Below are positions 1-64,000 of a DNA stretch of 64,000 bases, in pieces. The stretch is from an uncultured Desulfobacter sp. (GTDB lineage Bacteria; Desulfobacterota; Desulfobacteria; Desulfobacterales; Desulfobacteraceae). The first letter of the stretch is position 1, and each line of letters begins with the position of its first letter. The notes beneath the pieces are model-generated. The model worked only from the letters and a program-made list of their open reading frames with translations, did no database searches and was not told the origin of the DNA. Position numbers and translations under genes: made by a program. Where the stretch lies: positions 806,001 to 870,000 of the forward strand of contig NZ_OY762229.1 of NCBI RefSeq assembly GCF_963665355.1, in the 5' to 3' direction.

Positions 1-52
1 CATAAGTTTAAACGCTTATGACTTCTGTGACTTTGGGGTTTAATGTCCAAAC

Positions 53-661
53 ATGACAGACGTATTAATCCTATTATTTGATTACTCAGGCACCTTTGCT
101 TTTGCAGTTTCAGGAGCACTTGCTGCCAGTGAAAAAAAGCTCGATTTATTCGGCGCTTTGTTTCTTGGATTTGTAACGGCTATTGGTGGTGGTACAACGC
201 GCGATATGATGATTGGCAACACGCCTGTGTCATGGCTTCAAAACCCTGTTTATTTTTATATTATTGTGGCTGCTGTTGGGCTTACATTTTTATTTACCAA
301 AACAATATTGCGGTTTCCCAGAGCGCTTTTCTTTTTCGATACGGTGGGAATCAGTGTCTTTACCATTATTGGCATTCAAAAGGGACTGCACGCCGGTATT
401 CATCCGCCACTGGCCGTTATGATGGGCATTTTGACAGCTGTTATGGGTGGAATTATCCGTGATGTGCTCTGTAACGAAATCCCTCTGATTTTCCATAAGG
501 AAATATATGCCACAGCCTGCTTCGCCGGTGGTGTTTTCTTTGTGCTTTTTGTGTTTTTCAACATGCCCGAACCTTTTACTGCTCTGATCGCTGCGGGTGT
601 TATTTTTACAATCCGCTCACTGAGTGTCCGAAAAGGTTGGGCACTGCCGCGGTTTAAATGA
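53..661 (+). CDS. TRIC-family (UPF0126/YicG-like) membrane channel protein
   Basis: A 202-residue, almost wholly hydrophobic protein. It has the internal duplication of the bacterial TRIC/UPF0126 family. The first half carries GGGTTRDMMIGNTP around residue 46 and the second half carries GGIIRDVLCNEIP around residue 133, each next to membrane helices. Family members are about 200 residues long, sit in the inner membrane and form trimeric cation-permeable channels; some bacterial members are annotated as possible glycine transporters. The length matches the family. No clear Shine-Dalgarno sequence precedes the ATG. The gene is convergent with the histidine kinase, with one base between the stop codons. 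The family is secure; the transported substrate is unknown. Confidence 0.85.
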   Translation: MTDVLILLFDYSGTFAFAVSGALAASEKKLDLFGALFLGFVTAIGGGTTRDMMIGNTPVSWLQNPVYFYIIVAAVGLTFLFTKTILRFPRALFFFDTVGISVFTIIGIQKGLHAGIHPPLAVMMGILTAVMGGIIRDVLCNEIPLIFHKEIYATACFAGGVFFVLFVFFNMPEPFTALIAAGVIFTIRSLSVRKGWALPRFK

Positions 662-662
662 T

Positions 663-2138
663 TTATTGGGGCCGCTGCCACGGAGGCAGAGAAAACGAAA
701 AACAGCTGCCGCTGCCGGGACGGCTTTCAACCTGGACCTGGCGGCCGTGGAGCTGGAGAATTTTTGCGGTTATGGCAAGGCCCAGGCCGGTATGCCCCCC
801 GGTTTTCTTGCCGAGCGAATCGGACTGGTAGAAGCGGTTGAAAATATGGGGCAGCTCTTTTTCAGGAATGCCCGGGCCTGTGTCGGAGATCCGGATCACC
901 ACCTCGGTTTCCAGGGAAACCGTGATGCCGACCCGGCCCTTTACCGGGGTATAGTTCAGGGCGTTTTCAATGAGGTTTTCCAGGGCTCTTTCGATCAGGG
1001 CGATGTCTGCCTCGACAAAGGGAACGCCCCCTTCAAACTCTTGGACCAGTTCAATCTCTTTTTGTTCTGCGGCAAGGGTGAATTTTTGACAGATATCCTG
1101 AATCAGCTCCCTGGGATCAAAGATTTCCAGAGAAAGATCCATGCGGGCGGATTCCAGCCGGGCCAGCTCAAGCAGTTCCGAGACCAGGGTGTTGAGGCGG
1201 CGGCAGTGGCGGATGGCAATATCAAGGTAATGACGCCGTTCTTCCCCGGAGTATTGATTGTCCTTGATGAGCAGGGTCTCGATATATCCCTGCAGGGTGG
1301 CCAGGGGGGTGCGCAGGTCATGGGAGACATTGGCCACCAGCTCCCGGCGCATCTGGTCGGATGCCTTCAGCTCCGCCACCTGGGCCTTGATCCGGGCGGC
1401 CATCTCCCTGAAGGTGGTGCCCAGCCGGTCAATTTCATCGGGCGGACCCTGTGGCCCGGGCAGGTACACATCAGCCCCGGCACTTCCGCCTTCAAAAGCC
1501 GCCATCACAGCGGCAAGTTTTTTCAGCCGCCCGGTGAGAAGACCGAAAAGGACCAGCCCCGCTGCCAGTGCAAAGAGAAGGCCGGCCCCGATCATCCAGG
1601 CGGAAAGCCTCAGGATATAACTGCCTTTAAGTTTCTGGGCCACGGAATCGTATTCCTCCCCGCCCAAAATGACGTAGAGATAACCTTCAAGGATGCCGTT
1701 TCGTTCAATGTGTGCCGCTGAAAAGACTTTTTTCCCGGTGGGGTTTTTGGGGTCATCTCCCAGAACCGGTGGGGTCAGCGTACCGTCCAGCCACTGCTTT
1801 ACCGGGGCCAGAGACACTTTGCTGCGCTTGACGCTTCCCCCGGGTGCGGAAAAGGTCAGGATGTTTCCCCCAACGTCCAGAAGGTAGATCTCAATGCCGG
1901 GGTTGATGACCATGAGCATGTGAAAGATGTCCCTGAGGGCCTCCTGGTTCACCCGGCCCCCTTCCATGAGAATCCGCTCTTTGACGATTTGCCGGGCAAG
2001 GCCCGTATTCAGCTTCTGGTTCACCTCCTGCTGGTACATGTCCGTGGCAAAGACGGTCACCCCGAGAAAAATCAGTCCCACCACAAGAAAAAGAACGGAA
2101 AGGCCTGCGGCAATTTTGGAGTACAACGAGTTAAGCAT
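663..2138 (-). CDS. Two-component sensor histidine kinase, HAMP type
   Basis: Membrane sensor kinase of about 491 residues. It has a short cytoplasmic N-terminus, a first membrane helix, a periplasmic region of about 140 residues and a second helix (WMIGAGLLFALAAGLVLF). Then come a HAMP linker, a HisKA domain with the phosphoacceptor motif VANVSHDLRTPL, and a HATPase_c domain with N (ENLIENALNY), G1 (DTGPGIPE) and G2 (GHTGLGLAI) boxes. I chose the ATG at 2138 because it overlaps the end of the upstream response-regulator gene by 8 bp, as is usual for translationally coupled pairs. An upstream in-frame ATG at 2174 would give a 44-bp overlap. The ligand is unknown. The pair is divergent from the arsenic-like operon at 3211, so it may control it; this is inference. 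Confidence 0.93.
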   Translation of the reverse strand: MLNSLYSKIAAGLSVLFLVVGLIFLGVTVFATDMYQQEVNQKLNTGLARQIVKERILMEGGRVNQEALRDIFHMLMVINPGIEIYLLDVGGNILTFSAPGGSVKRSKVSLAPVKQWLDGTLTPPVLGDDPKNPTGKKVFSAAHIERNGILEGYLYVILGGEEYDSVAQKLKGSYILRLSAWMIGAGLLFALAAGLVLFGLLTGRLKKLAAVMAAFEGGSAGADVYLPGPQGPPDEIDRLGTTFREMAARIKAQVAELKASDQMRRELVANVSHDLRTPLATLQGYIETLLIKDNQYSGEERRHYLDIAIRHCRRLNTLVSELLELARLESARMDLSLEIFDPRELIQDICQKFTLAAEQKEIELVQEFEGGVPFVEADIALIERALENLIENALNYTPVKGRVGITVSLETEVVIRISDTGPGIPEKELPHIFNRFYQSDSLGKKTGGHTGLGLAITAKILQLHGRQVQVESRPGSGSCFSFSLPPWQRPQ

Positions 2139-2847
2139 CTGCCCCATCCGTGTCCGTGAATTTATACCCCACACCCCAGACCGTCAGGACATACTGCGGA
2201 TTGGCCGGATCAGTTTCGATCTTGGCCCGCAGGCGGTTGATATTGGAGTTGACGGTATGGTCGTAGCCGTCATGTCCGTATCCCCAGACACTTTCCAGTA
2301 GCTGGGACCGGTTAAATACCCGACCGGGGTGGCGGGCAAAAAAGGTAAGAAGATCGTACTCCTTTGCGGTGAGCTCCACGGGCTGCCCTGCCACGGTGAC
2401 CTTGCGCTTTTCAGGATCAATGACCAGCCCCCCGGCCTGGATAACGGGTTCTGACACGGTTTTTTTCATGGCGGAGAGGTTTTCCATGCGCCGGAATACA
2501 GCCTTAATCCGGGCAACGAATTCCCGGATGGAAAAGGGCTTGGTAATATAGTCATCCGCCCCGAGTTCCAGGCCCAGGATCCTGTCGATCTCCGAAGACT
2601 TGGAGGTCAGCATGAGCACCGGAGCGACCAGGCCCCGGCTCCGGATATTTTTAAGAATATCTATGCCGTCCATGCCCGGCAGCATAATGTCCAGGACAAT
2701 GAGGTCGTACTCTCCGGTGGTGGCTTTTTTATAACCGGTAAGGCCGTCACGGGCCAAATCCACCAGCCAGGACTGGTCGGAAAGGTGAAGAGTAAGAAGG
2801 TCGGAAAGTTCGGCATTGTCTTCCACCACAAGAATTTTTTTCTGCAT
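2131..2847 (-). CDS. OmpR/PhoB-family response regulator
   Basis: DNA-binding response regulator of 238 residues. The receiver domain begins KKILVVEDNAEL, has the phosphorylated Asp in YDLIVLDIMLPGMDG and the conserved Lys in ADDYITKPF. The C-terminal winged helix of the OmpR type shows VELTAKEYDLLTFFARHPG and the terminal YKFTD strand-wing segment. The ATG at 2847 is preceded by AAAGGAG at good spacing; an upstream in-frame ATG at 2883 lacks this. The gene is the first of a two-gene operon with the histidine kinase. Expected to act as a transcription factor at direct-repeat sites, possibly in the intergenic region in front of it (see the nonamer sites at 2982-3189). Confidence 0.95.
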   Translation of the reverse strand: MQKKILVVEDNAELSDLLTLHLSDQSWLVDLARDGLTGYKKATTGEYDLIVLDIMLPGMDGIDILKNIRSRGLVAPVLMLTSKSSEIDRILGLELGADDYITKPFSIREFVARIKAVFRRMENLSAMKKTVSEPVIQAGGLVIDPEKRKVTVAGQPVELTAKEYDLLTFFARHPGRVFNRSQLLESVWGYGHDGYDHTVNSNINRLRAKIETDPANPQYVLTVWGVGYKFTDTDGADA

Positions 2848-2981
2848 GGGGGCTCCTTTGGGTTTGGGGGATACGCGATGCACATATTGTTGTCCTGTCC
2901 AGCCCTTCAGTGATTTGTCTCAATCATAGCGGCCCTTGCCGGAGCCCGTCAAATGAAAACACTCTTGTGACTGATTTGTGA

Positions 2982-3189
2982 TACTTTCATGAGATCCTGG
3001 GCCTAAAGTTGGGATAAGAAGACTGCCGGAAAGCAGAATCCATGATTCCAAAAACAGCATTTACGGCATTGTGGCTACATGCTATTTTTTTTGCTAACTA
3101 ACGGCCATGGGCCGACCTGGTCTCTCAACACCCAGGCCCAACCCACAACAAAACATGAAAGTAACTCAGCAGCTTATTGGTACTTTCAT
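2982..3189. promoter_or_regulatory. Three copies of TACTTTCAT between divergent operons
   Basis: The intergenic region between the response regulator (start 2847) and the operon at 3211 has TACTTTCAT at 2982-2990, its reverse complement ATGAAAGTA at 3155-3163, and TACTTTCAT again at 3181-3189. The last two form a perfect 9-bp inverted repeat around a 17-nt spacer, ending 21 bp before the 3211 start codon. This could be an operator for the adjacent OmpR-type regulator or an RNA hairpin in the leader. No sigma-70 promoter can be called with confidence. Confidence 0.45.
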
Positions 3190-3190
3190 A
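3100..3190 (+). repeat. Copy A of a ~90-bp structured dispersed repeat
   Basis: This stretch aligns with 40890-40980 over its whole length. The shared 5' block is ACGGCCAYGGGCCGACCTG, then a variable loop, a shared CCAGGC, a shared CCCACAACAAA, then TGAAAG and a distal CTTTC. In this copy CCTGG pairs with CCAGG, flanked by TGGG/CCCA, and ATGAAAGTA pairs with TACTTTCAT. Two hairpins are therefore possible. It lies in the presumed leader of the gene at 3211. It matches no riboswitch class that I recognise. Confidence 0.6.
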
Positions 3191-3210
3191 CAAATATTTG
3201 GATATAGAAA

Positions 3211-5358
3211 ATGAATCAACGCATCTTTAAAGTACTCACTCTTGGCCTGCTTATCCTGGGTGTTATCCTGTTTTTCTCATTGGGCCTTCACCGGCAGCTG
3301 ACCTTTGAGGCCCTCAAATCCCAGCAGACCGCCATGGAACAGCTGTATGCCGAAAACACAGCCCAGACCATTCTGGTATATGCGGCGGTCTATATCCTTA
3401 TCACCGCACTGTCACTTCCGGGGGCTACGGTGATGTCCCTGGCAGGCGGTGCTGTGTTCGGTCTTTGGGCCGGCACACTCATTGTCTCTTTTGCCAGCAC
3501 CATCGGTGCGACCCTGGCCTTTCTTGGATCAAGATTTCTGTTAAGGGATTTCATCCAGAATCGATTTTCCGACCGCCTTAAGAAAATAAATGAGGGCATT
3601 GAAACCGACGGGCCTTTTTATCTTTTCACCCTGCGCCTGGTGCCGGTGTTCCCCTTTTTTGTGATCAACCTTGTCATGGGGCTGACCCCCATCAAGACGG
3701 GTATATTTTATATCGTAAGCCAGGTGGGTATGCTTCCGGGGACCCTTGCCTACATCAATGCCGGTACCCAGTTATCCCGGGTGGAAACCCCATCGGAAAT
3801 TCTTTCCTTGCCATTGCTGGCCTCCTTTGCCCTTCTAGGTGTTTTCCCCTGGATTGCAAAGGCATTCACCGGATTTTTGAAAAAACGGCGGATCATGGCA
3901 AAATTTTCCAAACCATCAAAGTTTGACTACAACCTGGTGGTTATCGGTGCCGGTTCTGCAGGCCTTGTGACCGCTTATATTGCAGCGGCTGTGAAGGCTG
4001 GTGTGGCATTGGTGGAAAAGGACAAAATGGGGGGAGATTGCCTGAACACGGGATGTGTGCCCAGCAAAGCCCTGCTGCGTTCGGCAAAAATGCTCTCCTA
4101 TGCCAGAAGGGCCAGGGAGTTTGGTTTTGAACATGCCCATGTTGACTTTCAGTTTAAAGCGGTCATGGATCGGGTGGGCGAGATTATTAAAAAAATAGAA
4201 CCCCACGATTCTGTGGAGCGGTATACCCAGCTCGGGGTGGACTGCATCCGGGGCGAGGCCCGGATTCTCTCCCCCTACAAAATTGAGGTGAACGGTGAAG
4301 TCATCACCACCCGCAGCATTGTCGTGGCAACGGGTGGCCGGCCCAGGGTCCCGGCCATCCCCGGCCTCGGCCAGGTGCCGTATTTTACCTCGGACACGAT
4401 CTGGTCTTTAAGGGATTTGCCCCAAAGGCTGGTGGTGCTGGGGGGCGGTCCCATCGGATGCGAGCTTAGCCAGGCCTTTGCCCGTTTGGGGGCCCAGGTC
4501 ACTCTGGTGGGCAGGGCGGCCCGGATCATGGGCCGGGAGGATAAGGATGTGTCCGATCTTATCCAGGAAGCCTTTGCCCGGGAAGGTATTCAGGTCCTCA
4601 CCGGGCATGCGGTAAAGGAAATCCGGGTGGACAATGACGAAAAAAAGCTGATCTGCCTCAGGAATTCCGACGGACAAGAGGTAATACTTGGGTTTGACGC
4701 CATTTTGATTGCCGTGGGCCGTGCGGCCAATACCAAAGGGTTTGGACTGGAAGAACTTGGGGTGGCGCTGAACCCCGATGGCACCATTAAAACCAATAAA
4801 TGGCTGCAAACCACCATTCCCAATATTTATGCGGCCGGAGATGTTGCAGGCCCTTACCAGTTCACCCATGTGGCCTCCCACCAGGCCTGGTATGCATCTG
4901 TAAACGCATTGTTCGGTTCTTTTAAAAAATTTACGGCAGACTACAGGGTGATCCCCTGGTGCACCTTTACAGATCCCGAAGTGGCCCGGGTGGGAATGAA
5001 CGAAAACGATTGTCTTGAAGCCAGCATTCCTTACGAGGTGACCTGCTACGGGATTGACGATCTGGACCGTGCCATTGCCGATTCCGAAGCCCGGGGATTT
5101 GTCAAGGTGCTGACCGTGCCCAAAAAGGACAGAATCCTGGGGGCAACCATTGTGGGAGCCCATGCCGGAGATTTGATCCATGAATTTATTCTGGCCATGA
5201 AATATAATATCGGACTCAACAAAATCCTTGGTACCATTCATATTTACCCGACCCTGGCCGAATCCAGCCGATTTACCGCAGGTGTCTGGAAAAGAGCCAG
5301 GGTGCCGAAAACCGCTTTGGGAATTGTTGCGCGGTTTCTGGCCTGGCAGCGCAAATAG
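3211..5358 (+). CDS. TVP38/TMEM64 membrane domain fused to MerA/Lpd-like flavoprotein disulfide reductase
   Basis: A 715-residue fusion. Residues 1-225 are a TVP38/TMEM64 (SNARE-associated, DedA-like) membrane domain with several helices. After a basic linker comes a complete class I pyridine nucleotide-disulfide oxidoreductase: FAD motif GAGSAG near residue 245, redox-active Cys277 and Cys282 in GGDCLNTGCVPSKAL, and NAD(P)-binding GGGPIGCE. The C-terminal dimerisation domain has IHIYPTLAE near residue 676. In that motif Tyr replaces the His of lipoamide dehydrogenases, as in mercuric-reductase relatives. There is no N-terminal HMA domain and no C-terminal Cys pair, so mercury reduction is not supported. 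It is first in a five-gene operon, 48 bp before the next start codon. It may move electrons to a thiol, quinone or metalloid substrate at the membrane. Domains are certain; substrate is unknown. Confidence 0.9.
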   Translation: MNQRIFKVLTLGLLILGVILFFSLGLHRQLTFEALKSQQTAMEQLYAENTAQTILVYAAVYILITALSLPGATVMSLAGGAVFGLWAGTLIVSFASTIGATLAFLGSRFLLRDFIQNRFSDRLKKINEGIETDGPFYLFTLRLVPVFPFFVINLVMGLTPIKTGIFYIVSQVGMLPGTLAYINAGTQLSRVETPSEILSLPLLASFALLGVFPWIAKAFTGFLKKRRIMAKFSKPSKFDYNLVVIGAGSAGLVTAYIAAAVKAGVALVEKDKMGGDCLNTGCVPSKALLRSAKMLSYARRAREFGFEHAHVDFQFKAVMDRVGEIIKKIEPHDSVERYTQLGVDCIRGEARILSPYKIEVNGEVITTRSIVVATGGRPRVPAIPGLGQVPYFTSDTIWSLRDLPQRLVVLGGGPIGCELSQAFARLGAQVTLVGRAARIMGREDKDVSDLIQEAFAREGIQVLTGHAVKEIRVDNDEKKLICLRNSDGQEVILGFDAILIAVGRAANTKGFGLEELGVALNPDGTIKTNKWLQTTIPNIYAAGDVAGPYQFTHVASHQAWYASVNALFGSFKKFTADYRVIPWCTFTDPEVARVGMNENDCLEASIPYEVTCYGIDDLDRAIADSEARGFVKVLTVPKKDRILGATIVGAHAGDLIHEFILAMKYNIGLNKILGTIHIYPTLAESSRFTAGVWKRARVPKTALGIVARFLAWQRK

Positions 5359-5406
5359 CCTATTTTTAAACATAGATACATGCACAACAATAAAACGGAG
5401 TACGCC

Positions 5407-8400
5407 ATGGACACCGCTCAGTACAATAGCTGGATCAGACTTGAACAGGACAGCACGGCAGTATATGTCAACCCCGATTCTGTGGACTGGATCGTGCCCA
5501 GTGCCGCAGGAGACCGGCTGCTTCAAAAGCTTATGTCGCCCAAAGGGCAGAAGGGGATGAACCATGAGCCGGGGCCGTCTTTGGCACCCGGTAATACGGA
5601 TTTTAACACCGTCATTCGTGAATCCCAGTTTCTCTCCTTATTAAAATCACCGGACGTGGCCGATTACAAGGGCCGAGCCCATGCATTAACCCTTAAATCG
5701 TTGAAAGAGTTCTGGCTGCATATCACCGACCAGTGCAACCTTGCCTGCCGTCACTGTCTTTTTTCCTGTTCATCAAAAACAAACCGGACCATGGATTTTG
5801 ACATGATCACCTCCACGGTTTTCCAGGCCTATGGTCTGGGCACCCGGATTTTTTATTTAACCGGCGGAGAGCCCCTGGTTCACCCGGATTTCCAGAAAAT
5901 ATGCCGGCTCATTTTAAATGAATACTCCGACACCATGCTGGTGATCTTAACCAACGGGATACTGGTTCCGGCCCACCTGGATTTTTTCAACACCTTGCCG
6001 TGCGACCGCCTGTTTCTCCAGGTCAGCCTGGATGGGATAGAAGAGACCAACGACCGGTTACGGGGCAGTGGCGCATTTGCCAAAACAACCGCCGCCCTCG
6101 GGGCCCTGAAAGGATCGAATATCACCACCACCCTGTCCATGGTGGTGCACCCGGATAATTTTCATCAGATGACAAAGATGGTGGAACTTGCGGTGGAGTT
6201 TTCGGTTAACGCCATCCATTACATGTGGCTTTTAACCACGGGGCGGGCATCCGCCCAGCCCGCGGTGCCCATGGATGAGTTGTTCAATTCTCTGATTGAA
6301 GCCCACGGCATGGCGGAAAACCACGGCCTGGCCATTGATAATATCACCAACCTGGCCGCCAGGGTCTTCTCCACCCCCGGCACCAGATACGACCTGGGTA
6401 ACGCCGGGTGGGAGTCCCTGGCGTTGGCCCCCGGCGGCATGATCTATCCCACCCCGGCCCTGATCGGCCGTAAAGAAACAGAGTGCGGCCAGATTTCCCA
6501 GGGACTGGAGACGGTCTGGCGCAACAGTGAAGTCCTTGAAACCCTGCGAAGTTTATCGGTGAAAGCTGATCCTGTATGCGGGAACCACCCATTAAAATAC
6601 ATTGTGGGCGGCCCGGACATTGATCACAGCTTTCATACCGGCGGATCATACCTTGGGCACGACCCCTACCTGCCTTTGTATGGCCGTCTGGCATTGTGGT
6701 TGATGGTCCGATCAGCCCAAATCACCCAAGAAGCGCCCTGGCCCCAGATCCGGCGCAAAATGGGGGAGAAGCTGCTGCATTGTGAAAAGGAGGGAGAAGT
6801 TGTGGCCCTGACCCACTCCAATTGTGTGCTCACCCTGGCCGATACCCATGGTGTTGTGGGTCAGTTTTATTCGGCTGCCGCACAACAGGAGAATACGGAC
6901 ATCACCAATCCGGTCTGCTATCCCGATTCTGAAATGCCTCACATCCCCCCATATGCCAGGATTCGTTCCTATGGGTGCGGAAGCCCGGTCCTGGATGCAG
7001 GCATCTCTTTGGGGGATACTGTGGTTGATCTTGGCTGCGGCGCAGGCGTAGAGTGCTACATTGCCGCCCGGAAAACAGGTCCTTCGGGGCAGGTCGTCGG
7101 GGTTGACATGCTGGACCACATGCTGGCACTGGCCCGAAAACCCCTTGAAGATGTGGCCCAAAACCTGGGGTACCGGAACGTCTCCTTTAAAAAAGGGTTT
7201 CTTGAGCAACTGCCCCTGGCAGATGAAACCGTGGATCTGGTCATCTCCAACTGCGTCATCAATCTATCCCAGGACAAACGGCAGACCTTTGCTGAAATTT
7301 TTCGCATACTGGCCCCCGGCGGACGCATTTTTATTTCCGATGTGGTCACCGATGATCCCTGCCCGCCTGAAATCCAGAATGACGCCGTGCTCCGGGGGGC
7401 ATGTCTGTCGGGAGCCCTTGTGCAGCCCCAGCTGGTGAGCATCCTGGAATCCGCCGGATTCAGCCGGATCAGGGTGGTGAAACGCTTTTTTTACAAAGAG
7501 GTGTTGAACCACAAATTTTATGCCGTCACATATACGGCTTTTCGGCCCAAGAATGGGGAAAAAACCATGATTTTTTACCCGGGCCCCCATGCTGCAGTGA
7601 TGACTGACCACGGGCAGCTGCTTTTACGCGGGCAAACGTCGGAATCCATCAGGCCCTCCGATGCCCGGGAGGACACGACGATTTTTGAACTGGATCATAT
7701 GGGCAGTGTGTCCAATATCGAAGCCATGAACGCCTGCAGCTGCGCGTTGCCCCCCCCGCCTGTGGACGAAAAAACCGTCACCTCGGGCCAAAAAGCGTCT
7801 GTCCAAGAGAATCTGGTGATGTCAGATATCCAGGCAGCCCCGTCCCTGACAATGGGTACGAAGTTTCAACAGGACTGCATGTTATGCGGCCGGCCACTGG
7901 TCTATCTGGAAGAACAAAGGCCGGAAGCCTGCGTCTTCTGCGGCAAGAAATACCCTGCCAACGCCCTATGCGAGCAAGGGCATTTTGTCTGCGACCACTG
8001 CCATGGAAAAGATATTGTGGATGTGGTCAAACACATCTGCACCCATACCGATGCAACAGACATGATCGATCTGATGAACCAGCTTCGCAGTCATCCCTCA
8101 TTTCCCCTCCATGGCCCCGAGCACCATTTTGCAGTGCCCGGTGTCATTACCGCAGTATATAGAAATCTGGGCGGTGATATCACAGACAGCGACATCATCA
8201 CGGCCATTGACCGGGGAAGAGCCGTTCCCGGCGGTGTCTGCGCATTCTGGGGGACATGTGGCGCCGCTGTGGGGGCGGGAATTGCCTTGGGGGTCATTTT
8301 GAAAAGCACCCCGTTAAAACCCAAAGCCAGACAAATAGTCCAAAAGGTGTCCGAAACTATTATCCACGACCTGAACCGTATAGAGGCGGCCCGCTGCTGC

Positions 8401-8559
8401 CAGCGGGAGGTCTGGACAACATTTAAGACCATGGCCCGCTTGTCTGAAGTCTACTTGCCCCTGATCCTGAGGGCGCACGGGGATGTGCAGTGCCGGCAAC
8501 AGGGCAAAAACAGAGAGTGTATCCGACAAACCTGCCCCTATTTCAAGGTGTCAAAATGA
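5407..8559 (+). CDS. Radical SAM / ArsM-like arsenite methyltransferase / Cys-rich DUF5714-like trifunctional fusion
   Basis: A 1050-residue fusion. I use the ATG at 5407, preceded by CGGAG at 6-nt spacing; an upstream ATG at 5380 is less likely. The first ~80 residues look PqqD-like (weak). A radical SAM domain follows with the 4Fe-4S motif CNLACRHC starting at Cys110 and the SAM-binding YLTGGEPL. Its C-terminal extension is SPASM-like but poor in Cys. Next is a class I methyltransferase (VDLGCGAG) with the three arsenic-binding Cys positions of ArsM/AS3MT: SYGCGSPV (about 524), SNCVINLS (about 616) and GACLSGAL (about 666). The last ~230 residues hold a Cys-rich zinc-ribbon-like start (CMLCGRP near 824, then CVFCGKKY and CDHC) of the DUF5714 type. 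Expected: arsenic (or related metalloid) methylation coupled to a radical step. The fusion architecture is unusual. Confidence 0.87.
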   Translation: MDTAQYNSWIRLEQDSTAVYVNPDSVDWIVPSAAGDRLLQKLMSPKGQKGMNHEPGPSLAPGNTDFNTVIRESQFLSLLKSPDVADYKGRAHALTLKSLKEFWLHITDQCNLACRHCLFSCSSKTNRTMDFDMITSTVFQAYGLGTRIFYLTGGEPLVHPDFQKICRLILNEYSDTMLVILTNGILVPAHLDFFNTLPCDRLFLQVSLDGIEETNDRLRGSGAFAKTTAALGALKGSNITTTLSMVVHPDNFHQMTKMVELAVEFSVNAIHYMWLLTTGRASAQPAVPMDELFNSLIEAHGMAENHGLAIDNITNLAARVFSTPGTRYDLGNAGWESLALAPGGMIYPTPALIGRKETECGQISQGLETVWRNSEVLETLRSLSVKADPVCGNHPLKYIVGGPDIDHSFHTGGSYLGHDPYLPLYGRLALWLMVRSAQITQEAPWPQIRRKMGEKLLHCEKEGEVVALTHSNCVLTLADTHGVVGQFYSAAAQQENTDITNPVCYPDSEMPHIPPYARIRSYGCGSPVLDAGISLGDTVVDLGCGAGVECYIAARKTGPSGQVVGVDMLDHMLALARKPLEDVAQNLGYRNVSFKKGFLEQLPLADETVDLVISNCVINLSQDKRQTFAEIFRILAPGGRIFISDVVTDDPCPPEIQNDAVLRGACLSGALVQPQLVSILESAGFSRIRVVKRFFYKEVLNHKFYAVTYTAFRPKNGEKTMIFYPGPHAAVMTDHGQLLLRGQTSESIRPSDAREDTTIFELDHMGSVSNIEAMNACSCALPPPPVDEKTVTSGQKASVQENLVMSDIQAAPSLTMGTKFQQDCMLCGRPLVYLEEQRPEACVFCGKKYPANALCEQGHFVCDHCHGKDIVDVVKHICTHTDATDMIDLMNQLRSHPSFPLHGPEHHFAVPGVITAVYRNLGGDITDSDIITAIDRGRAVPGGVCAFWGTCGAAVGAGIALGVILKSTPLKPKARQIVQKVSETIIHDLNRIEAARCCQREVWTTFKTMARLSEVYLPLILRAHGDVQCRQQGKNRECIRQTCPYFKVSK

Positions 8560-9224
8560 CAACTGACAACGCCGTCATCGTTTTCATCAAATCCCCGGAA
8601 AAAGGCCGGGTCAAGACCCGGCTGGCCAAGGGTGTGGGGGAGACAGCGGCTCTTGAATTATACCGCTGCTTTGTGATGGATGTTCTGGATATGGTTAGAT
8701 CAACCCCTTTCACGTTGCGGGTGTACCACCATCCAGAAAACGCTTTTAACCGTATCAGATCCTGGCTGGGAGACGATCCGGATCTTTTCCCCCAAAAAGG
8801 CGCCACCCTGGGAGACAAAATGGCAAATGCCCTGGCCGAAACATTTGCCGCAGGATTTGAACGAGCCGTTCTCATCGGCTCTGACTTGCCGGATCTTCCG
8901 CCTGGGATCATTGATACGGCATTTAAAGGTCTGGATCAGTGCAGCGCGGCCATCGGCCCAAGCCGGGATGGCGGATATTATCTGATCGGGTTTACGGCCA
9001 TAGGATTTACCCCCCGGATATTCCACGGCATCCCCTGGGGAACCGATCAGGTCTTTGATGTGACCCTGAACAGATTTTCGAATCATCATGTCTCACACTA
9101 TACGCTGCCCGTGTGGCAGGACATTGATACCCAAGAGGACTTACAATGTCTCGATCCTGATCCGGCCGGCAACACGGCCTTACACACAACCGCTTACCTC
9201 TTAAAACAAGGAGTGAAGCTTTGA
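8556..9224 (+). CDS. DUF2064 / TIGR04282-type glycosyltransferase A family protein
   Basis: A 222-residue soluble protein of the DUF2064 family, the nucleotide-sugar transferase-like fold often annotated as an arsenosugar biosynthesis glycosyltransferase. Visible signatures are the N-terminal VIVFIKSPEKGRVKTRLAK, typical of MobA/CobY-like nucleotidyl binding, LIGSDLPDLPPGII with the DxD-like acidic residues, and GPSRDGGYYLIG. The ATG at 8556 overlaps the stop of the previous gene (ATGA), so translation is coupled. It probably handles a nucleotide-activated sugar in the same pathway as the ArsM-like fusion. Function is inferred from family context, not shown. Confidence 0.88.
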   Translation: MTTDNAVIVFIKSPEKGRVKTRLAKGVGETAALELYRCFVMDVLDMVRSTPFTLRVYHHPENAFNRIRSWLGDDPDLFPQKGATLGDKMANALAETFAAGFERAVLIGSDLPDLPPGIIDTAFKGLDQCSAAIGPSRDGGYYLIGFTAIGFTPRIFHGIPWGTDQVFDVTLNRFSNHHVSHYTLPVWQDIDTQEDLQCLDPDPAGNTALHTTAYLLKQGVKL

Positions 9225-9979
9225 TTCGACAAAAACAAATCTGGATGATCCTCGGCGTTATCATGGTTTTCCACGTCGCCGTTGTGGTTTGCGCCGAGCC
9301 CATTGTGACCGTAGGGAACTTTTCCCAGGCAGATCCAGGAGCAATACTTCCCCGATTCTGGGAGCCGTTAACATTTAAAAAGATAAAAACCCATACCTCA
9401 TACGAGATCGTTGAAGACCGGGGGCGAACCGTGGTCAAGGCCCATAGCCGGGCATCCGCTTCGGGGCTGATCCGCAAAATCAGCATTGATGTAGAAAAAT
9501 ATCCCATCGTTCAATGGCAATGGAAAATCACAGGCATTAATAAAAAAACCGATGTGACCCAGAAAAGCGGGGATGATTATCCGGCACGAATTTATGTGGC
9601 GTTTGTATACAATCCTGATGAGGCAGGGTTCTGGGAAAAAACCCGATTTGAAACAGTCCGCCTGATATACGGCGAGTATCCGCCTGCAACAGTGGTAACC
9701 TATATCTGGGCCACCCGCGTCCCGAAAGAGACCCGGGTGCCCAACCCCTTCGTTAAAAGGGTTATGATGATTGCTGTCCAGAGCGGCGAAGAGAACGTGG
9801 GCACCTGGGTCACCGAGGAACGCAATATTTATCAGGATTATCTGGACAGTTTCGGCCACCCGCCTCCCGTCACTTCGGGGGTGGCGATCATGACCGACAC
9901 GGACAATACGGGTGAGGCGTCAACGGCCTTTTACGGGGATATTATATTTAAATCAACTTCAGGCCCCCCTGTCCAATGA
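9221..9979 (+). CDS. Secreted DUF3047 family protein
   Basis: A 252-residue protein starting at TTG (9221), preceded by AAGGAG at good spacing and overlapping the previous stop (TTGA). Residues 1-27 form a signal peptide (hydrophobic IWMILGVIMVFHVAVVV, then CAEP, a possible cleavage or lipidation site). The body matches DUF3047 in my memory: YPIVQWQWKITG, a conserved DDYPARIYV, and a late TDTDNTGEAS segment. DUF3047 proteins are predicted periplasmic beta-sandwich proteins of unknown role. Its place inside the operon, with coupled neighbours on both sides, suggests it acts on the envelope-facing end of the same pathway, for example binding a product. That is inference. Confidence 0.82.
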   Translation: MIRQKQIWMILGVIMVFHVAVVVCAEPIVTVGNFSQADPGAILPRFWEPLTFKKIKTHTSYEIVEDRGRTVVKAHSRASASGLIRKISIDVEKYPIVQWQWKITGINKKTDVTQKSGDDYPARIYVAFVYNPDEAGFWEKTRFETVRLIYGEYPPATVVTYIWATRVPKETRVPNPFVKRVMMIAVQSGEENVGTWVTEERNIYQDYLDSFGHPPPVTSGVAIMTDTDNTGEASTAFYGDIIFKSTSGPPVQ

Positions 9980-10668
9980 AGCCTGTGATCTCCGTTGTCA
10001 TGCCGGTATACGGCGAAGCGGACCGAATCAACCGGACCATTGACAACTTTAAATCATCGGTATCGCAGATGTTGTGGGCCATAGAAATTATTGTGGTGGA
10101 CGGTGACCCTGACACACGCACCCTTAAAGCGATCAATGACCCGGATGTTATAAAAACAGCATCACCGGCGGGCCGGGGCGTACAGATGAACCATGGCGCC
10201 CGGATCGCAACCGCAGACCTGCTGCTCTTTCTTCATGCAGATACCGTTTTGCCTGCCAATGCTTTCAATGCAATTGTGCATGCCTGCCGGGATAAGGGGA
10301 TTGCTGCCGGCGCATTTGATCTGACCATTGGTGCATCCCATCCGGGGTTCCGGATCATCGAAAAAGCGGCAAGCCTGCGTTCCCGGATCACCCGGATCCC
10401 CTTTGGAGATCAGGCCGTATTCTTTAAAGCACAATGCTTTTGGAAATTGGGAGGATATAAACCGATTGCACTGATGGAAGATGTGGACATCATGCGCAGG
10501 CTTAAGAAAAAAGGATATAAGATCCGGTTCATTTCAGATCCGGTTGTGACCTCGGCCCGGCGATGGAAAAAGGAAGGTATGGTATATACAACCATCCGCA
10601 ACTGGGTTCTTCAACTGTTTTTTTATATGGGGGCCAGCCCGGAAAAATTAAAAGCGTACTACCAATAG
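9976..10668 (+). CDS. Family 2 glycosyltransferase (TIGR04283-like)
   Basis: A 230-residue GT-A glycosyltransferase. It begins ISVVMPVYGEADRI, has the metal-binding LLFLHADTVLP (DxD-like), an FGDQAVFF segment and the acceptor-side LMEDVDIMRRLKKKG. The compact length and the ED motif fit TIGR04283, a family that is repeatedly found with TIGR04282 proteins and called arsenosugar biosynthesis glycosyltransferase. The ATG overlaps the previous stop by 4 bp, making it the last gene of a coupled operon. It probably transfers a hexose or pentose to the methylated product or to a lipid carrier. The family is secure; substrate is inferred. Confidence 0.88.
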   Translation: MKPVISVVMPVYGEADRINRTIDNFKSSVSQMLWAIEIIVVDGDPDTRTLKAINDPDVIKTASPAGRGVQMNHGARIATADLLLFLHADTVLPANAFNAIVHACRDKGIAAGAFDLTIGASHPGFRIIEKAASLRSRITRIPFGDQAVFFKAQCFWKLGGYKPIALMEDVDIMRRLKKKGYKIRFISDPVVTSARRWKKEGMVYTTIRNWVLQLFFYMGASPEKLKAYYQ

Positions 10669-10688
10669 GGTGAACAGATACCCCGGCC

Positions 10689-10716
10689 AAGGGACTTGAA
10701 ATTCACCCAGTCCCTT
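10689..10716. terminator. Candidate hairpin between convergent operons
   Basis: AAGGGACT (10689-10696) and AGTCCCTT (10709-10716) form a perfect 8-bp stem with a 12-nt loop, midway between the convergent glycosyltransferase and chemoreceptor genes. There is only a weak T tract (ATTTT some 15 bp downstream), so it may be a poor intrinsic terminator. Confidence 0.4.
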
Positions 10717-10744
10717 AACCCGGATATTTTAGGCGCCCCCCGAC

Positions 10745-12697
10745 CTAAGCCAGTTGAAACCGGCCTACCATTGTACTAAGGTTTTCAGCCAGCCGGGACA
10801 ATTCGCCGGCACTGATAAAAATCTGCCTGCTGCCGTTACTCATCTCATCGGTTGCATTGCTGACATCGGTAATATCCTTTGTAACCTCAGCAGCCACAAC
10901 AGAAGTCTGGGTTACATTTTCATTAACTTCCTGGATTCCCTGTGAGGCCTGGGCAACATTATTTGCTATCTCCTGGGTCGTGGCCGCCTGCTCTTCGATG
11001 GCAGAGGCAACAGAGGTAACGATTTCGTTGATCTCATTAATAATTTCCACGATGGATCCAATGGCGGTTACAGATTCATGGGTTGTTGTCTGAACCCCTG
11101 AAATTTTGTCGTTGATTTCCCTTGTTGCCTCGGCAGTCTGCTGGGCAAGTGCCTTAATCTCTGCTGCCACAACGGCAAAACCCTTGCCGGCCGCACCGGC
11201 CCTTGCCGCCTCAATGGTTGCATTAAGGGCCAGCAGGTTGGTCTGCTCGGATATGTCAGCAATGGTTTCTGTTACCTTACTGATTTCAGATGCCGCCCGT
11301 CCAAGTTCATCTACCTTTAAAGATACCTGTTTCGCTGTTTCAACAGCCATGGCCGTTGTTTCGCTGCCTTTGGCCGTGTTACCGGCAATTTCGTTTATGG
11401 TGGACGACATCTGCTCGGCTGCAGCGACAATCATTTGGATATTTACAGTCGTCTGTTCTGTGGCTGCTGCAACGGAAGTCATATTGGTTGCCATCTCCTC
11501 GGCAGAGGCAGAGACATTATTGGACCTGTCCGCAGTCTGTTCCGAATTTGCGGTTATTTGCTCCGAAATGACAGATAACTCTGTTGCGGATGCCGTCAGG
11601 GTCTGTACGCCATCTGCAATATCCTTGAACATATGGATCAAATTTTCAGCCATATATTTCATGTTGTTATACACACCTTTATCCTTTTTCGGATCAAACT
11701 TGACAGCCAGGTTACCGTTCGCAATACTGTTGGTAATATCTACGATATCTGCAGGATCCCCTCCAAGCTGGGAAACAACACTACGTCTGATAAAAAAGGC
11801 TGTTCCAACTCCCATGACAATGGCCAGGAACGCAACCCCGATAATCAGCCGCTTTGCTTTGATAATTTGCAGATCTGTTTTTCGCTGCTGGCCGTCCAGG
11901 GACACCTTGACGGTATTCTGGACGTTTCTGGCGCATGCAACCAAGGTATCATTAATTTCATTTTGTAAATTTTTCAATGTGTTAAGTTTGGAAAAAGCCT
12001 GACGATATGTATCTGCGGCCTCTATTATCGGTCTTACAGACTTTCCTTTTGCGACGATTTCATCAAGTATACTGTTAACCTTTATGAAATAGGACTCCTC
12101 TTTGCGGACCAGAAAATTTTTTTCCTGACGACGGCATTCCAGCACCTGTTGGATAATGGCTTCGGTATTTTCAGCGATCTTCATTGAATTTATAATCTGA
12201 CTTGGCTCTGCATTCCCGGCCGTCAGGCGTTCACATTCATCACGATCTGCTTTAAGAACAGCCCTGGCGGCTGCTTCCATCTGACGTGCCGATGCCACCA
12301 TTGTTGCATCCGCTTCTTTTATACTGTTTTCCAAAGAAATATAGGTATCAAATGCCTGCCGGTATTTGTCAGCCATCTTGACCATGTCATCCAACTGTAG
12401 AAGGGTTTCTGAATCAATTGAACGGGCCTTGATTGCTTCGATTTCTTCTTTGAGTAAATCCGATTGCTCGATGACGGCCTTGACATAGGATTCATCACCC
12501 CTGATGATGAAATTTTTTTCCTGCTGCCGCGACTCGTACATCGTCATCGTCAGATTCCCGGTGTCAATGGCATCGGTCATTTGCCTGACTACGCTTGAAA
12601 GTCTGTTAAGGCCTACGGTTGAAGCCACCAGCATCAAGATCAAAATGACGCCGAATCCAACACTGATTTTTGTTCCAAGTTTAATACGCGTTGACAT
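10745..12697 (-). CDS. Methyl-accepting chemotaxis protein with HBM-type sensor domain
   Basis: A 650-residue chemoreceptor. It has an N-terminal helix ([18 protein letters not shown]) and a periplasmic all-helical domain with two similar modules, each with a [16 protein letters not shown]-like motif (near residues 52 and 190). This is the signature of the helical bimodular (HBM) domain of McpS-like receptors for organic acids. A second membrane helix follows near residue 285, then a HAMP-like segment and a long signalling coiled coil. The hairpin tip is [18 protein letters not shown]. Methylation-type Glu/Gln-rich stretches are visible. The start is supported by GGAG 9-10 bp upstream. A small-acid ligand is likely by analogy. 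No C-terminal pentapeptide tether is seen. Confidence 0.94.
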
Positions 12698-12784
12698 GCT
12701 TTTTACTCTCCTGTTTAAACTATCGCCTTCAGACGGACTGTTAGCCTTTAGCTGTTAAAAAATGGAAATTTTCATACTATTTAA

Positions 12785-15382
12785 TTAGTTTCCTGTCTCG
12801 CCGGTGCCGTTTATCGTTTTTGATATCAATATTGACAGCTCCTTCATATTTACGGGTTTTAATAAGAATTCCTTGACATTAGAAGAATATGTCCACGCCT
12901 TTCTTTGATCTTTTTTAGATCCCGTACAGATAATTACAGGAATATCAGGATTAATCTTTTTCAGTTCCCGGGCCAACTCTTCACCTGTCAACTCAGGCAT
13001 CGTCAGATCCGTGATCATCAGGTCGAATGTATTTGGATTGGTTTTCAATATTTCAAGAGCCTTAGCACTGCTTGTACAGACAGTGGTTTCATAACCGAGC
13101 CGCGGAAGAAAATTTTTCCCCATTTGTACAATCTGTTCTTCATCATCTACCAGCAGGATATGCCCCGTCCCTTTCATGCAATTATTCTCGGTGACCGGAA
13201 GTAATGTGGCTTCTGGGCATGAACCAAGAACAGGCAGGTATATGTAGAAACAGGTGCCTTTATCCGGCTCACTGATCACTTTAATGTCCCCGCCTGCTTT
13301 TTTAACGATTCCATGAACAACCGACAGGCCAAGCCCAGTACCTTTTCCAATTTTTTTGGTTGTAAAATAGGGCTCGAATATTTTCAGAGCAATCTCTTTG
13401 TCCATGCCCATGCCTGTATCGGAAACTGTCAATTGTAAGTATCTGCCAGGTTGCAGTTCCAAAAAGCAGGGGAACTTATTTTCATCAATGTCCGTTTCAC
13501 AAAGTTCAACGGTAAGTGTTCCGCTGCTGTTCTCCATCGCTTGATATGCATTTGTGCACAAATTCATGATAACCTGATGAATCTGGGTGGGATCCGCCAT
13601 GATGCGGCTACAGTTCATATCGATTTTTTGTACGATGTTAATGGTTTTGGGAATGGTTTCTCTTAAAAGGTTAAGCGTTTCCTTGACAATGGGTTGAACC
13701 AGTACAGCCATTGTTTCACCCTGGGTTTGCCTGCTGAACGAAAGAATCTGATTAATCAGTTTTTTCGCCCGGTCTGCTGCTTTAAGAATATTCATCAGAT
13801 ACTTATGGGAGTCACTGTCTTTGGCAGCATCCATCAACAGGAGCTCAACATATCCCGTAATTGGGAAAAGGATATTGTTAAAATCATGGGCGATTCCGCT
13901 GGCCAAAATAGCGATGGACTCCATTCTCTGGGTCCGGATCATATGATCTTTCAACCGTATATTTTCGTTTTCAACGGATACTATTTCGGAAATATCGCCA
14001 ATAACCACGATAAACCCTTCCGAGTGATCCGAGGCATCCAAAGGACAAGTTATGAATGAACAATGAAGATCTGTTCCATCCCTTTTGATGCACCGGCTTG
14101 TCGCCTTGAACGGTTTTAATTTGGTATCATCAGAATAGAGTATCTTACCCATCTTTTGATACGTGGCTTTATCCGGGTAAAACATTGACGTACTTTTCCC
14201 CACCAACTCATCATTGGAATACCCGAACATTGCATGCAAGGTCTCGTTTGCCCAGTAAATTTTACGCTGTTTAGCCAGGCAGATCCCCACCGATGATGCC
14301 TGGCTGATTGCACTGAGTTTCTGCTCATTGAATTTCAGTGACTGGGCATACAAACAGTATCTCTGACAGCTGCTTCTGAATAAAAGTATCCCTCCCGTCG
14401 AAAAGATGAGAACAATGAAGGACAGAGTATAGTCGTGGTATTTCTCTGTTTTTTCAATGATTGTATCAAGGGCGTTTTTCGGGGAACAAATCGCCACGGA
14501 CCAGTTTGAATCCACTATTTTTACCGGCGAATAGGCCACGAGTTTTTCAATATATCCCTTTTGATTTCGATGCCATCCAGAGGTATATGTATCCGTACCT
14601 TCATGGCCCTGTATCATTTTTTGCTGAATTTGTTCTATTCTCTCATATGAAAAAGCCTGATTTTTTTCCTCCCTGGCGCCAAAACTGCTTTTGCCTTCAA
14701 ATTCTTTAACGGGATGTATGAGAAAATAACCATCTGAATCCAGAACCCATGCATATTCAACAGCTTTATCGGATACAATAGGGGTTATAATCGTATTCAA
14801 AACACTTACCGGATCAAAGGATCCCACCAAAACACCTTGGAGGCGGGGAGTCATTGAATCATTTTTACAAACGGGAATGGCGATCCTGATTCTTGGTTCA
14901 TTTTTTTCATTATAAAGAAAGCTGGAAATCGCTATTTTCCCAGTTGATAATGCTTTTTTATAATAATCCTCAACATCATATCTTTTTCCGATCAATTCCC
15001 CACGAAACCCTTCATTGGGATAAATAAATGTCAACATTCCCTTTGTATCTAAAAATCGTATGGAGGTAACTTTTTGCAACCCTTTATATCGATTATAAAA
15101 CAATTCATCAAAATGCAGGATTGAGGACAACTCCTGGTCGGTATTTGCCATGAAATAGAGATCGGAAATAAATCGGTCAAAATATTTTTCAATAACGGAT
15201 GCTACTAATTTTGTCTCCATCAACTGCTGAATGCCATACTGAGTGGCAGCCATATACCGTAATTCACGTCGGCTATTTTTGTTGATATATATCGCAATGA
15301 TCGTAACTATAATGATGGTCAGGGTAATATAGAATAAAGACAGTTTTTGGGGCGCCCTCATTCCTTTTTTCGGAATATCCAT
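12785..15382 (-). CDS. Hybrid sensor histidine kinase with Cache and PAS domains and C-terminal receiver
   Basis: A kinase of about 865 residues. It has an N-terminal membrane helix (LFYITLTIIIVTIIAIYI), a dCache-type extracellular domain of about 270 residues, and a second helix near residue 330. A PAS domain follows (LKFNEQKLSAISQASSVGI onward), then HisKA of the HWE/NtrB-like style (ASGIAHDFNNILFPITGY). HATPase_c has NLCTNAYQAM, DTGMGMD and GTGLGLSVVHG. The C-terminal receiver (ILLVDDEEQIVQMG) has the phospho-Asp in LMITDLTMPELTG and Lys in FLLKPVNM. The start is uncertain: an ATG at 15382 with a weak GGGAA upstream, or a TTG at 15430 that adds 16 residues. No partner DNA-binding regulator is adjacent; the CheY-like protein at 16105 is a possible target. 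Confidence 0.92.
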   Translation of the reverse strand: MDIPKKGMRAPQKLSLFYITLTIIIVTIIAIYINKNSRRELRYMAATQYGIQQLMETKLVASVIEKYFDRFISDLYFMANTDQELSSILHFDELFYNRYKGLQKVTSIRFLDTKGMLTFIYPNEGFRGELIGKRYDVEDYYKKALSTGKIAISSFLYNEKNEPRIRIAIPVCKNDSMTPRLQGVLVGSFDPVSVLNTIITPIVSDKAVEYAWVLDSDGYFLIHPVKEFEGKSSFGAREEKNQAFSYERIEQIQQKMIQGHEGTDTYTSGWHRNQKGYIEKLVAYSPVKIVDSNWSVAICSPKNALDTIIEKTEKYHDYTLSFIVLIFSTGGILLFRSSCQRYCLYAQSLKFNEQKLSAISQASSVGICLAKQRKIYWANETLHAMFGYSNDELVGKSTSMFYPDKATYQKMGKILYSDDTKLKPFKATSRCIKRDGTDLHCSFITCPLDASDHSEGFIVVIGDISEIVSVENENIRLKDHMIRTQRMESIAILASGIAHDFNNILFPITGYVELLLMDAAKDSDSHKYLMNILKAADRAKKLINQILSFSRQTQGETMAVLVQPIVKETLNLLRETIPKTINIVQKIDMNCSRIMADPTQIHQVIMNLCTNAYQAMENSSGTLTVELCETDIDENKFPCFLELQPGRYLQLTVSDTGMGMDKEIALKIFEPYFTTKKIGKGTGLGLSVVHGIVKKAGGDIKVISEPDKGTCFYIYLPVLGSCPEATLLPVTENNCMKGTGHILLVDDEEQIVQMGKNFLPRLGYETTVCTSSAKALEILKTNPNTFDLMITDLTMPELTGEELARELKKINPDIPVIICTGSKKDQRKAWTYSSNVKEFLLKPVNMKELSILISKTINGTGETGN

Positions 15383-15605
15383 AATTTCAATTCCCAGTTT
15401 TGTATTTTCAAACTCTATTTTAAACTCCAATAATTCCCGTCAATTAATCATCCCCAACAGGTCTTTCTTGACAGATATATTGTTATTCGACATTTTGCCC
15501 CGAATATTATGTTTCAGCTTTGACACGTTTCGAAACATATCCGGCATTCCCACATGAGCGCAATGAGGGCAAAGCAAAATACATACCTAAAACTTTAAAA
15601 CGACC

Positions 15606-15617
15606 TTGTAATTACAA
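15606..15617. promoter_or_regulatory. 12-bp perfect palindrome in 15.4-16.1 kb gap
   Basis: TTGTAATTACAA is a perfect palindrome about 220 bp upstream of the hybrid kinase start, in an AT-rich stretch (15431-15870) in which I see no gene. It could be an operator. There is no other support. Confidence 0.25.
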
Positions 15618-15879
15618 ATGTATAATCACAAGATTCAGCCGACCATTTTCGGGCATAACATATGACTGTACAGAAACTTGGGAACCGTAAGGAAAATTTG
15701 GTTTTTATATTAACTGAATAAAGTGTCTTTCATAGAGTATTAAGAGTCGGACGGAAAGGGGAAATCAACATTGAGCGGCTGTGATTGTTGTGATTGAATG
15801 TCACGATTATTTTCAACGTGTAAATTTTTTTGACAGTGGGTCAACCATATTGATCAAACAGCCTTTAAGAAATGACTGG

Positions 15880-16104
15880 CAGTTAAATAATACCGGTTGA
15901 TGTACATGCCAATGATATTGTCGCCTCATCAGATTCCCATGATCAGGTCGCCCCCCAAAAAAAAATTGATGTCCAGCTGGCCGGGCGGATGAAAAGCGAA
16001 GGGTTTGAGACCGTTTCGATTCAAAGTTGTACGGGTAGTTCAGATCAGCGGATGTTTTTATACCGCTTCAAAGAATTTTTTACAGGGTCGGTCAATAACC
16101 GGTA
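15880..16104 (+). pseudogene. Remnant of an unidentified coding sequence with one frameshift
   Basis: From about 15890 an open frame reads ...VDVHANDIVASSDSHDQV and runs into a homopolymer (six C then nine A at about 15951-15967). There it stops, but removing one base continues it as KIDVQLAGRMKSEGFETVSI and on past RMFLYRFKEFFTG to the end of the neighbouring gene. The sequence looks protein-like, but no start codon or ribosome site precedes it (a stop lies just upstream at about 15885) and I do not recognise the family. It is a probable 5'-truncated, frameshifted gene fragment. Confidence 0.35.
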
Positions 16105-16479
16105 TCAATCCACGTTGTTCAGTTCCCATGTTTCCTGGATTGTAGAACGTATATGATTCCAATTATTGTCTTTCACAATAAAGTTTGAAGCGCCAAGATT
16201 CAGGCACTTTTCCACTATATTTCGCTCAGAAACAGAAGTCATTATAATTATAACAACTTCCGGATTTGCATTCAGAATCGGATCAATTGCGTTATCACCA
16301 GTCATTACCGGCATATTTATATCAAGCAGAATCAGATCCACATCCTGCCTTTCAACTTCGGCAACGGCATCTTTTCCGTTTTCAACCTCAGCCACCACAG
16401 TAAAACCCAGTTCACCCAAAACCATTCTCAGCATAGCTCGCACTGAACGACTATCATCGGCAATTATCGCATTAGCCAT
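16105..16479 (-). CDS. Stand-alone CheY-like response regulator
   Basis: A 124-residue single receiver domain (MANAIIADDSRSVRAML). It has the acidic pair, the phospho-Asp in DLILLDINMPVMTG (about residue 52), Thr/Ser in IIIMTSVSER and Lys in NFIVKDNN. There is no output domain. The ATG at 16479 has AAGGA 8 bp upstream and overlaps the stop of the upstream channel gene by 8 bp, so the two are translationally coupled. An upstream ATG at 16509 is less likely. Such regulators act by protein-protein contact, classically on flagellar motors. Here the tight coupling to a potassium-channel-like gene suggests the channel, or its regulation, as a partner. Confidence 0.93.
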   Translation of the reverse strand: MANAIIADDSRSVRAMLRMVLGELGFTVVAEVENGKDAVAEVERQDVDLILLDINMPVMTGDNAIDPILNANPEVVIIIMTSVSERNIVEKCLNLGASNFIVKDNNWNHIRSTIQETWELNNVD

Positions 16480-17686
16480 TTTTATTTTCCTTATCGTCTG
16501 AGTTATCACTATTAAGCGGAACGCTAATCTCCGCTTCAGGAAGAGTCTGAAAGAGTATTCCCAGTCTTACAATCAATGCTCCTAAAAGCATATACCCTAT
16601 CATAACATGTAGTATTATAACAACATTGCTAAGAATGGAAGTTCTTGAAGCACATATATCTCCAAAACCCACCGTCGTGGTGGTTACCACAGAAAAATAG
16701 AACGATCTCACAAAACGCAACACCGGGCTGAGATTTTCCACATGTTCACTGGTCAAGGAAGGAAACAGTGTGTAAAGAACCGCAAAGGCCAAAGATACAA
16801 TCAGCAAGGACTTCAATACTCTTCCCGTGGAGGAGCCATAATCCGTTATCCACCAAAAGAGCTCTATAAATAGTATTGTAAAATATTTAAGTCCCCATCT
16901 TAAAAACGCCAATGGGTTGATACCAACCTTCCGAATAGAACCAAGTTCCCTCTTCTTGGATTCAATGTACCGCATCCACCATCTTCGACGAATATTTGTT
17001 TCAAAACGGGAACAAAGTTGCGGTTCCACACGTGCCGCCGAAATACCAACACCGGTGAAGTCAGTGGTGAGATCAACTGCACAGTCCCAAATCAGTGTCC
17101 GGCCATTGACAATCGCAGCATTGAACCTGGTTCCATACAACCGGGATTCAGTCAATGTAATCGCTTTAATATTTGCGTGCTTGAGGGTACTCTTTGTTAA
17201 ATCGGCTGCGTGAAACACAGCCCTTAAAAGATCTGCACGATCAAAATTTGCGCCCGTCACATCGGCCTCGTGAAAGTCGGTGTACATCAATTTGGCAAAC
17301 GTAAAGTCAACACCTTTTGCCAAAACAGACGTAAATCTGGCATTTTGGATATCAGCAGCAGTGAACTTTGCCCCCGAGAGATCAGCCCCATCAAATTTCG
17401 TATTTCGCAAAGCAGCATTCATAAACATCGTTTGCTTCAATGTGCAACGACAGAAAGACGCGTCATTCAGATGAGCATTTTTTAGGTCTATTTTTGAAAG
17501 GTCAAGCTCTTCGAAATTCGCACCTTCGAGAAGAATTGGAAGTTTTCTGTTTTTGCGGCGATAGAGAATCCACTCTTTACTGCTCCCGGAATCACTGCAC
17601 TTTCTAAGGAGATCATACTGTTCTTCTGCAAAACGGTCCTTCCAATACAAAGGATCCAGCGTTGTCTTTGAACCGGTAAATTCCAT
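16472..17686 (-). CDS. Pentapeptide-repeat protein fused to two-TM potassium-channel pore
   Basis: A 404-residue protein. Residues ~50-200 are a run of pentapeptide repeats (A(D/N)LxX-like units such as FDGADLSGAKFTAADIQNA), which form a right-handed beta-helix. A basic amphipathic segment follows (~210-240). The C-terminal half is a 2-TM Ion_trans_2 pore: helix LLIVSLAFAVLYTLF, pore loop with the selectivity filter TTTTVGFGDI (about 337-343), and helix VVIILHVMIGYMLLGALIV. The filter with Phe in place of Tyr is known in bacterial potassium channels. The stop overlaps the downstream CheY-like gene. No RCK/TrkA-N or cNMP domain is present, so gating must be by another route. Function as a potassium channel is likely; the role of the repeat domain is unknown. 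Confidence 0.88.
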   Translation of the reverse strand: MEFTGSKTTLDPLYWKDRFAEEQYDLLRKCSDSGSSKEWILYRRKNRKLPILLEGANFEELDLSKIDLKNAHLNDASFCRCTLKQTMFMNAALRNTKFDGADLSGAKFTAADIQNARFTSVLAKGVDFTFAKLMYTDFHEADVTGANFDRADLLRAVFHAADLTKSTLKHANIKAITLTESRLYGTRFNAAIVNGRTLIWDCAVDLTTDFTGVGISAARVEPQLCSRFETNIRRRWWMRYIESKKRELGSIRKVGINPLAFLRWGLKYFTILFIELFWWITDYGSSTGRVLKSLLIVSLAFAVLYTLFPSLTSEHVENLSPVLRFVRSFYFSVVTTTTVGFGDICASRTSILSNVVIILHVMIGYMLLGALIVRLGILFQTLPEAEISVPLNSDNSDDKENKNG

Positions 17687-17967
17687 AGTGTGTTCTCAAT
17701 GTTAGAAAATTTTAATCTGTCGAATTGCTTATACAATACTGATACGATAATTTTTCCACTTTGTAAAGAAGAGCGATAATGAGTCTGAGATAACTGTGGG
17801 GTCAGGATACGGTCGGATCTTAGAGGAATGGGCTCATCAACTCCGGCACGAAAGCCCCTGCTTGAGATCGTCAAGAAAACGGGTGGTTATCAACGCCCGT
17901 ATGACGTTTTGGATTGTGATAATAAAAATCTCTTTTACGCCGAGCTTATGTTGTATGTTTTTTTAGA

Positions 17968-18000
17968 GCCTCTTACAGAAAAATATTACCTGCAAGAGGC
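17968..18000 (-). terminator. Hairpin after the FAD oxidoreductase gene; 17.7-18.0 kb gap
   Basis: GCCTCTT (17968-17974) pairs with AAGAGGC (17994-18000), just beyond the stop of the minus-strand gene at 18007. No U tract follows on that strand, so a termination role is doubtful. The rest of 17687-18006 contains one short open frame without recognisable similarity; I see no convincing gene in it. Confidence 0.3.
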
Positions 18001-18006
18001 CCAGAG

Positions 18007-19128
18007 TTAAAGAGTTTTTTCTATGGCCTGAAATTTCTTCATGAATTTTTTGTCTATATAGTTTTTGATCCAGAATGCCGGTTGCCCGCTGAACACGATT
18101 CCTCTTTTTTTCAGAACACCATGGTTTCCGCCAAGGTTAAAAATCAACAGATACTCCGGTCCCGGACTAAACACCTGCAGGGGACGCCCTTCAAGTTGGG
18201 CAAACAGGTTATTCAGCAGCACCGGATTTTGCCGGACAGCATATACGCCCACCTTGTCCAAGGGCTTATCCTCAAAACTGATACAGTCTCCCCCGCCGAA
18301 GATATCCGGATACGTCACGCTTTGCAGGTATCTGTTGACCAGCAACCCCTTATCCGGCCCAACCGGCAGGCCGGATGTTTCAAAAATTTTTGACGGTTTC
18401 ACGCCGGAGGCAAGAAAGGTAAAATCAGTGGAGAGTGATTCGCCCGATGCCATGAGAATGGATTCGGGAGTCACTTTTTCCACATACCCGTTTTCAAAAA
18501 TCCGGATTCCTCTTTGTTCAAGGATGCTGGTCACACGGCTACGGACGCTTTCAGGAAACCTGTCCATGAATCGGCTGCCGGCAAGGATTTTTATTTCCGG
18601 CATATTATGCTTGGTCTGTCTCGCCAACTGCCATATGTTCCCTGCCACTTCTGCCGATGAAGGGCCGCCGCCGACTATTGTCACCACGGCTTTTTTACGT
18701 TTAAAAAGCAGTTTAAGCTTTGCCGATGCTTCCATAAGCTTTTCGATGGGCTTGACCGGATAAATATTTTCCGCATTTTCAGGCACATCCTGCATGGAGA
18801 CATAGGATCCGGCATTCACGGAAAGCACATCATAGGCCAAACTCTGGCCGCTGACAGTACGAACCGTTTTTGCCTCCGGGTCAATCAGGTTAACATAATC
18901 CTTTACAAAAAAACCGCCCTGTTTGCAGACAACATCACGGGTGGCGAAACGAATGTCCGAAGGGGTGTATGTCCCGCCCAGCATACCCGGTCCCATGCCG
19001 GAATAATAGTGATGGAAGGACGGACCGATTACGGTAACCTTATAACCCTTTTCAACAAATCGGGAAATATTCTCAAGTGCCGTCATGTGGGCATGTCCGC
19101 CGCCGATGAGAACCAAGTTTTTTTTCAT
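18007..19128 (-). CDS. NAD(P)/FAD-dependent oxidoreductase, NDH-2/SQR-like
   Basis: A 373-residue flavoprotein of the type II NADH dehydrogenase / sulfide:quinone reductase superfamily. The N-terminal FAD-binding motif is LVLIGGGHAHMTAL; the GGGHAH form is also seen in the flavin domain that is fused to SelD in some bacteria. A second dinucleotide motif, VTIVGGGPSSAEVAGN, lies near residue 150, and the late FAD-binding Asp lies in IFGGGDCISF near residue 285. The C-terminal basic amphipathic stretch (WIKNYIDKKFMKKFQ) could bind membrane. I do not see the Cys pairs needed for a typical SQR. Its start overlaps the upstream rhodanese-ferritin gene by one base (TAATG), so the two probably act together in sulfur or peroxide redox chemistry. 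Confidence 0.85.
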   Translation of the reverse strand: MKKNLVLIGGGHAHMTALENISRFVEKGYKVTVIGPSFHHYYSGMGPGMLGGTYTPSDIRFATRDVVCKQGGFFVKDYVNLIDPEAKTVRTVSGQSLAYDVLSVNAGSYVSMQDVPENAENIYPVKPIEKLMEASAKLKLLFKRKKAVVTIVGGGPSSAEVAGNIWQLARQTKHNMPEIKILAGSRFMDRFPESVRSRVTSILEQRGIRIFENGYVEKVTPESILMASGESLSTDFTFLASGVKPSKIFETSGLPVGPDKGLLVNRYLQSVTYPDIFGGGDCISFEDKPLDKVGVYAVRQNPVLLNNLFAQLEGRPLQVFSPGPEYLLIFNLGGNHGVLKKRGIVFSGQPAFWIKNYIDKKFMKKFQAIEKTL

Positions 19129-19976
19129 TAATTCGTTCCCTTCAGCATATCCACCAGTTTCCCCAGGCTTTGGATGTGGGCTTTTTCTTCATTGGCGATT
19201 TTTTGAACAACCTGTCTTGACTCAGGGTTGCCGATTTTTAATGAGATCCGCTGGTAAAGATCCAGGGCCTGTGCTTCGATGGACATGGCAAGGGAGATCA
19301 CATCCGTTTCCTTCTCCAGATCCGGGTTGAACAGTTCAAGATACTGGTCCGTTGAAAGACCGCCTTCCAGAGCTTTTACTTCCACCATAGATTCGAACTC
19401 TTTTTGGGAGATCTTCTTTGTTTCCCCTCCGATATCCAGGTACGCCTGAAAAATAGACTTCTGATGATTCAACTCGATTTCAGAAAGTTTTGCAAACAGG
19501 TCTTTCACCTTCTGGTTCTTTGCCTGCCCTCCCAGAGCAAGATAAAAATCCCTTAAACCCTGTTCCAGGGAGTAGGCAACCTTAAGCACATCTTCCGGCT
19601 CTTCTCTCCCCGAGAACAGGTCTACACCAAGATCTTGAGGGCCTATGGCGATTTCCGACGCCCATGCCTTTATACCGCCGGAAACATTGATGACCTGTTT
19701 AAAACCCTTGCCCGCCAGCATCTGCGCCGCAACCCGGCTGCGCCCGCCTATGGCACAGTACACCAGGGTCGGCTTGTCCGGATCGAGTTCCCCCAGCCGG
19801 TCCGAAAGCTCGGACAGAGGGATAAGGACTGCCCCGGGAATGTGGCTCTCTTCATATTCAGAGGGTTGACGGACATCCAGGATAGTGGTTTCCCCGGTGG
19901 GATGTGTAGAGATAAACTTTTTTGCCTGCCCGGTATCCATTGATTTGGCGGGCGTAAAAAACTGTAGCCATTTCAT
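19128..19976 (-). CDS. Rhodanese domain fused to ferritin/rubrerythrin-like diiron domain
   Basis: A 282-residue protein with two domains. Residues ~15-115 are a rhodanese sulfurtransferase with TTILDVRQPSEYEESHIPGA and the active-site loop VYCAIGGRSR. Residues ~135-280 form a ferritin-like four-helix bundle with Glu and ExxH-type pairs (SLEQGLRDFYLAL, EIELNHQKSIF, SIEAQALDLYQRI, NEEKAHIQSL), as in rubrerythrin-type diiron proteins. The C-terminal rubredoxin domain of true rubrerythrin is absent. The ATG at 19976 has a strong GGAGG 7 bp upstream. It forms an operon with the FAD oxidoreductase. A role in persulfide or peroxide handling in anaerobes is plausible. Confidence 0.88.
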   Translation of the reverse strand: MKWLQFFTPAKSMDTGQAKKFISTHPTGETTILDVRQPSEYEESHIPGAVLIPLSELSDRLGELDPDKPTLVYCAIGGRSRVAAQMLAGKGFKQVINVSGGIKAWASEIAIGPQDLGVDLFSGREEPEDVLKVAYSLEQGLRDFYLALGGQAKNQKVKDLFAKLSEIELNHQKSIFQAYLDIGGETKKISQKEFESMVEVKALEGGLSTDQYLELFNPDLEKETDVISLAMSIEAQALDLYQRISLKIGNPESRQVVQKIANEEKAHIQSLGKLVDMLKGTN

Positions 19977-20180
19977 TTGTGAACCTCCGCTATTTTCAGC
20001 CAATGAGCTTGAACATTTGATTACTCCGATATTGGATTGTAAACAAATGTGCAATTATTACATATCCAGCTCACCATGGTAAGTCCCCTTTATCTGAATA
20101 GGTTAATTTTTAATTTCAGGATACCCTATTGACCCATAATGAAGATAGAACAGGTTCTGGCTGCAAGGTTCCATTCTCTA

Positions 20181-20330
20181 TCGCTATCGGGATCGCTCTC
20201 GCTATCCATCATTCTTTAAAGCCTTGTTGATTTTAACTGACACGTTGGAACAGGAAAACATGGAAGAATATATCGAGTTCAGTGCTGCGCACTGGAAAAT
20301 TTTCGATGGCGATAGCGATCCCGATAGCGA
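20181..20330. repeat. 17-bp inverted repeat in the 20.0-20.45 kb gap
   Basis: TCGCTATCGGGATCGCT (20181-20197) has its exact reverse complement at 20314-20330, and both flanks carry further partial copies of the GCTATC/GATAGC theme. The 116-bp interior contains no recognisable gene. The motif is itself made of repeated 6-mers. No other gene is seen in 19977-20454. Confidence 0.6.
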
Positions 20331-20454
20331 CACGGGGCTCTCCCAAACAAAAGACAATCCCTAAACCTATCGGCTTGTACAGGGGTACAAAATCCGCTAA
20401 CCTTCAAAAATACTTATGATAAGAGCAACAACCATGTCAATGCAAGGAGCCGCC

Positions 20455-21211
20455 ATGAAGATAGGTGTGAAACCCGGCAAAATCGGTTTACGATGAAGCC
20501 GAGCAATGCGGCAAAGCCGGTTTTGAATTCCTGGATCTAACTTTGGAAGGGCCCAATGCCGCAGATGTGGACACCCAACGACTTAAAGCCATTCTGGATG
20601 CCCACCAACTGGATATCACCGGACATACCGACCCCTGCCTTCCCTGGGCATATCCGGTACCCGGAGTCAGGGAAGCCTGTTTAAAGGAACTTGAACGGTG
20701 CGCGCGAATATTTTCCCATTTAGGGGCAAGGGTGATGAACATCCACCCCTGCTATTTTTGCCCGCCCGCCATGAAAACTCAACTGCTCTCATTCCAGATA
20801 GAAGCGTTACCGCCCATTGTTGAAATGGCCGCTTCACATGGGCTTATCCTGGCGGTTGAAAACTATAAAGCACCCTTTGACCGGGTGTCGATATTTAAAG
20901 AACTCATAGCCCGGGTACCCGGCCTGAAGCTGCATCTGGACTTTGGACACACCAATTTCGGTAAGGATAGCCATGAGATCTTCTGCAAAGAGCTTGGTGA
21001 GCACCTTACGCATGTCCACTTTTCCGACAACAGGTCAAGAAACGACGATCACATGCCCTTGGGTGTAGGCACCGTGGATTGGCGACAGGCGGTGGATTCA
21101 TTGAAATCAATTCCATACGACAACACCATCACCCTGGAAATTTTCTGCAATGATCCACAAATGCAGGCCGTCTATCTGGACCTGTGCCGGAATATGGTAC
21201 GCAATTTGTGA
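20455..21211 (+). pseudogene. Sugar phosphate isomerase/epimerase (AP endonuclease 2 fold), frameshifted near its start
   Basis: The ATG at 20455 has AAGGAG upstream and reads MKIGVKPGKIGL, then a stop. One frame over, the protein continues YDEAEQCGKAGFEFLDLTLEGP and runs to 21211. The two parts join naturally if one T is restored in GGTTTAC (about 20487). The body is a xylose-isomerase-like TIM barrel: FLDLTLEGPN, NIHPCYFCPP, ILAVENYK, LHLDFGHTNF and HVHFSDNRSRNDDHMPLG, which hold the metal-binding Glu, Asp and His residues. Length ~250 with the repair fits the family. Either the gene is inactive or the sequence has a one-base error; internal initiation at 20543 would lack the first strand. 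Substrate unknown. Confidence 0.75.
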
Positions 21212-21248
21212 GATTAATCTTCCCAATTGGCCGTAACCAGAAGACTTT

Positions 21249-22367
21249 TTACGTTGTGGGACGGTAGGTTCTTTCCCGGAAAAAAGCATGCGTCATAGCT
21301 TTTTTTATTTTCCGCTTCAGGGCCAATCGGTGAAAATAGGTCAACGGTGCCTTTGCTACCCCCAGGCGCCCGGAGCCCACCTTCTCTGGAAAAAAGAGGA
21401 GATCCAGGATGTGAAAGGTGGTAGTTCCTCTGTTTAAAAACCCCGCGCAGCCGGCGCAATAAGTGACAATGGGCCTGGAACCTGCGACTTTTTTTCGTTT
21501 CTCGGTCCAGGCCCGGGCAAGTTCAGAATCAATAAACCCCACAGACCCGCCCTCCCCACAGCAAAGTGTCTTCTTTTTTTCAAAGGCCATTTTTTCCACA
21601 GGCAGGTTCATTCCCGCCAGAAGAGACCGGACCGATTCCTGAACCAATACTTCATCCCGCATGGGACAGGGGTCATGGATCACCAGTGGGGAGTCCTCAA
21701 GAAGGCGGGACCCTTCAGAAAATTTGCAGGGCAGACCTGTACGGCTTATTACCTCATACACGGTTTCCACTGTCATTGCCGGTGCATAGGTTTTAAAAAC
21801 TTTATAGCAGTTGGGGCAGGCAAGCCAGACCCGTTTAATCCGGTGGGCCTGTAAAAAGCCCAGCATTTCCCCAAACATGCTTTGAAAATATGTTTCACGC
21901 CCCAGATCATGGCTCGGTTTGGTACAACAGTCCAGAACGATCCCCAAATCCGATTTCAGGGCACTTAGGGCTTCAAACAGGGCCCATGTGGTTTTCGGCC
22001 GGGTTCCGGGAAGAGTACAGCCGGGAAAAAAGACCGTATCACAGCTCCGGGGAAGGGCATAGAAGGAAAACAAAGCAGAAGTGCCTTTTTTTTCATATCC
22101 CAGGATCGTGGAATACGTTGAAAGGTCAACCTGCCCCTTGGTTACGGCATCCCTTCTTAGGCTCAGAAATGCTTCCCCCGGGTCCAGGTTTTCTGGACAA
22201 ACCGCCCGGCACAAGCCGCAAAGACTGCACTCAAAGGCCAGAGAGTACTGTTTTTCCGGACTCAGGGCAGTGAAGATCTCTTTGGGGGTGCCGTACCGGG
22301 TTAAAAAGGCGCATTGGATCTGGCAGGCACCGCAGTCGGTACATTTTTCAAGAATATCGGTGGGCAC
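21249..22367 (-). CDS. HdrD/GlpC-like (Fe-S)-binding protein with two 4Fe-4S motifs and CCG domains
   Basis: A 372-residue soluble protein. The N-terminus has two ferredoxin-type clusters, CTDCGACQIQCAF and CSLCGLCRAVCPEN. The rest holds two Cys-rich CCG-like regions: VFFPGCTLPG with LDCCTKPSHDLG, and CPMRDEVL with TLCCGEGGSVGF plus YCAGCAGFL. These are typical of the heterodisulfide reductase subunit D, glycerol-3-phosphate dehydrogenase C and lactate utilisation families. It is expected to pass electrons to or from a quinone, thiol or disulfide partner. The start lies 10 bp after the secreted rhodanese gene, so they share an operon. The specific partner is not visible. Confidence 0.88.
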   Translation of the reverse strand: MPTDILEKCTDCGACQIQCAFLTRYGTPKEIFTALSPEKQYSLAFECSLCGLCRAVCPENLDPGEAFLSLRRDAVTKGQVDLSTYSTILGYEKKGTSALFSFYALPRSCDTVFFPGCTLPGTRPKTTWALFEALSALKSDLGIVLDCCTKPSHDLGRETYFQSMFGEMLGFLQAHRIKRVWLACPNCYKVFKTYAPAMTVETVYEVISRTGLPCKFSEGSRLLEDSPLVIHDPCPMRDEVLVQESVRSLLAGMNLPVEKMAFEKKKTLCCGEGGSVGFIDSELARAWTEKRKKVAGSRPIVTYCAGCAGFLNRGTTTFHILDLLFFPEKVGSGRLGVAKAPLTYFHRLALKRKIKKAMTHAFFRERTYRPTT

Positions 22368-22377
22368 TGGGATTAGG

Positions 22378-22791
22378 CTATTCTGTTTTCACCATCTCTT
22401 TATGGGGCCAACCCAATTGGCCTTTTTCCAGAATCAGAAGGCGATCTTCGGCAACGCCGTTCTCTTTAAGATAGTTATAGCACCGCTCGGCCCCACCCTT
22501 GCCTCTTGGACAGACAATGACCACCGGATCATGGTTTTCCTTACACTCTGCAACGGCATGGTCAAGCTTGGCTCTGTCACTATCGGATTTTACCGGATAA
22601 GAGTAAGTGGCTTTGGCTCCGGGCAGATGATGGGCCTTAAACTCTTCGGGTTCCTGAATATCCACAATATTCATGGGGGATCCGTTTTCAATCCAGGTTT
22701 TAACTTTGTCTGCGGACACGTAGTTATATCCGCCTGCGTAGGCCGGGACAGCCAGTGTCATCATGACCAGAAACAGAAACATTTTTTTCAT
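22378..22791 (-). CDS. Secreted single-domain rhodanese-like sulfurtransferase
   Basis: A 137-residue protein with a signal peptide (MKKMFLFLVMMTLAVPAYA, cleavage after AYA). The mature part is a rhodanese domain with WIENGSPMNIVDIQEPEEF and HHLPGAKA. The active-site loop is VIVCPRGKGGAERC, with the catalytic Cys followed by a loop longer and more basic than usual. It probably works in the periplasm on sulfane sulfur or as a sulfur carrier. It is the first gene of a two-gene operon with the Fe-S protein. Confidence 0.88.
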   Translation of the reverse strand: MKKMFLFLVMMTLAVPAYAGGYNYVSADKVKTWIENGSPMNIVDIQEPEEFKAHHLPGAKATYSYPVKSDSDRAKLDHAVAECKENHDPVVIVCPRGKGGAERCYNYLKENGVAEDRLLILEKGQLGWPHKEMVKTE

Positions 22792-23019
22792 TTTCTTTTC
22801 CTTTTAACATGTTAAAAAATCGAGTAAACTGAACCAATTATCGAATCAAATTATAAAGAACATATTCATTGTTCCAACACTGTATTTGATAATTTAACTC
22901 TATTTCAGAAAATTTTGCAAAGTGGTTTTTCTCCTTTTTGTTGGGTGTTGTTTCCCAAGGCATTTTATAACGTGCTGAAATAAAATTATCTGAACTCTCT
23001 ACTTTGCGGGGGTTGTCAC

Positions 23020-24180
23020 TTGAACTTCAAGCTGATAAAAATAGATATACCGCTTTTTAAAAGGATGAACATAACTTTGATAAATCCTTTCTTCCGATGG
23101 ATATTTAAACCAGCGTCCGTTAATGAAGACAGTATTGAGGGCAGTGAAATTCTAAGAAAGCAGATGGTATTGTACATCCTTTCCCTGCTTGGTATCGTCT
23201 TCCTTCTGATCATGAGTTCCCGGCTGTTTTCTGAAAAATCATATTTTTATGTTTTCCTGAATTTATCTTTAGCCTGTTTTTTACTCGTTCTGTTTTTTCT
23301 TACAAGAACCGGGAAATATTTACAATTATACGGCACATTAGCCACCCTGATTCTTCAGTTTTATTTTATGTTCATATTCCACAGCGGGGCCGGCAACCAA
23401 ATGGCCTTTGTGTGGTATTATCTTTTCCCTCTTGTTTCGCTCTTTCTCCTTGGCCTAAAACTGGGAAGCATTCTGTCGTTATCCATGATCGGCCTTTCGG
23501 CACTTCTGAATTTTAATTCTGATATCCTGCCGGGGATTGTTCCTTTTTCCTCACATATGTTTGTTCGGATTCTTTTGAGTTATATGGGGGTTTTTCTTTT
23601 TGCCTTTGTCTTTGAGCAGACCAGGCAGTCGGCCCAGATAAAGCTCGAAGGTATGATGAAAAAGCTCAATGAGCTTGCCATCCGGGATACGCTGACCGGA
23701 CTGTATAACCGGCGATATATGGATGACGTTGCATTCCGGATTCTTAACCAGCGCAGCCGTTCAGGATCGGCCATTGCCTTTATCATGGCAGATCTGGATT
23801 ATTTTAAAAAATATAACGATACCTATGGGCACCAGGGCGGAGATAAACTTCTGGAAGCGTTTTCCAACCTTCTGATTTCTCTTGTCCGGCGGCAGACTGA
23901 TTTTGTGTTCCGGTATGGCGGGGAGGAGTTTGCCCTTCTCCTGACTTCAACCTCACGGGAAATGGCCGAAAATCTGGCTGAAAAAATTGTTGCTGAAACA
24001 GCGAATCTTCCTTTTTCCCATTCAAAAAATCCCCATGGGAAAGTGACGGTTTCAGTTGGATTGGTCTATGTTGATTCCCATAGGGAAGTAAAGCTTCATG
24101 AACTGATATCCCAGGCAGATTCAGCGCTTTATGAGGCAAAAAAATCAGGAAGAAACCGGTATGTGCACAAGTTTAAATAA
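23020..24180 (+). CDS. Membrane-bound diguanylate cyclase (GGDEF)
   Basis: A 386-residue protein with about six membrane helices in residues 45-200 (for example LYILSLLGIVFLLIM and FVWYYLFPLVSLFLLGL), followed by a short coiled linker and a GGDEF domain. The GGDEF domain begins LAIRDTLTGLYNRRYMD and has the catalytic RYGGEEFALLL. The variant GGEEF is catalytically competent in the family. I see no EAL domain. The inhibitory RxxD site is not evident. The start is uncertain: a TTG at 23020 with GGGGG upstream, or an ATG at 23065 whose AAGG directly abuts it. It should make cyclic di-GMP in response to a membrane cue. Confidence 0.9.
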   Translation: MNFKLIKIDIPLFKRMNITLINPFFRWIFKPASVNEDSIEGSEILRKQMVLYILSLLGIVFLLIMSSRLFSEKSYFYVFLNLSLACFLLVLFFLTRTGKYLQLYGTLATLILQFYFMFIFHSGAGNQMAFVWYYLFPLVSLFLLGLKLGSILSLSMIGLSALLNFNSDILPGIVPFSSHMFVRILLSYMGVFLFAFVFEQTRQSAQIKLEGMMKKLNELAIRDTLTGLYNRRYMDDVAFRILNQRSRSGSAIAFIMADLDYFKKYNDTYGHQGGDKLLEAFSNLLISLVRRQTDFVFRYGGEEFALLLTSTSREMAENLAEKIVAETANLPFSHSKNPHGKVTVSVGLVYVDSHREVKLHELISQADSALYEAKKSGRNRYVHKFK

Positions 24181-24194
24181 AAGGGTAAAATACA

Positions 24195-24545
24195 TGGCGG
24201 TTTCCTCAGGCACACCGGTGGGTCCCCGGGTTCCTGCTTTCCTTTGAATGACTCCGCCTTCAGGCTCTTTTGTCTCTTTGGTGATATTTATCTCTTCAAG
24301 TATCCGGCTGTTACCTGCCATCAGATGGGAGGACATGTGCATAACCAATATGGGATGGTCGGTGGAGACAGCATCCAGATCCTCCCGGGTGGGATGCGCT
24401 TCTCCTGTATGCCCGTATCATCATAGCCCCAGGCCAGGATCTGCCCCTGGACTGCCGCAAGGGCCTGGCTCCAATCATTTTTCCCTGTCATGGTCAAAAT
24501 AGGGCCGCCGTGACAAATGATGCCGGCCCTGATGTCCAAGGGAAG
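24195..24545 (-). pseudogene. Decayed YtcJ-like amidohydrolase
   Basis: The minus strand holds pieces of an amidohydrolase (YtcJ) gene. The N-terminal start GIICHGGPILTMTGKNDW is joined directly to WGYDDTGIQEK, which in intact relatives lies some 250 residues further on, so the middle is deleted. A frameshift at about 24400 then continues as AHPTREDLDAVSTDHPIL, VMHMSSHLMAGN and EGGVIQRKAGTRGPTGV to EETAM, where it ends. The C-terminal half is missing. The metal-binding HxH region is lost, so the gene cannot encode an enzyme. Apart from this relic, the 24181-24704 stretch holds nothing I can identify. Confidence 0.7.
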
Positions 24546-24704
24546 TGCTTGGGAGACAAAGATACACGAAGATAATGTTAAAGTGTTTGACAAATTTTTG
24601 GAACCACACCATTAAAGCGTGTGAATAGACCAATTGAAACCATAGAACCGTAAACCCTTTGTGGCCGTGGCTGGATTTCCAGCTTTTTCAGCGCTCCGGG
24701 ATTG

Positions 24705-25373
24705 ATGATGAACTATCTTTTAAAACTATTGTATACCCCTGCAACCAAGCAGGTTTTTAATCCATGGGTTGAGTTTGATAAGGAAAATGACATTGATAAA
24801 ACGGCTCCCGGAAAAAGAATAGCGAACCTGAAATGTTACCTGAAAGAACGCACCAATGCCGAATATCTGCTGCTTGCCGAGGCTTTGGGATATCAGGGAG
24901 GCCACTTTACCGGCATTCCCATGACCTCAGAAAGGATCATCCTGGGGCATAAGGCGGATGAAGGGATTCATCCTGATCATGTATGCCGTTTACCATTATA
25001 CAGGACAAGCAACACAAAAACACATAAGGATGGTTTTAACGAACCGACTGCAACAATTGTCTGGGGAAAGCTGATCAATGAGGGATTGGACACAAGAAAT
25101 TTTGTTCTCTGGAATGCCTTTCCCTGGCATCCATACAAAAATTCAAAAGGATTGTTGTCCAACCGGACGCCAACCAATAACGAGATGCTATACGGGGCAA
25201 AGGTTCTGGAAGCTCTTTTAAAGGCATTTGATTTCAAAAAAATAATAGCGCTCGGTAACAAGGCAGACGGAGCCCTTAAAGCCATGGGCATAAAAGCGGA
25301 AAAAATCAGACATCCTGCCATGGGTGGGGCAGAACGTTTTCGGGAACAGTTTTTAACAATTGTCAAAGGTTAG
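24705..25373 (+). CDS. Uracil-DNA glycosylase superfamily protein
   Basis: A 222-residue protein of the uracil-DNA-glycosylase-like superfamily. The visible elements fit the fold: LLLAEALGYQGGHFTGIPMTSER near residue 55, VLWNAFPWHPYKN near residue 145, IIALGNKA near residue 182, and the late HPAMGG motif. The HP motif is in the place of the catalytic loop of the family. It is not one of the standard Ung, TDG, SMUG or UDGa types. Activity on uracil cannot be asserted. Start: ATG at 24705 or 24708 (a TTG at 24702 is also possible). The gene stands alone. Confidence 0.8.
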   Translation: MMNYLLKLLYTPATKQVFNPWVEFDKENDIDKTAPGKRIANLKCYLKERTNAEYLLLAEALGYQGGHFTGIPMTSERIILGHKADEGIHPDHVCRLPLYRTSNTKTHKDGFNEPTATIVWGKLINEGLDTRNFVLWNAFPWHPYKNSKGLLSNRTPTNNEMLYGAKVLEALLKAFDFKKIIALGNKADGALKAMGIKAEKIRHPAMGGAERFREQFLTIVKG

Positions 25374-25716
25374 GCGTCGCTTTATCTTCTCTTTTGGCCC
25401 ATTGATCAGCTGCACAATGGAGCAGAATAGTGAATAATAGCTTCGACGCCCTTTACGGAACCTGACAGTCAAACCCTCGGCATGGTTTTTATCAAAAAAA
25501 CAGAAGCATAATATGTTGGATCAGGGAGTTATAAGGGACCTGTACAATTTAAAGCCGGGTCAAAAAAATTCAAAATTGTATTTTTTAATTTGATTTTTGG
25601 GCCATAAAGCTGTATTTCCTTAAGCAATTTTGATTATTGTTGATGACTGCAGGAACAATAATTTTTTTAAAAAACATGAAATTAAAAACCACAATAGTGA
25701 TGCGGAAAACCTCTTT

Positions 25717-27237
25717 ATGAAGTCCATTGAAGAAACGTCTTTACTGTACGAAATCAGCGAAGCATTAAACCAGCACATGGACATGAAAAAATCCCTGTTC
25801 AAGGTATTAAGCGTCCTGTCTGAATCATTGAATCTTGTAAGGGGAATCATTTTTCTCACCAATACTGAAACTGGTGAAATCCGCATTGAAATCGCCCACG
25901 GCATTTCCGAAGACACAACCAAACAGATTAAATATCTACCCGGGGAAGGCATTATCGGTAAAGTAATTCAGACAGGGAAACCCGCCGTAGTGCCCAGAAT
26001 CAGCGAAGAGCCCTTATTTCTAGATAAAACCCATTCCCGGAATCTGGCCCAGGGCCAGGATTACTCCTTTATCTGCGTGCCCATAAAAAAAGAGAACCGG
26101 GTGGTGGGTGCCATCAGTGCAGATCGACCCTATGAGGGAAAACGCTCCCTTGAAAATGGCGAAAAGCTGCTCTCCGTAGTGGCAACCATGGTTGCCCATC
26201 ATGTCATCAACATTGAAACCATCCGGGTGGAAAAAGAACAGCTGAAAACCGAGAACCTGCGGCTGAAATCAGAGCTGGAGAACAAGTACAGTTTTTCCAA
26301 CATCATTGGAAATTCAAACAAAATGCGCGAAGTCCTCCAGATGATCTCCCAAGTATCCTCCTCTTCGGCTACAGTATTGATCCGTGGTGAAAGCGGCACA
26401 GGTAAGGAACTGGTGGCCAATTCCATCCATTACAACTCCGAGCGCAACCAGAACCCCTTTATCAAAATCAACTGTGCTGCCATTCCCGACAATCTCATTG
26501 AAAGCGAGTTGTTCGGCCATGAGAAAGGCGCATTTACCGGAGCCTCTTTTACCAAAAAAGGTAAATTTGAGGTCGCAAATACAGGTACCATTTTTCTGGA
26601 CGAAATCGGTAATATGGATTTAGGGGCCCAGGTAAAACTCTTACGGGTGCTTCAGGAAAAGGAATTTGAGCGAGTGGGCGGATACAAGCCTATCAAGGTG
26701 GATGTCAGAATCGTGGCTGCCACAAACTCCAACCTGGAGGATATGGTTCAGCAGGGCAAATTCAGGGATGACCTTTATTTCCGGCTCAATGTATTTCCCA
26801 TTTACATCCCCAGCCTTCGTATGCGCAAAACCGACATTATTCTCCTTGCCGATCATTTTCTGGAAAAATACAGAAAGGAGCATAGCAAGGAGATCAAACG
26901 CATCACTACACCGGCCATTGACATGATGATGGAATACCACTGGCCGGGCAATGTCAGGGAGCTTGAAAACTGTATTGAACGGGCCGTTATTCTGTGCAAT
27001 GAGGGCGCCATCCATTCCTATCACCTGCCGGCAACCCTTCAAACCGGCACCAAGTCCAAAACCCTTCCCTTGTCCCTTGAGGATGCCGTGGCAAGCCTGG
27101 AAAAGGAAATCCTCATGGATGCCCTGAAAAATACCCAGGGCAATATCAACAAAGCGGCCAAGCTGATTAACATCACTGTCAGAAAATTTTCCTATAAGGC
27201 TGGCCGATATAATATCAATTACAAAGATTATCGATAG
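25717..27237 (+). CDS. NifA-like sigma-54-dependent transcriptional activator
   Basis: A protein of 506 residues from the ATG at 25717; the frame is open to a TTG at 25630, giving 535. It has an N-terminal GAF domain (MRGIIFLTN-like [13 protein letters not shown] to ICVPIKKEN), then a central AAA+ domain. Walker A is GESGTGKE, the sigma-54 contact loop is GAFTGA, Walker B is TIFLDEIG, and the arginine-finger region is [14 protein letters not shown]. The C-terminal Fis-type helix-turn-helix is [24 protein letters not shown]. Domain order and sequence resemble NifA closely, but no nif genes are present in the window. Targets must be promoters with -24/-12 elements; I did not find a clear one nearby. 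Confidence 0.88.
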
Positions 27238-27319
27238 GGTTTTTTCCTCTCTTGACGGGTCTATAGCCTGTCCTTAGTTTTTATAAAGTATGAAACCATA
27301 CGATAAAGGAGAACTCATT

Positions 27320-27511
27320 ATGAAAATGGAAAATTATATCCGAGCCATTGCAGGCTCTGTTATCCTTATCACGCTGTTTTTGGGCTGGCTGGTTTCGCCC
27401 TATTGGTATTTATTTACAGGCTTTGTGGGAATAAATCTTATCCAGTCGGCTTTTACCGGATTCTGCCCCATGGAAATTATTTTGGAAAAAATTTTCCGGG
27501 TGCCCCGCTGA
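27320..27511 (+). CDS. DUF2892 (YgaP-like) small inner-membrane protein
   Basis: A 63-residue protein with two closely spaced membrane helices (IRAIAGSVILITLFLGWL and WYLFTGFVGINLIQS) and the conserved end SAFTGFCPMEIILEK, which defines DUF2892. Some family members are fused to rhodanese domains (YgaP); this one is free-standing. The ATG at 27320 has AAAGGAG at suitable spacing. It lies 82 bp downstream of the NifA-like gene and may be co-transcribed. Function unknown, possibly thiosulfate/sulfur related by family association. Confidence 0.85.
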   Translation: MKMENYIRAIAGSVILITLFLGWLVSPYWYLFTGFVGINLIQSAFTGFCPMEIILEKIFRVPR

Positions 27512-27547
27512 AATGCAGATAGCCTGAAAGCCATGAACACCAAGGCC

Positions 27548-28849
27548 TTACAGCAATCCCGGTAAAAAGGTAACAATCCAGGGAAATACCATGAGTAAAA
27601 CAATGCAGACCAGATAGGCCGGCAGAAAAAACGTAACACCCTTGAATACTTCATTTAAGGTGCTTCCCTTGGCCATACCGGCCACAACATAGGTGGTGGC
27701 ACCCACAGGCGGGGTGACTGCCCCAAGGGTTGTGACCACGGTGATGAGAACCGCAAACCAGATGGGATCACACCCCATCTGGGCGGCCACGGGGAAAAAG
27801 ATGGGAATGGTGATCAGCAAAAGAGCCAGGGCATCCATGATGGCACCGCCAATGGCATACATGCCGAAAATTACCGCCAGAACCACAGGGCCGGGAACGT
27901 TCAGGGTGGCCACCCACGAGGCCATATTAAATGGAATGCGGGTGATGGTTAAAAATTTGCCCAGGATCATGGCCCCTGCGATGAGCATGATAACCATGCA
28001 GGAGACCCGCAGGGTATCCATAATGGCCTTTTTAAAATTCTGCCAGGAGATCGTCCGCTGGACCAGACTGATCACCACGGCAAAAAAGGCCCCTGCCCCG
28101 CCGGCCTCGGACGGGGTGAAGTAACCGGCGTAGAGTCCGGTCATGATCAGAAAAAACAGAATCAGCATCTCAACGGCACCGGAAAGAGAGCGGATGCGCT
28201 CGCCAAAACTCGACTTTGGACCGGCCGGACCCCATTGGGGATTCATGCGGCACACCACATACACCGTGAGCAGAAGCAGCAAACATAAAAGAAGGCCTGC
28301 TCCGATACCGCCATAAAACAGCCGCGCAATGGACTGTTCCGTGGACAGGCCGATGATGATGAGAACTACTGACGGCGGAATCACAACGCCCAGGGTAGAG
28401 CCGCATGCAATGGCCCCGCATGACAGCATGGGTTTGTACCTGAAATTGGACATCTGGGGGAATGCCACCGTGGTCATGGTGGCGGCGGTGGCAGTGTTGG
28501 ATCCGCAGATGGCGGCAAAGGCGGCGCAGGCCAAAATGGTGGCCATGGCAATGCCGCCCCGGATATGGCCCACCCACTTGTAAGCAGCCTTATAAAGCCG
28601 TTCGTTGACCCCGGAATAAAAAGCGATCTGACCCATGAACACAAACAAAGGGATCACGGTGAGCCCGTACTTGGAAAACACCGACCAAAACTCCTGGCTG
28701 ACCATGTTTACACCGGCATTGAAGTTGATAATATAGGAAAAGCCGCCAAAGCCCACCAGGGCCATGGCAAAGCTTACGGGCATGCCGAACACAAAAAGCA
28801 GAAGCATCAGGATGACAATCCCGAGGATGCCCACCAGGGTCAGACTCAT
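27548..28849 (-). CDS. dctM: TRAP transporter large permease DctM
   Basis: A 433-residue integral membrane protein with about 12-13 helices of the DctM type. It contains the conserved LFVFMGQIAFYSGV, ACAAFAAICGSNTATAATM and GVVIPPSVVLIIIG segments. Its C-terminal half has GAVTPPVGATTYVVAG. It forms the transport channel of a tripartite ATP-independent periplasmic transporter with DctQ and DctP. Its start overlaps the dctQ stop by 4 bp, as usual. It is the last gene of the six-gene operon. Substrate is probably an organic or aromatic acid given the operon partners. Confidence 0.95.
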   Translation of the reverse strand: MSLTLVGILGIVILMLLLFVFGMPVSFAMALVGFGGFSYIINFNAGVNMVSQEFWSVFSKYGLTVIPLFVFMGQIAFYSGVNERLYKAAYKWVGHIRGGIAMATILACAAFAAICGSNTATAATMTTVAFPQMSNFRYKPMLSCGAIACGSTLGVVIPPSVVLIIIGLSTEQSIARLFYGGIGAGLLLCLLLLLTVYVVCRMNPQWGPAGPKSSFGERIRSLSGAVEMLILFFLIMTGLYAGYFTPSEAGGAGAFFAVVISLVQRTISWQNFKKAIMDTLRVSCMVIMLIAGAMILGKFLTITRIPFNMASWVATLNVPGPVVLAVIFGMYAIGGAIMDALALLLITIPIFFPVAAQMGCDPIWFAVLITVVTTLGAVTPPVGATTYVVAGMAKGSTLNEVFKGVTFFLPAYLVCIVLLMVFPWIVTFLPGLL

Positions 28850-29331
28850 TTGGGATCCTTTAAAAAAAACAGTTTGAGCAGATCAATAAACAGCATGGCA
28901 GCCAGCAGAAAACAGCCGAATGCCACGACAAATGCAAAGGGATAATAGGCCATTCTAAGGGTTTCCGACACCTCTCCGGTTTCAAGAAGGGTCATGCCCC
29001 GCCGGCCCACAAACCAGGCCGCCACAAGGAAAAAAGCTGAGCACATCACGGTGTTCACGGCAAAAATAACCTTTTTCACAGCCCGGGGAAAACGGCTGAT
29101 CAAAATGTCCACATGGATATGCTCTCTTCTTCTCTGGGTAAAGCCCATGGCAAGGGCCGTGATCACGGCCCCTGCAAATCCCATGATTTCATAGGTGCCC
29201 CGGATGGGCACCCAGACCCTGCGCAGCACAATATTTCCCATGGTCAAAACAATCATGAACACAAGAATGATTCCGGCAATAATCCCGGCCCACCGGTTGA
29301 GAATGTCGCTTATTTTTTCAATGGTTTCCAT
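28846..29331 (-). CDS. dctQ: TRAP transporter small permease DctQ
   Basis: A 161-residue protein with four membrane helices. It has the DctQ family features ILVFMIVLTMGNIVLRRV and the conserved GTYEIMGFAGAVITALAMG, followed by QRRREHIHVDIL. It pairs with DctM to form the membrane part of the transporter. It starts 9 bp after dctP and overlaps dctM by 4 bp. Confidence 0.94.
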   Translation of the reverse strand: METIEKISDILNRWAGIIAGIILVFMIVLTMGNIVLRRVWVPIRGTYEIMGFAGAVITALAMGFTQRRREHIHVDILISRFPRAVKKVIFAVNTVMCSAFFLVAAWFVGRRGMTLLETGEVSETLRMAYYPFAFVVAFGCFLLAAMLFIDLLKLFFLKDPK

Positions 29332-29340
29332 GGGGTATAG

Positions 29341-30360
29341 CTATTTTACACTACGTTTTACAATCAGGTCTTTTATATCCTGAACAATCTGAGCGCCGGG
29401 CAGGCCGCTTTCTTCGGTTGTTTTAATCCAGTTTTCCGTAATGGGAGCGAGTTTAGCATTCCACTCGGCCTTTTTCTCAGGGGTAAGGGTAATCACCTCA
29501 ACCTGATGTGTCTCCTTGGACCAGGTAATGGCATCGCTGACATGGTTGTCCATGTAATTGCCGGTCCAGGCAGCCTGTTCTTCGATCATGCCGTCCATGG
29601 CCTGTTTTACATGGTCGGGCAGCTTGCCCCAGGCGCTTTTGTTCATGATCACGGCAAAGGGGTAGATCACGGTATCGGTGATGGTGATGTACTTGCAGAT
29701 TTCAGCAAATTTAAGGTCCTTCATGACCTCCAGAGAGGAGAACAGACCTTTGACCACACCTTTCTGAAGGGCTTCGGGGGTGTCTGACATGGGCATGCCC
29801 ACCTGGTTGGCACCCCAGGCTTTAAGAATCTGGGCCGCGCCGCCGGACGCCCGAAGATCCAGACCTTTAAGATCAGAAAGCTCGGTCACAGGCTCCTTGG
29901 ACATGATATTTGCAGGGGCTGTGACAAACATGGTCAGGACCTTGACCTTGTCAAAGGCCTTGGGCTGATATTTATTGTACAGATCCAAAAGTACAAGGCT
30001 CCCGGTTTTTGCATCGGGAATGTCCAGGGGCAGACTTGTGGCATTGGTCACGGTGAAACGGCCGGGCTGGTATGCCATGCAGATACAACCGATGTCGGCC
30101 TGACCATTGATCACTCCGTCCATCATGTCTTTGGCACCCAGAAGCGTTCCGCCGGGAAAGGTGTGAATCTGTACGGCGCTGTCCGTGCGTTTTTCAATTT
30201 CGGTTTTCCATCTTTCCATCTGTACGCAGGGAAAAGTGGGAGCCGGGGGAAAGTTGGCATAATTCAGGCTGATTTGTTTGGCCTGGACCTTTACAGGGGC
30301 TGTTCCGGCAACAAGGGCAAACGCTGCCAGAACACAGAAAAACAGTGAGACTCTTTTCAT
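29341..30360 (-). CDS. dctP: TRAP transporter periplasmic solute-binding protein DctP
   Basis: A 339-residue protein with a signal peptide (MKRVSLFFCVLAAFALVAG, cleavage before APVKVQA or after VQA). The mature part is the DctP fold, with LNYANFPPAPTFPC, GGTLLGAKDMMDGVINGQADIG, and the ligand-binding arginine region LKGLDLRASGGAAQILKAWG. Most DctP proteins bind a carboxylate through that Arg. Gene order with ior and paaK suggests that the cargo is an arylacetate, aryl 2-oxo acid or an amino-acid-derived acid; this is inference. Confidence 0.93.
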   Translation of the reverse strand: MKRVSLFFCVLAAFALVAGTAPVKVQAKQISLNYANFPPAPTFPCVQMERWKTEIEKRTDSAVQIHTFPGGTLLGAKDMMDGVINGQADIGCICMAYQPGRFTVTNATSLPLDIPDAKTGSLVLLDLYNKYQPKAFDKVKVLTMFVTAPANIMSKEPVTELSDLKGLDLRASGGAAQILKAWGANQVGMPMSDTPEALQKGVVKGLFSSLEVMKDLKFAEICKYITITDTVIYPFAVIMNKSAWGKLPDHVKQAMDGMIEEQAAWTGNYMDNHVSDAITWSKETHQVEVITLTPEKKAEWNAKLAPITENWIKTTEESGLPGAQIVQDIKDLIVKRSVK

Positions 30361-30387
30361 TTTAACTCCTTTGTCTTTCGGGTATAT

Positions 30388-31677
30388 TTATTCAGACGGG
30401 CGGCTGTCAAACACCCGTTTGCTCTTCTTCTCGGTTCTGGGCAAAGCGCCGTACTCCACAATTTCAACCCGGGATCTGACCAGCAGTTTTTTACGGATCC
30501 GGCCGGACACCTGCTCGGCCAGACCGTTGTCTTCCCCTAAACCTGCACCGTTGGTGCGCTCCACCCGGATGGTCATGTAATCCCTGCCGTCGGCATCCTG
30601 GTTGAGGTGAATCTGGTATTCGCTGCCCACCCCGTCAATGCCGCTTAAAATATGGTCGATCTGGCTGGGATAGATGTTTACGGCCCTGAAAATGAACATG
30701 TCATCGGTGCGGCCGGAGATCCGGGCATGCCGGGGAAAGGGGTTGCCGCAGGCGCAGGCCCCGGGAATCAGCCGGGTGACATCGTGGGTGCGGTAACGGA
30801 TTAAAGGCGTGCCCTGCTTTTTCAGGGTGGTCACCACAAGCTCTCCCTCTTCACCTTCGGGTACCGGTGTCAAAGTCACCGGATCAATCACCTCGAAAAT
30901 AAAATGGTCGGCCCAGTAATGCAATCCTGCATGTTCCCGGCAGTCAAGGCCGGTGCCGGGTCCGTAAAGCTCGGTCATGCCGTATATGTCATGGATATGC
31001 TTTGCTCCGGTGATCTCCTGGATGCGTTTACGCATGGATGCACTGTGGCGCTCGGCTCCTAAAATAATGGTTCTTAATTTGACTTTTTCTGTCAGTTTGC
31101 GCTTTTCAATCTCTTCGGACAGAAGAAGGGCCATGGAGGCTGTGGCACAGAATACCGTGGATTCAAGGTCCAAAAGCATGTCAATGTGCATGTCCACGTT
31201 GGCTGGCCCCAACGGCACGGCCATGGCGCCCAGCCGCTCGCACCCGTTCTGAAAACCTACGCCTGCGGTCCACAGGCCATAACCCACGGCAATTTGAACC
31301 CGGTCTTCTTTGGTGACACCGGCCAGTTCATAGCACCGGGCAAAGATATTGGCCCAGTTGTCCACGTCTTCTCTTGTGTAGCACAGGATCTTTCTTTTAC
31401 CCGTGGTGCCGGAAGATCCGTGGATGCGTATAATGTCGGACATGGGTACAGAGCGTAATGGAAAGGGGTAGTCTTTAAGAAAGTCATGCTTGTCCGTAAA
31501 GGGCAGGTTTTTCAGATCCTCTAAACTTTTAACGTCCTGGGGCCGGCAGCCCGCATCTTCAAGCTTGCTTTTGTAATAGGGGTTGTTGTTATAGGCGTGG
31601 GACACGGTCCATTTCAGGCCCTGTTCCTGAATATCGGCGATCTGTTCGACCGTTATGTCTGAAGGAATAAAACTCAT
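30388..31677 (-). CDS. paaK: Phenylacetate-CoA ligase (arylacetate-CoA ligase)
   Basis: A 429-residue adenylate-forming enzyme. It has the phosphate-binding loop IHGSSGTTGKRK, the aryl/AMP region DIYGMTELYGPG, the YRTHDVTRL adenine-binding segment and the C-terminal catalytic-lysine part RKKLLVRSRVEIV. Length and motifs match PaaK-type ligases, which convert phenylacetate (or indole- or hydroxyphenylacetate) with ATP and CoA into the CoA ester. It starts 4 bp after iorB. With IorAB, arylpyruvates from aromatic amino acids give arylacetyl-CoA. PaaK can also activate free arylacetate that enters by the TRAP transporter. Confidence 0.93.
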   Translation of the reverse strand: MSFIPSDITVEQIADIQEQGLKWTVSHAYNNNPYYKSKLEDAGCRPQDVKSLEDLKNLPFTDKHDFLKDYPFPLRSVPMSDIIRIHGSSGTTGKRKILCYTREDVDNWANIFARCYELAGVTKEDRVQIAVGYGLWTAGVGFQNGCERLGAMAVPLGPANVDMHIDMLLDLESTVFCATASMALLLSEEIEKRKLTEKVKLRTIILGAERHSASMRKRIQEITGAKHIHDIYGMTELYGPGTGLDCREHAGLHYWADHFIFEVIDPVTLTPVPEGEEGELVVTTLKKQGTPLIRYRTHDVTRLIPGACACGNPFPRHARISGRTDDMFIFRAVNIYPSQIDHILSGIDGVGSEYQIHLNQDADGRDYMTIRVERTNGAGLGEDNGLAEQVSGRIRKKLLVRSRVEIVEYGALPRTEKKSKRVFDSRPSE

Positions 31678-31681
31678 TCAT

Positions 31682-32230
31682 TTACCTTTTATTATATAAT
31701 TGCATGCCTGACTCAAGCAGGCTCAATACGTTTGCCGCCACAGCAGGTTTGGCCCGGAACTTATCCTTGATCATACGGGCAAGGCTGTCCGGACTGAACA
31801 GCCGGGATTCGTTCTCCATGGCACCCAGGAAAAATCCCAGCATGGCCACGTTTTCATTGCGTGCATCACCGGCCTTGTCAGCAAGGGCTGCGGCATCCCC
31901 TGAAAAAACATTGTACCTTTCATCAACCACGGGTCCAGGACTGTTCACCACAGCCAGGCCGCCGGGTTTAAGGAAATAACAATGGTGGGCAAAGCTTTCG
32001 GCTTTCAGGGCGATCAGGACGTCCGCCGTGGCAGGCCGGATCAGGGGCCCTGAAAAATCACCGATTTTAAGATAGGAAATGACGTTTCCGCCCCGCTGGG
32101 CCATGCCGTGGGTTTCTGACGTGAGTACGGGAAGATTGTCCGCCATGGCAGCACTGGCAAGCAGTTTTGTTATGAAAAGAACCCCCTGCCCGCCCAGGCC
32201 TGAAATGATAATCTGTTGATTATTTGACAT
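31682..32230 (-). CDS. iorB: Indolepyruvate:ferredoxin oxidoreductase subunit beta
   Basis: A 182-residue gamma-type subunit of 2-oxoacid:ferredoxin oxidoreductases. It begins IIISGLGGQGVLFITKLLA, with the conserved Gly-rich loop, and contains ETHGMAQRGGNVISYLKIG and ADVLIALKAESF. The length is that of IorB. It forms the heterodimer with IorA and supplies the CoA- and substrate-handling domain. It is 5 bp after iorA. Confidence 0.95.
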   Translation of the reverse strand: MSNNQQIIISGLGGQGVLFITKLLASAAMADNLPVLTSETHGMAQRGGNVISYLKIGDFSGPLIRPATADVLIALKAESFAHHCYFLKPGGLAVVNSPGPVVDERYNVFSGDAAALADKAGDARNENVAMLGFFLGAMENESRLFSPDSLARMIKDKFRAKPAVAANVLSLLESGMQLYNKR

Positions 32231-32235
32231 GATAT

Positions 32236-34050
32236 TTACTCCTGGTTTTCAAGTACAAGTGCACCCTTGGGGCAGACAAAGGAGCATACGGCGCATCCGG
32301 TGCAAAGACCGGGATCGATGCTGATCTGCTTGGTTTCCTGATTAAGGCTTAAAGCCGGGCATTCAAACTGGCTGACACAATAGCCGCAGCCGTCACAGAT
32401 ATCCTGATTTACTGTTACTTTTTTAAAGGAGGCTTTAAGTTCGGCCCTGTCCAGATTAAGCAGGCAAGGATGTTCGGCAATGACCACAGCCGGTCCATTT
32501 TCTAGGCAATACGCTTTGGCCTCTTTGAGAATTTCGATAAATGCCGGCAGGTCATAGGGGTCTGCGGTTTTGATGAAGTTCACCCCGCAGCCCTTGACAA
32601 TGGCCGGGATATTCACGGCTGTGCAGGGTTCGCCTGAGGCATCCCGGCCCGAGGCCGGGGTCGGCTGGTGCCCGGTCATGGCCGTGGTGCGGTTGTCCAG
32701 AATCACCAGAACGTATGGGATTTTTTGGGTGACGGTTTCGATCAATCCGGGAACACCGGAATGAAAAAAAGTGGAATCCCCGATGGTGGAGAAAACAGGC
32801 GGTTGCTTTTCGTTTTTGGCATAGGCAATGGTGAAGCCTGCGGCCTGACTTATGCCTGCGCCCATACAAGTGACCGTGTCCACGGCCCCGAGGTTGCAGC
32901 CCAGGGTATAGCATCCGATGTCGCTGGTGAATATCCCCTTGGGCGCAGCCTTTTTAATGGCGTAAAAACTGGCCCGGTGGGGGCAGCCTGCGCACAGGGT
33001 GGGACGCCGTCCCGGCAGCATGGTAATCTGCGGGGCCTGGTAAGAAAGACCGGCAAAGGCGCAGATCCGCTCTTCCACGTTTTCGGGCAACAATTCACCT
33101 GCCGGAGATATAAAACCCGTGTTTTTTCCTTTGACTCGTTTTTTGTCCGCCAGCTGCATTTCAATGACGCCCCAGGTCTCTTCCAGTACCAGGATCTCGT
33201 CGTAGGCATCCATTTCCGCAATAAATTCCCGGTGCAAAGGAAAGGGCTGGATCACCTGGTACACGGGAATATCCAGGTTTCTTTCCCTGATGATATCCTG
33301 GGCGTTGGCCGCGGCTACGCCAGCCACCACAATGGCCTGCCCCCGCCCTTTGGCCGTGCCGGACACCAGCCGGGGGCGGGTGGGTTCATAATCTGCGATT
33401 TTGGCAAGCTTGGCTTCCAATTCCTTGTGGAGCTGGAGCCGAAATTTTGGCGTGGCCGCCCATCTGCCCGGATTTTTCTCAAACGCTGCCGGACGCAGGG
33501 TCATTTCGACCTTTTCCACGTCCATGCTCTGGCGGGAGTGGCACACCCGGGTGGTGGGTCGCAGCATCACCGGAATTTCAAATGCTTCGGACAGTTCAAA
33601 GGCAATACCGGCAAGCTGGGCCGCCTGGAGGGGGGAGTCCGGATCCAGCACCGGCAGCTTGGCCATAACCGCCATCAGGCGGGAATCCTGCTCGGTCTGG
33701 GAGGAGTGGGGACCGGGATCATCAGCGCTGATCACCACGAACCCGCCTTTAACGCCCAAGTATACGGAGCTCATCAAGGGATCTGCAGCCACGTTCAGTC
33801 CAACCTGTTTCATGGCCACTGCGGTCCTAAGCCCTGCCTGGGCACCCGCGTAGGCGGTTTCAAATGCCACTTTTTCATTCACGGCCCATTGAGCGTGAAT
33901 ATCCAGATTCATCTCTTTTTTCAGGGAGACAACCGCAGACAAAATTTCCGAAGAAGGGGTACCCGGGTAGGCGCAGATCATCTGGCAGCCGTTTTTCAGC
34001 AAACCATAGGCCAGGGCCTCGTTTCCCAGTATTAATCGTTTCGTATTCAT
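32236..34050 (-). CDS. iorA: Indolepyruvate:ferredoxin oxidoreductase subunit alpha
   Basis: A 604-residue TPP- and Fe-S-containing subunit. The N-terminal pyrimidine-binding domain has MICAYPGTPSSEIL. The TPP pyrophosphate-binding region is IGDSTFFHSGVPGL. The C-terminus carries two 4Fe-4S motifs, CDGCGYCVSQFEC and CTGCAVCSFVCPKG. IorA with IorB oxidatively decarboxylates arylpyruvates (indole-, phenyl- and hydroxyphenylpyruvate) to the aryl-acetyl-CoA and reduced ferredoxin. It is the first gene of the operon iorA-iorB-paaK-dctPQM. A 6-4-6 palindrome lies about 150 bp upstream. Confidence 0.96.
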   Translation of the reverse strand: MNTKRLILGNEALAYGLLKNGCQMICAYPGTPSSEILSAVVSLKKEMNLDIHAQWAVNEKVAFETAYAGAQAGLRTAVAMKQVGLNVAADPLMSSVYLGVKGGFVVISADDPGPHSSQTEQDSRLMAVMAKLPVLDPDSPLQAAQLAGIAFELSEAFEIPVMLRPTTRVCHSRQSMDVEKVEMTLRPAAFEKNPGRWAATPKFRLQLHKELEAKLAKIADYEPTRPRLVSGTAKGRGQAIVVAGVAAANAQDIIRERNLDIPVYQVIQPFPLHREFIAEMDAYDEILVLEETWGVIEMQLADKKRVKGKNTGFISPAGELLPENVEERICAFAGLSYQAPQITMLPGRRPTLCAGCPHRASFYAIKKAAPKGIFTSDIGCYTLGCNLGAVDTVTCMGAGISQAAGFTIAYAKNEKQPPVFSTIGDSTFFHSGVPGLIETVTQKIPYVLVILDNRTTAMTGHQPTPASGRDASGEPCTAVNIPAIVKGCGVNFIKTADPYDLPAFIEILKEAKAYCLENGPAVVIAEHPCLLNLDRAELKASFKKVTVNQDICDGCGYCVSQFECPALSLNQETKQISIDPGLCTGCAVCSFVCPKGALVLENQE

Positions 34051-34200
34051 TTATTAGATAAAAGCCTTAAATAATAGTAATTTGTTTCTGCGGAGAGTAA
34101 CATGCCAAAAAACAAAATAAAAATCAAATAATTTATTAGCAGCAATTCTAATTTGGTGGATCGTAAACAAACGATTCATTTTCTGATAATCCTATGACTC

Positions 34201-34216
34201 ATGTGAGAATTCACAT
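34201..34216. promoter_or_regulatory. 6-4-6 palindrome upstream of iorA
   Basis: ATGTGA-gaat-TCACAT at 34201-34216 is a perfect inverted repeat with a 4-base centre, about 150 bp upstream of the iorA start codon. It could bind a dimeric regulator. The half-sites look like CRP/FNR half-sites, but the spacing (4 rather than 6) does not fit CRP. The surrounding 34051-34440 stretch is AT-rich and has no gene that I recognise. Confidence 0.4.
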
Positions 34217-34440
34217 CTGATTCAGTTATTGACCCTTTCCGAAAGACGCTCAGGATTTACCTGATTTGCGGGAAAAACACGATTTACACCATAGCGTATG
34301 CGGCCCTTGCTGTTTTCGGTTTTTTTTAAGTCCTTGATTTTTAACGTTTAAAATCAATGCAGCAAAATAAAGGAAAAAATAATGCCCAATCTTTATTCAG
34401 GGTACAGGCTATTCCTAGTGATAACCAAATTAGAAATTTA

Positions 34441-34602
34441 TTAGATCCGGTTCCGCCAATCATCAGACCCTGAAAGAAAGAATGGCATCCAGATCGGTGT
34501 GGACGGCGTATTTCTGACCCACAGACGGGATTATTACTACTTCAGCGGCTCGTAACCCAGGATGCCTGGCTATACGTGTCCCTGGAATATGAGCCCCTGT
34601 AA
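34441..34602 (+). pseudogene. Partial, mutated copy of the M24 peptidase gene 5' end
   Basis: This stretch matches the start of the M24 gene at 35773-35940 at the DNA level (for example TGTGGACGGCGT, TTCTGACCCACAGAC and CCTGGAATATGAGCCCCT). It differs at several positions, including an inserted base and a stop in place of the SAQDAW codons, plus a deletion in the first part. It ends exactly where the transposase relic begins. It looks like the remains of a paralog or an old duplicate that an insertion sequence later interrupted. Confidence 0.75.
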
Positions 34603-35380
34603 TTGTTGCCCCCGGTAACAATAACGTCATACCGCTACAGCCGGAATTTATCACACCGCAAGATGGTCATAAAAAACAAGATTGCGAAAATGCCGCTGCA
34701 AAACGCTGGATACGCCTATACTCCCAAGGGTATAGCCAATTCGGATTTACCATTTTAGGCGATGATCTGTATTGCAAACAGCCTTTATGCGAATTGATGC
34801 TTGACCAGAACTTTGATTTTATTTTGGTTTGTAAACCAGATTCACATAAAACCTTATACCAATGGGAATCGGTTGGATTCAAACGACCCACATTGTCCGA
34901 TGGACAGGGAAACCAGGAGATTGATACCTATCGTTTTGTTCAACGTCCCCGAAAGATGGCGCTGACGCATTTGTCAACTGGTGTGAACTAACGACAACAC
35001 TGGCAGATCAAATTATTTATAAAAATGCCTTTGCCGAATTTTGAAATCCATAAAGAAAATGTAGAACGCTTGTGATCAATGTCCGGGCTCCTGGAAAGTT
35101 GAAAATGAGAACAATCAGTTTTAACAGAGCTTATCATCATGGAGCATAATTTTGGACACGGGAAGAAGCACCTTTCCTCAATTCTGGCGACGTTTAATCT
35201 ATTGGCCTTTCTCACACCCTATTGGACAATGTCGATAAAAAATTGAGTTGGCATCTTCCAGCAAGAAAGAGATGATATCCGGGCACTCACCAGGTATTTA
35301 TATTTTGACAACTGGGAGGCACTTTTAGACTTCATGATACGCGGACTTGAATTGGAAGCACGACCTGATACGAGTTGATA
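34603..35380 (+). mobile_element. Degenerate transposase (ISNCY-like), C-terminal half
   Basis: From about 34603 the plus strand reads IVAPGNNNVIPLQPEF, then PQDGHKKQDCENAAAKRW, FTILGDDLYCKQPLCEL and FDFILVCKPDSHKTLY in one frame to about 34940. It then breaks into frameshifted pieces: VNWCELTTTL, IIYKNAF, GHGKKHLSSIL-like, TRYLYFDNWEALLDFMIRGLELE, up to about 35376. This pattern is that of a DDE transposase commonly labelled ISNCY (name from memory). The N-terminal half is missing and no terminal inverted repeats were seen, so the element is dead. Confidence 0.75.
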
Positions 35381-35750
35381 CCGATTCATTTTGCTTTCCC
35401 AGACTTGAAATTATAACAAAATTTTCCTTCCAGATATTTGGGGATAGGATAGTTGCGCTAAATTGATATTATTTCGATGGTTTTCTTACAGCCAGATTAA
35501 AGATTGAATGTCAAAACTTAGATGGCCGCCTTGCTGAGATGCGCTCATCGAACAAAAAAGTGTCCAATCGAGTTTTCCTCTGAAACAAGTTAATGGCAAA
35601 TTTAGAATTGCTGATTTATTAGAAACCATAATGGACGGGACCCAAAACCCTGTATGTGGACCATGTATCAAACCCTTGAAAATCTCAAATATGCTGGTAA
35701 GGTACCCGGGTGGTTTTAAGTATTGATTAACGAAAACATCGTGAAGAAAA
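35381..35750. other. Non-coding remnant zone before the M24 gene
   Basis: Between the transposase relic and the M24 start I see only short frames. One on the plus strand reads RLKIECQNLDGRLAEMRSS, then after a break VNGKFRIADLLETIMDGTQ up to GGFKY before a stop at about 35727. It looks like a broken protein-coding piece that I cannot assign. The putative promoter of the M24 gene must lie here. Confidence 0.4.
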
Positions 35751-36964
35751 ATGATAGACAAGCTTTTACCCCTGGATCTGACCCCTGAAGCAGAAATCAG
35801 CCGGCGGATACAGACCCTGAAAGAAAAAATGGCCCAGACCGGTGTGGACGGCGTGTTTCTGACCCACAGACCGGACTACTACTACTTCAGCGGATCGGCC
35901 CAGGATGCCTGGTTATACGTGTCCCTGGAATATGAGCCCCTTTTATTTGTAAAAAGATACCTGCCCAGGGCGGTTGCCGAAAGCCCGCTGACCCAGATTG
36001 TCCCGGTGCATTCCGTCACGGAAATTCCCCATATTATCAAGGACAGCCACGGCAGTTTCCCCAAAACCATGGGAATCGCTTTTGATCTTGTCCCGGTCCG
36101 GGATTTTCAGTTTTATCAGTCGTTGTTTTATGGGTGTGCCTGGCAGGATGCCACCCCGCTCATCGTCTCCTGCCGGGCAATCAAATCAGAATATGAGCTT
36201 GGCATCATGCAGGAGGTGGCAAAAATATCCAGCCGGGTGTTTGACTTTATTGCCCAAAACCTTGAACCCGGCATCCGGGAAACAGACCTGGCCGGACGCA
36301 TCGAGTCCTTTGCCAGGACCCAGGGCCATTCGGGCCGCCTTCAGATGCGCCATTACAGGTCCATCGGGTTTTCCTTTCACATCATGGGCGGTGAAAGCGG
36401 GGGACAATCCGGAGCCCTTGACTCTCCGGTATGCGGAACGGGTATGTACACAGCCTATCCCTTTGGTGCCGGCACAAGGATCATTGAAAAAAATGATCCG
36501 GTTCTCATTGATTTGGGCACCATGGCCTTTGGCTATCACATTGATGAATCCCGGATGTTTGTGGCAGGAAAAATGGACAGCCAGGCCGATGCCGCAAGCC
36601 AGGCCGCCATGGATATTCTTTACCAGGTCAAGACCGCCATGAAACCCGGTGTGCCATGAAAACGATTTTTCATACATCGGTGACCATGGCGGATAAACTT
36701 GGATATGGGGAACAATTCCTGGGGATTCCCGGATTAAAATCCAAATTTATAGGACATGGTCTTGGCCTGGAACTTGTGGAAGATCCCATCATTTCCAAGG
36801 GCAGAAGCACAGAACTTGAACCGGGAATGGTGTTTGCGGTTGAGCCCAAATTTATCTTCAAAGACCGGTTTGCCGCGGGCATAGAAAGCGTAATCCAGAT
36901 CACGGACAATGGCAGCCGCTTTCTGAGTGTAACACCCAACAAAATATTCGTGGTCAGACACTAA
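35751..36964 (+). pseudogene. M24-family (Xaa-Pro dipeptidase-like) peptidase, split by a frameshift at 36656
   Basis: Two consecutive frames encode one M24 metallopeptidase. Residues 1-302 (35751-36659) have the creatinase N-terminal domain and the first metal ligands in LIDLGTMAFGYHIDESRMF (Asp about 253 and 264). The second frame (36656-36964, 102 residues) carries the remaining ligands: His in FIGHGLGLELVE, Glu in GMVFAVEPKF and Glu in AAGIESVIQ. Catalysis therefore needs both. The first frame ends ...KPGVP, and the second begins MKTIFHTSV with an ATGA overlap. Restoring one base after CCATG rejoins them. It is either a broken gene, a sequence error, or a coupled two-chain protein. The 3' end overlaps the convergent Fe-S gene by 4 bp. 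Confidence 0.82.
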
Positions 36965-38019
36965 ATATTTCCTCTTTCCCTGGCCATGGTTAAATATGTC
37001 TCAAAGGTATTTTCCGGGGGATCATATTGATCTGCCCGGGGCTTTTTAACCAGGGCAATGGCCCCGGACGGACAGACAGGCACACACACACCGCAGCCGA
37101 TACAGCGGTCAAGGTTCACCTTTGCCGCGTCTTCCATGACAACGGCATCCATATGGCAGCGGTCCATACACGCCCCGCACCCCACACATTCATCCGCATC
37201 AATCCGGGCAAAATAGTTGGAATGTACAGCCTTAGCCGGCTGTTCATATTTTTTCAGGTTCCCCAGCACCTGGCAACAGCATCCGCAGCACATGCAGATA
37301 TTACCCGGGTCCTTTGCATTGCCGGGCTGGAGCACAAGTCCGGCCTGGCGCCCTTTCTCAAGGATGGCCAAAGCTTCTTTAACATCAATGGACCGCCCAA
37401 GACCGTTTCCCTCATAATAGTAGGCCCCGGAACCAAAACACAAGCACACCTCCATGGGGTAATCACAGGTTTGGCCCACCATGTCATGCTCCTTGCGGCA
37501 GATGCAGTCACTGACCACAATTTTCTTTTGTTTTGAAATAATCTCCTCTGCCGTCTCATAGGGCATTGTGGCAAGCTCCACAGTCACTTCCTTTGATACC
37601 GGAATGACGCGCAGCTGTTTGGTTTTATGCTTGACCCAGCTTTTTTTCATATATTGGGGCAGGTATTCATTCACGTCCCTGATCAGGTCCGGATTAAGCC
37701 GGTTGAGATTGAACTCCCAGATCCCGATCACAAACTGGATGGCCATGTAAGATGGGGAATCATCTTTTCCGGACCTGAAAATCAGCCCTTTTCTGGACAT
37801 TTTCATAAGCGTGTCACCAAGGATTTCCGGATCCATTGCCAGACGTTGGGCAATAACCGGCACTGGTTCGGGCCACATGTTCAGCCCGAGAACAATGGAT
37901 GCCTCTTCCTGGGTAAAAAGCCTTTCAAGAATTTTCACTTCAACACCGGAATCTGTTGCCGGAAACCCCGCCGGCATTTTATCCAGGTGCCGTGCCAGTT
38001 TTTTGTAAAGATCGGTCAC
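36961..38019 (-). CDS. 4Fe-4S ferredoxin-type protein with N-terminal winged-helix-like domain
   Basis: A 352-residue protein. Residues ~20-100 look like a winged-helix segment (EEASIVLGLNMWPEPVPVIAQRL). The middle is Cys-rich with CICRKEHDMVG, CDYPMEVCLCFG and CMCCGCCCQVLG. Two classical ferredoxin motifs follow, CVGCGACMDRCHMDAV and CIGCGVCVPVCPSGAI. This architecture is frequent in anaerobic Desulfobacterota and in other deep anaerobes, but it has no assigned reaction. It may be an electron-transfer module of an unidentified dehydrogenase. It is convergent with the M24 gene. Confidence 0.85.
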   Translation of the reverse strand: MTDLYKKLARHLDKMPAGFPATDSGVEVKILERLFTQEEASIVLGLNMWPEPVPVIAQRLAMDPEILGDTLMKMSRKGLIFRSGKDDSPSYMAIQFVIGIWEFNLNRLNPDLIRDVNEYLPQYMKKSWVKHKTKQLRVIPVSKEVTVELATMPYETAEEIISKQKKIVVSDCICRKEHDMVGQTCDYPMEVCLCFGSGAYYYEGNGLGRSIDVKEALAILEKGRQAGLVLQPGNAKDPGNICMCCGCCCQVLGNLKKYEQPAKAVHSNYFARIDADECVGCGACMDRCHMDAVVMEDAAKVNLDRCIGCGVCVPVCPSGAIALVKKPRADQYDPPENTFETYLTMARERGNI

Positions 38020-38260
38020 GGTGCAACTCTCCCTTCATGGAAAAATCAATTCTTCATATTTTATAAACGTTTACCTGTTTGGGGAGAAAAATGAAAGGCA
38101 CAAGTTTTTTGGGACCCGTTCGGTGTATAGTCCGCAATTAAAAAATTAAACCGTGAAAGTAACCTGAAATGATAATTATCAACACCCTGTTTCTCTTGCT
38201 CGCCATGATGGCACTGGGCGATATTACTCAAACGCCGGGAACAGCAAAGCAAGACAGCAC

Positions 38261-38884
38261 TCAGGGCTGCGACGGGTCACATGCTGATTTGCAATTTAGA
38301 ATTTTCAAGGTTGTGTTCTTAAAAAAATCAGCAACCTCCTTGATAATCTCCGGGTCATCCAGTGAATTTTTTACAATACCGAAGCCCTCTGACAGGGCAA
38401 AAATTTTGGCGGAGGCTCTTTTTTTATTTTCCACACTGGCAAGACCTGTCTCTTCCCACCCTGCAATCTCTTCAATGCCGAATTCAATGAATTTAAGCAT
38501 CATGTCCCGAATTCTTTCCCTGATGTTCTCATCCCTGAATCCCATGGCATAGCAGGACCAGAATACAGCATCCCGCTGGGGCCAGGTACCGCTGGTGTCA
38601 AAAAGGATATCCAGCATGGTATCCATGCGTTCCTTGGGGCTGGTGAGTGTCTCCAGTTCCTTGAGATAATGGTTCATGGAAGATTCATAAAGGAAATCCA
38701 CCATTTCCATGATCAGGCCTTCCTTGCTCTTGAAATAGTGGATAAGCAGACCTGAATTGACACCCATGCGTTTTGCTATTTTACCGATGGTCATACCCTT
38801 GAAGCCTTCTTCTTCCACAACTTTGTACGTATGCCGCAGTATTTCAGGTTTTCTGATATGAGATATGCTCTTTCTTCCCATCAA
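38261..38884 (-). CDS. TetR/AcrR-family transcriptional regulator
   Basis: A 207-residue repressor. The N-terminal helix-turn-helix is RKPEILRHTYKVVEEEGFKGMTIGKIAKRMGVNSGLLIHYFKSKEGLI in order (residues ~10-57; only key parts shown), which is the TetR_N fold. The ligand-binding C-terminus contains many aromatic residues (FWSCYAMGF). BetI-like or fatty-acid-responsive subfamilies are possible. The preceding AT-rich region (38885-38945) has a TATACG...TACGGG arrangement that could be its operator. Its target genes are not known. Confidence 0.93.
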   Translation of the reverse strand: MMGRKSISHIRKPEILRHTYKVVEEEGFKGMTIGKIAKRMGVNSGLLIHYFKSKEGLIMEMVDFLYESSMNHYLKELETLTSPKERMDTMLDILFDTSGTWPQRDAVFWSCYAMGFRDENIRERIRDMMLKFIEFGIEEIAGWEETGLASVENKKRASAKIFALSEGFGIVKNSLDDPEIIKEVADFFKNTTLKILNCKSACDPSQP

Positions 38885-38997
38885 TTATTCTGCCTTTTTT
38901 ATTGTTTATACGCTAATTTATTTATAATATATACGGGCACTGTCTTTTTTTGTCAATTTTTATTACAGGTGGCTTGCCCTAAAAATCCGGTCTCATC

Positions 38998-39046
38998 CCA
39001 AAAAAATAAACGGCCCTGGTTTTTCTGTGCACACAAAACCAGGGCC
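38998..39046 (-). terminator. Rho-independent terminator of the amino-acid ABC operon
   Basis: GGCCCTGGTTTT (39012-39023) pairs perfectly with AAAACCAGGGCC (39035-39046), an 11-nt loop between. On the minus strand the stem is followed by a T-rich tract (GTTTATTTTTTTGGG), and it lies 28 bp after the ATPase stop. Confidence 0.85.
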
Positions 39047-39074
39047 TGTCCTATAAAAAAATTTTTTTTTAAGC

Positions 39075-39806
39075 TTACAAAATCTGCTTGAGAAACAGCT
39101 TTGTCCTGTCATGGGACGGATTGGTGTAAAATGCCTCCGGGGTTCCCTCTTCAAGAATCTGTCCCTGGTCCATAAAAATAACCCGGTCTGCCACCTCCCG
39201 GGCAAATCCCATTTCATGGGTAACGCAGACCATGGTCATACCCTCCTTGGCAAGGGTTTTCATCACATCAAGCACCTCGCCGATCATCTCCGGATCCAGG
39301 GCTGATGTGGGTTCGTCAAACAGCATGATCTTGGGATCCATGGCAAGGGCCCGGGCAATGGCCACCCGCTGCTGCTGCCCTCCGGAGAGGTTGGAGGGCC
39401 AGGCATGGGCCTTGTTGGCAATGCCCACTTTTTCCAGCAACGCCATGGCCTTTTCCTCACGCTCCTTTTTGCCACGTTTTCTGACCAGTTTCTGGGCCAG
39501 GGTCACATTGCCCAGAATGGTCTGGTGGGGAAACAGGTTAAAGGACTGAAACACCATGCCCATTTCCATGCGCAGCTTATTGATATCGGTCTTGGGATCA
39601 AAGAGGTCCACACCGTCCACTATAATCTGTCCGCGGTCTGCTGTTTCAAGGCGGTTCAGGCATCTGAGGAACGTGGATTTTCCGGAACCCGAAGGCCCGA
39701 TAACAACGACCACCTCGCCTTCATTAATAAAATTGGATACATTATCCAGGGCCTTGACTTCGTGGGGCACATGGAATGTTTTATAAAGATTTTTAATTTC
39801 AATCAT
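39075..39806 (-). CDS. Polar amino-acid ABC transporter ATP-binding protein
   Basis: A 243-residue ATPase of the GlnQ/HisP type. Walker A is [11 protein letters not shown], the Q-loop is [12 protein letters not shown], the ABC signature is [15 protein letters not shown], and Walker B with the Glu is [14 protein letters not shown]. The H-loop is [11 protein letters not shown]. It powers the importer together with the permease and the binding protein. Its start overlaps the permease stop by 4 bp. Confidence 0.96.
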
Positions 39807-40819
39807 TTGTTGGCCGTCCTCCTTTCCAGATACTGTACAAACATGGACAGCGTGAACGTCATGCTAAGATACAGCACCGCACACAGCAACCAGAGTTCAA
39901 AGGTCTGCAGACTGGTGGTGATGCCTTCACGGGTGGCTTTGGTCAATTCGGTGACGGAGATCATACCCAGAAGGGAAGAGTCCTTGATCAGGTTGATAAA
40001 CTGGCCGGCAAGCGGAGGCAGGATGGTTTTCAGGGCCTGGGGCAAAATAATATGGAACATGGTCTGAAAATAGGTCAAACCCTGGGATCTTGCCGCTTCA
40101 ATCTGTCCGGGATGAATGGCTTCAATACCTGCGCGCACGATCTCCACCACATAGGCACCGGTAAACACGGACAACGCCATGATGCCGTACCATTCCGGAT
40201 GGATAATGGGCATCCCATGCATGGATAAAATGCTGTTGATGGTAGTTCCCAGAACAAAGTAAAAAATCATGATCTGGACCAGCAGCGGCGATCCCCTGAC
40301 AATTTCCACGTAGGTAATGGCGGACCATTTCAGCACCGGCGTATCCGACACCCTGGCCACACCCCCGATGATTCCCAGCAAGATACCGAAAATGGTGGAC
40401 ATAAAAGAAATTTTCAGGGTAAGCCACAGACCTTTGAGCAAAATACCCGGTTTCCACCCATCCTTATATTCCGCAATGATGTCACCGGGGGAAAGCATGT
40501 CCCCTTCATCAAGCGACAAGGAACCTTTGGGAACCATGTATGTGTGGGTTTCACCCCCCTCTTCCACGAGAAGTTCAACCTCACCCCCTTTTTCGGTAAT
40601 GGACTTGATCTCACCGTCATCTTCCGCGTAGATGGTAACGGTAGGTTTATACATGAAATACTGGGGGACCTTGAACCATCTCCACTGATACTGCACCGCA
40701 GCCGTGGCACCGTAAACAATGCCGACAGCAAGTCCCACTAAAATAAAAAATCCGACCACGGACAAAAAATAGGAGGTCGGATTACTCAATCGTTTAATAT
40801 TTGATACGTTTTTTTCCAT
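39803..40819 (-). CDS. Amino-acid ABC transporter permease with an N-terminal extra domain
   Basis: A 338-residue protein, about 100 longer than usual HisM/GlnP-type permeases. After TM1 ([19 protein letters not shown]) it has a ~90-residue hydrophilic insertion ([14 protein letters not shown] to WKPGILLKG). The insertion includes [17 protein letters not shown], which resembles a barrel-sandwich hybrid fold. The remainder is a classical permease: [33 protein letters not shown] and the EAA loop [22 protein letters not shown]. The unusual insert is likely periplasmic or cytoplasmic depending on topology; I cannot decide. It lies between the ATPase (overlap) and the binding protein (167-bp gap). 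Confidence 0.9.
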
Positions 40820-40838
40820 ATTATATTGCCTTAATAAA

Positions 40839-40868
40839 ACTGCCGACAGCTATTAAACTGCCGGCAGT
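40839..40868. other. Hairpin between binding-protein and permease genes
   Basis: ACTGCCGACAG (40839-40849) pairs with CTGCCGGCAGT (40858-40868) over 11 positions with one mismatch. It stands in the intergenic gap just ahead of the permease start, upstream of repeat copy B when read on the gene strand's 5' side. It may limit read-through, or stabilise the binding-protein mRNA. Confidence 0.5.
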
Positions 40869-40889
40869 ATCACTTGCAAAAATTTATAT

Positions 40890-40980
40890 AACGGCCACGG
40901 GCCGACCTGACATATCGTCTGCCAGGCTTCGGCCCACAACAAAGCTTGAAAGATCTTAATAACTTACCCAGACTTTCTTA
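40890..40980 (+). repeat. Copy B of the ~90-bp structured dispersed repeat
   Basis: This copy aligns with 3100-3190. Here GGGCCGA pairs perfectly with TCGGCCC, inside which CCTG pairs with CAGG. The two halves of the stem in copy A carry different bases that still allow partial pairing. The distal GAAAG...CTTTC pair is also conserved. It fills most of the gap between the ABC binding-protein and permease genes, a place where REP-like elements modulate mRNA levels in other bacteria. It is oriented on the strand opposite to those genes. Confidence 0.6.
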
Positions 40981-40986
40981 TAAAAC

Positions 40987-41808
40987 CTATTGAGCCAAAT
41001 CTTTTTGCCAATCGACAGACTTGATCCATTTGTCATAGGACTTCTGCCATCTGCCGTCATTTTTGTACTGGCGGATGAAATTGTTCAAAAAATTAAGAAA
41101 ATCAGGATCGCCCTTTTTCAGGCCTATTGCCAACGGCTCAAAGGTAAAGGGTTCCTCCAAGGCAAAGGTTTTGCCTTCACCGTGAGCAGCCTGGAAACAC
41201 CAGATAAAGGGCAAATCATAAACAAAGGCATCGGCATTGCCCTGGATAACTTCCATGGCGCCTTCAGATTCCACCTCAAAAGATTTATATGTTGCTTTTG
41301 GAATGTATTTTTTTGCAGCCTCTTCACCGGTTGTACCCAGTTTTGAGCAGACAACATACTTGGGATCATTTAAATCTTTATAAGAATTGACGATACCTTT
41401 CAGTCTGTTGCTGACGATAATGGCCTGCCCCACGACAATGTAGGGATCCGAAAAGCAGATGGATAGATTTCTTTCCGGGGTGATGGTCATACCGGCGATA
41501 ATGACATCAATTTTATCGGTAACCAGAGAGGGGACAATGCCGTCCCATGCAGTGTTCACAGGTTCAAACTTAACTCCCATGGCCTTGGCCAGGTGTTTGG
41601 CCATATCAATATCAAATCCCATATAGTTGCCCTTGGTGTTGGTCATCTCAAAGGGCAGGTAGCCGGATTCGAATCCCACACGGATTTTGCCGGCTTTAAG
41701 AATGGACTCGATTGTGGATTTGCCTGCAAGCTCGATATCAGCACTGAATGCCGGTGCATAGACCAGTGCAAATGCGGTAACAAGCAAGCATACAATAATT
41801 TTTTTCAT
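40987..41808 (-). CDS. Polar amino-acid ABC transporter periplasmic binding protein
   Basis: A 273-residue protein with a signal peptide (MKKIIVCLLVTAFALVYAPAFSA, cleavage after FSA). The mature part is an SBP_bac_3 fold with KIRVGFESGYLPFEMTN, GFDIDMAKHLAKAMGV, DVIIAGMTITPERN and the late YDLPFIWCF. The two Asp/Arg side chains of the amino-acid clamp are plausible (MTITPERNLS). It probably binds a polar amino acid. It is the first gene of the transporter operon, with a TTAAC/GTTAA palindrome in front. Confidence 0.94.
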   Translation of the reverse strand: MKKIIVCLLVTAFALVYAPAFSADIELAGKSTIESILKAGKIRVGFESGYLPFEMTNTKGNYMGFDIDMAKHLAKAMGVKFEPVNTAWDGIVPSLVTDKIDVIIAGMTITPERNLSICFSDPYIVVGQAIIVSNRLKGIVNSYKDLNDPKYVVCSKLGTTGEEAAKKYIPKATYKSFEVESEGAMEVIQGNADAFVYDLPFIWCFQAAHGEGKTFALEEPFTFEPLAIGLKKGDPDFLNFLNNFIRQYKNDGRWQKSYDKWIKSVDWQKDLAQ

Positions 41809-41884
41809 TCCCTTATCATCTCCTTGAAAAACGTTTGTGTCCGGCAGCGTCTCACACAGCTCTTGCCAGCCGGAACAACATGCC

Positions 41885-41898
41885 TTAACATAAGTTAA
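41885..41898. promoter_or_regulatory. 5-4-5 palindrome before the ABC binding-protein gene
   Basis: TTAAC-ataa-GTTAA at 41885-41898 lies 77 bp upstream of the binding-protein start. It sits in an AT-rich divergent region (41809-42100) shared with surE. An operator is plausible but unproven. No other gene is seen in this 290-bp gap. Confidence 0.3.
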
Positions 41899-42100
41899 AA
41901 ATTCCCTATTAATTTAATTAATATTGATTTTTAACATAATATTATCAAATGGCAAACACTATTGTGCCTTTCCCGGCAGGAGGTTTTTCTTCCACAGATT
42001 TGCCCTTTGAAAAATTTCAGGCTAAAACCGTCTATGGTTTACCAACACAAGCGTAAGATTTTTTTGGGCACATAAATCGGCAACAGGGACAAAACAAGCT

Positions 42101-42850
42101 ATGAAAATACTACTGACAAATGACGACGGCTACCAGGCCCCGGGTATCCGGGCCCTGTTCAACGCGCTGAAATCAAAACATAAAGTGACACTGGCAGCCC
42201 CGGACAGGGAAAAAAGTGCCGTGGGCCATGGGATTACCTTGCATATGCCGCTGAAACATCAAAAAGTGAGACTGGGCCACAATGACATTGTCCATGCGGT
42301 GGCAGGAAACCCCGCCGACTGCGTCAAACTGGCCCTGTTTGATATCTGCGACCAAAGACCGGATCTTGTGATTTCCGGAATCAATGCCGGGTCCAACACC
42401 GGGATAAACATCAACTACTCAGGAACCGTGGGCGCAGCCCGGGAAGCAGCCATCAATAAAATTCCCGCCATTGCCGTATCCATTCAATTTGGTGAAATCA
42501 TGGACTTTCACGGTATGGCAGAGTATACATCATCCATTCTGGAAAAGGCCATGGCCCTGGATCTTCCCCCGGGGGTTTTCCTGAACATCAACGCTCCGGC
42601 CATCCCCTTTGACCGAATCGCCGGTACAAAGGTAACTTCCCAGGCCGATAACAACCTGGCCGATGTGTTTGACTGCCGCCGGGATCCCAGAAACCGGACA
42701 TACTACTGGTATGCCCCGATGAAAACGGAAGTGCCGTGTGAAGGATCAGACAACAATGCGCTTCTTGCAAACTTTATATCCATTACACCGCTGCAGTGCG
42801 ACATGACCGCCCATGCCGCCATGGATATGATTACAAAGGCTGGATTTTAA
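42101..42850 (+). CDS. surE: 5'/3'-nucleotidase SurE
   Basis: A 249-residue SurE-family acid phosphatase. The metal-binding N-terminus is MKILLTNDDGYQAPGI, with the Asp-Asp pair. Next come PDREKSAVGHGITL, GNPADCVKLAL and LVISGINAGSNTGININYSGTVGAAREA, whose Ser and Asn residues complete the active site. SurE hydrolyses nucleoside monophosphates, and short polyphosphate. The stop directly abuts the MFS start (no spacer), so the gene leads a three-gene operon surE-MFS-DUF4438. Confidence 0.96.
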   Translation: MKILLTNDDGYQAPGIRALFNALKSKHKVTLAAPDREKSAVGHGITLHMPLKHQKVRLGHNDIVHAVAGNPADCVKLALFDICDQRPDLVISGINAGSNTGININYSGTVGAAREAAINKIPAIAVSIQFGEIMDFHGMAEYTSSILEKAMALDLPPGVFLNINAPAIPFDRIAGTKVTSQADNNLADVFDCRRDPRNRTYYWYAPMKTEVPCEGSDNNALLANFISITPLQCDMTAHAAMDMITKAGF

Positions 42851-44062
42851 ATGACGACACCAGATAAAACCGCGACACAGGATTTAGAAATTCAAGCGCC
42901 GGAATCTGAGACACCAAAATTTCAGGCATCAGACTTTCAGACATCCAGGGTAGCCACCATTGCATTTGCGCATTTTGTCCATGATCTTTACACAAGCTTT
43001 CTGGCGCCCCTGCTGCCCCTGATCATTGAAAAGCTCTCCTTAACCTTGAGCCAGGCAGGCCTTTTATCCACGGTCATGCAGATTCCATCCCTGGCCAACC
43101 CGTTCATCGGCCTGTTTGCCGATAACAAAGGGCTTGCCCGGTGGCTGGTAATCCTGGCCCCGACCCTCACCGCCATTCCCATGAGCCTGATCGGCATTGC
43201 CCCGTCCTATGAGATGCTTCTGGTCCTGGTTTTTGTCGCAGGCATTTCGGTATCCCTTTTCCATGTTCCTGCCCCGGTAACAGTGGCAAGATATTCCGGC
43301 AAATTCAAAGGCCGGGGCATGAGTTTTTTCATGACAGGCGGAGAATTTGCAAGGACAATGGGACCCATTGGTGCCGTGGGCGCGGTATCTTTTCTGGGAC
43401 TGGCCCGGTTCCATTTTGTCCTGGTCCTGGCCCTGGCCACATCCGTGATGCTTTTCATGGCCCTGGAGCCTTCCCGGGAACCGGTCAAAGCAAAACGCCG
43501 GGGGTCTTTAACCCAGGCCTACAAAGAGGTGAGCCATGTACTCAATCCCCTGGCAGCCATTCTTTCGGCCCGGGCCATGATGCACGGCTCCATGGGCATG
43601 TTTCTAACGGTGTATGTGGAACAGGCCACAGGCTCGTTGTGGCTGGGGGGTACGGCGCTGACCCTGTATGAGGCCACAGGCGTTGCAGGCATCCTGTCCG
43701 CAGGCACCCTGTCCGACCGACTGGGACGCCAGAGGGTGCTGTTCTGGGCACTGGCCGTGGCGCCCGTAAGCATCCTTCTGTTTACACTCACCTCCGGGGT
43801 CATCCAGATTATTTCACTTCTGGTGACCGGATTCACCGTATTATCAACCACCCCTGTGATGCTGGCCCTGGTCCAGGAAAATGCCGAAGAAAATCCCGCA
43901 GCCGCCAACGGTCTTTTCATGATGATCTCCTTTGCCGTAAGATCCCTGGCCGTTGTGGCGGCAGGTGCCATTGCCGACGCATTCGGAATGAACATGATGT
44001 TTATCATCGCGGCCCTGGCAGGTTTCACGGCAATTCCGTTTCTGATTAAATTAAAAAAATAA
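42851..44062 (+). CDS. Major facilitator superfamily transporter
   Basis: A 403-residue protein with about 12 membrane helices after a ~35-residue hydrophilic N-terminus. It has MFS signatures such as [14 protein letters not shown] and the later [19 protein letters not shown] (the conserved loop 2/8 motif). It resembles the fosmidomycin-resistance/FsrA-like branch by overall pattern ([20 protein letters not shown]), but I cannot name the substrate. Its ATG follows the surE stop directly. The association with SurE and DUF4438 suggests a purine/pyrimidine-like or metabolite substrate. Confidence 0.9.
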
Positions 44063-44072
44063 GGTGCAAATC

Positions 44073-44984
44073 ATGTCAAAAACACACCAGTTAAAAACAA
44101 ATAAAGACAAAGTGGTTGAAATGTTTCTGGCCTGCAAACCCGGCATGCCCCGGGCAGGGGCAGGTTGGAAAGTGGACCATAAGGGAGTCCCGTTTCTTCT
44201 GCCCGGTATCGGCGGCATCACCCTCAATGTCCAGGCCGGGGATTCGGCATTCGGACTGGCCGGAGACCATATCGAACCCGGGGTTTCCTGCACGGCCAAT
44301 ATGGAACATCCCAATGACTTCCCCAACAACACCCTGCAGCTTTTCTCCTGTGTGGGCAATGAGGCCAGAATCATTTCCGGAGACGCCCAGGGAGAAACCG
44401 GCGTGGTCATCGGCCACCACGGCGGCTCCGAACACATAATTGTGGAGTTTCCCAGGAAAACCAAGGAGAAAATGAGCTATGATGACAAAATCCTGATCCG
44501 GGCCAAAGGCCAGGGGCTGGCTCTGACCGACTACCCTAAAATCAAACTGTTCAACCTGGACCCGGATTTGCTGGAAAAGATGAACATTGTTGAAACCGGA
44601 AAAGGGACACTCCAGGTGCCTGTGACTACAATTGTTCCTGCGCCCTGCATGGGTTCCGGTGTTGGGAGGGCCCATGTGGGGGCGGGTGATTATGACGTGA
44701 TGACATCAGACCCCGAAACCGTAAAAAAGTACAACCTGGACAAAATCAGGTTCGGGGATTTTGTGGCCCTGATGGACCATGACAACTCTTACGGCAGAGC
44801 CTATGTCCAGGGTGCGGTCACCATAGGTATTGTGGTGCACTCGAACTGCCTGCTGGCCGGTCATGGTCCCGGCGTCTCAACGCTCCTGACCTGTGCCGCC
44901 CCGCTGATTGAGCCCCAAATTGATCCGTCCGCCAACATCGCGGATCTTCTCGGGATCGGGAGCGCCGGATCCGACGCAGAATAA
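44073..44984 (+). CDS. DUF4438 family protein
   Basis: A 303-residue protein of the DUF4438 family. Conserved parts include [46 protein letters not shown], and [18 protein letters not shown]. It has few Cys and no signal peptide. Start: ATG at 44073 with AAGGTG upstream; an earlier ATG at 44064 is less likely. The family is widespread in anaerobic bacteria and archaea, and its activity is not known to me. It is the third gene of the surE operon. Confidence 0.85.
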
Positions 44985-45076
44985 TCATCAAGCCCGTAAT
45001 CGGGTTATACCTGGCCTGGAGACTGGAAACACTTGGATTCCTGATCTGGGCCGGATATTAAAAATGATCCTTCCCC

Positions 45077-45136
45077 AAAAAATAAAAACCAGTGTATCTC
45101 CTTCGCTGTGAATGTTTTACACCGGTTTTATTTTTT
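45077..45136. terminator. Bidirectional terminator between convergent genes
   Basis: AAAAAATAAAAACC plus GTGTA (45077-45096) pairs with TACAC plus GGTTTTATTTTTT (45118-45136), with one bulged base and one mismatch. T tracts follow in both directions. It sits between the DUF4438 gene (+) and the TPR lipoprotein gene (-). Confidence 0.75.
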
Positions 45137-45157
45137 CAGCAGCTTTGCTTCTATGTT

Positions 45158-47368
45158 CTAATTCGCATAATACTTTTGGTATATTTCAACCGCCGTATCC
45201 CTGCCCGGAAAATCCATATTATTATCCATCACCGTTTTCAGCGCTTTCGCAGCGGTTTCGCGGTTGCCCAGGTTATGGTTGAGAACGCCCATGTGATAAG
45301 CAAGAACAGGGGTATCCGGCATCTGTTCATAGGCACTGGAAATATATTTTTCGGCCTCTTTTACCTCGCCCTTTTTATACAATGCCCACCCCAGGGTGTC
45401 CGCCATAATGGGTGAGCCCGGGTTAAATTTTTCCGCCTCCCTGGCCAGCGTCACGGCCCGGTCCAGGTTTTCCGCTGTCGGAGATAGTTCAGTCAGATGG
45501 GATGCCAGATTATTGGCCGCCATCCAGGAATCCGGATGATCTTTAAGAATCTGTTCATAAACCTTTACAGCACCGGAATAATCTTTGAGCAATTCATGGC
45601 AATTGGCCAGGCCGAACCAGGCAAACCGGTCGTTCGGATTCACCGTCACGGCTTCTTTAAATTTATCAATGGCCTCTTCATACCGTTCCTCTTTCATGTA
45701 CAACCGGGCAAGGGAGGTGATGAAAACCGATGACTGGCTATTATCCTCATACCCGGATGTCATCTCTTCAATGGCCTCATCCAGCTTATCCTGACGGGCC
45801 AGAGCATTGGCCGTTTTAAGCACGCCTAATTCCTCACCCTTTTCCTGGGTCTTGAGCTGTTGATACTGGGCCAGGGCCTCATCATAGCGGTTCATGGCCA
45901 GATAAAAATCCCCCAGCCCGGCAATGGCACCAAGATTATGCGGCTCCAGAGAAATAATTTTTTTCAAATTCCCCTCGGCAGCCGCCGTATCATTCCTGGC
46001 CAGATTTACCCGAACCAGGGCCTTGAGGATAGCCGTGGAGTCCGGCTTCTTTTTCAATGCAGTCTGCAACACGTCCAGGGCCATACCAAAATCCTTGTTC
46101 AGTGCATGGGCACTGGCCAGCCCCAGATATCCGTCAATATAATCGGGATAATCATTGATCACTGACCTGAACTTGGCCACAGCACCGGTCCCGTCCCCTC
46201 TGGCAAGCGATATCCGTCCCTTAAGGTAATGAGCGTCCGCATTCCCGGCCTCATCCGCCAGTACCTCATCAATCAGCACGTCAGCCTCATCCACCTGTTT
46301 CTGGAGCAGTTTGAGCTTGCTTAAGCTCAACTTTGCCTTGACCATATCGTTCCGGGCTACATTTTCTCCCCGTGCGATATAATCTTGAAGCATGGTTTCA
46401 GCTTCTTTGATATTGTTACTCTTTAAATTAATCTCGCTGAGTACCGCGTAATAGATATATGCATTGGGATGCAGGGCCATCCCTTCTTTGATGATGCTTA
46501 AGGCTTCATCCTTGAGCCCGCCCTTCATGAGCAGCACAGCCCCGGCAACTCTGAGCTGATCATTTTCAACACGCTCACTGACCAGATCCGTCACCAGGGC
46601 CAGGGCTTTTTCCTGCTCTTTTTTTACCAGGTAAAGCTTGCCCAGACTAAGCTTGATGCCGTCGGCATCCGGAGTCACTGCAATGGCCTTGCTCAAGTAT
46701 TCCTCCACCCGGTCCAGATCCTTTACACTGCCGTAATATTTGGCCAGAGCCAGGATCAAAGGCATGGATTCCGGATGCATTGCAAGCCCCTGTTCAAGGG
46801 TCTGGGCAAAGGCCTTGTCCTGGCCGATCAATTTCAGGTAAGAAGCCATCAGCAAAAAATATTGCTCTCCTTTTCCCTCCGGACCTCCCAGGATGTCCAG
46901 CACCTGTTTTGCCCGGGCTGTATCTTTCTGCTTAAGATAAACCATGGCCTGCAGATACGGAGCTTCCTTATTTCCAGGCTCTCGGCCCAGGACTTCAGCC
47001 ACCTGGGCCAGGGCCTGGTCATACATATTTGCACCGGCAAGCATCTTGCCCATATCCAGTCGAGCCTCAAGATGATCCGGATTCAGCTTAACAGCCATGG
47101 CAAAATTCTGAAACGCGGACTTGGGATTTTTCAAGCCCAAATTGGTTCGTCCGAGCATATAATAGGCCGGGGCGAATTCAGGATCCACCCTGAGCGCATT
47201 TTCCAGTTCCTGTTGGGCTTTGACAAAGTCTTTTTGTTCAAAATAGGCTTTGCCTTTTTCATAAAAAGCCATTTTCTTTTCTTCCGGCGTACCGCATGCC
47301 ACAACCATCAATGCCAGCCCGACCGCCAAAAGGCCAACCAGCATTTTGAGCGATTTATCTGCCATCAT
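45158..47368 (-). CDS. Large TPR-repeat lipoprotein
   Basis: A 736-residue lipoprotein. The signal peptide ends in a lipobox (LALMVVAC, Cys25 or so). About 18 tetratricopeptide units follow in tandem (for example KGKAYFEQKDFVKAQQELENALRVDP and GEMLYKKGEVKEAEKY-like units). It resembles PrsT/XrtA-system TPR lipoproteins from my memory, but no exosortase gene is nearby. The superhelical TPR domain suggests a scaffold role in the periplasm or outer-membrane face. Start: ATG at 47368 (AAGGGG upstream); a second ATG follows at once. Confidence 0.9.
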   Translation of the reverse strand: MMADKSLKMLVGLLAVGLALMVVACGTPEEKKMAFYEKGKAYFEQKDFVKAQQELENALRVDPEFAPAYYMLGRTNLGLKNPKSAFQNFAMAVKLNPDHLEARLDMGKMLAGANMYDQALAQVAEVLGREPGNKEAPYLQAMVYLKQKDTARAKQVLDILGGPEGKGEQYFLLMASYLKLIGQDKAFAQTLEQGLAMHPESMPLILALAKYYGSVKDLDRVEEYLSKAIAVTPDADGIKLSLGKLYLVKKEQEKALALVTDLVSERVENDQLRVAGAVLLMKGGLKDEALSIIKEGMALHPNAYIYYAVLSEINLKSNNIKEAETMLQDYIARGENVARNDMVKAKLSLSKLKLLQKQVDEADVLIDEVLADEAGNADAHYLKGRISLARGDGTGAVAKFRSVINDYPDYIDGYLGLASAHALNKDFGMALDVLQTALKKKPDSTAILKALVRVNLARNDTAAAEGNLKKIISLEPHNLGAIAGLGDFYLAMNRYDEALAQYQQLKTQEKGEELGVLKTANALARQDKLDEAIEEMTSGYEDNSQSSVFITSLARLYMKEERYEEAIDKFKEAVTVNPNDRFAWFGLANCHELLKDYSGAVKVYEQILKDHPDSWMAANNLASHLTELSPTAENLDRAVTLAREAEKFNPGSPIMADTLGWALYKKGEVKEAEKYISSAYEQMPDTPVLAYHMGVLNHNLGNRETAAKALKTVMDNNMDFPGRDTAVEIYQKYYAN

Positions 47369-47497
47369 AGAAATCCCCTTACTGCAATAGTTAAAAAAAT
47401 AGTCATCAGGCTGGTATTCATAAAATTATATCCTTATACCAACTCTTCCCTAAGCACATCATAACTAAAAAGCGAAATCAAGGTTTAAAGAAGGGAA

Positions 47498-47709
47498 TAC
47501 GCCAGCCCATTGATTGAACAAGGTGAGAGAATATAAAATACTTTCAAACGTAATTGGGGCACTCAAACCCTACCGTCACATTGAATGTTTATGTCCGCCT
47601 GGTGAAACAGAGCAACCAGGTGTCAGCCATAAAGCTTGAGCAGGCTATTTTTAATCAGTTATTTGGACCGCAGCCGGTAACAGAAAAACAAACCGGTCGC
47701 AAAAATTAA
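47498..47709 (+). pseudogene. C-terminal relic of a tyrosine recombinase (integrase)
   Basis: The plus strand reads YASPLIEQGERI, then after one extra base KYFQT, then an in-frame stop, and then LGHSNPTVTLNVYVRLVKQ to a stop at 47709. That is the C-terminal end of a phage-type integrase: the LGHS motif with the Arg/His region and the catalytic Tyr in NVYVRL. The N-terminal and central parts are absent. It lies 41 bp from a tRNA gene, the usual integration site of such enzymes, so it marks an old mobile element. Confidence 0.75.
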
Positions 47710-47749
47710 AAAGGGTTTAGAGCAAACTTTTCTAAACCCTCATTTTTTT
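47702..47749. terminator. Bidirectional terminator between integrase relic and tRNA
   Basis: AGGGTTTAGA (47712-47721) pairs with TCTAAACCCT (47731-47740), a perfect 10-bp stem with a 9-nt loop. TCATTTTTTT follows on the plus strand and TTTTTAATTTTT on the minus strand. It would end both the integrase relic transcript and the tRNA transcript. Confidence 0.85.
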
Positions 47750-47750
47750 A

Positions 47751-47826
47751 TGGTTGGCACGAGCGGACTTGAACCGCTGACTTCTACCGTGTCGAGGTAG
47801 CACTCTACCAACTGAGTTACGCGCCA
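47751..47826 (-). tRNA. tRNA-Val (GAC), with unusual C33
   Basis: A full cloverleaf of 76 bases including an encoded CCA. The acceptor stem TGGCGCG pairs with CGTGCCA, the D arm is ACTC...GAGT, and the anticodon stem CTACC pairs with GGTAG around the loop TCGACAC. The T arm is AGCGG TTCAAGT CCGCT. The anticodon read from the 7-base loop is GAC (valine). Position 33 is C instead of the near-invariant U. Short variable loop rules out Ser and Leu. Confidence 0.9.
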
Positions 47827-48083
47827 TTAAATTTAGAATTGCTTTTAACAGACTCTTAATATTATGTCAAGAAGATAGGCGTTATTCCCTGCAGACTCCC
47901 TATCTTCATATTGACAACCATTCCTTCATAGTCTACATGTTCCTGAAAAATTAATAGGTTGTCGCAGAAACGTAACATTCATAGAGGTACATTATCCGGG
48001 AAGGACCGGTTTAAGATCAATTAACACATTGTTCAGACCATCATTTTTTGAGATGTTCGCGGTAAATTAAAGGAAGGTTGGTT

Positions 48084-49148
48084 ATGCCCAGATTTCTCAA
48101 CAAGTCAGAAAAAAAAGCAGGATCTCCCCCAGGCCTGGAGATTGAATCACGGTCCACGTCGGGCGCACTGGCAGATATTTGTGTTATAAACTACTCCAAA
48201 GACTCACTTGAAACATACCATCCTGCTGACATAGATGCCACCCCGCCTCTAATTGAGAAAGAAAAGACCGCATGGATTCAGGTAACCGGCATACATGACC
48301 ATTATTCCTTCTCACGGATGGGAGAGTTATTCAATATCCATACCCTGACCCTGGAAGATATGGTTAACCCGGCACACCCGCCCAAATTTGAAGATTTTGA
48401 CAACTATTTCTATGTCACTCTCAAGCAGATGGCCTTTAATCCCGACAATCATGAGGTCTCAGAAACTCAAGTCAGTATAGCCGTCATGGAGAACCTTATA
48501 ATTTTTGTCCAGGATAAACCGTCCCCCTGCCTTAAAGCTGTGGAAAAAAGACTTGAGGCCGGAAGGAAAAACATACGCACGGCCGGTCCCGGTTATCTGG
48601 CATACGCCCTGATTGATGCTGTTGTTGACCATTCTTTTGATGTGATAGGCCAGATTGCCGAAGCCGTGGAGTCTGTTGAACGTGACATGCTCGAAGAGTT
48701 AACACCCGAACATCTTGAACAGATACACAGACTGAAACGTGAGGTCATCTTTTTCAAAAAGCAGCTCAGGCCGGTGCGCGGGGCAATTCTAAGCTTAATA
48801 AAATCCGAATCCCCGCTTATTCCCGATGCCGATATCCGTTTTTACGCAGATGTTCTGGATCACGTAAATCATATTCTGGATGTGGTTTCTTCCCTTCAGG
48901 AGCTTTTATCCAGCATGCTTGATTATTACATGTCTGCCCAGGGCAACCGTATGAATGAAGTGATGGCCACTTTGACCATTATCTCCACCATTTTTATCCC
49001 TTTAAGCTTTCTTGCCGGAATTTACGGAATGAATTTTAAATTCATGCCTGAACTTGAGTGGCAATGGGGATATTTTACTTTGTTGGGTGGCATGGTGGTG
49101 ATCGGTGGTGCAATGGTTGTATATTTTAAAAGGAAAGGGTGGTTTTAA
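48084..49148 (+). CDS. corA: CorA-family magnesium/cobalt transporter
   Basis: A 354-residue protein. It has an N-terminal cytosolic funnel domain, a long stalk helix, and two C-terminal membrane helices. The signature GMN motif, in FLAGIYGMNFKFMPEL, lies near residue 320 between the helices. This is characteristic of the CorA pentameric divalent-cation channel. The ATG at 48084 has AAGGAAGG at good spacing. The MscS gene begins 7 bp after its stop, so the two membrane proteins share an operon. Confidence 0.95.
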   Translation: MPRFLNKSEKKAGSPPGLEIESRSTSGALADICVINYSKDSLETYHPADIDATPPLIEKEKTAWIQVTGIHDHYSFSRMGELFNIHTLTLEDMVNPAHPPKFEDFDNYFYVTLKQMAFNPDNHEVSETQVSIAVMENLIIFVQDKPSPCLKAVEKRLEAGRKNIRTAGPGYLAYALIDAVVDHSFDVIGQIAEAVESVERDMLEELTPEHLEQIHRLKREVIFFKKQLRPVRGAILSLIKSESPLIPDADIRFYADVLDHVNHILDVVSSLQELLSSMLDYYMSAQGNRMNEVMATLTIISTIFIPLSFLAGIYGMNFKFMPELEWQWGYFTLLGGMVVIGGAMVVYFKRKGWF

Positions 49149-49155
49149 AGAAAAC

Positions 49156-51741
49156 ATGACCGAAAAAAAACCTGCTCACATCAAAAAACTGAACAATCAA
49201 TTTATTTTCAAATTTTTTGTATCCCTGTTTATCTGCGCGACGTTTTTCAATGGGTTCACTTTTGTTTCAGCTGAACCCGAACAGGGTTCGGCGTCCAAGT
49301 TGATTGATGAACTGGGCACGATCCTTGAAAAATCCTTGAATGCTGAACTTAGCGACCTTGAAAAATATAAAGCCCGTTTAGCGGTAGAAGATCAGGACCA
49401 GAAATACCTGACAGCAGCATATAATGGGTACTGGGTCCAGTTGTCCTCTTTCCGGAACCAGCTGCTCTCCGACGAGGTCGATACTGCCCGTCTCCAGAAA
49501 GCCAGGTCTGACCTGAAAAACTCCATGGTTGATGCTCAAAAGATGTTTCAGGGTTTAATTCCGGGGGAGCAGACCCTGAAACAGGAACTTGAAAATCTGG
49601 AAAAGCAGAAACTGCTTGTGGACAAACAATTGGCAGAGCTTGCCAAGGTTAAAGAGAATACAGCTTCCGGCAAGAAGACCCAGGATATTGAAAAGACGGC
49701 AACCCGCCTGGCAAAAGTGCTGAAAGAAAAGGAGAATCTGGTTTCCCGGCTGAATCAGATATATAGAAGCCGTCTGGATAAAATGGTGGAAATAAAAGAT
49801 GCCTATTCAACACTGGATGCACAATTTGAAAAAACCATTGAACAGAAAAAAGCAAAAGGGTTGTTCGAGCGAACAAAAAAGGAAGCCCGGCTTGGTGCAC
49901 TGAATTCGCTTCGACAGGATTTTAAAACCCTGACTGAAAGAGCCTATCTGATTCTTGATCCCCAGTTCTGGATATCAGGAATTCAACAACTGTGGCAGGA
50001 CGCGGAGCTTCTGGCAGTATCATTTTTCTTTGTCCTGGCAGCTGTGCTTGCCATTCTCACACGGCTTAGGAAAGAGGCGTCCGGTTTAATCACTCTGCCT
50101 GTGGTGCAAAAGCTTGGGGCCTGGCATCAGATGGCCGCAGACCTGCTGGTCATGTCCATTATCCCGGGCGGTGCCGCCTTGACGTTTTTTCTGTACAGCC
50201 GACTGGACAGAATGGCTCTGGTGGGAAGCCTTTTTGAAGGGGTTGCCCTGGCGATCATGATTCTGCTTGTGTGCAGGTGGACCTGCAAGTCTTTAAAAAC
50301 AGTTTTTGTTGATGCCGTGGGCGGAGAACCCAATGCCCGGAATCTGATCCGTTTTACCCGGGCCTGTGCAATTTTTATTCTTTCCCATGGACTGTTATAC
50401 GCTGTTCTGGGGGAAAGTTCGGGCCTGCTGATCCTGCTGCGCATGACAGGCACACTCATCATGCTTGTCTGGACCCTGAAAACCTGGCGGCATGTTCGTT
50501 TCAGTACGCTTCAGTCCCCGGCAGAAAATCAACAGGACAGAAATAAGCTGCTCCGACTTTTGACCACCAAATATATGATGCTTCTGATTTCCGGAGTTTC
50601 TCTCATGCTGGATATGACCGGCTATGAGCTGCTTGCCTCCCACTGGGTTCTTTCCTGGATTCAAAGTCTTGTGGCGTTTTTCTGGTGGGGAATTTTTTAT
50701 CACCTCCTCCAGGAATGGGATCTCTATTACAGGGAGGAAAGCCATACCAGACAGGAAGAGTTTGTTTATGACGATTATCCGGTTCAATGGCTGATCATCC
50801 GGGCAGGCCAGTTCTGCTGGCTGGTTACCCTTTCCGTTATTCTGCTTTTGACCTGGGGTGATCCCCAGACCGTACTGGGACATCTGTACCAAATACTGGC
50901 CCATCCGTTGTCCATCGGCAATATGCAGTTCAGTTTTCTGGGGGCCATCAGTGCAGGGCTTGTGCTTATTTTCACCTATGCCCTGGTCCGGATATGGAGA
51001 TGGCTGTTCCAGAACAAATTCTTAAGCCAGTCTGGCATGGTCCAGGGACTGCAGGAGTCCATCACAACCATATCCGCCTATATTATCTGGGCCTTAGGTC
51101 TTCTTATAGCACTGCATGCCTTCGGTCTGAACACAGCCTCCCTGGCCGTCGCTTTTGGTGCCCTGGGCATTGGTATCGGCTTCGGTCTGCAGAACATTGT
51201 CAACAATTTTATATCCGGCATTATTCTGCTGTTTGAACGCCCCATCCAGGTGGGAGATGATATAGAGGTCAACGGCATATGGGCCCAGGTCAGAAAAATA
51301 AACGTCCGGTCCACAGTGGTGCAGACCTATGACAATGCCTCCCTGATTATTCCCAACGCCGATCTCATCAGCAACCAGGTCATCAACTGGAGTTTCAAGG
51401 ATAAACGAATCCGGCGCAAAATCAGCGTGGGTGTGGCATACGGATCGGATGTGGAGCTGGTAAGAACTATTTTGCTGCAGATTGCAGCGGACGCCCCCCA
51501 TGTCCTTCGCTATCCAAGGCCTGACGTAATTTTTACGGATTTTGGCGACAGCGCCCTAAATTTTGTATTACGGCTCTGGACCGATATAGATCATATGCTG
51601 GTTGTAGATACGGATGTCAGATTCAGGATCGATAAAAATTTCAGGGAAAATAACATTGAAATAAGCTTTCCCCAGCGGGATATTCACATCCGTTCCATTG
51701 AGGGAGTTGACAAGTATTTCAACCGGGAGGAAAAAAAATAG
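49156..51741 (+). CDS. Large MscS/MscK-family mechanosensitive channel
   Basis: An 861-residue protein. It has a signal/anchor segment (FKFFVSLFICATFFNGFTFVSA), then a coiled-coil rich periplasmic domain (residues ~30-280). About 10 membrane helices follow. The C-terminal MscS core includes the pore helix with GALGIGIGFGLQNIVNN and the conserved GIILLFERPIQVGDDIEV. This is the arrangement of MscK/KefA-like channels, which open under osmotic downshock. Start: ATG at 49156; an in-frame start further upstream would overlap corA. Confidence 0.92.
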   Translation: MTEKKPAHIKKLNNQFIFKFFVSLFICATFFNGFTFVSAEPEQGSASKLIDELGTILEKSLNAELSDLEKYKARLAVEDQDQKYLTAAYNGYWVQLSSFRNQLLSDEVDTARLQKARSDLKNSMVDAQKMFQGLIPGEQTLKQELENLEKQKLLVDKQLAELAKVKENTASGKKTQDIEKTATRLAKVLKEKENLVSRLNQIYRSRLDKMVEIKDAYSTLDAQFEKTIEQKKAKGLFERTKKEARLGALNSLRQDFKTLTERAYLILDPQFWISGIQQLWQDAELLAVSFFFVLAAVLAILTRLRKEASGLITLPVVQKLGAWHQMAADLLVMSIIPGGAALTFFLYSRLDRMALVGSLFEGVALAIMILLVCRWTCKSLKTVFVDAVGGEPNARNLIRFTRACAIFILSHGLLYAVLGESSGLLILLRMTGTLIMLVWTLKTWRHVRFSTLQSPAENQQDRNKLLRLLTTKYMMLLISGVSLMLDMTGYELLASHWVLSWIQSLVAFFWWGIFYHLLQEWDLYYREESHTRQEEFVYDDYPVQWLIIRAGQFCWLVTLSVILLLTWGDPQTVLGHLYQILAHPLSIGNMQFSFLGAISAGLVLIFTYALVRIWRWLFQNKFLSQSGMVQGLQESITTISAYIIWALGLLIALHAFGLNTASLAVAFGALGIGIGFGLQNIVNNFISGIILLFERPIQVGDDIEVNGIWAQVRKINVRSTVVQTYDNASLIIPNADLISNQVINWSFKDKRIRRKISVGVAYGSDVELVRTILLQIAADAPHVLRYPRPDVIFTDFGDSALNFVLRLWTDIDHMLVVDTDVRFRIDKNFRENNIEISFPQRDIHIRSIEGVDKYFNREEKK

Positions 51742-51780
51742 GCAACGCCGGTTTTCTCCGAAAGGAAAACCGGCGTTGCC
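51733..51780 (-). terminator. Strong intrinsic terminator of the fadN-fadA operon
   Basis: GGCAACGCCGGTTTTC (51741-51756) pairs perfectly with GAAAACCGGCGTTGCC (51765-51780), a 16-bp stem with an 8-nt loop. On the minus strand it is followed by TATTTTTTTT. It sits 9 bp after the thiolase stop and also between the convergent MscS gene. Confidence 0.9.
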
Positions 51781-51788
51781 TGACAGGA

Positions 51789-52967
51789 TTAGAGTCTTTC
51801 AAATACAGCAGCAGCCCCCATGCCGCCGCCAATACACATGGAGACAATACCATATTTGCCCCCCACTTCCTTGAGGTTGGCAAGACATGTGGCGGTCAAT
51901 TTGGCACCGGTGCACCCCAGGGGATGGCCAAGGGCGATGGCGCCGCCGTGAATGTTGATTTTATCCATATATTTTTCAATGCCGATCTCCCGGATGCAGT
52001 GCAGGGCCTGGGAGGCAAAGGCCTCGTTGATCTCATAAATGTCGATGTCGTCAATGGTCAATCCCACCTGTTTCAGTACTTTGGGGATGGCATATTTAGG
52101 GCCTACGCCCATTTCATCTGCCTTGCAACCCACTGTGACATATCCCACCAGTCTGGCAATGGGGGTCAGCCCCAACTCTTCACATTTCTCTTTGGAAGCC
52201 ACGATGGTGGCTGCTGCCCCGTCAGTGGTCTGGGAAGAGTTGCCGGCGGTAACGGAACCGTTCACTTTGAACACCGCCCCAAGTTTGCTTAAACCTTCGG
52301 GTGTGGAGGCCCGGATGCCGTCGTCATGCTCAACAAGAAAGGACTCTTTTTTATATGTCCCGTCAGCCTGTTCAACATATTTATAGGCCGGGGTGGGGAT
52401 GACCTCAGTAAATTTTCCGCCATCCCTGGCAGCAACGGCCTTTGCCTGGGACTGGGCCGCAAATATATCCTGGTCTTGCCTGGACACGTTGTAGCGGCTG
52501 GCCACATTTTCAGCGGTGATGCCCATGGAGACATACATTTCAGGGTTGGTTTTCGAATAGTCCGGATGGGGCCGGGGAACGTTGCCGCCCATGGGTACAA
52601 ATGTCATGGACTCGCAGCCGGCACCAATACATATTTCCGACCAGCCCGCAGATACCCGCACAGAGGCCAGGGCAATGGCTTCAAGGCCCGATGCGCAGAA
52701 CCGGTTCACCGTGGCACCGGAGACTTCGTCCGGAAAGCCTGCCATTTTAGCCGCAATCCGGCCCAGATTCAGCCCCTGTTCCGCCTCGGGGAAGGCGCAG
52801 CCCAGCATGACATCGTCAATGTCTTCGGGCTTCAGGTTGGCGGTTCTTTCCACAGCTTCTTTCATGATAAAGGAAATCAGCTCTTCGGGCCGGGTCTGGT
52901 TGAACAACCCTCTTTTTTGCTTGCAGCCCGGGGTCCGTACGGATTGTACAATATATGCGTCTCTCAT
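51789..52967 (-). CDS. fadA: Acetyl-CoA C-acyltransferase (thiolase)
   Basis: A 392-residue thiolase. The active-site Cys is in NRFCASGLEAIALA (near residue 89). The late catalytic His and Cys are in GGAIALGHPLGCTGAK and SMCIGGGMG. NEAFASQAL is the CoA-binding segment. It matches the FadA-type 3-ketoacyl-CoA thiolase of fatty-acid beta-oxidation, 12 bp after fadN in one operon. Confidence 0.95.
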   Translation of the reverse strand: MRDAYIVQSVRTPGCKQKRGLFNQTRPEELISFIMKEAVERTANLKPEDIDDVMLGCAFPEAEQGLNLGRIAAKMAGFPDEVSGATVNRFCASGLEAIALASVRVSAGWSEICIGAGCESMTFVPMGGNVPRPHPDYSKTNPEMYVSMGITAENVASRYNVSRQDQDIFAAQSQAKAVAARDGGKFTEVIPTPAYKYVEQADGTYKKESFLVEHDDGIRASTPEGLSKLGAVFKVNGSVTAGNSSQTTDGAAATIVASKEKCEELGLTPIARLVGYVTVGCKADEMGVGPKYAIPKVLKQVGLTIDDIDIYEINEAFASQALHCIREIGIEKYMDKINIHGGAIALGHPLGCTGAKLTATCLANLKEVGGKYGIVSMCIGGGMGAAAVFERL

Positions 52968-52979
52968 TATTTTGTTCTC

Positions 52980-55388
52980 CTAATTTCTAAGGGGCTTCCC
53001 GGTTTTCAGCATGTGGTCGATTCTGGCAACGGTTTTTTCCTCTTTGCAAAAGTCCACAAACGCTTCCCTTTCAAGCTTGAGAATGGCTTCTTCACTGATT
53101 TCACTGCCAACACTGGCATCACCGCCGCTGACGACATAGGCGATGCGTCGGGCCAGAAAGGCATCATATTCACTCATAAATTTGCCGTTGAGCAGATTGA
53201 ACAGCTCGGCATTGACCATGCCCTGGCCGGCATTGCCGATCACTTTAAGCTTCTTTTTCAGCGGGGGAACATATCCGTCATCCACCATCTTAACCACGTC
53301 TTTCCTGGCTTCGCCCACAAGGTTGTCGCGGTTCATGACAATGCGGTCGGCAAGACCCAGAAAGCCGTTATCCCGGGCCTGGGCTGCGGACATGGATACG
53401 GCAGCCATGGCGATTTTCATGAATGCCTGGACAAAAAATTTGGCAAGATCCACCTCTTTCACGGTTTTGCCCGGCAGGGCATCCACATATTTTTTCCACA
53501 GGTTCATACAACCACCGCCGGCAGGCAGCAAACCCACGCCGATTTCAACAAGACCCATGAAAAGCTCTGTGTGTGCAACGATGCGGTCGGCACCTAAACA
53601 GGTTTCGCATCCCCCACCCAAAACCATGCCGTAAGGAGCGGCAACAACGGGAAAGGGTGCGTATTTGGCTCTCTGGATGCCCGCCTGGGCTTTTGCCAGG
53701 AATGCATCAATTTCAGAATATTTTTTATCATGGCACAGCTTGGATACATAGGAGAGATCCGCACCGGCGGAAAAAGCACCGGGCATGCCGCCGGCTTCGT
53801 TGCCGATAACAAGACCGGCACCGTTTTCCTCGACATAATCAAGGGCCTTGCCGATGGAATCGACGATCTCAGCATTGATGGCATTCATCTTGGTGTGAAA
53901 TTCAAGACAGAAAACATCCTCTCCAATATCCACCAGCGATGCAGAGGCATTTTGAAAAACAATTTTATTGTTGCCTTTGGCTGCGGCAATGGAGACCATA
54001 TTTTTTGAAACAGAAACAGCCTTGTATGCGCCGGTGGAAAAGTCATAGAAATAACGGATACCGTTCTCAAATTTGTAAAAAGACTTTACACCCTTGGCCA
54101 GCATTGCCGACACATTGCCCGGCACATCAAGCCCTTCGTTTTTCATTCTTTGAACAGCGTCTTCAACACCGTAGGCATCCCAGGTTTCAAAGGGACCCAT
54201 CTCAAAGTTGTACCCCCATTTCATGGCGTTATCTATTTCAACGATGGTATCGGCAATCTCGGGCACCCGGGCGGCAGCATACTGGAAGGCATTGGCCTGG
54301 CATTTCCAGGCGAATTTGGCGCCTCTGTCATCGCCTTTGAGCACACAAGTTACCTTCTCTTTCAATGTGGCTTTTTTCCTGGCTTCGTCCAGGCAGGGAA
54401 ACGTTGCCCTTTCAAGGTCTTCATATTCAAGGGTGTCAATGTTAAGAACCTTGCGCAGTTTTTTCCACTCCGGGGTCAGCTCTGTCTTGTAGAACCCCCC
54501 ATGGGTTTTGTTGCCCAGCATTTTCTTGCCGACCATGGTGGAGATAAATTCAGGCAGAACCAGCGTGTCGCGCTGCTCGTCTTTTTCGCACAGGTCATAG
54601 GAGTTTTTGGCCACATGGAGCATGGTGTCGATGCCGACCAGATCGCTGGTTTTAAATATGGCTGTTTTGGGGCGGCCCAGGGCCGGGCCGAACAGGGCAT
54701 CCACTTCGGGGATGGTCATTTTGTCTTCACCCATGAACTTGATGCAGGCGCCGATACCCTGGACGCCGATTCTGTTGCCCACAAAGTTCGGGGTATCCTT
54801 GGCCCAGACAATGCCCTTGCCAAGGTTTTTTTCACCAAACCGGGCCATGAAATTCATGACTTCGGGTTTGGTCTCAGCGCCGGGGATAAGTTCGAGCAGG
54901 TGCATGTAGCGAACCGGATTAAAAAAATGGGTACCCATGAAGTGTTCTTTGAATTCCTGGGAAAAGCCTTCGCTCATATCCTTGAGGGGAATCCCGGAGG
55001 TGTTGCTGGTAACAATGGTGCCTTCCTTTCTGACCTTGGCAACCTTTTCGAACAACGCTCTTTTAATTTTGAGATTTTCCACGACCACTTCAACAATCCA
55101 GTCGCATGCCGCAAGTTTTTCAATGTCATCATCCAGGTTTCCCGTACTGATGCGCGAAGCGTCTTTTTTGCTGTAAAACAAAGAGGGATTAGAGGCCAAG
55201 GCCGCATCCATCCCCGCCTTAACAATGCGGTTTCTGGCTGCAGGATCTTTTTTTTCTTCGTCAGTTAAATCAAAAGGAACAATGTCCAGCAGCAGCACGT
55301 CAACACCGGCACCGGCAAGAAGGGCGGCAATTCCGCCACCCATAATTCCGGACCCGATGACTGCCGCTTTTCTGATCTTTCTTACCAT
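52980..55388 (-). CDS. fadN: 3-hydroxyacyl-CoA dehydrogenase / enoyl-CoA hydratase bifunctional enzyme (FadN type)
   Basis: An 802-residue enzyme with the FadN domain order. Residues 1-~320 are NAD-binding 3-hydroxyacyl-CoA dehydrogenase (AAVIGSGIMGGGIAALLAGAG; catalytic HFFNPVRYMHLLE). Then comes its C-terminal domain, with PFETWDAYGVED. Residues ~480-700 are a crotonase fold with FSAGADLSYVSKL and VAAPYGMVLGGGCETCLGADR (oxyanion-hole and catalytic Glu region). It carries out hydration and dehydrogenation in the beta-oxidation spiral. Start: ATG with AGGAG upstream. A TGAATGAATATTCA operator lies just upstream. Confidence 0.95.
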   Translation of the reverse strand: MVRKIRKAAVIGSGIMGGGIAALLAGAGVDVLLLDIVPFDLTDEEKKDPAARNRIVKAGMDAALASNPSLFYSKKDASRISTGNLDDDIEKLAACDWIVEVVVENLKIKRALFEKVAKVRKEGTIVTSNTSGIPLKDMSEGFSQEFKEHFMGTHFFNPVRYMHLLELIPGAETKPEVMNFMARFGEKNLGKGIVWAKDTPNFVGNRIGVQGIGACIKFMGEDKMTIPEVDALFGPALGRPKTAIFKTSDLVGIDTMLHVAKNSYDLCEKDEQRDTLVLPEFISTMVGKKMLGNKTHGGFYKTELTPEWKKLRKVLNIDTLEYEDLERATFPCLDEARKKATLKEKVTCVLKGDDRGAKFAWKCQANAFQYAAARVPEIADTIVEIDNAMKWGYNFEMGPFETWDAYGVEDAVQRMKNEGLDVPGNVSAMLAKGVKSFYKFENGIRYFYDFSTGAYKAVSVSKNMVSIAAAKGNNKIVFQNASASLVDIGEDVFCLEFHTKMNAINAEIVDSIGKALDYVEENGAGLVIGNEAGGMPGAFSAGADLSYVSKLCHDKKYSEIDAFLAKAQAGIQRAKYAPFPVVAAPYGMVLGGGCETCLGADRIVAHTELFMGLVEIGVGLLPAGGGCMNLWKKYVDALPGKTVKEVDLAKFFVQAFMKIAMAAVSMSAAQARDNGFLGLADRIVMNRDNLVGEARKDVVKMVDDGYVPPLKKKLKVIGNAGQGMVNAELFNLLNGKFMSEYDAFLARRIAYVVSGGDASVGSEISEEAILKLEREAFVDFCKEEKTVARIDHMLKTGKPLRN

Positions 55389-55420
55389 AATTTTCTCCTC
55401 AAGTTGGGGTATCCGATTGT

Positions 55421-55436
55421 CTGAATGAATATTCAG
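55421..55436. promoter_or_regulatory. 6-4-6 palindromic operator before fadN
   Basis: CTGAAT-gaat-ATTCAG is a perfect inverted repeat 33-48 bp upstream of the fadN start. Its core TGAATGAATATTCA is similar to the half of the TGAATGA...TCATTCA operators bound by TetR-type FadR repressors in Gram-positive bacteria (from memory). A fatty-acyl-CoA-responsive repressor is therefore a good candidate. Confidence 0.6.
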
Positions 55437-55627
55437 TTTTGTTTACCTAAACAGGTATGGATTGTCAAGAAAAAATATTTTTCATGCACTCCGCTATATT
55501 TTGTTTGAATTTCATTTTATTTCAAAATGTTATATGTATTTATCATTGAATATCTTCTACCGATATCACCAGTGACAAAAACAGTATTTATCGTGAATTA
55601 TCATTCATGAATTAATAACAAATCAGC

Positions 55628-55672
55628 TTGTAAAACAGATACGGGTCTGATAATTTAGACCTGTTTTTACAA
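55628..55672 (+). promoter_or_regulatory. Long hairpin in the leader of the gene at 55701
   Basis: TTGTAAAACAG (55628-55638) pairs with CTGTTTTTACAA (55661-55672), with one extra T. Inside, GTCT (55645-55648) pairs with AGAC (55657-55660). It ends 29 bp before the start codon. It could be a leader attenuator or a terminator of upstream transcription. The rest of 55389-55700 is AT-rich with no gene. Confidence 0.45.
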
Positions 55673-55700
55673 AAGATATTATTATTTTTTAAGAGAGTCA

Positions 55701-56741
55701 ATGCACCGTTTAAATGCAAAGCTACATCCTGATTCATCCCTGAACCCCGACTCAGTTGTTCGTATGATTTCCCGTCTTCAAAGAGACAATGGCGACATCC
55801 CCTGGCATACGGGAGGGAAAACCGATCCCTGGGATCTTGTGGAATCCGTTATGGGCCTGAATATAGGCGGGTTTCATGACCAGGCCATGACGGCCCTGGA
55901 GTGGCTGGCCGCCCTTCAGAATGAAAACGGATCCTGGTATTCATCCTATATCGACTCTGTTCCCGAGGACCGGACTACCGAAAGCCACATGGCCTGTTAT
56001 CTGGCCGTGGGGCTGTTTCATCAGTTCCTGATAAAAGAGGATAAGGCTGATCTGCAGAAATTCTGGACAGCCATGTCAAAGGGTATCGGGTTTGCTTTGG
56101 ATCTCCAGGCAGCCACAGGAGAGATTTACTGGGCAAAAAGCCCCGAAGGCAAGATTGATCCCATGTCTCTTCTGTCAGGCAGCTCGTCCATATTCATGAG
56201 CCTGAAATGCGCCCTGGCCATTGCAAATATTCTCGGCCACGAGCGTCCGGAATGGGAGAGTGCATATATACGCCTTGGCAGATCCATCAACGAAAATATT
56301 TTTACGTATAACGTGTCCAAGTCCAGATTTTCCATGTACTGGTTTTACCCGATCCTGTCCGGGGCATTGCAGGGAAACCGGGCAAAGGCACGCATTGACA
56401 GATCCTGGCATAAATATGTCATAGAGGGCCAGGGATGCCGCTGTGTGTCCGACCAACCCTGGGTTACCATTGCCGAAACCTCGGAACTGGTCCTTGCTCT
56501 TCAGGCCATGGGACGACGGCAAAAGGCCGGGATCGTTTTTTCCTGGATCCACAACCGGGTGTTTGAAGACCAAACCTTCTGGTGCGGCTATACCTACCCG
56601 GATATGGTGGTCTGGCCCGAGGAAAAAATATCCTGGACCAATGCTGTGGTTTTGATGGCCGCCGATGCCCTGTACAATCTTACGCCCGGAGCCCGGTTGT
56701 TTAATCATGATGCATGGAACGGCTGTAAATTTAAATATTGA
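55701..56741 (+). CDS. Terpene-cyclase-fold (squalene/prenyltransferase-like) protein
   Basis: A 346-residue alpha/alpha-barrel protein, with repeated QW-like helix motifs such as LQRDNGDIPWHTGG, LAALQNENGSWYS and WTAMSKGIGFALDLQ. It resembles the prenyltransferase/squalene oxidase repeat family by pattern. It has no DXDD motif of squalene cyclases and no DDxxD of type I synthases, so cyclisation cannot be claimed. AAGAGAG precedes the ATG. It lies 15 bp upstream of the acyltransferase, so they are probably one operon. It may modify or bind a sugar or lipid in cell-envelope assembly. Unknown substrate. Confidence 0.65.
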   Translation: MHRLNAKLHPDSSLNPDSVVRMISRLQRDNGDIPWHTGGKTDPWDLVESVMGLNIGGFHDQAMTALEWLAALQNENGSWYSSYIDSVPEDRTTESHMACYLAVGLFHQFLIKEDKADLQKFWTAMSKGIGFALDLQAATGEIYWAKSPEGKIDPMSLLSGSSSIFMSLKCALAIANILGHERPEWESAYIRLGRSINENIFTYNVSKSRFSMYWFYPILSGALQGNRAKARIDRSWHKYVIEGQGCRCVSDQPWVTIAETSELVLALQAMGRRQKAGIVFSWIHNRVFEDQTFWCGYTYPDMVVWPEEKISWTNAVVLMAADALYNLTPGARLFNHDAWNGCKFKY

Positions 56742-56756
56742 ACTTCGGTATCAACG

Positions 56757-57482
56757 ATGATTCGGGACAAACGCCCATATTATATCAAACAGGCCTGGTA
56801 CCGGTTTCAAAATTTTTATGTCCGCCGCTATCTTGCTCCCCAGCTTAGCGCCCTGGGCCCCCATCCCTATATAATCAAACCCTGGTATATTGAATTGTTC
56901 GGCGGCCCCATCTGCATCGGCAGCCATGTGACGCTGCTGGGATGTACGGATAAAAGAACCCGGCTGACGGTGTGGTCTGAAAGAAAGGACATTGACGGTA
57001 TCCGTATCGGGGACCATGTTCTTATCTCTCCGGGCGTACGGATTTCCGCGGCCAATTCCATTCGCATTGCAGACTCCTGCATGCTGGCCAGCCACACCTA
57101 CATTACGGATTCAGACTGGCACGGTATTTACGACAGGTCGTTGCCGCCGCGAACCCGGTCAAAAGTGGTCCTGGAAGAAAATGTGTGGATCGGAGATTCC
57201 GCCATTGTGTGCAAAGGCGTAACAATAGGTAAAAATACCATTATCGGAGCAGGCGCCGTCGTCACCTGCGATATTCCTGCCAATGTTGTGGCCGCAGGCA
57301 ACCCGGCCAGGGTAATCCGGGAACTTGATCCGGCCCGGGAAATCATCACCCGCAAAGACCGGTACGGGGATACGGAGAAAATGACAAAGGTACTGGAAAC
57401 GGCTGAAAAGAATTGCCTTGAAGGAAATACGCTTTCCGGATGGATTCGCAGTCTTATCGCCCCCGGCAGGGAGCAACCTTAA
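56757..57482 (+). CDS. Left-handed beta-helix acyltransferase (hexapeptide repeat)
   Basis: A 241-residue hexapeptide-repeat acyltransferase of the WbbJ/LbH type. Repeats run from ICIGSHVTLLG through IRIGDHVLISPGVRISA and VWIGDSAIVCKGVTIGKNTIIGAGAVV (read in separate units), and the conserved His is in ASHTYITDSDWHG. It ends in NPARVIRELD. It transfers an acetyl or other acyl group to a sugar-like acceptor. The pair with the cyclase-fold protein suggests envelope glycan decoration. It ends 4 bp into the convergent histidine kinase. Confidence 0.88.
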   Translation: MIRDKRPYYIKQAWYRFQNFYVRRYLAPQLSALGPHPYIIKPWYIELFGGPICIGSHVTLLGCTDKRTRLTVWSERKDIDGIRIGDHVLISPGVRISAANSIRIADSCMLASHTYITDSDWHGIYDRSLPPRTRSKVVLEENVWIGDSAIVCKGVTIGKNTIIGAGAVVTCDIPANVVAAGNPARVIRELDPAREIITRKDRYGDTEKMTKVLETAEKNCLEGNTLSGWIRSLIAPGREQP

Positions 57483-60193
57483 AACGGTTTATCTATTCGA
57501 TCAATGGTCTTAATAAAACGTTCAATATAAATCTGAATCTTTGTAATATCAAAGGCTTTAGACAACTGGAGAAGCTCTGTTCCAAATATTTTGAACCCTT
57601 CGATCCCAAAGGCGTTTCCCTGCTCCGTAATCCTTTCAGCAAACCGCTGGATGTCTGATATTTTTATGGCTTCGCGGGTTTGCGGAATATAGGGGGTAAT
57701 ATCCCTGGGCAATATGTCCAGAAAATCAGAAGGCAGACCGTCCCGGTCCAGGATGTCCAGAAGGCTTAACGCAGAAGATCTCCCGGTTGAATCCGTGGTG
57801 TCACACGCCATGCTGATGAACTGCTTTAAAACCGCCATCAGGCTGTCAATGGCAATGGGCTTGGCAATGCTGCAGGCAAATCCTCTGGATTCAAGTTCAT
57901 CCTTGGGCCACATTGTCATGCCGGCAGTCATAAGACATATGGGAATCTGGGCAACGTCCTGGTCTGCCTTCAAACGTGCTGCGGTTTCCATGCCGTTGAT
58001 GTCAGGCATTTTCAAATCCAGGAAGATCAGGACAGGTTTCTGGGCACTGGCATACTCAATGGCCTGGAGGCCGCTTGCCGCTTCAATGACTTCAAGGTTG
58101 ACTTTTTCCAGAAATTCCCTGAGCATGAACCGGATATCCCGATGGTCATCCACGATAAGAACCCTATCTTTGGCGAACTGCATGCCGGCCAGAGCTGATT
58201 TGCTTGCGATCGCAGGTGCGGGTATGGCCGTGTGATATCGTTCGACGCCCGGCAGGAAAATGGTAAAGACACTGCCCTGATCCGGCCTGCTGGACACGGA
58301 AAGTTTTCCGCCCATAAGCACAATAAGTTGTTTGCAGATGGCCAGTCCCAACCCGGTGCCGCCAAATTTTCGGCTGGTTCCGGCCGATGCCTGTTCAAAC
58401 GCTTCAAATATTTTATCCTGCTGGGTTTCGCAGATACCAATGCCTGTGTCTGCCACCTTGATCATAAGATCCACATATTTTTCGGCATTTTCCTGGCTGG
58501 TGCGCATTTCCGCCCCAAGTGTGATAGTGCCGGATTCGGTGAATTTCAAGGCATTGCCCACCAGATTGGTAATGACCTGGCGCAAACGCATTTCGTCCAG
58601 GTTCAGTGCGCCTTTGCCATTTTCAGGCAGTTCAATGAGAAAGTTCAGATTTTTTACATCCAGTTCCACCTTGAACATGTGGTGTATTTCATCAAAAAGA
58701 GATTGCAGAAGCACAGGTCCCCGGTTGATTTCAAGTTTGCCTGCCTCCATTTTAGACAGGTCAAGTATATCGTTGATCAGGCCGGAAAGGTTTTTCGCAG
58801 CTGTATTGATGGCTGAAAGGTAGCTGATCTGCTGTTCCTCACTGATCATTGTCTCCAAAAGCTCACTGAAACCAAGAATCGCGTTCAAAGGTGTTCGGAT
58901 TTCATGGCTGACATTGGCCAGAAATTCATTTTTTGCCCGGCTGGCCTGTTCCAGTTCTTTCTCCTTTTGTCTGCGTATCTGGATTTCATTGTTCAGGGCC
59001 TGGTTGGCCGCCTGCAGATCCATGGTACGCTCTTTTACCCGGCTTTCCAATTCCTGGTGGGATAACTTCAGAGCCTGTTCAGCCTGTTTACGTGCGGTGA
59101 TATCCCTTAAATTGACAACCATTCCCTTGATGGTGGGGTGATCCATGAGATTTTTAGAGATACATTCAATAATGCACCAATAATTGGCCGCGTGTCTGAA
59201 GCGAACGGTTGTCGGGTGTGCCTGGATTAAAGAGGCCACCCGAAGATTGAATCTTTCGGTTGCGTCCTCTTTTTCCAGGGGATGTATAAAATCCTGGGCA
59301 CGACAACCCAGAAGTGCTTTGGGGGGATATCCCAGAATCCGGAATGTGGACGGGCTGACATACCGGAAAACCCCTTCCCGGTCAAGGATACAGATCATAT
59401 CGTTGGCGTTTTCAATTAATGCCCTGAAATGCTCTTCATTCTGTTTTAATGCCGCCAGACTGTCCTGGAGTCTGAATGCCATCCGGTTGAACTCTTTTGC
59501 CAGAAGCCCGAATTCATCATCGGACTGAATATCGATTCGGGTGTCAAGATTACCCTTGCCAAAGGCCTGGGTACCTGAAAGAAGAACTTTGAGCGGACGG
59601 ATCAGGCGCATGGTTGAAAAAAACAACACCATGGAGAGAATGATGGCGGCACTAATAAACAAGACATATAGATAGGGCTGAACCCGATTGATGGCACCGT
59701 ACACCTCATCCATGGGGGCCGCTGCCAGAACATACCACTCCCAGGGCGTAAAATACCCAAATCGCACAAGCAGTTGCTCTCCGGAAAGGTTGATAATCGT
59801 TCTTCCCCCCTGATCTGCCAGGGAAGAGAACCATTTTTCATGTCCCATACCCGTATCATGAAGATTTTTATCGGGATGAAAGATGATGGTACCACTGGGA
59901 TTCATTATAAAAATAAAACCGTTATTCCCGATTGTGATGTTCCGGATACGGGTGTACGCGTTCTGTTTTGCTTTGGCAACACGTGCAGGATCATTTTTCA
60001 GGCTGTAATCACGAACATTTTTTTCCTGTTCGCGGATGACATCCATGGCCTGATCCAGTCGTGTGGAGAGCCAGACGTCTCCAAGATCAAGAAGGGCTGA
60101 ACGTGAAAAATGATAGGTGACCGCGATGGATGCTCCCAGAAAGAAGAAAACAAGCGGAAGGGTGGGAAGCAGAATCCTGGTGTAGGTTTTCAT
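57479..60193 (-). CDS. Hybrid histidine kinase with Cache, HAMP, PAS and receiver
   Basis: A 904-residue kinase. It has a first helix (ILLPTLPLVFFFLGASIAV), a periplasmic Cache domain to ~170, and a second helix (YVLFISAAIILSMVLFF). HAMP follows (~190-250), then a PAS domain (FRALIENANDMICILDREGVFR) with a PAC tail, a coiled linker, and HisKA with LANVSHEIRTPLNAIL. HATPase has NLVGNALKFTESG, DTGIGI and GTGLGLAI. A receiver (ILIVDDHRDIRF-like VLIVDDHRDIRFML; phospho-Asp in LIFLDLKMPDING) follows, and a ~90-residue helical tail. The tail may be an Hpt-like domain, but the phosphoacceptor His is not evident. Confidence 0.92.
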   Translation of the reverse strand: MKTYTRILLPTLPLVFFFLGASIAVTYHFSRSALLDLGDVWLSTRLDQAMDVIREQEKNVRDYSLKNDPARVAKAKQNAYTRIRNITIGNNGFIFIMNPSGTIIFHPDKNLHDTGMGHEKWFSSLADQGGRTIINLSGEQLLVRFGYFTPWEWYVLAAAPMDEVYGAINRVQPYLYVLFISAAIILSMVLFFSTMRLIRPLKVLLSGTQAFGKGNLDTRIDIQSDDEFGLLAKEFNRMAFRLQDSLAALKQNEEHFRALIENANDMICILDREGVFRYVSPSTFRILGYPPKALLGCRAQDFIHPLEKEDATERFNLRVASLIQAHPTTVRFRHAANYWCIIECISKNLMDHPTIKGMVVNLRDITARKQAEQALKLSHQELESRVKERTMDLQAANQALNNEIQIRRQKEKELEQASRAKNEFLANVSHEIRTPLNAILGFSELLETMISEEQQISYLSAINTAAKNLSGLINDILDLSKMEAGKLEINRGPVLLQSLFDEIHHMFKVELDVKNLNFLIELPENGKGALNLDEMRLRQVITNLVGNALKFTESGTITLGAEMRTSQENAEKYVDLMIKVADTGIGICETQQDKIFEAFEQASAGTSRKFGGTGLGLAICKQLIVLMGGKLSVSSRPDQGSVFTIFLPGVERYHTAIPAPAIASKSALAGMQFAKDRVLIVDDHRDIRFMLREFLEKVNLEVIEAASGLQAIEYASAQKPVLIFLDLKMPDINGMETAARLKADQDVAQIPICLMTAGMTMWPKDELESRGFACSIAKPIAIDSLMAVLKQFISMACDTTDSTGRSSALSLLDILDRDGLPSDFLDILPRDITPYIPQTREAIKISDIQRFAERITEQGNAFGIEGFKIFGTELLQLSKAFDITKIQIYIERFIKTIDRIDKPF

Positions 60194-60364
60194 GTCAGGG
60201 TTGTTACAAGCGTATCAGCAAACCGCCTGGATTTGAATTTAAAATATGACATTTTTCCTGTTCCCTTTGTGATATCTGCCTATAAAATAATTATGTTACT
60301 ATACACAAAAGGAACAGAAAAATAAATTTACTTCCTGTGAAATCCGTTGTCCGTAAAGCCGCCT

Positions 60365-63300
60365 CTATTCTTCCCGTCCGGGATCTGTTCCAGGGTCAGA
60401 GCCAGCCTGTTCCCCGGCCACGCCGGAAAACGGTGTCCAGTGGCTTTGCTGACGGGATTGGGGTTTAGGCTTGCGCAGTTGCAATTTGGACCACAGGTTG
60501 GGTGTACAAAATCGGGCCCATCCCCATTTCAGAATATTGATCAGCCAGAATGAGACCCAAAGCGCCCAGGCCAGCATGGCAACCCGGTAGGACCACATGG
60601 GAATGGACACCATCCAGGTCCGGGGCAGTACGGGTCCGGACACATCATGGTACCAGCGCAGCAGATGGGCACTGGAACCATTGCCCCGGATGTTCATGTC
60701 CGGATGGCCTAAAAGTCCGTTGGAGATGCTGAAAACCAGGCATGCCCCCGAGACCAGGGTCAGTGCCACGATGCCCAGCTGTATCAGGTTAAACTTCATA
60801 CCGGTGAACTCATCGGCTCTGGGGCGCAGATCCAGGGCAATCAGCCAGCCCGCCACAACAATGGCGGCGGCCGGATGACTCATGGTGATGCCGATGAACA
60901 GAAGAAACCACTGGAACAGATTCAAGGGCGTTAAGCCGGTTCGCGACAGAATAAAGGCAATGATCAGGATCACGATCAGTTCGGACCAGAACAGCACGGC
61001 CGGACCCAGGGCCGGTTCCCCGCCCAGAAACAGCGGCCATCTGCTGCTGCCGGGTTTTATGTCCACACAGGTGTTGGCACTGTCCATACCCAAATCCACG
61101 GCTGGTGTTTTGTAAAAGGGGGTAATACCGCCGGCAGAGACCCATTGAAGCGAAATTTCCTGGTGTCCGGGAACAATGGGCAGGGTCACCTGGTTCTGAT
61201 CCTGCCGGATGGGTCTTATACGGCCTTGAATTTTCACCTCCTGGAGCCTTCCGTCCTTTGGCAGAAAAATGGTGTGACGTCCCCCCTGACTGCTGTTGAT
61301 GGCAATATCCAGCTGGGCCGTGGTGGCTGCCCGGCCCGGCGAAAGGGTCAAAAGGCTTTTTTCAATGGTCATTGTCTGCCCCTCAATGCCCGGAGGCCTT
61401 GTCACCGTGAGAGTCAGAGCCTCCCCGGGCCAGGGGTGCCAGGTGGGATACCACCGGGTGCCGGTTTTATGAAAGATCACAGGGGTTCCCTGGTACTCCA
61501 TATGGAAAACAGGGCTGACATCCACCTTCCATATTTCGGTCCACTCCAGAGTTTCGGCGTGTTTTAACTCTATTTTATCCGAAGGCGCCAGAAATGATTC
61601 CCAGGAAAGGGTTTTCTGGCCGGACTGAAAATTAACCTTTGCCGTATTACCCTCGACCCGGATGCCTTCGGTGGTGATGGATTCACCGGGAAGCAAAGGT
61701 ATGTCAAGGACCATGCCTGACGTTGATTCTCCTTCACGGATGACCTGGGTATTGACTTTCCACACAAGTCCGATCAGCACAGTCCGTTCAACCCTGGCAA
61801 AGACCGGCAGGACGCCTGTTTCCAGCACCTGCTGCTCTTTATCATCTGTCCGTGCGTTTCGTTTAAACTGAAGCTGGGCATCAAAGCTGCCGTCGGAATG
61901 ACTGCCGTCCACTGTCCAGCCGTCCATGGCAATATCCAGATGGCGGGGTTTTAAGGGAAACAAGAGCTGAAAACTGCTTTGCTGTCGTATGGGACCTTCA
62001 AGGTCGATTTTATGGATGCCTTTGGGGACCATCACCCAGAATTGCCCCTCTTTTTTGAAAAGACCGGCAGCGGTCCGGCTGTCCACCTGCACCTGTGACG
62101 GCAGCCACTGGCCGGCATTTCCGGGGATGGGAATCGCCGTGTCAATGGCAGCATGAACCTGCATGCCGACCTTCATCGCATCCATTGTCAAATCAATGGA
62201 TGCCAGGGGCAGATTTGCACAGCTGTTAAAACAAATATCCTTTTCAAGCAGCCGTTTTTCCAATTCGTCCAGCATCTCCCGGGGCGGAAATTGGGCTGCC
62301 TGGGACAATGACGGCATAAGGCACAGCACAAGTGCAAAAAAAGCGGGAAGCATTTGTCTCATGCCGATTTCACTATCCTTTTTAACACCGCCCTTACCAA
62401 TGCCCAGCATGCCGGCGGCTAAAAGTACCACAAGGCCCACCCGCAAAAATGCCAGCACCAGGTTGACTTTTGGCCCGATCAGAAAAAAAACCATGGACTG
62501 GTCTTTACCCACAGGGCCGGACCAGGAAAAACGGATGGTATTATATGCCGGCCACAGGGGCATGCCCGGGCCTGTCTGGGTCCGGGCTTTGGGGTCATAC
62601 TGCATGACTTGGGCGGAACTGGCCACTGGTGCCGGAACCTGGGCGCTGTCCATGTACATGGCCTTGGCCCTGGTGCCCAAAAGTCTTTTTGGGGTTGGTG
62701 GGGCCTGTTGTTCCGCCTGTATCCTGGCCTGGTTCTGGACATTGTCCTCCGTCATTCCGACCAGAGACAGAGACCGGGATTCAGACCGGATTACGGTATT
62801 TGAGGTATCGGTCCATGTGCTGGCCAGTTCCGGGTATATGCCGATGCGGAGGGTCTGGATGGCAAATGGAATCACTATGGCGGCAAAGCCGATCAGCGCC
62901 ACACCCTGGCAAAACTTGAAAAAATTACGCAACCGGCCCGGGGGCAGGTGTTTGAGCAAGGTGAACCCCACCAGAAGAACCAGCCAGATATATTTGGGGG
63001 CCTGGGATTCGTGAAAGATCAGCACCAGGGTGACAAAGGCCAGGAGGGCTAAGGGTTTTGAGTAAACCCGGGACAGGGCAATGGTAAAAATAAGGACCAC
63101 GAAAAAATCAAGCAATGTCCATTTGCCCACCCAGGTGCCGGGGATAAAATCCACCCCCCGGGCATTTATCAGGGTCCAGCCCGCAGGTAAATTCAAGGTA
63201 CCTTTTACGTCATTGAAATCATGGTCCCAGCCCGTTGCCGGCACATTGGAAATCCCGTTTTCAAAGGTGGCATCTGCCACAATATTTATCTGGCCGTTTC

Positions 63301-64000
63301 TCAGCTCAATACCGGCTTTGTCGCTGGCTGTTCTTTTTGTGATCAACTGTTCTTTACCATCCACCAGGACCTGGCCCGGATGAATGACCGGATCCAGTTC
63401 CAGGCGCCAGTTGGTGTTCTTTTTGCCTGTGATTTTATCCTGAATAAAATAGCCTGCACCGTCAAAACGCAGCCACAGGGTACGACTCAAGGAGAGCTGG
63501 TCCGGTGCGGGTTCAGGATCTCCCCGTTTGATCTGATTAAAGACCAGTGTGGTGTCAGGTGTCATCAGATAAGCGGGGAAAGATTGCCATTTTGCAGGCA
63601 TGGCCGTCTGCTTAGGATCAATGGGGTCTGCCCCTGAGATCTGCACACGCCTCAGGTCGGTTCGGGCACTAAAGGACCAGATCTCCTTGTCCGGCCAGAA
63701 TGCCTGGTCCGGACGGATGAACTGGACGGTCTGCAAAGGCCCTGCATGGCGCAGATTAAGGCCAAGAGTATAGCGTCCGGGCCTAACCTGGACGGTGATC
63801 CGGCCGTCGGACTCCAGACGGGCGGGCAGCGGGCTTTCAAAGGATACCGGAATGAAAGCACCGCTTTGATATACCGGCCCCAGCACCATCTGCCGGGCCT
63901 GCCCCGACACCTCCAGGGTAAGATCAATGGACATCCGGGCCGGGATGTCATCCTCAATCAGACGGAAACATTCAATTTTCAACCGGTCTTCCATCCGTTT
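60365..64000 (-). CDS. Very large membrane protein, N-terminus beyond the window
   Basis: At least 1209 residues; the frame stays open to the window edge, so the ATG at 63994 may be internal. The visible part begins with a long beta-rich domain (LEVSGQARQMVLGPVYQSG, GRITVQVRPGRYTLGL). Then comes a membrane cluster (~295-400: LDFFVVLIFTIALSRV and YIWLVLLVGFTLL), a second beta-rich region (~590-1010), and a C-terminal membrane cluster (ELIVILIIAFILSRTG onward). It ends with a basic, Gln-rich tail. I recognise no catalytic motif. It may be an envelope-associated protein of unknown function. Confidence 0.75.
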   Translation of the reverse strand, partial: KRMEDRLKIECFRLIEDDIPARMSIDLTLEVSGQARQMVLGPVYQSGAFIPVSFESPLPARLESDGRITVQVRPGRYTLGLNLRHAGPLQTVQFIRPDQAFWPDKEIWSFSARTDLRRVQISGADPIDPKQTAMPAKWQSFPAYLMTPDTTLVFNQIKRGDPEPAPDQLSLSRTLWLRFDGAGYFIQDKITGKKNTNWRLELDPVIHPGQVLVDGKEQLITKRTASDKAGIELRNGQINIVADATFENGISNVPATGWDHDFNDVKGTLNLPAGWTLINARGVDFIPGTWVGKWTLLDFFVVLIFTIALSRVYSKPLALLAFVTLVLIFHESQAPKYIWLVLLVGFTLLKHLPPGRLRNFFKFCQGVALIGFAAIVIPFAIQTLRIGIYPELASTWTDTSNTVIRSESRSLSLVGMTEDNVQNQARIQAEQQAPPTPKRLLGTRAKAMYMDSAQVPAPVASSAQVMQYDPKARTQTGPGMPLWPAYNTIRFSWSGPVGKDQSMVFFLIGPKVNLVLAFLRVGLVVLLAAGMLGIGKGGVKKDSEIGMRQMLPAFFALVLCLMPSLSQAAQFPPREMLDELEKRLLEKDICFNSCANLPLASIDLTMDAMKVGMQVHAAIDTAIPIPGNAGQWLPSQVQVDSRTAAGLFKKEGQFWVMVPKGIHKIDLEGPIRQQSSFQLLFPLKPRHLDIAMDGWTVDGSHSDGSFDAQLQFKRNARTDDKEQQVLETGVLPVFARVERTVLIGLVWKVNTQVIREGESTSGMVLDIPLLPGESITTEGIRVEGNTAKVNFQSGQKTLSWESFLAPSDKIELKHAETLEWTEIWKVDVSPVFHMEYQGTPVIFHKTGTRWYPTWHPWPGEALTLTVTRPPGIEGQTMTIEKSLLTLSPGRAATTAQLDIAINSSQGGRHTIFLPKDGRLQEVKIQGRIRPIRQDQNQVTLPIVPGHQEISLQWVSAGGITPFYKTPAVDLGMDSANTCVDIKPGSSRWPLFLGGEPALGPAVLFWSELIVILIIAFILSRTGLTPLNLFQWFLLFIGITMSHPAAAIVVAGWLIALDLRPRADEFTGMKFNLIQLGIVALTLVSGACLVFSISNGLLGHPDMNIRGNGSSAHLLRWYHDVSGPVLPRTWMVSIPMWSYRVAMLAWALWVSFWLINILKWGWARFCTPNLWSKLQLRKPKPQSRQQSHWTPFSGVAGEQAGSDPGTDPGREE

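Follow-up and report, generated by a model that had tools for sequence, protein, structure and literature searches.

A sulfate-reducing bacterium carries, in the 64,000-nucleotide stretch of DNA analysed here (the window), a small operon whose central gene encodes a fusion of radical SAM, ArsM-like and DUF5714 domains. We regard it as somewhat probable that the operon serves the biosynthesis of an arsenosugar-type organoarsenical, with the one fusion protein replacing the separate ArsM and ArsS enzymes. The five genes, checked with Pfam and NCBIfam, are co-directional on the + strand between 3211 and 10668:

3211 to 5358, + strand: TVP38/VTT and pyridine-nucleotide-disulfide oxidoreductase fusion gene (Pfam/NCBIfam)
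5380 to 8559, + strand: radical SAM / ArsM-like / DUF5714 fusion gene, 1059 aa (Pfam/NCBIfam)
8556 to 9224, + strand: TIGR04282 / DUF2064 nucleotidyl- or glycosyltransferase-like gene (Pfam/NCBIfam)
9221 to 9979, + strand: DUF3047 gene, TTG start (Pfam)
9976 to 10668, + strand: TIGR04283 family GT2 glycosyltransferase gene (Pfam/NCBIfam)

The profile search agrees with the first-pass annotation, which had described five genes of these families with 4-bp overlaps at the last three junctions. The overlaps hold given an ATG start at 8556 for the TIGR04282 gene and the TTG start at 9221 for the DUF3047 gene, the ATGA at 8556-8559 being the overlap between the fusion and TIGR04282 genes. It may be noted that a longer open reading frame with a GTG start from 8490 also exists for the TIGR04282 gene. 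Scores are above the cut-off for TIGR04282 (192.1 against 134 bits, NCBIfam), TIGR04283 (229.1 against 182 bits, NCBIfam) and DUF3047 (267.2 against 27 bits, Pfam), the last of these proteins having at its N-terminus a hydrophobic segment that looks like a signal. The first gene encodes a MerA/lipoamide-dehydrogenase-like flavoprotein with a retained CxxxxC motif, a VTT_dom (PF09335, residues 72-186), a Pyr_redox_2 domain (PF07992, 240-559) and a dimerisation domain (PF02852, 581-685). MerA has a Cys pair at its C-terminus; the flavoprotein ends without one and scores 396.8 bits with TIGR02053 against a cut-off of 454.45.

Pfam places three domains in the fusion protein, Radical_SAM (residues 115-270), Methyltransf_31 (545-676) and DUF5714 (883-1055). 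Combining these with an AlphaFold2 model (mean pLDDT 84.7) and the conserved cysteines, the protein can be divided as follows:

5413 to 5649, + strand, residues 12-90: three strands followed by helices; in the predicted model this region aligns with the N-terminal part of CteB
5677 to 6729, + strand, residues 100-450: radical SAM domain and SPASM-like extension without most SPASM cysteines
6730 to 6846, + strand, residues 451-489: joining stretch in which C468 and C482 are invariant
6847 to 7704, + strand, residues 490-775: methyltransferase part, ArsM-like; C533, C625 and C675 are invariant
7726 to 7857, + strand, residues 783-826: linker modelled at low confidence, containing a CxC (C786 in 96%, C788 invariant)
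7861 to 8556, + strand, residues 828-1059: CxxC pairs and DUF5714, with an HGPEHH motif

Cysteine conservation was read from an alignment of 53 fusions, namely the window protein and 52 of 76 long frames. The radical SAM CX3CX2C motif (C119/C123/C126) is invariant in all 53, and so are the three ArsM-type cysteine contexts, C533 in YGCG, C625 in SNC, and C675, which we take to be the equivalents of Cys72, Cys174 and Cys224 of CmArsM; the earlier claim that the arsenic-binding contexts of ArsM are kept is thereby borne out. An ArsM fold is also predicted for this part. Since the score with NF008823 (221 bits, 223.5 in a second run) is below the cut-off of 263, we call the domain ArsM-like rather than ArsM; the fusion is the sole ArsM-like protein of its genome. 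With the two models of arsinothricin ArsM it scores far lower than their cut-offs, at 173.4 against 500 and 84.3 against 240 bits. The DUF5714 part (PF18978, 188.5 bits against a gathering score of 26.2) holds 14 cysteines that are invariant in the 53 members, the vicinal pair C1006-C1007 among them.

The radical SAM half does not belong to ArsS, as its look had suggested on first reading. Among the listed fusion proteins the score with TIGR04167 is at most 59.9 bits against a cut-off of 300, and for the window protein this family is absent from the best 25 of 90 NCBIfam families. Only 155 core columns could be aligned with the profile of 57 ArsS proteins, the C-terminal part of ArsS remaining unaligned, and neither Pfam nor this alignment finds the Cys-rich ArsS C-terminal domain in the fusion. 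In its predicted fold the half is similar to RRE-rSAM-SPASM proteins of the CteB type, with most of the SPASM cysteines missing: residues 17-449 can be aligned with the sactipeptide maturase CteB, and the alignment takes in the N-terminal part of CteB, which is an RRE. The N-terminal region of the fusion gives no Pfam or PqqD match by sequence. SPASM needs about seven cysteines; between residues 340 and 490 only C369 (70%), C468, C480 (43%) and C482 exceed 30% conservation. The best NCBIfam radical SAM match is SynChlorMet ScmF, at 89.3 bits against a cut-off of 400.

By sequence comparison the fusion is a conserved family, present in 30 of 291 genomes of the class (hand count, with at most two candidates scored per genome); a wider set was also made by keeping the best 80 loci, and the two sets are not independent because they overlap, several contigs agreeing in length and match. 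No anchor was found in 6 of 36 class fusion loci (four without a fusion and two with short pieces of one), 1 of 80 wider-set loci and 3 of 60 ArsS loci. What is new here, at the level of sequence, is that canonical ArsS loci of the class share partner families with the fusion loci. Any partner is found at 21 of 38 ArsS loci, these being the anchored ones of 40 not picked by TIGR04283 proximity, which were counted apart because 11 of the first 20 ArsS loci had been chosen for a TIGR04283 gene near ArsS on the contig. On building trees of the partner families, the fusion-linked and ArsS-linked copies interleave. Beside stand-alone ArsM no partner was found (0 of 18 control loci); a further 2 of the 20 fetched gave no anchor, and contig ends shorten roughly half of the 20. 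The partner profiles were seeded with proteins of the window and derived from the loci of the fusion and of ArsS, which means that distant copies near these controls could be missed. TIGR04169 (AhpD-like), which often adjoins ArsS, is absent near the fusion, occurring at 0 of 30 class loci and 0 of 79 wider-set loci.

The family sets recur in other genera in several gene orders, so that co-occurrence extends to other genomes. The majority of fusions lack a nearby partner, and in the class sample only 7 of 24 are partner-linked once the own genus is left aside (p = 0.06; the Fisher tests, including the one on the control loci, treat related genomes as independent), which weighs against the arsenosugar reading. 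Also weighing against it are genomes of the same genus that have TIGR04283 but neither ArsS nor the fusion. Because of these, and because TIGR04283 is above cut-off in 171 of the 291 class genomes as compared with 77 for ArsS, the names TIGR04282 and TIGR04283, on which the first-pass annotation had founded its arsenosugar association, are weak evidence by themselves. The association is nevertheless stronger than could be seen at that stage, as genuine ArsS loci bear the same partners.

Arsenosugars and arsenolipids are widespread. The locus resembles the arsenosugar loci with ArsM, ArsS (TIGR04167), TIGR04282, TIGR04283 and TIGR04169 in having an ArsM-like methyltransferase with the three cysteines, a radical SAM enzyme and the partner families, within the same bacterial class; it differs in the fused protein, the non-ArsS radical SAM half to which the ArsS C-terminal part does not align, the lack of TIGR04169 and the extra DUF5714. 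In Synechocystis, the known case, the first arsenosugar steps are carried out by separate ArsM and ArsS, as stated in PMC8552651, where radical SAM and ArsM are also paired on arsenic in arsinothricin ArsL/ArsM; there the two are separate proteins and the ArsM models lie far above the scores of the fusion. Joining of an ArsM domain to another is likewise seen in the ArsM/AhpD (NF041537) and ArsM/DUF2284 (NF041536) selenoproteins, whose models match residues 525-708 and 528-707 (129 against 510 and 122 against 575 bits), and in ArsRM of Brevundimonas (PMC10190100), but these are without radical SAM or DUF5714. The DUF5714 region resembles MbdU (NF045648, metal-binding double selenoprotein) over residues 806-1057 (134.5 bits, cut-off 600), the fusion differing in having it joined to radical SAM and ArsM-like domains. 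A further likeness is that the Sec motif of MbdU is given as CU in a review (PMC13188914) and the aligned fusions have the invariant vicinal C1006-C1007; no selenocysteine was seen in them. In a literature search covering few subscription journals, no title or abstract opening among the matches listed describes such a fusion, nor was the term DUF5714 found.

Comparison with relatives suggests that the fusion takes over the role of the known arsenosugar enzymes, as a single protein of a new kind. The ArsM-like domain, with its conserved cysteines and predicted fold, would bind As(III) at C533/C625/C675 and methylate it with SAM. The radical SAM domain, with a 4Fe-4S cluster on C119/C123/C126, would then attach one more carbon group to the arsenic of the methylated product, transfer of 5'-deoxyadenosyl as in ArsS being the most likely reaction; we infer both substrate and adenosyl transfer. 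DUF5714 may hold the arsenical, hand it over or keep it reduced, a role proposed because of its conserved cysteines, the likeness to MbdU and the absence of TIGR04169 near the fusion. The membrane-tethered flavoprotein would give thiol-level reduction, and, from their families and linkage, TIGR04282 and TIGR04283 would act on the nucleoside or sugar moiety, while DUF3047 would work outside the cytoplasm. The first-pass annotation suggested a new compound, but a different enzyme may be making a conventional arsenosugar here. More tentatively, this would be a second, independent enzyme route spread in anaerobic Desulfobacterota, in which one polypeptide methylates arsenic and then joins it to a SAM-derived radical, the radical SAM half being of CteB-like rather than ArsS descent and DUF5714 a new arsenical-handling domain.

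The kept ArsM cysteines and the non-ArsS lineage would suit another C-As chemistry, as ArsL is a non-ArsS radical SAM enzyme that makes C-As bonds (PMC8552651 and PMC12159101); we think this unlikely, the partner families matching those of ArsS loci and the ArsM part scoring far below the arsinothricin models (see above). Slightly less likely still is plain metalloid detoxification, whereby methylation of As(III) (or of Sb, Se or Te) is all that the fusion does, its other domains supply electrons and the neighbours serve another purpose. Being the only ArsM-like protein of the genome agrees with this, as do the many fusions without linked partners and the same-genus genomes with TIGR04283 and neither enzyme, but stand-alone ArsM does not have these partners and the invariant radical SAM motif would serve nothing.

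Least likely of these readings is that a peptide or protein is the target of the radical SAM half (RiPP-like), to which the RRE-like N-terminus would direct it, with the ArsM-like domain methylating the product or a bound metalloid. The predicted CteB alignment and the ScmF match speak for it. Against it, the N-terminal domain lacks a PqqD match by sequence and, unlike in CteB-type maturases, most SPASM cluster cysteines are absent and no precursor peptide gene was found to recur widely within 2.5 kb of the fusion. The largest family of small ORFs there occurs in 9 of the 78 loci yielding small ORFs (a set without the window) and does not extend beyond relatives, since the 8 members traced by motif belong to a single clade of the tree of fusions. 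This comparison left out 20 of the 80 rows, classed as 'unknown' owing to short flanks.

If the fusion does carry out both arsenosugar steps, production by anaerobic sulfate reducers would have been overlooked and would be missed by surveys of arsS, and a single protein would allow a direct study of which comes first, methylation or the radical formation of the C-As bond. DUF5714, DUF3047 and the TVP38-flavoprotein fusion would also gain a testable pathway.

The first-pass annotation had described five genes around a fusion of radical SAM, ArsM-like and DUF5714 domains (5380-8559, plus strand), and this observation stands, ORFs, Pfam and NCBIfam supporting both the genes and their order. The source genome is 5.64 Mb long, with the window at 806001-870000 of its contig C2. 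The flavoprotein-to-fusion spacing is 21 bp, ATGA at 8556-8559 is common to the fusion stop and the TIGR04282 ATG start, and the following two junctions also overlap (9221-9224 and 9976-9979), a layout that fits a single operon. A divergent two-component system (663-2883, minus strand) lies directly upstream, its gene names being read off the sequence:

663-2174, minus strand, histidine-kinase-like gene
2131-2883, minus strand, OmpR-type regulator-like gene

Kinase and regulator clusters both precede the TVP38-flavoprotein gene in locus L066, and the kinase cluster only in L067. This system is a possible regulator of the operon.

Some match was found in 121 of the 291 class genomes, mostly stand-alone ArsM. 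By hand count the fusion is present in 30 of the 291, own genome included, as full-length fusions, contig-cut pieces or the interrupted copy of genome G124; a 31st, G078, has a fusion piece at a contig end only. Within the own genus it is present in 6 of 15 genomes and absent from 9. A scan of named genomes gave 477 stretches encoding some relative, of which the best 80 were analysed, some of their contigs being identical to class-sample contigs. Among these best 80, a frame of at least 960 aa is seen in 76, the titles are mostly Desulfo- or Deltaproteobacteria, several being Proteobacteria or Pseudomonadota only and a few Atribacterota, Planctomycetota, Myxococcales or Thermoanaerobaculia, and Desulfobacter postgatei MAGs are among the nearest named relatives of the fusion. 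The fusion is a genuine conserved family. In alignments of 26 and of 53 members the radical SAM cysteines (C119, C123, C126), two in the joining segment (C468, C482) and the ArsM-type C533, C625 and C675 are invariant, as is C788. Residues 828-1059 hold 14 invariant cysteines, including the vicinal pair C1006-C1007, beside an HGPEHH-like motif. These cysteines and their conservation are observed directly, as are gene content and linkage; the folds of the fusion are predicted. In two fusions (L039:7607-10570 and L040:7397-10345) some 35 residues are naturally missing from the C-terminal strand region of the ArsM part, corresponding to residues ~737-771 of the window's fusion.

All five genes recur in order in four more own-genus genomes (G127, G209, G212 and G230). 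In G124, also of this genus, the flavoprotein and both transferases (TIGR04282, TIGR04283) are kept and DUF3047 is absent; a transposase-like gene inserted at about residue 611 breaks its fusion gene (L056:9163-10500), and the pathway has therefore apparently been lost from this genome. In G220, of a different genus, the fusion is split across two contigs, the TVP38-flavoprotein gene adjoining one piece and TIGR04282, DUF3047 and TIGR04283 lying alongside the other. Partners were counted within 7 kb on either strand using family profiles built from the loci. At the 30 anchored class-sample loci we found TIGR04282 in 12, TIGR04283 in 10, TVP38 in 9, and DUF3047 and flavoprotein in 8 each, with at least one partner at 13 loci and at least three at 11 (7 and 5 of 24 without the own genus). 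Of 79 anchored named-genome loci, 25 have at least one partner and 12 at least two, in varying order and strand (e.g. divergent L124, Atribacterota L127). No partner lies within 7 kb at 17 of the 30 class and 54 of the 79 named-genome loci, some of these coming from contig ends and others being truly without partners, such as copies in Desulfobulbaceae-type MAGs. On a tree of 80 fusions (26 linked, 34 not, 20 unknown) the linkage state switches at least 11 times; partner linkage has therefore been repeatedly gained or lost. At L085-L089, L095 and L109 (titled Desulfobulbaceae, Desulfurivibrio, Delta- or Proteobacteria) no accessory genes accompany the fusion, whose stable context resembles mutM, bioF and bioB, names read off translated starts and not from a family search.

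DUF5714 also occurs as a stand-alone gene. In genome G056 (L042:2535-6384) the TVP38-flavoprotein, DUF5714 and DUF3047 genes are consecutive, with DUF5714, 63% identical to that domain of the fusion, in the position that the fusion occupies in the window. ArsS, the canonical arsenosugar radical SAM enzyme, is found in G056 with TIGR04282-TIGR04283 on another contig; as this draft has ~530 contigs, mixed sequences are possible. Other stand-alone copies (L166:7146-7832, L167:7640-8353, L046:1919-2719, L045:330-1028) have unrelated neighbours, namely short-chain dehydrogenase, TonB-type receptor and electron-transfer flavoprotein genes (names read off translated starts), which suggests a broader thiol or metal role for DUF5714.

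ArsS scores over cut-off in 77 of the 291 class genomes, the own genome not being among them. Forty ArsS loci were taken irrespective of partners, and the 38 anchored ones have flavoprotein in 16, TVP38 in 8, TIGR04282 in 7, TIGR04283 in 5, DUF3047 in 2 and the AhpD-like TIGR04169 in 27, with at least one of the five partners in 21 and at least two in 12. L151 has TVP38, flavoprotein, TIGR04283, DUF3047, TIGR04169 and ArsS consecutively, and a fused TVP38-flavoprotein gene adjoins ArsS in L189, L193, L197 and L209. None of the five partners was found around stand-alone ArsM in 18 anchored control loci (20 fetched, about half shortened by contig ends). By Fisher tests uncorrected for kinship, at least one partner is found in 7/24 fusion loci outside the own genus (p = 0.014) and 21/38 ArsS loci (p = 2e-5) against 0/18 controls, and at least two in 5/24 fusion loci (p = 0.06). 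In the partner trees ArsS-linked and fusion-linked copies interleave, with minimum switches on well-supported branches of 5 for flavoprotein, 3 for TIGR04282 and 2 each for TIGR04283 and DUF3047; the locus-type labels are nonetheless more clustered than shuffled labels for the first three families. We read this as one set of accessory families serving either ArsS or the fusion. TIGR04169 is near ArsS in 37 of 57 loci and was not seen near the fusion at any of the 30 class-sample or 79 named-genome loci.

Against an arsenosugar reading, the radical SAM half most resembles peptide maturases, the ArsM part (221 vs 263 bits) falls below the NCBIfam arsenite methyltransferase cut-off, many fusions stand alone, and fusion and ArsS show only a slight tendency to exclude one another (ArsS in 3/31 vs 74/260 genomes, p = 0.03, kinship not corrected). 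Modification of a peptide by the radical SAM half is made less likely by our finding no widely recurring precursor peptide gene within 2.5 kb at 78 fusion loci. The name TIGR04283 proves little, as this family is over cut-off in 171 of the 291 class genomes and strongly matched (E <= 3.5e-65) in 7 of the 9 fusion-free own-genus genomes (G021, G026, G064, G098, G100, G213, G215), none with ArsS over cut-off. Still, we estimate that at ~1 copy per genome a chance TIGR04283 neighbour within ~17 kb would occur in well under 1% of loci. Acr3 is not over cut-off in the own genome (best 91.6 vs 282.8 bits).

ArsS is described as adenosylating arsenic in arsenosugar biosynthesis (PMC12159101) and as working there paired with ArsM (PMC8552651). 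Given this role, the accessory families common to ArsS, and the fusion's being the sole ArsM-like domain of the own genome (223.5 bits vs 64.9 for the next best), the fusion would replace ArsM plus ArsS, and DUF5714 would perhaps cover redox or thiol work of the absent AhpD-like protein. Arsenic as substrate, the order of steps, the adenosyl transfer and the roles of the accessory proteins are what we infer. The earlier suspicion of arsenosugar chemistry is strengthened, except that the product, proposed as possibly new, could well turn out to be an arsenosugar already known, with a different enzyme producing it. On this reading, the fusion route in anaerobes is a variant of arsenosugar chemistry, fused and with a radical SAM enzyme that is not ArsS.
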